IMG/VR virus record: IMGVR_UViG_3300009285_003004
Location: 1-20,306 of that record
Source: a virus
Strand: one strand, 5' to 3'
Length of the DNA stretch: 20,306 nucleotides
Shown here: one piece after another, positions 1-20,306 of the stretch
How the letters are laid out: every line of letters starts with the position of its first letter
Numbering within the stretch: the stretch's first letter is position 1
Notes under the pieces: generated by a model
Database searches by the model: none
What the model was told of the DNA's origin: nothing
Seen by the model: the letters and a program-made list of their open reading frames with translations, nothing else
Translations under genes and position numbers: made by a program

Positions 1-701
1 CCGTTGGAACCCCTCCGGCAGAACCACCCGCTGAACAGACGGGGCCATTCAAGACACAAGAAGCCGCCTACAAGTCGTGGAAGGAAGCTCTGAAGCTGCA
101 CCACCGCACCGCCGAGAAGAATAACGTCTTGGCGGAAGAAAACGCCCGCTTGAAGTCGGAGTTGGAGCGTCGGCAAGGATCACCCTTGCCCGTCCCGGCT
201 CAAGAGAACCGCGAGCAGTTGGTGGAGCGGTTTGTGAGCGATCCGGGGAAGTTTATGGAGCAACACAATCAACAACTGACGCAACAGATCATTGACCAGC
301 ATGTGAAACCGATGGCGCAGGTGCTGCTGCAATTAGGCTATCGGATGCAAGCCGAGGAAGCCGCGAAAACCCTCAATGCGGAGGATCAAGCGCTCTTTCG
401 TCAGATGAGTCAGGATGGCTCAATGGGCGAATACCGCGCCTCCTTACCGCAAGGGGATCAGGGGATGTCTGACCTGACGTTGTTTCGGCTGGCCAAAGGG
501 GATTTTTTGAGTCATCACACCCAAGACCTTCAGCAGAAGGTCCACGCGGAGGAGACCCAACGGAAATCTCGGAATGCTCGCGTCACGACGGAACGAGGTG
601 GTTCACCCGCGTCGCCCGCGATCAACCCTCTGGAGATGTCGATGGACGAACTCAAACGCCTGGCCTATGCAGAATACAACCAAGAAGAACATGCCATTTA
701 G
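1..701 (+). CDS. Scaffolding-like capsid assembly protein, 3' part (5' end outside window)
   Basis: The frame is open from the left edge (first full codon at base 3), giving the last 232 residues; a TTG at 129 is internal, because coding-like sequence continues upstream of it. The visible protein is highly charged and helical: a Pro-rich stretch, then a Lys/Glu-rich coiled coil (AEENARLKSELERR), a Gln-rich helical middle, and a short C-terminal helix (MSMDELKRLAYAEYNQ) before the stop. Phage scaffolding proteins that lie directly before the capsid gene usually look like this: mostly helical, Glu/Gln-rich, with a C-terminal helix that touches the capsid protein. The role is inferred from this architecture and from the adjacent capsid gene; there is no catalytic motif. 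The stop codon TAG overlaps the AGGAGG ribosome site of the capsid gene, so the two are closely coupled. It would act inside the procapsid during assembly. Confidence 0.7.
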   Translation, partial: VGTPPAEPPAEQTGPFKTQEAAYKSWKEALKLHHRTAEKNNVLAEENARLKSELERRQGSPLPVPAQENREQLVERFVSDPGKFMEQHNQQLTQQIIDQHVKPMAQVLLQLGYRMQAEEAAKTLNAEDQALFRQMSQDGSMGEYRASLPQGDQGMSDLTLFRLAKGDFLSHHTQDLQQKVHAEETQRKSRNARVTTERGGSPASPAINPLEMSMDELKRLAYAEYNQEEHAI

Positions 702-704
702 GAG
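699..704 (+). promoter_or_regulatory. Shine-Dalgarno AGGAGG of the capsid gene
   Basis: AGGAGG shares its first two bases with the TAG stop of the preceding gene and sits 6 bases before the capsid ATG. This is a consensus site at ideal spacing, as expected for the most highly made protein of the virion. Confidence 0.85.
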
Positions 705-710
705 GCATAC

Positions 711-1805
711 ATGCCTAATGTCTTAGCCGATCCGTCGACGATTGCCACGGCGACGGGTCATTCCAGAGTATTCCTGGTGCGGACGGCCCTCGCCCGCTTG
801 GAGGTAGATACCCTCTACCACAAGTTCGGGATGATTACGCCGATGCCAAAAGGATCGGGGAACCGAACCGCCACCTGGGTACGGTACACCAACTTTACTG
901 CCGTCGCAGCGCCGTTGACGCTCGACGTGAATCCGGCTCCCACCTGGCTGTCCAACGCGACCGTCAGTGCGACCGTCGATCAACTGGGTGGGTTTACGCC
1001 CATCGGTGAATCGTTACGGTTGCACAGCATCGCGGACCCCTTGACTGAGATCGGCAATCTCGTCGGGTACTGGGCGGCGCAGACTGTGGATTTGAGGATT
1101 CGCAATGCGTTGTTTGGCACCACCCTGGACGATGAGAACCCCAGCAATGATGGGGCGCATCTGTCCACGTTCATCTACGGCATCCAGGGAGGGTTTTCGA
1201 CTCTCTTTTTGTCCGGGGATGGGACGCGGGTGGCCACACGCGCCTTGTTCCACAGTTACCTGACGGTTGACCCCACCATCTTCATCGAAGATGACTGGGC
1301 CATGAACCTCCGGCGTATTGACGACGCCGCCGCACGGTTGGAATCCAGCGCCGTGCCCAAGTTCCCCGATGGGAACTACGTCATGATTACGGACCCCAAG
1401 TCTGTCCGGCAACTGTTCCGTGACCCAGAGTTCCGGGACATGGTGCAATTCAATGGCTGGCAGACCAACGTGGCAGGCAAACCCTCCACGGCGATTCACG
1501 GGGTTCGGATTTTCATCAGCCAGCAAAACTTCATCACCAACACGGCGCCGCTCAGCGTGGCAGCGACGACTTTCTGTGCGGCCTTCTCGCCGATCTTCGG
1601 CAAAGAGGCGTATGGAGTGACGGGGTTTGGAGCGAAGGCGGGTGGAGACAGCTACGGCGGGATCAAGATTATCCACAAGACCTCTGGTCCGACGGATACA
1701 TCGAACCCGTTGAGCTTGTACGAGACCTATGGGTTCATCGTGTACCTTGGAGTCCGCGTGTTGCAAGGGACTCGCGGATATTTTATCGTGAGCCTCCAAA
1801 CGTAA
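711..1805 (+). CDS. Major capsid protein, N4-gp56 type
   Basis: 364 residues. The N-terminal third fits the N4-gp56 capsid family pattern: a helix ending in LEVDTLYHKFGM, a basic PMPKGSGNR segment, a W-x-R-Y strand, a variable loop after APLTLDVNPAP, then the sequence VSATVDQLGGFTPIGESL followed by a helix with DPLTEIGNLVG and a long helix (AAQTVDLRIRNALF). The C-terminal half is rich in strands and Gly, fitting an HK97-type fold, and ends near GYFIVSLQT. Length is normal for the family. The ATG has a consensus Shine-Dalgarno 6 bases upstream. A scaffold-like gene lies directly before it. The assignment is from remembered family features, not a search. Composition is high-GC (68% in the line 901-960), which contrasts with the gene that follows. 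The product forms the icosahedral head shell. Confidence 0.87.
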   Translation: MPNVLADPSTIATATGHSRVFLVRTALARLEVDTLYHKFGMITPMPKGSGNRTATWVRYTNFTAVAAPLTLDVNPAPTWLSNATVSATVDQLGGFTPIGESLRLHSIADPLTEIGNLVGYWAAQTVDLRIRNALFGTTLDDENPSNDGAHLSTFIYGIQGGFSTLFLSGDGTRVATRALFHSYLTVDPTIFIEDDWAMNLRRIDDAAARLESSAVPKFPDGNYVMITDPKSVRQLFRDPEFRDMVQFNGWQTNVAGKPSTAIHGVRIFISQQNFITNTAPLSVAATTFCAAFSPIFGKEAYGVTGFGAKAGGDSYGGIKIIHKTSGPTDTSNPLSLYETYGFIVYLGVRVLQGTRGYFIVSLQT

Positions 1806-1810
1806 CTCTA

Positions 1811-2458
1811 ATGATTCCAGGAATTATTTCTGAACCTGGGATCGCAGAGCCGTTGAATCCTGAGCGGCGGGAGGGCGCAAGCCCTCCTGCCCTCAAACGG
1901 TGCCGAGGATGTCTTGAGGAAAAGCCCATTGCTCAATATGGAAAACAGCAGAAGTGGTGGGGGATATGGGTAAATACTCATTGCAGGGTATGTGATGCAA
2001 AGAGGGTAAGACTCTATCGGATGGCCAATCTTGAAAAGGTAAAAGCCCGTGAACGTCGTCATAATCATTCTTTAGAAGGACAGAAATCGCACAAAAAATA
2101 TGTCGAGTCTCATCGTGTTCTTCTCAACCAAAAAGCGCATCAAACCTATTGGAAGAACCCTGAAAAATCTCGCGCCATTGCTATGAAAGCCTATGAAAAG
2201 AAAGGCCCAGAATACCAGAAACTTCAGCTTAGGAAGAAAAAAGGCACGCTGAATCAAGCGTGCATGATTTGTGGTGAACATCGCATTGTCGAATGGTGTC
2301 ATATCATTCCTCGACGCAAGGGTGGAGTCTCAGAACCGTGGAACATTTTGTATCTTTGTCCTACCCATCACCGTCTGTTGGACATCGCTCGTAATCTCTT
2401 TATCCCTGCCGAATGGCAACGGATTGCCCCACAGGTAGAAATGGCGGAGCGACAATGA
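1811..2458 (+). CDS. HNH endonuclease (homing-type, probable mobile gene)
   Basis: 215 residues. N-terminal zinc-knuckle-like pairs C31-x2-C34 and C58-x2-C61 are followed by a Lys/Arg/Glu-rich helical linker (about 70-140). The C-terminal HNH domain has C151-x2-C154, H164 in WCHIIPRRKGG, N178 in EPWNILYLC, then C183 and H186-H187. This is the usual phage HNH layout: metal-binding Cys pairs around a His/Asn/His catalytic core that nicks or cuts DNA. No Shine-Dalgarno is visible before the ATG, which lies 5 bases after the capsid stop, so translation may depend on reinitiation. The next Met is residue 72, beyond both N-terminal Cys pairs, so the early start is favoured. GC drops to 38-43% in lines 2041-2220, against 68% in the capsid line counted, which suggests recent transfer. 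No intron or intein signature surrounds it; a free-standing homing endonuclease is the best reading. A packaging-related HNH role is less likely at this position. Confidence 0.87.
   Translation: MIPGIISEPGIAEPLNPERREGASPPALKRCRGCLEEKPIAQYGKQQKWWGIWVNTHCRVCDAKRVRLYRMANLEKVKARERRHNHSLEGQKSHKKYVESHRVLLNQKAHQTYWKNPEKSRAIAMKAYEKKGPEYQKLQLRKKKGTLNQACMICGEHRIVEWCHIIPRRKGGVSEPWNILYLCPTHHRLLDIARNLFIPAEWQRIAPQVEMAERQ
1866..1891 (+). other. Strong RNA hairpin with GCAA tetraloop
   Basis: GGCGGGAGGGC pairs with GCCCTCCTGCC over 11 base pairs (one G-T pair) around the loop GCAA, a GNRA-type tetraloop closed by C-G. It lies 61 bases after the capsid stop and inside the N-terminal codons of the HNH gene. 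No T-run follows (next bases TCAAACGG), so it is not a standard intrinsic terminator. It could protect the 3' end of the capsid message, damp reading into the HNH gene, or be a relic of how the HNH gene arrived. Confidence 0.6.
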
Positions 2459-3132
2459 CAGCAACGCCCCCGCTAAAGGGGATGGATGTGAACTTTTACA
2501 AAGCGACGCTAGGGTCTGAATTGCTTCGCTGGTATCAGACCTGGCAGCCTCAGACCGTGGTGGACATTGGGACGGCGAGAGGTGATGTCTTGTTCAACAT
2601 CGTGCGGTACGATCCGCCCGTGTCCTCGGTGATTGGGGTGGACATTTCCCGCACGGCGTTGAAGATGGCAAAGATGTTGGTGAACCGCAAGGTGCATGAA
2701 CTCGGACGATCCTGTCAGGTGCAGTTTGTGGAAGGCTCCGCCGTGGCCTTGCCCTTGCCGGATAATGCGGGAGACATGGGGACGACGCATGGCCTCTTTA
2801 TTCATCTTCGCCCCGATGAAGTTCGTCAAGGACTGCAAGAGTTTTTCCGTGTCGTCCCCAAAGGCTTGTTGATTGAAAGCTCCTGTCATGCGCTGGCGAA
2901 GAATGACGCCCATCCCACGACGGATCGGACGAAGCGGTATTGGGAGGTTCGTTCACGGTACTTTTCGACCACGATGATGACGAATCTCCTCCGAAAATTC
3001 ATCGAATCCTTCCCGTATTATTTCGCGCATGATTACCTGGCCTTGTTTCGTTCACTGGGCTTGCGTGTGATTGATCGGGTCATGCTGGATGAAGGGACGC
3101 AGACGTTTGCGTATGCGGTAGCAAGGAGGTAG
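2455..3132 (+). CDS. Class I SAM-dependent methyltransferase
   Basis: 225 residues from the chosen start. The SAM-binding Rossmann core is clear: motif I VVDIGTARGD (D37 to D44), an acidic residue at the end of strand 2 (IGVDIS, D63), FVEGSAVALPLPDN for the adenine-side loop, and GDMGTTHGLFIHL in the motif IV region. This resembles the methyltransferase-11 group of small-molecule or sugar methyltransferases more than DNA methyltransferases, since no DPPY or PC motif is visible. The ATG at 2455 overlaps the HNH stop (ATGA) and has GGAG at 2446-2449, 5 bases upstream; an ATG at 2413 would overlap the HNH gene by 46 bases and is less likely. It is followed after 4 bases by three glycosyltransferase genes, so its substrate may be a sugar or glycan made by them. 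The true acceptor is unknown. Confidence 0.82.
   Translation: MTATPPLKGMDVNFYKATLGSELLRWYQTWQPQTVVDIGTARGDVLFNIVRYDPPVSSVIGVDISRTALKMAKMLVNRKVHELGRSCQVQFVEGSAVALPLPDNAGDMGTTHGLFIHLRPDEVRQGLQEFFRVVPKGLLIESSCHALAKNDAHPTTDRTKRYWEVRSRYFSTTMMTNLLRKFIESFPYYFAHDYLALFRSLGLRVIDRVMLDEGTQTFAYAVARR
3123..3130 (+). promoter_or_regulatory. Shine-Dalgarno AAGGAGGT before an ATC start
   Basis: A full-length consensus site, AAGGAGGT, covers the end of the methyltransferase gene. Six bases after it comes ATC at 3137, in frame with the glycosyltransferase. The frame has a stop at 3119-3121 and no ATG, GTG or TTG between that stop and 3215, so this site points to ATC as the initiator. Confidence 0.75.
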
Positions 3133-3136
3133 AGCC

Positions 3137-4810
3137 ATCCAACGCCCAATTTTCAGTTTAGTTGCCCCCCTTTACCAGACGGAAAAGTATCTCCCCGCCT
3201 TCATCGAAAGCGTTTTGACACAGGATTACGCCCTCTGGGAGTTGTTTATTGTCGCGGATGGTCCTTCACCAGAAGGGAAAGCCATTGTGGAAGGGTATCA
3301 GGATAAGCGCATCACCTACCTAGAGAAGCCGTGGTCTGGTGCGTGTGATACCAGAAACTTCGGGAAAGCCCAAGCGAGAGGCGATTTCATCGCTTTCCCG
3401 TCAACAGACTTCAAGCTCATGCCAGGATGTATCAGAAAATGGCTGATGTGGTTTCAAGACTTCCCTGAGAGTACCTTCGTCTACGGGGGCTATCGGCTCA
3501 TGCAAGAAGGGAAGCCCGTCATGGATTTTCCCTCAGAACCTTTCGACGTGAATCAACTGAAATACTACAACTACATTGACGGGGGATTTCCTGTGAAGCG
3601 TGAAGCCTGTCCAGACTGGGACCCTGCGATCAAGAGCCTGAACGATTGGGACTTTTGGCTGCAAGTCGTCCTCAAAGGCGGAGTCGGGAAATACATGATG
3701 TGGGACGGCAAGCCGGAGATTTCCTACATGGCAGAAATCCCTCGCGCTGGTGGGTTGTCCTATGACTCTCAAGAGCATTGGATTGAGCGGATGGAACAGA
3801 TCAAACGCAAGCATGGGATTCCCATTCATGAGACGGTGGTGACTTCGTTAGGGGCGCCCATTCATGCGAAACGGATCGCTCCCTTGATCGGGGCGGACTT
3901 CCTCCCTATGCCGTCCTTCAAGCCCCACCATTATCAAAATCTCTACCTCTTGGGATACTACGCCAGCACCAATCAGGATGAAGTGCCTCGCGAAGTGGCT
4001 CACATTAAGGTCTTTGCCCATCCGACAGAACGTGGCAAGCCCGCCGAAGGGTGTAAAATCATTCACTGGATTGGCACGGATGTTTCACTCCTCGGCCAGA
4101 AGTCCATGAATAGCTTGCGGGCGATGAAGGGACTCTTCAAACATATGCACATTCTCCATCTCTGTGAGTGTTCTTGGATGCAAGAGGAATTGAAAGAACT
4201 CGGTATTGAAGCGGCCATTCTCCCCCTCCCGATCAGCACAGACTTGAAGATGTCCCCATTACCAGAACGATTCTCTGTCGGCATCTATCTTCCGACGGGT
4301 GATGCCACAACGGACGAGAAGTATTGCAAGCAACTGATGAAGGACATCATCAAAACCCTCCCCGACGTAGACTTCAAGATTTTCGGGGATCGGATGCCTG
4401 GGAAGTTTGAGCATGAAGAACATCTGGGCTGGGTCCCCATTCAAGAGGCGATTGACCGTTGCACGATCAACCTCCGGGTCACGCCGCATGATGGCCTCCC
4501 CATCACGCCGATTGAGTTTCTGATTGCCGGACGGGAAGTGATTACCTCCGTTCCCTTACCTGGGGCGATTTGTTTAGGGAATCATGAGAGCTACACCTCC
4601 TTGCGAGAGTCCATTGTGGACGCGATTCGTCAGTGTCAGGATCATCCGAGAGAACCCGTTGAGCGCACTCTTTGGCGAGATCACTGGTTGCGGGAAACGC
4701 GCCCCGACATCTTCTTGGCTCGCTTTCATGCCAACATCGCCTCCCACCAGCGCAAGAATGGCCACGTCGAATCCCTTGAAGCCCCTGTTGAGGTGGCCGT
4801 CGGTGTCTAA
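3137..4810 (+). CDS. Two-domain glycosyltransferase: GT2-like N-terminus fused to GT-B-like C-terminus
   Basis: 557 residues if read from ATC at 3137, 6 bases after a perfect Shine-Dalgarno. That start restores the first GT-A strand (PIFSLVAPLYQTEKYL); the first standard start codon (TTG 3215) would remove it. Residues 1-215 are GT2-like: helix FIESVLTQDYALWELFIVADG (D41), a metal-site position degenerate as PSTDF (D91), and NDWDFWL (D172), where family-2 enzymes usually hold an acidic base. Residues about 230-530 look like a GT-B nucleotide-sugar domain: KIIHWIGTDVS (from 307), a Rossmann half (FSVGIYLPTGDA, DVDFKIFGD), and HDGLPITPIEFLIAG with E460 placed like the donor-binding Glu of GT4 enzymes. 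It likely adds one or two sugars to an unknown acceptor in the cytoplasm. GC is low in places (43% in 3541-3600, 40% in 4141-4200), hinting at transfer. Which half is active is uncertain. Confidence 0.82.
   Translation: MQRPIFSLVAPLYQTEKYLPAFIESVLTQDYALWELFIVADGPSPEGKAIVEGYQDKRITYLEKPWSGACDTRNFGKAQARGDFIAFPSTDFKLMPGCIRKWLMWFQDFPESTFVYGGYRLMQEGKPVMDFPSEPFDVNQLKYYNYIDGGFPVKREACPDWDPAIKSLNDWDFWLQVVLKGGVGKYMMWDGKPEISYMAEIPRAGGLSYDSQEHWIERMEQIKRKHGIPIHETVVTSLGAPIHAKRIAPLIGADFLPMPSFKPHHYQNLYLLGYYASTNQDEVPREVAHIKVFAHPTERGKPAEGCKIIHWIGTDVSLLGQKSMNSLRAMKGLFKHMHILHLCECSWMQEELKELGIEAAILPLPISTDLKMSPLPERFSVGIYLPTGDATTDEKYCKQLMKDIIKTLPDVDFKIFGDRMPGKFEHEEHLGWVPIQEAIDRCTINLRVTPHDGLPITPIEFLIAGREVITSVPLPGAICLGNHESYTSLRESIVDAIRQCQDHPREPVERTLWRDHWLRETRPDIFLARFHANIASHQRKNGHVESLEAPVEVAVGV
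4790..4796 (+). promoter_or_regulatory. Shine-Dalgarno GAGGTGG before GTG 4803
   Basis: GAGGTGG lies inside the end of the first glycosyltransferase gene, 6 bases before GTG 4803. It supports a short overlap start for the second glycosyltransferase in place of a far-upstream frame opening at 4584. Confidence 0.6.
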
Positions 4811-5525
4811 TCCTCGCGTGAGCGCGATAGGCTGTGTCTTAAATCTTGAGGCGTGGGTCGGCGAGACGTTACTAAGTCTTCGCCGTCAAACCTTCAAGGA
4901 GTTTGAGGCGATCTATGTGGATGACGGTTCGACGGATACCACCAAGCGCATTTTGATGCACTATGCCCAACTCGATCCGCGCTTCAAGTATGCCTGGGTG
5001 AAACATGGAGGATGCGCGAAAGCGTTGAACCTGGCCACCAAGATTGCCGTCGGAGAGATTCTGGTCGTCTGTAGCGGGGATGACATCTACGCCGAAGATC
5101 GCCTCAAGCGGACGGTGGAGTTTTTTGACGCCCATCCTGAGATCGATGTCTTTTACGAGAACTTCATGGTGTGTGACGATCAACTGTCGCAAGGTTCCCC
5201 TCATGAAGTGGGGCCGATGATTTTAGAAGATTACCTGACCATCCTTCCCAATGGCCGGGCCAATCAAACCATCCCGCATGGGTTCTCCGCCTACCGTCGG
5301 AAGGTGGCTGACGCGGTGCCCTATGATGAGTCACGGGAAGTCGGCATTGATTATCCCTTCTTCGCGGAAGTGGCCAAGCAGGGATTTCGCTTTGGCTTCA
5401 TCAATGATCCTGGCACGAAAGAAAAGCCCAAGATGGGCGGAGGGCTGTGTCGTGTCCGTCCCAACAGTGTCACCGCGCAACGTCAGGAGGAGGTTCGTCG
5501 TGGCGACGCCGCCGTCATCGCCTAA
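4803..5525 (+). CDS. Family 2 glycosyltransferase (GT-A fold)
   Basis: 240 residues. It begins almost directly with the GT2 fold: strand 1 VSAIGCVLN, helix ETLLSLRRQTFKEFE, then IYVDDGSTDTT (D40, D41), the hallmark nucleotide-binding turn. The metal-binding acidic pair is in LVVCSGDDI (D93-D94) after NLATKIAVGE. The C-terminal part (PHGFSAYRR, DYPFFAEVAKQGFRFGFIN) fits the acceptor-side segment. GTG 4803 overlaps the previous stop by 8 bases and has GAGGTGG upstream; GTG 4818 is an alternative. Residues read upstream of 4803 in this frame do not look like glycosyltransferase sequence. It is expected to transfer a sugar from a nucleotide donor in the cytoplasm. Unlike the first enzyme of the cassette, it keeps the DD pair, so it should be active. 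Donor and acceptor cannot be told from sequence. Confidence 0.85.
   Translation: MSNPRVSAIGCVLNLEAWVGETLLSLRRQTFKEFEAIYVDDGSTDTTKRILMHYAQLDPRFKYAWVKHGGCAKALNLATKIAVGEILVVCSGDDIYAEDRLKRTVEFFDAHPEIDVFYENFMVCDDQLSQGSPHEVGPMILEDYLTILPNGRANQTIPHGFSAYRRKVADAVPYDESREVGIDYPFFAEVAKQGFRFGFINDPGTKEKPKMGGGLCRVRPNSVTAQRQEEVRRGDAAVIA
5485..5493 (+). promoter_or_regulatory. Shine-Dalgarno AGGAGGAGG before GTG 5500
   Basis: AGGAGGAGG sits within the end of the second glycosyltransferase gene, with 6 bases to GTG 5500. It fixes the start of the third glycosyltransferase and gives a 26-base gene overlap. Confidence 0.75.
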
Positions 5526-6732
5526 CGGGGCTTGGAAGTATCACGTCCCCAAGAAGTCCGTGGCGTTCTTCGGCACGGGAACCTATGGGAACGTGTATCA
5601 TCGGCTCATTCGCGTCTCAAAAGAACTGGCGAAACGCGGATGGGAGATTTACGGCTTCGGGTATGATCCTACCAAGCATGAACAGTACGTCTGGCAACAG
5701 GACATGCAAGACATCGGCTTGAAAGCCAACATGGAGTATTTGGTGCGTCAGTCTCATTTCAGCATCTTTCAGCTGTGTCAAACCGAACTGGCCACGGCGT
5801 ACATGGAGGCCTTGCAGGAAGTGGTGAAAATCCCCATCCTGACGGATATGGACGATGATCCCTTCAACGTGGATGCCTGGAACCCTGGGGTCCGTGTGAA
5901 TACGATGGGCGAACAGTACCAGATCATTGCCGCGCAACAACTCAAACTGTGCAATGGCGTGTTGGTATCCACCGATCAACTAAAAGAAGTCGCCCTCGAA
6001 TACAATCCCCAAGTCTGGGTCGTCCCGAACACGGTGGATGACGATTGGAAGAATCTCACCAACGCCAGACGGTTGGGCGGCAAAATCCGCATTGGCTGGC
6101 AAGGGGCTTCAGCCCATCGAGGCAATCTTCGGATCATCAAAAATGTGGTGACAGCCATTCTTGAGAAGTACCCGCAGGTGGAGTTTTACTTCTGGGGGCC
6201 GTGGTTCCCTGACTGGGCGAAGCATCCCCGGATTCTCACCAACGAGCAGTTTGTCTTGATTCATGACTACCCGAAAGCCTTTAGTGAGCTAGGATGGGAC
6301 ATCAACGTCTGTCCGCTGCAAGATACCCTCTTTAACCGAGCTAAGAGCAACATCCGGTGGATGGATGGGGCGGCGTTGAAAATCCCCTCCGTGGTGTCAC
6401 GGACAAGAGCCTATGAATGTGTGAGAGACGGGGAAGATGGCCTGATCGCGCAGGATGAAGGCGAATGGATTCAGGCGCTCAGCCGGTTGATTGAAGATCG
6501 TTCCTTTCGTCGCCGGATCGGGGCGCAAGCCCATCAACGAGTCTGGAAGGATTTTCCCGTCGGCAAAGCGGCTGCCGTGTATGAGCAAATCTTCCAACAC
6601 TATCTCCCCTTAAATCAAGAATTGAACAAGGCGTCGCAGGAGGCCCATGAAGACTATCTCATCCGGCAACAAGCGATCCTGGCGTCTGGCGTGATCAAGG
6701 ACGAAACGAAAATCCCCGTGGAGGTGAAATAA
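5500..6732 (+). CDS. GT-B glycosyltransferase, GT4-like
   Basis: 410 residues. The N-terminal Rossmann half starts at KKSVAFFGTGTYGNVYHRL, with a Gly-rich loop and a following helix (VSKELAKRGWEIYGFGYD). The C-terminal half begins at IRIGWQGASAHRGNL (I198), followed by VEFYFWGPW and DINVCPLQDTLFNRAKS (F278-S283). RWMDGAALKIPSVVS and YECVRDGEDGLI (E306) correspond to the donor-sugar loop of GT4 enzymes, ending in a helix that crosses back (residues about 375-395). Length is normal for GT4. GTG 5500 has a strong Shine-Dalgarno; the frame runs open upstream to 5251, but those residues are an out-of-frame reading of the previous gene. It ends one base before the adaptor gene start and closes the sugar cassette. 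It should work as a retaining transferase on a nucleotide-sugar donor; the acceptor is unknown. Confidence 0.87.
   Translation: MATPPSSPNGAWKYHVPKKSVAFFGTGTYGNVYHRLIRVSKELAKRGWEIYGFGYDPTKHEQYVWQQDMQDIGLKANMEYLVRQSHFSIFQLCQTELATAYMEALQEVVKIPILTDMDDDPFNVDAWNPGVRVNTMGEQYQIIAAQQLKLCNGVLVSTDQLKEVALEYNPQVWVVPNTVDDDWKNLTNARRLGGKIRIGWQGASAHRGNLRIIKNVVTAILEKYPQVEFYFWGPWFPDWAKHPRILTNEQFVLIHDYPKAFSELGWDINVCPLQDTLFNRAKSNIRWMDGAALKIPSVVSRTRAYECVRDGEDGLIAQDEGEWIQALSRLIEDRSFRRRIGAQAHQRVWKDFPVGKAAAVYEQIFQHYLPLNQELNKASQEAHEDYLIRQQAILASGVIKDETKIPVEVK
6720..6727 (+). promoter_or_regulatory. Shine-Dalgarno GGAGGTGA before TTG 6734
   Basis: GGAGGTGA overlaps the last codons of the third glycosyltransferase and lies 6 bases before the TTG start of the adaptor gene. 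It supports TTG as a genuine start. Confidence 0.75.
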
Positions 6733-6733
6733 T

Positions 6734-7450
6734 TTGCCCGTCAATAGCGAGGTACTTAAATATTGCCGCACGCTCTTGGGAGAGACGACACAGAATAAGT
6801 ATCTGGACACCGAACTCATTCGGGCCTGGGACTACGCTCAAAAGGACTTCTCCAAGAAAACTGAAATCCTCCAAACGGAACTGTCCATTGCCGGGGTTTC
6901 CGGCACGAAAGATTACGCCATGACTTCCCTGACCCGTCCCATCAAGATTCGCAAGATCGTGTGGGATTGGAATACCTCCAACGCCTACCGCTTGGCCAAC
7001 ATGGACTTTGACGATTACCCGCATGGGGTAGAAAACCAGACTGGCCGACCGCAATTCTATGTGGTGTGGAACGATCAAATCCGCATTTATCCTACGCCCG
7101 ATGAAAGCAAGAGCTTCCGCGTGTATTACGTCTTCTCGGCCAGCAGCATCAATGATACCGTCGCCTTTTCTGCTAACAGCGAGATCAGCCAAATCCCTGA
7201 ACGCTGGCACCAGGCTGTTGCGCATTACGCCGTGGCGCAGATGTTGGAGAAGTACGCCACGGAGCAAGGGATTGACGCCAAGATCGCTCGGATGCTCTCG
7301 GTGTACGAGAAAGCCGTAGGAGACGCCCGCCTATTGGAGAATCGCCCAGCCGATGAAACCACGCCCCTGGGGTTCAAGGGCTTGATGTCCCCCGCGTTTG
7401 ATGGAGAACAGGGCGGGTATGGAGGGTACACCGGCAGGCCACTTTTATGA
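6734..7450 (+). CDS. Head-to-tail adaptor protein, SU10-adaptor-like
   Basis: 238 residues from TTG, with GGAGGTGA 6 bases upstream. The pattern fits phage adaptor proteins of the SU10/gp4 kind: an N-terminal helical part (LKYCRTLLGE, LIRAWDYAQKDF), then KDYAMTSLTRPIKIRKIVWD, a strand region with GRPQFYVVWNDQIRIYPTPDESKSFRVYYVF, and a closing helical pair PERWHQAVAHYAVAQMLEKY followed by a helix ending in ENRP. The order 'YP-x-P, then V-x-Y-x-F, then a helix with HYA' is what I recall for this family. Such proteins form a ring below the portal and connect it to the nozzle. The gene is followed, after a 61-residue protein, by a nozzle-like gene, as expected. The Gly/Tyr-rich tail (GGYGGYTGRP) is probably disordered. 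No search was possible, so the family call stays moderate. Confidence 0.68.
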   Translation: MPVNSEVLKYCRTLLGETTQNKYLDTELIRAWDYAQKDFSKKTEILQTELSIAGVSGTKDYAMTSLTRPIKIRKIVWDWNTSNAYRLANMDFDDYPHGVENQTGRPQFYVVWNDQIRIYPTPDESKSFRVYYVFSASSINDTVAFSANSEISQIPERWHQAVAHYAVAQMLEKYATEQGIDAKIARMLSVYEKAVGDARLLENRPADETTPLGFKGLMSPAFDGEQGGYGGYTGRPLL

Positions 7451-7632
7451 CAAAATCCCTCGTAGATGATACCGTGCGAGATGCCATTTCAGAGGGCATG
7501 ATCCCTGGCCGGATCGCCCTCTGGATGATCCATGAAGTCTTGTTGGATCGTCCAGAGTTCATGCGCGGGGCCGCTGTGATCCCTCATCCGGTGTATGGGT
7601 GGACGCAGCCGAAGGTGATCTTCCCCAACTAA
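7447..7632 (+). CDS. Small protein of unknown function between adaptor and nozzle genes
   Basis: 61 residues. The ATG overlaps the adaptor stop (ATGA), and the frame ends one base before the next start codon, so it fills the space exactly; this packing is the main argument that it is real. The sequence begins with an acidic helix (SLVDDTVRDAISEGMIPGRIALWMIHEVLL), then a Pro/aromatic tail (HPVYGWTQPKVIFP). No transmembrane segment and no known motif are seen. Small proteins in this position in podovirus-like genomes can be head-tail joining or tail accessory proteins, but nothing in the sequence proves that here. A clear Shine-Dalgarno is missing, so expression probably depends on coupling to the adaptor gene. 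Confidence 0.65.
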   Translation: MTKSLVDDTVRDAISEGMIPGRIALWMIHEVLLDRPEFMRGAAVIPHPVYGWTQPKVIFPN

Positions 7633-7633
7633 C

Positions 7634-10417
7634 ATGGCTTATCCCGTTACCACCCTTCCTCCGATTAAGGGCGTTTGCCGGGATTTTGAACCCGGAACTT
7701 TGCTCCCCGGCCAATCCCCTGACATGCAAGACATCCGCCTCACCATCCGGCGAGAGATTGAGAAGATGGACGGGTTTGCGAAGTGGAATGGCACGGCCAA
7801 TCCTGACGCCAGCCAGCTTCGGGGGGGGTTTGACATGCAAAAGTGGGACACGATCACCCGCCGGCTTGTGCTCGCCAGCCACAACAAGGTGTGGACGCAC
7901 GGCCAAAAGAGTAACATTCTCTCGGCCAATCAATCCGATGTCGAAACAAACACGGCAGGCTTCCTTGCTATTGGAGGGGGAACGATTACGAGAGATACGA
8001 ACAATTATTATCAAGGGACGGCTTCATTCAAGGTTGTCACTGGTGCTGTGAATGGTGATGGGGGCAAGGTGGATACCGTTTCAGCGTCAGCCGCCACTCA
8101 ATACACGGCCTCCGTGCATCTCAAGGGGACGAGCGGGGACGTAGTTAAAATCGTCCTGCGCGACAACACCAACGCGACTGAAACGTCTACCACCATCACC
8201 ATGAACGGCCAATGGCAACGAAAAGAAGTCAGTCATACTACCGGCGCCCTGGCTGTCACGGATTTGGAGTTTCACTTGATAAACAATGCCGCCGCGACGA
8301 TCACGTTCTATGCCGATGCTTTTCAGATTGAAGCCAACAGCTTTGCCGGGCATTGGACGCGAGGCGGGGATTCTGGGTGGACAGCTATTACCCCATCAGG
8401 GATCACCAATCAAAACACCTTCTTGGAAGATGGGTTCTGGGACTTTGCACTGGCGGATGATCTGCTCGTCATGTGCAATGGCCTGGACAAACCCTACTTC
8501 TGGGATGGGTTAGGGACGGTGGCGCTCACATTGGGTGGGGATGTTTGGGAAACGTTTCAGCATCGTCCCTCGGTGATTGCCAGCGCGACAGAACAAGTGA
8601 TCAACGAAGAATTATTCTCTATTTCAGGAGCGAATGGAGCCCTCTCACATTACCGCTATAGATTTTTTGGCAATGTTTGGGATAGTCGTCTGAATCCCGT
8701 GACCGATACCTATGCACGGGCGGGATTTGTTTTGGAAGGTCTTCTTCATGTGGCTGGGGGCAATGCTCAGCTGGTTCATGATGTCTATGATCCCATCAAG
8801 AATACCTGGGATGCGGCAGGGTCATTGCCAGCGGTTCGTTCTTTTGCTGGAGGAGAAGCGTTAGGGATTTACGGGTATGTGTATGGTGGGATTGTGGCTG
8901 GGGCGGCGGTAGCAACGGGAGTGAAGTTTACCACTCTGACTAATGCCTGGTCAGCTATCGCTAACTTGAATGTCGCCGTCAATTCTGTCGGCCATGCACA
9001 AGGCAATGATTTAGTGTTCAAGATGGGCGGCATTGATACTGCCCCTGCGTATCGTACTGACATCGAAGCCTACAATGCTGATGACAATGCTTGGACAGCC
9101 AGAATCGGATTGAATACGGCAAGAGATTTAGCAGCTTCGTTCACCTTGAGTGGTGGAGGAGGTTATGCAGGAGGAGAAGTTGCTGGTCCGACGAACTCAG
9201 CGATCAATGAAATCCATGATTTTTTGGGGAATGTGACTCAAGTGGTGAAGGCGATTACATCCGCAACGAATGACTTGCAAGGAATGGGAGCGGTGCTCAA
9301 TGGCATCGGTCATTTTTCAGGAGGGACGGCTGCAGGAGTGTCCATTTCTTTCCGATATGTTCCTTTTAATTCTCATGTCATCAGCCAATTCGCCGTGTTC
9401 TTTCAAGGTGTCCTCTTTACCGCTGGGGACACGGCCAATCCTTCTCGCTTAAACTACACCGATCTGCACAAGATTAGGACCCAACGGGCCAACGCCTTCA
9501 TTGATCTCCCCCTAGATAGAATCACGTCCTTGTTCGCCTATCAAAACAGCCTCTATGCCCTCTCGCGTGATGGCGGCGTCCGCGTCAACGGGACCACGTT
9601 TGATCCTGACCCGGAGCTAGGCAATCAGTACATCGAGCAAGTCCCTCAAATGCCCGGCTGTGTCTCTCATCGTTCCGTCGTCAGTGTCTCTTCGTGGGGC
9701 TTGATGTTTTGGTGGTCCGAGGAAGGGCCGGTGCTGTGGGATGGCAACCGCCCCGTGAACCTAGCGAGACGCTATGTGAATGGCGAGCCTCGCGGGTTGC
9801 AGAAGTTCTTCGCGGCCACGGCCAACTTTGATCAGTCCTTTCACAAGCACATCGTGGGACATCACAAACCTGACACGGCTGAGGTGTGGTGGTGGCTGTC
9901 CACGGCGTCCTCCATTCGGGATGTGGCCTACATCTACAACTACGAGATTGACGAATGGTGCGGCCCGATCAACATTCGCGGGGACTTCGCGATGACTGCC
10001 GAAGATATGAACACCGATCTGCCACTCATCTTCATCGGCGGGACGCTCGGCTTTGCCTACCAGTTGGGGACGGGGACGGATTACAATGGCTCCAACATTA
10101 ACGGGCGGTATCGCACGGATTTTATGACCTTCGGAGACATGCGGACGCTCAAGGACTACGATCACCTCTACACGATGGCCAAGCAATCAGGGGCGTGGAA
10201 TCTCACCATCAAAACCTTCCGTGACTGGTCCACCACAGCGGATGCCACCAAAACTGAAGTGTTAAGCGGCACCAACAAGGTGTTGGAGACCCCGATTGCC
10301 GGAGAGTCCGTCAATGCCTTGCAGTTGGAATGGAGCAATGCAACGAAGGCGGAACCGTTCACGGTGATCGGCGCCCAGATCGGCTTGAACCCCGCGCCGG
10401 AGGCTACGGTATCATGA
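7634..10417 (+). CDS. Tail nozzle-like protein with carbohydrate-binding-like and Kelch-like insertions
   Basis: 927 residues. The frame segments (about 1-92, 243-305 and 578-927) look like phage nozzle/tail-tube-B type proteins: KMDGFAKWNG and RRLVLASHNKVWTHG early, DDLLVMCNGLDKPYFWDG, then AVFFQGVLFTAGDTANPSRLNYTD, GCVSHRSVVSVSSWGLMFWWSEEGPVLWDG, and a C-terminal part with IYNYEIDEWCGP. Two further domains interrupt this frame. Residues about 93-242 resemble a carbohydrate-binding jelly roll (YYQGTASFKVV, YTASVHLKGTSGDVVKIVL, WQRKEVSHT, FYADAFQIE). Residues about 306-577 carry Kelch-like blades (GLLHVAGG, VYDPIKNTWDAAGSLPAVR, YNADDNAWTARIGLNTAR). The insert lines counted are AT-richer (40-48%) than the 3' part (63% in 9781-9840). 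The product should close the tail channel and, through the inserts, may bind cell-surface sugars. The only Shine-Dalgarno-like sequence (AAGGTGAT) is 14 bases away, so translation is probably coupled to the small gene before it. Confidence 0.68.
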   Translation: MAYPVTTLPPIKGVCRDFEPGTLLPGQSPDMQDIRLTIRREIEKMDGFAKWNGTANPDASQLRGGFDMQKWDTITRRLVLASHNKVWTHGQKSNILSANQSDVETNTAGFLAIGGGTITRDTNNYYQGTASFKVVTGAVNGDGGKVDTVSASAATQYTASVHLKGTSGDVVKIVLRDNTNATETSTTITMNGQWQRKEVSHTTGALAVTDLEFHLINNAAATITFYADAFQIEANSFAGHWTRGGDSGWTAITPSGITNQNTFLEDGFWDFALADDLLVMCNGLDKPYFWDGLGTVALTLGGDVWETFQHRPSVIASATEQVINEELFSISGANGALSHYRYRFFGNVWDSRLNPVTDTYARAGFVLEGLLHVAGGNAQLVHDVYDPIKNTWDAAGSLPAVRSFAGGEALGIYGYVYGGIVAGAAVATGVKFTTLTNAWSAIANLNVAVNSVGHAQGNDLVFKMGGIDTAPAYRTDIEAYNADDNAWTARIGLNTARDLAASFTLSGGGGYAGGEVAGPTNSAINEIHDFLGNVTQVVKAITSATNDLQGMGAVLNGIGHFSGGTAAGVSISFRYVPFNSHVISQFAVFFQGVLFTAGDTANPSRLNYTDLHKIRTQRANAFIDLPLDRITSLFAYQNSLYALSRDGGVRVNGTTFDPDPELGNQYIEQVPQMPGCVSHRSVVSVSSWGLMFWWSEEGPVLWDGNRPVNLARRYVNGEPRGLQKFFAATANFDQSFHKHIVGHHKPDTAEVWWWLSTASSIRDVAYIYNYEIDEWCGPINIRGDFAMTAEDMNTDLPLIFIGGTLGFAYQLGTGTDYNGSNINGRYRTDFMTFGDMRTLKDYDHLYTMAKQSGAWNLTIKTFRDWSTTADATKTEVLSGTNKVLETPIAGESVNALQLEWSNATKAEPFTVIGAQIGLNPAPEATVS

Positions 10418-11037
10418 AAGAATTGACGCAAGTGACGCAAGACTTCTCGCTCGTCCCTTCGGCTCAAAAGCCGTTGATTGAGAAAGCGGTAGCCTTACTG
10501 CAACGCGCCGAACCCTCAGAGACGCGCATGAGTGAGTATCAAGCGAAGCACTTTGTGACGGGTCAATACCCGACACCGTGGCGCAACTACAAACAAGCGG
10601 TGGGGGAAATTGAAGCTCGGTTGAACGTCCTCGTTGATCTCCATTACCAATCCCGCCTGAGACAAAGCCAGATTCATCAATGGCAATGGCTGCTTCGTTG
10701 GAGCTTGCGCCTCGAATATCTCTGCGGATGGTTCAAGGGCGTGTCAGGTGGGGCCTCAGCGAAAGTCGCCTACTGGCGTTGTCAAGAACGCTTCACTGAA
10801 CGAGATGTTCAGCAAAAGCTCAAAGAATTGAAGTGGTATGAAGAAGCGTTAGAATCCTTGCACGCTCAAATTGACGGCCACGATCCCGCCCTGTTGGAGC
10901 AGCAGTCTTGGGAGGCGGAACAGGTGAAGAAGGACCATCAGGAAATGAGCCAAGCCGTGCAGCGCGTGGCCCGTTTGCAAATGGCGAAAAACATGGTACA
11001 ACAAGAGATCAAGGAGGGAAGAAATCATGGCACTTAA
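10414..11037 (+). CDS. Helical virion-region protein of unknown function
   Basis: 207 residues from ATG 10414, which overlaps the nozzle stop (ATGA) and has GGAGG at 10399-10403. The frame stays open upstream to 10330, but that part only mirrors the end of the nozzle gene. The protein is almost wholly helical and charged, with a Trp-rich middle (HQWQWLLRWSLRLEYLCGWF), then a long coiled coil rich in Glu, Gln and Lys (about residues 125-200: QQKLKELKWYEEALESLHAQ and onward). No catalytic motif is visible. It sits between the nozzle gene and three ejection-like genes, so it may be a minor virion protein or an assembly partner; this is inference from position. Its stop overlaps the next gene by 11 bases, and the strong ribosome site of that gene lies inside it. 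It is not recognised as a member of any family. Confidence 0.7.
   Translation: MKELTQVTQDFSLVPSAQKPLIEKAVALLQRAEPSETRMSEYQAKHFVTGQYPTPWRNYKQAVGEIEARLNVLVDLHYQSRLRQSQIHQWQWLLRWSLRLEYLCGWFKGVSGGASAKVAYWRCQERFTERDVQQKLKELKWYEEALESLHAQIDGHDPALLEQQSWEAEQVKKDHQEMSQAVQRVARLQMAKNMVQQEIKEGRNHGT
11011..11018 (+). promoter_or_regulatory. Shine-Dalgarno AAGGAGGG before ATG 11027
   Basis: AAGGAGGG lies within the 3' end of the preceding gene with 8 bases to the ATG. A consensus site of this quality suggests high production of the next protein. Confidence 0.75.
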
Positions 11038-12475
11038 TCTAGAATATAAGGGGCTAGGATATAAACCCAAGCTGAATCTTCCCACCACGCCTGGCGTCAC
11101 GCGCACCGCTGAGGGGGCGATTTCTGATCCTGACGTGACAATTTCGCCGGTGATCCCCGGCATCAAAAACAGCGAACTCCTGAAAGTCTTTGGTAAACAG
11201 GGCAATCCCTCCTATGTCCTTGAACGCTTGAGAGGCAATCTCCCGTCCATTCTCAGTGCCTATCAGGAGAAAACAGGGAAGGCCCTCCCTACGGAAGGGT
11301 GGGGCAAAGACGAAATCCTCGATTACGTCCAGCGGATCGGCTCAGAGGTGAAAGGACATGGGGATTGGACCAAAGCCTTTGACGTGGTGAAACAACGCGC
11401 CGTAGATCGTGGGATTGCCGACAAGAAGTACGAAGGCGAAGAACAAACGCGCATTGCAAAAGAGACCGCAAGGGAAGCCGAGCGGAAACGCCTGGAAGGG
11501 GGAGGGGACAAACCTGACGAGAAGCCTGGTGAGAAACCTGGTGAGAAACCTGGTGAGAAACCACCTATTGTCCTATTGCGTCCCGATCAGGAGTTTGACA
11601 AGGCGTTCCCCGGCCAGCAACCAGCTTCTCAGGAGGACCTTGATCTGTTCATGTCGGCAGGGAAGGAAGGCTATCTTGCCGCGAAAGCCTCTCAGAATCT
11701 CCCCTCGCAAGTAGCTACCCGTAAGAGTGATGTGACGAGCCAGATTACTCAACTCATGACGGACTTGGGCGTTGGCTCACCGGAAGATATTGAACAAGCC
11801 ATTGCGGATTTGGAAGCGAAGTATGGTACGACGCTTGAAGGGTTAGGATTGACCTCCGAGAAAATAAAGATCGCTCAGCAGTCTGCCCTTGAACGTAATC
11901 TCGATCTGGTGGCCCGCCAGCCCTTTGCACAAGCCCAACGGCAAGGCATGGCTCAAGCCGAAGCCGCCCTCCAAGCGCGGGGATTGACGCGCTCTGGCAG
12001 CGCCGCTGAAAGCGCCGCGAAAGTCGCGGCCTTGCTCGGTGGACAGCAAGCGGGGATGCGACAACAGGCCGTGCAAGGAAGTGAATCCCTGGGTCAACAA
12101 CTGCGCGGGTTGGCGTCGCAATTCGGCGCTCAGCAGTTAGGGGCGACGCAAGGACTCGGAGAATCCCTTCGAGGGTTAGGCGCCCAACTCGGCAGTTTGA
12201 AAACCCAAGTGGGCGCGCAAACAGGTGCGCAAGGCTTGGGGTCCCTCGGTGCGATCTTGGAGGGCTTGCGCGGTCAGACGTTTCAGGCAGGGGAAAGCGC
12301 GTTGGGGAGACGGGCGGCTCTTGATCTCACCCAGTTGCAAAATATCTACGGCCAGCAAGCGGCGGAAGCGAACCGCTTGTTTCAGACACAGTATGCGACG
12401 GCGACGACTCCCAAAGCGCAAGGGAGTGACTTCTGGCGGGACTTCCTCGGCCCCTTGTTGGGGAAGGCGATCTAA
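11027..12475 (+). CDS. Low-complexity helical protein, possible internal/ejection virion protein
   Basis: 482 residues. An N-terminal Pro/Thr-rich region is followed by a small folded-looking part (ELLKVFGKQGNPSYVLERL, GWGKDEILDYVQRIGSEVKG), a charged helix (TRIAKETAREAERKRLEGGG), and a PGEK linker of four 4-residue repeats (about 163-178). From about 235 the protein is Gln/Ala/Gly/Leu-rich helix without Cys, with many LGQQL-, GLGA- and LRGL-type repeats, including ARGLTRSGSAAESAAKVAALL. Small internal virion proteins of podoviruses are often Ala/Gln-rich helical chains of this kind, and the next two genes fit the same set. That role is inferred from composition and position; there is no family match I can state. 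The ATG has a consensus Shine-Dalgarno. The last codons end in DFWRDFLGPLLGKAI, an amphipathic helix. Confidence 0.68.
   Translation: MALNLEYKGLGYKPKLNLPTTPGVTRTAEGAISDPDVTISPVIPGIKNSELLKVFGKQGNPSYVLERLRGNLPSILSAYQEKTGKALPTEGWGKDEILDYVQRIGSEVKGHGDWTKAFDVVKQRAVDRGIADKKYEGEEQTRIAKETAREAERKRLEGGGDKPDEKPGEKPGEKPGEKPPIVLLRPDQEFDKAFPGQQPASQEDLDLFMSAGKEGYLAAKASQNLPSQVATRKSDVTSQITQLMTDLGVGSPEDIEQAIADLEAKYGTTLEGLGLTSEKIKIAQQSALERNLDLVARQPFAQAQRQGMAQAEAALQARGLTRSGSAAESAAKVAALLGGQQAGMRQQAVQGSESLGQQLRGLASQFGAQQLGATQGLGESLRGLGAQLGSLKTQVGAQTGAQGLGSLGAILEGLRGQTFQAGESALGRRAALDLTQLQNIYGQQAAEANRLFQTQYATATTPKAQGSDFWRDFLGPLLGKAI
11513..11560 (+). repeat. 12-base tandem repeat encoding a PGEK linker
   Basis: Three perfect units of CCTGGTGAGAAA (11525-11560) follow one degenerate unit CCTGACGAGAAG (11513-11524). 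They encode P-D-E-K then three P-G-E-K units. The perfect identity at third positions suggests recent slippage or duplication. The repeat separates the N-terminal part from the Gln/Ala-rich helical part of the protein, so it probably acts as a flexible spacer. Confidence 0.85.
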
Positions 12476-13449
12476 TGCCCTCCCTCCAAGACGCCCTCGC
12501 CGAACTCGCGCAACGCACGCAAGAGAACGCCGCCGCCAGGGAACAGCAAGCCAGCACGCAAGCCGGTGCCGGAGGGGCGGGGAACATTATCGGGGCCATT
12601 CTTCAGATGATCCAGCGGAACGCCGCGCAAGAAAAGGTACGCCAGCAAGAAGCTCAACAACAGACCTTCGGGCAGCAGTTGGGCGCCTACATGGAACAGC
12701 CGGAACCCTTCACGGATGGTGCGGGACCGATCCTGCCTGGGACGGCTCCTGCGCCGACTGCGGTCACGCCCGATCAACAGCGGATCATGATGGACCTTTT
12801 TAAGGAGCGCGGACGGGGGGAACGCCTGTTGGGTGAAGAACGTCAAAAGACGTTCCGCCTTGAGGAATCCATTCGTCAACAAGGGCTTAGCCCTGAAATG
12901 GGGGAGTTTCTTTCACGGACGGCTGGCTTGGAAGGGATGCCGCCTCCCAAAACGGAAATGGATGCGAAGGCCATCGTCATGATGATGAGTCAGAAAGCCA
13001 GCGCAGAAAAGGCTCAAGCCTCCCTCGCCAGCAAACTGGCCATCGCGAAGATGTACATCAACAGCCGAGCCTCCCTTCTTCAGAAGGCGCGCCAGATGCC
13101 CCCTGAAAGGGTGGAAGACATCATCAACGATAACGTGGTGAACGCCCTGAAAGTGGTTTTCCCGGATGGTCCCGTCCCCGGCAAACCAGGCATGGCGGAA
13201 TACGAGGCGGTCAGAACGCAGATTGACATGGATGTGCGCCAGAACATGCGGAAAGCCCAAGCCGGTCCCCCGCCGCCTTCCAAGCAACTCGCTCCCACCC
13301 TCAGCACCGGCATTGTTCCCTCGGATGATCTTGGGTGGCTGAGGAAGCACAAGCCTGCAATGAGCTTACCCTTAGGCACAATGACGAAGAGCAAACGCTA
13401 TCGGGTGGTCATGGTGGGAGGCCAAAAAGATTGGCAACTGCAACCGTAG
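12475..13449 (+). CDS. Gln/Ala-rich helical protein of unknown function, virion region
   Basis: 324 residues. The ATG shares one base with the previous stop (TAATG). The N-terminal 70 residues are Gln/Ala-rich and helical (LQDALAELAQRTQENAAARE, GNIIGAILQMIQRNAAQEK), then a Pro/Thr linker (GPILPGTAPAPTAV), a charged coiled coil (DQQRIMMDLFKERGRGERLL), and a helical middle with MMMSQKASAEKAQASLASKL. The C-terminal part includes PPERVEDIINDNVVNALKVV and a basic end (MTKSKRYRVVMVGGQKDW). No catalytic motif or transmembrane segment is visible. Its place between an Ala/Gln-rich protein and a very large ejection-like protein suggests that it also enters the virion. Not recognised. Only a weak GGGGAAGG precedes the start, so coupling to the upstream gene is likely. 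Its 3' end contains the ribosome site of the next gene. Confidence 0.68.
   Translation: MPSLQDALAELAQRTQENAAAREQQASTQAGAGGAGNIIGAILQMIQRNAAQEKVRQQEAQQQTFGQQLGAYMEQPEPFTDGAGPILPGTAPAPTAVTPDQQRIMMDLFKERGRGERLLGEERQKTFRLEESIRQQGLSPEMGEFLSRTAGLEGMPPPKTEMDAKAIVMMMSQKASAEKAQASLASKLAIAKMYINSRASLLQKARQMPPERVEDIINDNVVNALKVVFPDGPVPGKPGMAEYEAVRTQIDMDVRQNMRKAQAGPPPPSKQLAPTLSTGIVPSDDLGWLRKHKPAMSLPLGTMTKSKRYRVVMVGGQKDWQLQP
13416..13421 (+). promoter_or_regulatory. Shine-Dalgarno GGGAGG before TTG 13431
   Basis: GGGAGG lies 9 bases before TTG 13431. It supports this start over an ATG at 13335, which has no such site and would overlap the preceding gene by 115 bases. Confidence 0.65.
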
Positions 13450-16130
13450 CGCGTCCCGATCTCGAACTCGTCCTCCCTGAACCGCCTCCGCATGAAGGGT
13501 TAGAGATTGTCCTGCCCTCTGCCCCTCCACGAGCCGGATTGGAGCTTGATCTGGGGGAAGGCAGTGATCTTCCCGCGCCTCAACCGCCCGACTTAGATCG
13601 TGCGGCGCGTGGTATTGCCGCCCGAAGTTTGGGACTCTTGGGTTGGGCGCTGGCCCTCCCTGAGAAAGCGGTGCAATCCACCCTCACGGGAGGCTTTAAG
13701 GTGCTCGGAGGCCATACGTTAGGCCAAGCCTGGGATGCCGCGAAACAAAGCTGGCAAGAAGAACGCACCGTCTTTTCTGAATTGAAGCGTGCTGCTGAAC
13801 GAGACATGGCGAGGTTGGGGATTCATCCGACGTTGGCGAAAGTTGCCTCCACCGCCGGAGCGTTGGCGGGAAGTATTGTCACCACAGCCCCCGCGATGGG
13901 ATGGGCCACCAGGGGGATTGGTGCCACGGCGAGAGCGATTCCTGTGCCTCAACCCGTTCGAAAGCTCGTGGGGCAAGCCTTGATCCCTCGCTATGGACAA
14001 CCCACGGCCTATCAGCGCATGGCGGAAGAATCCCTCCTCGATATTGCCCACACCACGAATGATGTGAAAACCCTGGTGGAAGAAGTGACTCAAGGCATGA
14101 CGGTGGCCGATCGTACCGCCCTCACTGCTGCGATCAAAGCGGGCGGGGTGAGTGCCGATCCGAAGCTGGCGGGGGCGGCCAGTACCCTGCGGGGCCTCTT
14201 GGATCAAATTGGCCAACAAGCCGTGGAAGCCGGATTGATCCCCGCCGATGTGTACCGCGCCTGGCAGGGGGAATACATTGCGCGCTTGTATGCGTTGCAT
14301 GAAGTGAAAGGCAAGAATCTCGCTCCGCTCATGCAATGGCTGGGGTATCAGCCGAACAAGGCGACGTTGACACGGTTCATGAAGCGTCAAGAACTGCCCT
14401 CCTGGATTTATAGCGATCTCCAATCGGCCCTCAATGGGAATTGGGAGGAAGCCTCTTCCATGATCCAGGGGTTAGCTAAGAACGAGGAGGTCCCGAACTG
14501 GATGCGGCGGGCCTTCAATGACATGCAACGGGCGGCGGATTCCACCACGATTCATCCACGGATCAAGGCGTTTGTGCGAGAGCATCATTTGCCAGATGAC
14601 ATCCGACAGCAAATGGGGGAGATTCTTGATGCGTCGTACCTGACATCGAAAGGCGCCAGTGAAACGCTGAAAGATATTCGCCGTGTGGAGTTGTTCAATC
14701 AAGTCTCGAAACAAAAAGACTGGGTGAGTGACGTGCCCGCACCTGGCTTTTCGTTGATGGCGGACACGCCGAAGTTGGGGATTCTCTCTGGCCAGTACGT
14801 CAAGGCTGAAATCGCTGATGATATTAACCGCATGGAGCATGTGGCCGGTCCGTTGGTCCAGGGCTATCGAAAGATGCTGGGGCAATGGAAAGCCTTCAAG
14901 ACGATCTGGAACCCGGCCACTCAATCCCGCAACGTCCTCAGCAACATCATCCTCGCGGATGTGGGAGGGTTGTCGCCTGCGCGCATTGACATCTATCAAA
15001 ACGCCTTGTCAGAGTTGCGAAGCCAGGGGAGATTCTTTCAGTTGTTTAACAAGGAAGGGTTGTATGGGAAAGGCTTTGCCGCTTCGGAATTGAGAGGGTA
15101 CTTGGATGATCTGCTCAAGGAACGCGATGCCGGAGGGTTGTGGTCTAGCCTGGTGAATGGCGCTGGGCAATTTCAAGATCGTCTAGGGAAAGTGTACCAA
15201 TTCAATGAGGAGTTCTTTAAGACGGCGAAAGCCTTGCATAATCTTGAGCGAGGCATGGACGTGAAAGCGGCGGTAGATGATGCTCAGACGTGGTTGTTCG
15301 ATTACTCCAAGACCACGCCGTTCATCAATCTGGTGAAAGATACGGCCATCCCGTTTGTGACGTTTACCTATAAAGCCTTGCCTGCGATTGCGAAGGCGGC
15401 GGCGGAGCATCCCGTCAGGCTGTGGAAATATCCTATTGCCTTAGCGGACATGACAGAAGCGGCGGCGGAAGAATTGGACCTCTCGGAAAAGGAATGGGAG
15501 CGAGCCAGAGCCTTGTTGCCTGGCTATGTGAGACGCGGGGAGTTTCTCTTGCTCCCCTTCAAGGATCAGTCAGGACGGTTGCAGTTTGTGGATTTTACCT
15601 ACATCTTCCCCTGGGGAGATATTGGCGAAATCGGCCAACAAGGGCTGGGGCGTCTCATGCAAAATCCCTTGGTGACACTTGAGGAAGATTTGCGGCGGGG
15701 CCGTGCCGCCTTCAACGACCAGGAGTTATGGAACCACGATGATAACACCGTCACGGCAAAAGACAAGTTTCTGGCAGGCTTTCGCCATGCGTTTCGCACC
15801 CTCATGCCCGCGCTCATGCCTCCGTATGGTACCTCGGTGGATGTCATGGCGAAGGCGATTGAAGGCGTGCCGGATTGGGCCGGACGGCAATCCTCGTTGC
15901 CGCAAGCGGTGCTCAGAACCCTCGCAGGAATCAAAGTGACGCCGGTAGATTTATCACAACAGCAACGCCAAGCTCAGGCTGATCTCCGTGGAGACTTGCA
16001 GCAGTTACACGACCAGCAACGCAAGGTGTCACAAGATCGAAGTCTCTCAGCGGTGGAACGCTTGGATGCCCTCGACGAATTGAACAAGAAAATGGCGGCC
16101 CGTCGAAAGATGGGGCTTCTGCATGAGTAA
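13431..16130 (+). CDS. Large ejection-type (internal virion) protein
   Basis: 899 residues from TTG 13431. The N-terminus carries a Pro-rich repeated motif (LELVLPEPPPHE, GLEIVLPSAPPRA, GLELDLGEG; residues 11-44). Next come hydrophobic Ala/Gly-rich segments: RSLGLLGWALALPEKAV, and residues 138-166 (STAGALAGSIVTTAPAMGWA). A long helical body follows with WKAFKTIWNPATQSRNVLSN (486-505) and FDYSKTTPFINLVKDTAIPF (from 623), patterns I associate with large ejection proteins and the large polyvalent-protein-associated domains of phages. The last 60 residues are a Gln/Lys-rich coiled coil (QQRQAQADLRGDLQQLHDQQ). Such proteins leave the capsid with the DNA and form a channel across the envelope; the hydrophobic segments fit that. 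No lytic transglycosylase or peptidase motif was spotted. The stop overlaps the fibre start. The role is inferred from pattern and place, and the exact family is uncertain. Confidence 0.65.
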   Translation: MATATVARPDLELVLPEPPPHEGLEIVLPSAPPRAGLELDLGEGSDLPAPQPPDLDRAARGIAARSLGLLGWALALPEKAVQSTLTGGFKVLGGHTLGQAWDAAKQSWQEERTVFSELKRAAERDMARLGIHPTLAKVASTAGALAGSIVTTAPAMGWATRGIGATARAIPVPQPVRKLVGQALIPRYGQPTAYQRMAEESLLDIAHTTNDVKTLVEEVTQGMTVADRTALTAAIKAGGVSADPKLAGAASTLRGLLDQIGQQAVEAGLIPADVYRAWQGEYIARLYALHEVKGKNLAPLMQWLGYQPNKATLTRFMKRQELPSWIYSDLQSALNGNWEEASSMIQGLAKNEEVPNWMRRAFNDMQRAADSTTIHPRIKAFVREHHLPDDIRQQMGEILDASYLTSKGASETLKDIRRVELFNQVSKQKDWVSDVPAPGFSLMADTPKLGILSGQYVKAEIADDINRMEHVAGPLVQGYRKMLGQWKAFKTIWNPATQSRNVLSNIILADVGGLSPARIDIYQNALSELRSQGRFFQLFNKEGLYGKGFAASELRGYLDDLLKERDAGGLWSSLVNGAGQFQDRLGKVYQFNEEFFKTAKALHNLERGMDVKAAVDDAQTWLFDYSKTTPFINLVKDTAIPFVTFTYKALPAIAKAAAEHPVRLWKYPIALADMTEAAAEELDLSEKEWERARALLPGYVRRGEFLLLPFKDQSGRLQFVDFTYIFPWGDIGEIGQQGLGRLMQNPLVTLEEDLRRGRAAFNDQELWNHDDNTVTAKDKFLAGFRHAFRTLMPALMPPYGTSVDVMAKAIEGVPDWAGRQSSLPQAVLRTLAGIKVTPVDLSQQQRQAQADLRGDLQQLHDQQRKVSQDRSLSAVERLDALDELNKKMAARRKMGLLHE

Positions 16131-17580
16131 ACCCGTCCCCCTGGCGGCCACCGAACGCGATCTCTCGCGGGTGGTCAATCAACTTGTGACGTACTGGAAT
16201 CAAGGGATTGATGCCAACGTCCTGAGAGACCAGTCGGTGAAAGCCTCGAAACTCTCCTTCCCCCTGCTCTTGCCTGATGGGAAGGTAGGAGCACCGAGTC
16301 TCGCCTTTGCTGCCACCGGCGATCAGGACAGCGGCCTCTATCGCATTGGTACGAATATCGTGGGGATCGCCCTTAATGGAGTGGAACAACTGCGTTTTGC
16401 TACGACGGAGGTCGTGTTCAATGAGGGGTCTGGAGATATTGATTTCCGCGTTGAAACAAATGCGAGTACCCATGGATTATTTGTTGATGCAGGAACAAGT
16501 CGGGTAGGAATCAATAAGAGCGCGCCGGCTGATACGCTCGAAGTTCATGCACTTACTGGCCAGGCGGGTTTTATGCTGGTCAGCGATCAGGCGGGACAAA
16601 ATCCCTACATTGCTTTGCAAAGTTATTCCAATCAGATTTATGTTGATCGGTCCACCGGGAGTACGATTCTCACCGCAGGCACCGGACAAATAACTCTGAC
16701 CTCAGCCGGACGAGTAGGATTTGGAAGTGCGGCGGCGGCTTTCGTTCTTCACGTTCGATCGACAACACTCCAAACAGGGATTGGCATTGAAGATAATACT
16801 GGACAAAATCCCTATTTGGTTTTCCAAACTACGGCAACACAAATCTATCTTGATCGGAGCAACAATGATCTCATTTTTAATCGTGGGAGCACCGAACGAT
16901 TCCGGCTCACTTCGACGGGGGCGAAAGTCACAGGGACTCTTAATGTAACGGGAGCCGTGACGCTCGATGGGGCGGTCACGCTCGGGACGGACAGCGCCGA
17001 CAGTATCCAAGTGAAAGGGATTCTTCAATCCAGCTTACTCTTTACCGAGGCAGGCAACTACGACATCGGGGCGTCCGGGGCGACTCGCCCCCGTCATTTG
17101 TATCTGGCGGGACTTGCGAACATCGCCGGATCATTAGATGTGGCGGGGATCACGACCCTGGCGGCGGGGACGGCGGCCGCGCCTGCTCTCGTCCTCCCCG
17201 CAGACCCCGATACGGGGTTGTACCAGGTGGCCGCGAATTGCCTCGGACTGGCGGCCACGGGCGTACCGGGCTGTCGGGTGCTAACGACACCCTCATGGGC
17301 GGCGGATGGTGCAGAACATGATCTCACGGGCGGTTCGGGTGTGGGCATGGGGGCTTCCGGCATGTACATTATCACGCTCAATGTCAGAGGGTATTCGGCG
17401 ATGTTTATGGTGCGGGCGTGGAGCGATAATATAGAAATCTCTGATCCTGGTGGCTATTTTACGGCGGCCTATAGTGCAGCGGACAATAATGCCACCAATC
17501 TGTACATTGCAGCCAGTACCTTGCGACTGCAAAATTGGGACTTGGCCTCTACGTACACGATCTTTTACGTGGGGCCATAA
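16123..17580 (+). CDS. Tail fibre protein built from repeats
   Basis: 485 residues. The ATG overlaps the previous stop by 8 bases. The first 50 residues (ERDLSRVVNQLVTYWNQGID) look like a helical attachment part. Then comes a fibre motif, APSLAFAATGDQDSGLYRIG with IVGIALNGVEQLRF (from residue 57), repeated in degenerate form near 353 (APALVLPADPDTGLYQ, CLGLAATG). Between them are two copies of an about 70-residue unit, starting at 127 (RVGINKSAPADTLEVHA) and 197 (RVGFGSAAAAFVLHV), each holding GQNPY and QIY[VL]DRS. The C-terminal about 90 residues (GASGMYIITLNVRGYSAMF to TYTIFYVGP) look like a beta-rich tip domain, the likely receptor-binding part. No intramolecular chaperone or endosialidase motif is seen. 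The middle is AT-richer than the ends. It probably forms a trimeric fibre on the tail. Confidence 0.82.
   Translation: MSKPVPLAATERDLSRVVNQLVTYWNQGIDANVLRDQSVKASKLSFPLLLPDGKVGAPSLAFAATGDQDSGLYRIGTNIVGIALNGVEQLRFATTEVVFNEGSGDIDFRVETNASTHGLFVDAGTSRVGINKSAPADTLEVHALTGQAGFMLVSDQAGQNPYIALQSYSNQIYVDRSTGSTILTAGTGQITLTSAGRVGFGSAAAAFVLHVRSTTLQTGIGIEDNTGQNPYLVFQTTATQIYLDRSNNDLIFNRGSTERFRLTSTGAKVTGTLNVTGAVTLDGAVTLGTDSADSIQVKGILQSSLLFTEAGNYDIGASGATRPRHLYLAGLANIAGSLDVAGITTLAAGTAAAPALVLPADPDTGLYQVAANCLGLAATGVPGCRVLTTPSWAADGAEHDLTGGSGVGMGASGMYIITLNVRGYSAMFMVRAWSDNIEISDPGGYFTAAYSAADNNATNLYIAASTLRLQNWDLASTYTIFYVGP
16501..16920 (+). repeat. Two tandem about 70-residue fibre modules (210-base period)
   Basis: The module starting RVGINK at 16501 and the module starting RVGFGS at 16711 align along their length: LEVHA with VLHVR, GQNPYIALQ with GQNPYLVFQ, QIYVDRS with QIYLDRS, and a closing LTS[AT]. 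At DNA level the 14-base string GGACAAAATCCCTA is identical at 16594-16607 and 16801-16814. Other codons have diverged, so the duplication is old or the modules were recruited separately. Confidence 0.75.
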
Positions 17581-17590
17581 AGGAAACGAC

Positions 17591-17662
17591 ATGGCAGACA
17601 ACGGTACAGGACAGACGGTGAGTACGGATCAACTGTTGCAACTAGCGCATCTGGGGATATAA
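17591..17662 (+). CDS. 23-residue ORF, truncated paralogue of the gene at 17959
   Basis: The ATG follows AAGGAAACGAC 10 bases after the fibre stop. The peptide starts MADNGTGQTVSTDQLLQ and ends LAHLGI. Its first 17 residues match those of the 51-residue protein encoded at 17959 at 14 positions. At DNA level 11 of 51 bases differ, mostly silently, so the copies have been apart for some time while the protein stayed conserved. The coiled-coil tail of the longer copy is missing here. It may be a remnant cut short when the 87-residue gene entered, or a real leader peptide translated just ahead of that gene. Function unknown. Confidence 0.55.
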   Translation: MADNGTGQTVSTDQLLQLAHLGI

Positions 17663-17677
17663 AAGGAGGGAAACATG
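17659..17677 (+). repeat. Direct repeat, left copy (ATAAAAGGAGGG...ACATG)
   Basis: ATAAAAGGAGGGAAACATG matches 18 of 19 bases with the copy at 17943-17961, at a spacing of 284 bases. It contains the Shine-Dalgarno and start codon of the 87-residue gene. Selection for a strong ribosome site may explain part of the match, but the AT-rich bases before it also agree. Confidence 0.75.
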
Positions 17678-17938
17678 TCTGATTACACAATTTCTATTAC
17701 AGACGATAATGCCATTCTTGTTTCTTATCTTGCTGAGAAAGAAAGAAAAAGTAACGCAGAGTTTCTTCAATCCCTAGTGGATAGTTTGTTAGAAAGTCAG
17801 GCGCGAGAGTTGTCGGCATTAGAATTGCTTGCACAGAGAGAAGAAAAAGTACAATCTGTTAGTTGTATGACTTTAGCGAAAGCCTGGGTGACGAGACAAG
17901 CACTAGAGACAAGTTTGGGTTCAGGTATCGTATTATGA
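17675..17938 (+). CDS. AT-rich 87-residue protein of unknown function (possible late-acquired gene)
   Basis: 87 residues, with AAGGAGGG 4 bases before the ATG. The N-terminal half, DYTISITDDNAILVSYLAEK followed by RKSNAEFLQSLVDSLLESQA, has the layout strand, then two helices, with an S-N-A-E-F-L-Q turn; small phage proteins near fibre genes often have such a short ribbon-helix-helix-like or helical form. The C-terminal half is helical and ends in LGSGIVL. No DNA-binding role can be claimed. Base composition is clearly different from its neighbours: the line 17701-17760 is 35% GC and codons such as AAA and AGA are frequent. It is bounded by two near-identical 19-base direct repeats and by two paralogous small ORFs, which suggests arrival by recombination. 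It could be a fibre-associated or accessory gene. Confidence 0.7.
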   Translation: MSDYTISITDDNAILVSYLAEKERKSNAEFLQSLVDSLLESQARELSALELLAQREEKVQSVSCMTLAKAWVTRQALETSLGSGIVL

Positions 17939-17942
17939 GGAG

Positions 17943-17961
17943 ATAAAAGGAGGGAGACATG
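17943..17961 (+). repeat. Direct repeat, right copy (ATAAAAGGAGGG...ACATG)
   Basis: ATAAAAGGAGGGAGACATG differs from the left copy at 17659-17677 by one base. It holds the Shine-Dalgarno (AAGGAGGG, 4 bases before the ATG) and the start codon of the 51-residue gene that follows. Confidence 0.75.
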
Positions 17962-18114
17962 GCAGAGAATGGGACGGGACAAACGGTAAGCGTGGAACAA
18001 CTGTTACAAATCATCGGGACCCAAACTGTTGAGCTACAGATCGTCAAAGCGCAACTCCAAACGACCATCAAACAACTGGCCGACGTGACAAATAAGGTGG
18101 CGGGATCATCGTGA
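17959..18114 (+). CDS. 51-residue coiled-coil protein, paralogue of the ORF at 17591
   Basis: The peptide begins MAENGTGQTVSVEQLLQ, nearly the same as the 23-residue ORF before the 87-residue gene, then continues as one amphipathic helix (TQTVELQIVKAQLQTTIKQL) with hydrophobic residues at coiled-coil spacing and a short polar end. No transmembrane segment is seen. A consensus AAGGAGGG precedes the ATG. Its stop TGA overlaps the GTG start of the membrane protein gene that follows (GTGA), so the two are translationally coupled and may work together, for example as a soluble partner of a holin-like membrane protein. A role in fibre assembly is another option given the fibre gene upstream. Function unknown; reality of the gene is well supported by the ribosome site, overlap and conservation between copies. 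Confidence 0.75.
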   Translation: MAENGTGQTVSVEQLLQIIGTQTVELQIVKAQLQTTIKQLADVTNKVAGSS

Positions 18115-18338
18115 AGCAGGCCGAGTTTCATGACCGCACCTTGACGAGTCTCACGCGCCTCGACACGAAGGTAGAACAGATCGGCCTCCAAGTGGTGGCG
18201 ATTGATCGCAAGCTCGAAATCCAGAATGGCCGCGTCAACAAAATTGAGAAAAGCCTCGCCTGGTTTAGCGGTGGGGCCGCCGCCGTCGGCATGTTGGGCG
18301 CGTCCTTGTGGCGCTGGTTTGCCGAGGGACGGCGCTGA
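18111..18338 (+). CDS. XhlA-like membrane protein, candidate accessory holin
   Basis: 75 residues. GTG overlaps the previous stop (GTGA). An N-terminal coiled coil (RTLTSLTRLDTKVEQIGLQV, AIDRKLEIQNGRVNKIEKSL) leads into one C-terminal transmembrane helix (residues about 50-69, AWFSGGAAAVGMLGASLWRW), followed by a basic end (AEGRR). This order, soluble coiled coil then a single C-terminal anchor, is that of the hemolysin XhlA family, membrane-bound partners of phage holins. Its place at the front of the lysis genes agrees. The stop overlaps the next gene (TGATG). I rate the membrane layout as seen and the XhlA relation as likely but unsearched. It would sit in the inner membrane with the coiled coil in the cytoplasm. 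Confidence 0.68.
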   Translation: MKQAEFHDRTLTSLTRLDTKVEQIGLQVVAIDRKLEIQNGRVNKIEKSLAWFSGGAAAVGMLGASLWRWFAEGRR

Positions 18339-18568
18339 TGGATCGCATCAGTAAGAACAGCGCCGCTTGGCTGGTGTTCTTCGCCGGCCTCGTGGGGTTT
18401 GGCCTGGGCTGGTGGGGCGCCTGGGGCTGGGATCACCAAGTCTGGAACGGCCAGACGGCTCAAGTCTGCCCCTCCTGTGGGGCACCTAAAGAGCGGTGGA
18501 ACCTGGACGCGAAAAAACCCAATGACGACAAGCCTTTTCGCTTGATTCCCATCGGCAGGGTGAAATAG
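18338..18568 (+). CDS. Small Trp-rich membrane protein with CPSC motif
   Basis: 76 residues. The ATG shares one base with the preceding TGA. One hydrophobic segment spans residues about 9-29 (AAWLVFFAGLVGFGLGWWGA) and is rich in Gly and Trp. After it come WGWDHQVWNG and VCPSCGAP (C44-x2-C47), half of a zinc-ribbon, then a polar basic tail. A signal-anchor topology with the CPSC part outside the cytoplasm, or the reverse, cannot be decided; with few positive charges before the segment (R3, K6) a cytoplasmic N-terminus is slightly favoured. It lies within the lysis genes, so it could be an antiholin, a holin partner or an unrelated envelope protein. Not recognised. A single CxxC pair could bind metal only as a dimer, or could form a disulfide. 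Confidence 0.65.
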   Translation: MDRISKNSAAWLVFFAGLVGFGLGWWGAWGWDHQVWNGQTAQVCPSCGAPKERWNLDAKKPNDDKPFRLIPIGRVK

Positions 18569-18572
18569 CGAC

Positions 18573-18644
18573 ATGCTGGGGTTCATTGGGAGGCCAGATC
18601 GTTCAACCTGGGGCACGTGGGGCTATACTTTTGGGGGCTTTTGA
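18573..18644 (+). other. Possible 23-codon ORF in frame with the endolysin, ending in TGA
   Basis: ATG 18573 opens a short frame (MLGFIGRPDRSTWGTWGYTF and GGF) that stops at TGA 18642, only 3 bases before the TTG used for the endolysin and in the same reading frame. No good Shine-Dalgarno precedes it. It may be a non-coding gap, a leader peptide, or the old N-terminus of the endolysin cut off by a stop codon. Confidence 0.3.
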
Positions 18645-18647
18645 GCC

Positions 18648-19259
18648 TTGACGCCCCTCCGCACCCTCCTGGAGCGGTGGTGGGCGTGGTGGCGTGATGT
18701 CTGGGTGCTCCTGAAGGCCCCTGCCATTCCTACCCGCGTAGGATTGCCTTCCCCCTTGCCAGTGAAACCCACCCCAACGTACATGAACGGTTCAGAAGTG
18801 GAACAGTACTTTGGCCGCTTTGCCTGGACTGATCTTGAGGGCGGGGCCATTCTCCAAGAGAAAGACTGGCTGGCCCGCTGGATTACGCAGGAGACGTTTC
18901 CGCTCATCGGGAAGGCGTCCGTGCATCGCCTGCTCGTCCCTGTGCTCCACGAGATTTGGGCCACCATCGAAAAGGAATGTCCCTCCACGATTGATCTCCC
19001 CGACACCCAAAAGATCGGGGGCTGTTGGGTGCCCCGCCATATCCTGTGGAATCCGGCCAAGTCCCTCTCCCGTCACAGTTGGGGGATTGCCTGGGACCTG
19101 AACCCCACCACCAATCAGTATGGGCGCCCCTCGACGCAAGCCAAAGAACTCATCGCCATTTGGGAAGCGGCGGGGTTTGTCTGGGGCGGACGATGGGCGC
19201 CCACGGATGCGATGCATTTTGAGTGCGGGTTGATGCTGGCCCGCAACGTGAACCTATGA
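18648..19259 (+). CDS. Endolysin, M15-type (VanY/L-Ala-D-Glu peptidase-like) zinc peptidase
   Basis: 203 residues from TTG 18648. The zinc-peptidase signature SxHxxGxAxD is complete: SRHSWGIAWD with H143 and D150, and the third ligand is in DAMHFE (H190, E192). Supporting elements are WVPRHILWN before and WEAAGFVWGGRW between. M15 enzymes of phages cut peptide bonds in the peptidoglycan stem. The N-terminal 40 residues are Trp/Leu/Arg-rich (LRTLLERWWAWWRDVWVLLK), possibly amphipathic and membrane-touching; with several Arg it is a poor signal peptide, so release probably needs a holin. GGGGG at 18633-18637 may serve as a distant ribosome site. ATG 18783 is an alternative start that would keep the whole catalytic domain but has no ribosome site. 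The gene lies between membrane-protein genes, a typical lysis cassette position. Confidence 0.83.
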   Translation: MTPLRTLLERWWAWWRDVWVLLKAPAIPTRVGLPSPLPVKPTPTYMNGSEVEQYFGRFAWTDLEGGAILQEKDWLARWITQETFPLIGKASVHRLLVPVLHEIWATIEKECPSTIDLPDTQKIGGCWVPRHILWNPAKSLSRHSWGIAWDLNPTTNQYGRPSTQAKELIAIWEAAGFVWGGRWAPTDAMHFECGLMLARNVNL

Positions 19260-19522
19260 CGCAGCCGGAACGACAAGAACAAGCCAGCTTGTGGTTCTAT
19301 TGTTTTATTCTGGCCTGTGCGATCAATCTCTACTTGACGGTGCGCCATATTTCTTCGGATGCGGAGATGGTGCAGTTGCGGACTGAGCTACGAATTCTCG
19401 GCCACCGGAAGATGCTGGCGAATGACATTGAGACATTGGTGAATAAGCGCAATCAGTTGCAGGCCGTCCAAAACAGCGAGCGGTATTCGTGGGAATTGGA
19501 ACGAACGGCGCATCGCCCATGA
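19256..19522 (+). CDS. Candidate inner-membrane spanin (Rz-like)
   Basis: 88 residues. The ATG overlaps the endolysin stop (ATGA). A short polar N-terminus (MTQPERQEQ) is followed by one transmembrane helix (residues about 11-28, ASLWFYCFILACAINLYL), and then a charged helical region with coiled-coil spacing (DAEMVQLRTELRILGHRKML, NDIETLVNKRNQLQAVQNSE). A single N-terminal anchor, a periplasmic coiled coil and a place directly behind the endolysin are the usual marks of Rz-type inner-membrane spanins, which join the inner and outer membranes at the end of lysis. It is shorter than typical Rz, and the spanin call rests on topology only, since spanins share little sequence. A lipoprotein gene follows after one small gene and might be its outer-membrane partner. 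Confidence 0.62.
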   Translation: MTQPERQEQASLWFYCFILACAINLYLTVRHISSDAEMVQLRTELRILGHRKMLANDIETLVNKRNQLQAVQNSERYSWELERTAHRP

Positions 19523-19536
19523 GGGCAAAGGAGACT

Positions 19537-19686
19537 ATGAAACCTACCCTGTTGTACAATCTGAAAAAGCGAATGTACTTCGCATGGTGTGATCGTGAGA
19601 ATACCGAGAAAGCGTTTCATGAAGCCGTCAAGGCGTGGCGCAAGGCGAGAACTGCCTATCACCGCGCACAACGGCAGGCCCGATAA
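19537..19686 (+). CDS. Small basic helical protein of unknown function
   Basis: 49 residues from ATG 19537, which has AAAGGAG at 19527-19533 but only 3 bases of spacing; ATG 19519, overlapping the previous stop (ATGA), would add six residues and lacks a ribosome site. Both remain possible. The peptide is rich in Lys, Arg and aromatic residues (LLYNLKKRMYFAWCDRENTE) and forms a likely amphipathic helix with a strongly basic end (KAWRKARTAYHRAQRQAR). No membrane segment. It lies between the spanin-like gene and the lipoprotein gene. Function unknown. Confidence 0.6.
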   Translation: MKPTLLYNLKKRMYFAWCDRENTEKAFHEAVKAWRKARTAYHRAQRQAR

Positions 19687-19691
19687 CGGGC

Positions 19692-19698
19692 AAAGGAG
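19692..19698 (+). promoter_or_regulatory. Shine-Dalgarno AAAGGAG before ATG 19708
   Basis: AAAGGAG lies 9 bases before the lipoprotein ATG, in the 21-base gap after the previous stop. Confidence 0.65.
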
Positions 19699-19707
19699 TG
19701 AACAAAC

Positions 19708-20157
19708 ATGAGCAACAAAAGCAGTGGGTGGTGGACCTCCCTGTGGTGTGGAGCGTCTATCGTCGTGTGTCTGGCCGGATGCTCTGCCTGGGCCGACGAG
19801 TCGTCAAACCCTGGCGCGTTTTTGTCCATTCAGCCAAAGGTTGATTTTGGGACAGGCTACAACTTCCAAGAGAAAATCGTCACCGCCAGAACCAGCTTTA
19901 GCGTGGTGAGCTGGGGAGACTTGGTGGAAGCCCCTCGCTTTGGCCTAGAGTTTTCTGAGAAGTGGCAAGGGGGGCGGCCTACGCTGGACGTGGGGATCAA
20001 TCTGAAAACACTGGCAGAGCGGTTGGGGGCCACCTGGCATTTGGATCGGGCCCTCATGCTCAGCGGGTACGTCGCGGCTGATCTCAACAGCGGCAAGCCT
20101 CTGCTTGAGTCCTTGAATGTTGGCGTGGCACTTTCAATACTTTCGGTGCGGCTGTGA
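19708..20157 (+). CDS. Secreted lipoprotein, lysis region (possible outer-membrane spanin or envelope protein)
   Basis: 149 residues. A signal peptide is clear: polar N-terminus with K4, hydrophobic core (SLWCGASIVVCLAG) and lipobox L22-A-G-C25, with Ser after the Cys, which in diderm bacteria favours sorting to the outer membrane. An alternative signal peptidase I site (SAWA before DES) is close by. The mature part alternates polar and hydrophobic residues (FLSIQPKVDFGTGYNF, TARTSFSVVSW, APRFGLEFSEKW, PTLDVGINLKTL, ALMLSGYVAADL), which suggests beta strands, possibly a small barrel. This is longer and more strand-like than typical outer-membrane spanins, so a different role, such as blocking superinfection from the outer membrane, is also possible. 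It has its own ribosome site. Its stop overlaps the next start (GTGA). Confidence 0.68.
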   Translation: MSNKSSGWWTSLWCGASIVVCLAGCSAWADESSNPGAFLSIQPKVDFGTGYNFQEKIVTARTSFSVVSWGDLVEAPRFGLEFSEKWQGGRPTLDVGINLKTLAERLGATWHLDRALMLSGYVAADLNSGKPLLESLNVGVALSILSVRL

Positions 20158-20306
20158 ACTGGCCAGCCCTTCTTGACAAGCTCACCTCCCGCTACTTTCT
20201 GGTGTGGGTGGTGAGTGCCGTGCTCTATGCAACCGGCAAGATGGAGGATGCTACGTTTCGCTGGATCACAGCGGCCTACATCGGCGGCGGGGTCGGCAGC
20301 AAGATT
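20154..20306 (+). CDS. Holin-like membrane protein, 5' part (continues past window)
   Basis: The first 51 residues are visible. GTG overlaps the lipoprotein stop (GTGA). The start MNWPALLDKLTSRYF leads into a transmembrane helix (about 14-28, YFLVWVVSAVLYATG), a short loop (KMEDATFR), and a second hydrophobic segment beginning WITAAYIGGGVGSKI that runs off the edge. This layout, 'LLDKLTSR-x-F, helix, short acidic loop, YIGG helix', is what I recall of small two-helix phage holins. The place at the end of the lysis genes agrees. The 3' end is missing, so length and C-terminus cannot be judged. Confidence 0.65.
   Translation, partial: MNWPALLDKLTSRYFLVWVVSAVLYATGKMEDATFRWITAAYIGGGVGSKI

Follow-up and report, generated by a model that had tools for sequence, protein, structure and literature searches.

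How might a Kelch-like propeller come to lie inside a tail nozzle protein, and what would it do there? The question is raised by one open reading frame (7634-10417) of the virus record IMGVR_UViG_3300009285_003004, whose 20,306 bases form the stretch of DNA analysed here (the window; all features named below are on its plus strand). The frame encodes a protein of 927 amino acids, and a preliminary description had read positions 8549-9364 as a Kelch-like propeller of about five blades, inserted into a surface loop of a phage nozzle protein and differing in composition from the rest of the phage. The translation places this interval at residues 306-577, and the motifs quoted from it are present.

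The identity of the surrounding protein was addressed by profile searches, gene order, and fold comparison. The 927-residue protein matches phrog_3287, a family of virion structural proteins, as does a homolog of 512 residues encoded in the Microcystis phage MaAM05 record. This homolog in turn matches genes for nozzle or “stabilization” proteins in HMO-2011, Roseobacter, Rhizobium, and other phages. Eighteen other nozzles were used to build a profile that excluded the window protein, and this profile matched the protein with an E-value of 8e-35 (search space 1000) in three pieces, covering residues 6-116, 243-300, and 584-879. The gene lies directly downstream of a head-to-tail adaptor gene (6734-7450; PF24175 SU10_adaptor, E-value 4e-15), with a major capsid gene upstream of the adaptor (711-1805; TIGR04387, N4-gp56 family, E-value 2e-22), and the same capsid-adaptor-nozzle order is found in most phages whose nozzle genes match the MaAM05 homolog. 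When the full-length model was compared with known folds, the solved nozzles of Pa223, P22, SU10, Sf6, crAss001, and others ranked first with Z scores of 13-16 and rmsd values of 7-9, for a model whose alignment held C-terminal nozzle rows only, whose N-terminal half did not resolve (mean pLDDT 48.6), and in which the Kelch part was left unmodelled. Judged by its sequence, the frame is thus a podovirus nozzle protein of the P22 gp10, SU10 gp17, and T7 gp12 kind (stabilization or tail tubular protein B-like), as the preliminary description had proposed. In the viral contigs scanned, neither the full protein nor the capsid protein had a close relative. The top fold match was chain Y of PDB entry 9nwi, which is named “Capsid and scaffold protein”; because the nozzle profile also matches it over positions 14-428, we take this chain to be a nozzle as well. 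The MaAM05 record (MW495066.1; L008 in our collection) carries lepA, proS, ftsH, and other housekeeping genes around its phage genes, which gives it the look of a prophage within a piece of bacterial chromosome.

When residues 96-242 and 304-580 are taken out, a core of 503 amino acids remains, which can be aligned with the 512-residue homolog from one end to the other. With both segments removed, the score against the nozzle profile rises from 116 to 142 bits in one continuous match, while the same profile has no match to the Kelch block alone. The core consists of an N-terminal part (residues 1-95, 7634-7918), a part between the two inserts that contains the motif CNGxDxPxxWDG (residues 243-303, 8360-8542), and a C-terminal part (residues 581-927, 9374-10414), which was modelled. 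Among the matches listed, we collected 143 nozzle frames (128 near full length, median 546 amino acids), and only the window's own had a match to the Kelch profile, the other 142 having none. As this sample leans towards HMO-2011-type phages, the combination of Kelch and nozzle is better called rare than unique. The alignments thus uphold the claims that the block is inserted and that related nozzles lack it. We read this as an in-frame insertion of the Kelch propeller within the propeller of the nozzle itself.

The first of the two inserts (residues 96-242, 7919-8359) had been overlooked in the preliminary description. It is absent from the homologs and is predicted to be an all-beta sandwich, with modelled strands across residues 155-233 and pLDDT values mostly of 60-87 for the block, and it ends in the motif DAFQIExxxFAGHW. 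By eye only, it resembles a segment of the nozzle frame in contig L292 (DAIQIEQKAYATAW).

Several lines of evidence identify the second insert (residues 304-580, 8543-9373) as a Kelch propeller. Searched alone against Pfam, it matches Kelch_1 (PF01344) with an E-value of 3e-7 and 30.2 bits, above the curated cut-off of 20.1, and it has a match under the cut-off to Kelch_3, the model of the galactose oxidase central domain. Among PDB sequences, it matches solved Kelch domains such as those of KLHL2 and KLHL20 with E-values near 1e-18, and for designed SAKe propellers the E-values fall as low as 6e-27. Alignment with regular Kelch proteins brings six repeats into register, the first of them degenerate, and the block folded alone gave a model with six blades and an N-terminal strand (pLDDT 76.7, pTM 0.81), from an input alignment of seven Kelch sequences that in itself favours a Kelch fold. 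This model superposes on solved Kelch propellers with Z scores of 34 and rmsd values of 1.4-2.1. Both the profile search and the structure prediction therefore agree with the Kelch propeller first described, with the difference that there are six blades instead of about five. By repeat register and modelled strands, these are the degenerate blade 1 (residues 316-351, 8579-8686), blade 2 (362-394, 8717-8815), blade 3 (406-442, 8849-8959), blade 4 (453-490, 8990-9103), blade 5 (497-538, 9122-9247), in whose second half pLDDT is lower, and blade 6 (552-576, 9287-9361). Strand count assigns an N-terminal strand at residues 304-307 (8543-8554; strand 8-11 of the model) to blade 6, which it would close. 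The Kelch block does lie at residues 306-577, but with this strand the domain runs from about 304 to 580. According to the model, then, residues 304-580 are a complete, closed six-bladed Kelch propeller, and since such a domain is complete and has adjacent ends, it is suited to insertion into a loop. Matches to the motif YDPxTNxW were also seen in other contigs with nozzle genes (L194, L189, and relatives), and these were rejected as Kelch candidates because they are single motifs in an unrelated protein.

To place the insertion within the nozzle, we compared it with nozzles of known structure, which contain a seven-bladed propeller (PMC6702177, PMC9509320). The Kelch block falls between positions 148 and 161 of the nozzle profile, and in the insert-free core it begins after residue 156, where strand count gives two blades before it. 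The closest solved nozzle by profile (E-value 3e-19) is tail tubular protein B of Anabaena phage A-4L, known from a portal-tail complex (9k09), where about 300 additional residues occupy the same position, between profile positions 136 and 161. In contrast to the window protein, that insert has no Kelch match and no Pfam match, and A-4L carries another insert near profile position 354-381. In the crAss001 muzzle protein gp44 (7qok), blades 2 and 3 are separated by an Ig-like domain that begins at residue 163 (PMC10172136), and the block here starts after core residue 156; Ig-like and crass-fold domains take the place of Kelch in gp44. SU10 gp17 (7z4b, 7z4f) is likewise a nozzle with large inserted domains and an adaptor gene preceding it, and it is a fold match to the window protein with a Z score of 15.3; its inserts are four Ig-like (Big_2) domains rather than Kelch, located between propeller blades 2 and 3 and building the tail tip (PMC9509320), and there is no clear sequence similarity between the two proteins. 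In a weak profile comparison, the point at which our nozzle resumes corresponds to SU10 residue 592. T7 gp12, also a seven-bladed propeller nozzle, has a blade-3 loop that leads to its tip domain, in this case a beta-barrel and not Kelch (PMC6702177). Profile position, strand count, and these published structures together make it likely that the Kelch domain occupies the blade 2/3 opening. The surface loop of the preliminary description can thus be kept as an insertion and refined, most probably, to this opening, from which the tip domains of other nozzles arise.

Some of the collected nozzles carry other additions. In contig L278, about 124 residues are inserted into the nozzle (442-2589) at the site of the Kelch block, just after the CNGxDxPxxWDG motif, and this insert looks FN3- or Ig-like by eye, with no Pfam match. 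Further nozzle frames have extra domains, namely Ig_Rha78A_N in L284 and laminin-G- or lectin-like domains in L222 and L292. The nozzles of HMO-2011-type phages and MaAM05 (500-620 amino acids) share the homologous core and the capsid-adaptor-nozzle order but are without the Kelch block. Kelch proteins do occur elsewhere in phages, among them CBB, phiKZ-like jumbo phages, and the contigs L195 and L222, and some of these belong to the particle or to tail gene clusters, but none of the examples examined is fused into a nozzle. A Kelch protein is a structural part of the CBB particle (PMC5259590), and Kelch propellers occur in jumbo phage proteins annotated as virion structural. In L195, a Kelch gene (4749-5687) follows tape measure, Dit, minor tail, and BppU-like genes and precedes the endolysin of a siphophage tail cluster, a position in which receptor-binding proteins often sit. 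In L222 (10732-13990), there is a nozzle-like protein with a laminin-G-like domain, and not far upstream of it lies a separate Kelch gene that spans the contig ends. Each of the three elements (nozzle family, Kelch fold, and insertion site) is known, and their combination was found nowhere else in our search.

The composition of the Kelch block sets it apart from the rest of the phage, as had been claimed. Its GC content is 49.2%, compared with 57.5, 52.6, 55.2, and 56.5% in the other parts of the frame and 55.0% in the window, and the signal is stronger at synonymous sites than in overall GC. GC3 in the block is 0.415, against 0.644 expected from its own amino acids and the codon habits of the phage (z -8.3), which is the strongest departure of all parts tested; the nozzle part that follows has a GC3 of 0.714, and the first insert is only slightly low (z -1.8). 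An unsupervised change-point analysis found the lowest-GC3 segment of the frame at residues 325-581 (z -7.9, with -5.0 as the most extreme of 60 permutations). At the level of codon usage, this indicates that the Kelch block is foreign to the phage genome and was recently acquired from a source of different composition. As Kelch propellers occur in phages too, foreign composition does not by itself point to a cellular source, or to the non-phage origin that the preliminary description considered possible. A tblastn search for the block in annotated phages returned nothing at E<=1, and a scan of the genome collection for a donor gave only a Bacteroidetes locus (L298) matching residues 311-520, with no donor identified. 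At the borders of the insert, a search for direct repeats found only short imperfect pairs and no clean duplication.

Other parts of the window also depart from the composition of their surroundings. An HNH endonuclease gene (1811-2458) directly 3' of the capsid gene has strongly low GC3 (z -5.8) and is probably another recent arrival. A separate putative tail fibre gene is located at 16123-17580, and its residues 103-277 are low in GC3 too (z -6.9), as if one segment of the fibre had been swapped. Between the capsid and adaptor genes, at 2413-6732, the window has a methyltransferase-like gene and glycosyltransferase genes, for which this interval is an unusual place.

We propose, with moderate confidence, that the Kelch propeller was acquired horizontally and is displayed at the tail tip, where it probably binds the host surface. 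The nozzle would plug the end of the short phage tail, and the Kelch block, gained horizontally, sits in it in frame, most probably at the blade 2/3 opening, from which tip domains emerge in other nozzles. With its N and C ends meeting in the last blade, the Kelch propeller would hang from a loop and leave the nozzle core unbroken. By analogy with solved nozzles, we infer that six such propellers would be carried at the far end of the tail, with loop faces that probably bind a protein or glycan on the host surface; such binding might help to trigger opening of the nozzle. Host recognition appears the likeliest role because Kelch propellers typically bind their partners through their loop faces. 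Contact with the host is also suggested by analogy with the placing of the L195 Kelch gene, the Kelch protein of the CBB particle, and the proposal that crAss001 contacts the cell by its tail tip (PMC10172136). A broader and more tentative idea, which we consider plausible without favouring it, is that the blade 2/3 opening is a general docking site for exchanged ligand-binding modules such as Ig and Kelch domains, and that recent capture of the Kelch domain makes this nozzle a receptor-binding protein.

The main rival to host recognition is a structural role, in which the Kelch domain at the tail tip anchors fibres or a needle, or joins nozzle subunits, and other proteins bind the host. The inserted domains of the SU10 nozzle stabilise the tail and are in contact with short fibres and with adjacent subunits (PMC9509320). 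The window also has its own putative fibre gene, which means that receptor binding could fall wholly or partly to another protein than the nozzle. Foreign composition and absence from the other nozzles collected fit the recent gain of an accessory better, an indirect argument, and we regard docking or stabilisation of tail parts as rather unlikely. An enzymatic role on surface sugars is improbable. Some Kelch propellers are indeed enzymes, such as galactose oxidase and N-acetylneuraminate epimerase (NanM), and the match to Kelch_3 under its cut-off would fit one; the best matches of the block, however, are binding-type Kelch domains and designed propellers, and the only match over a cut-off is to the general Kelch motif.

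Two further explanations would do away with a captured domain altogether. As the record is a single uncultivated contig and the shift in composition coincides with the Kelch block, a fragment of a Kelch gene might have been joined to the nozzle gene during metagenome assembly. We judge this very improbable, as the reading frame is kept across both joins, the nozzle sequence breaks off and picks up again where inserts are also found in other nozzles, and the insert is one complete closed propeller, unlike a random fragment. Still less credible is that the block is the nozzle's own propeller drifted towards Kelch likeness with no insertion at all: nozzles do have a seven-bladed propeller, but here the nozzle sequence is present outside the Kelch block, the nozzle profile fails to match the block, and composition differs across the block only.

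Our preferred reading, a captured Kelch propeller that probably binds the host surface, bears on how short-tailed phages vary the parts with which they contact their hosts, an account that is usually given through fibres and spikes. Here, a complete and compact fold of a binding type appears to lie inside the nozzle that gates the DNA, and its composition still bears the marks of recent capture. Should the propeller bind the host, a single polypeptide would link recognition to the opening of the gate, and the insertion sites of nozzles would be places to seek overlooked receptor binders in phage genomes.
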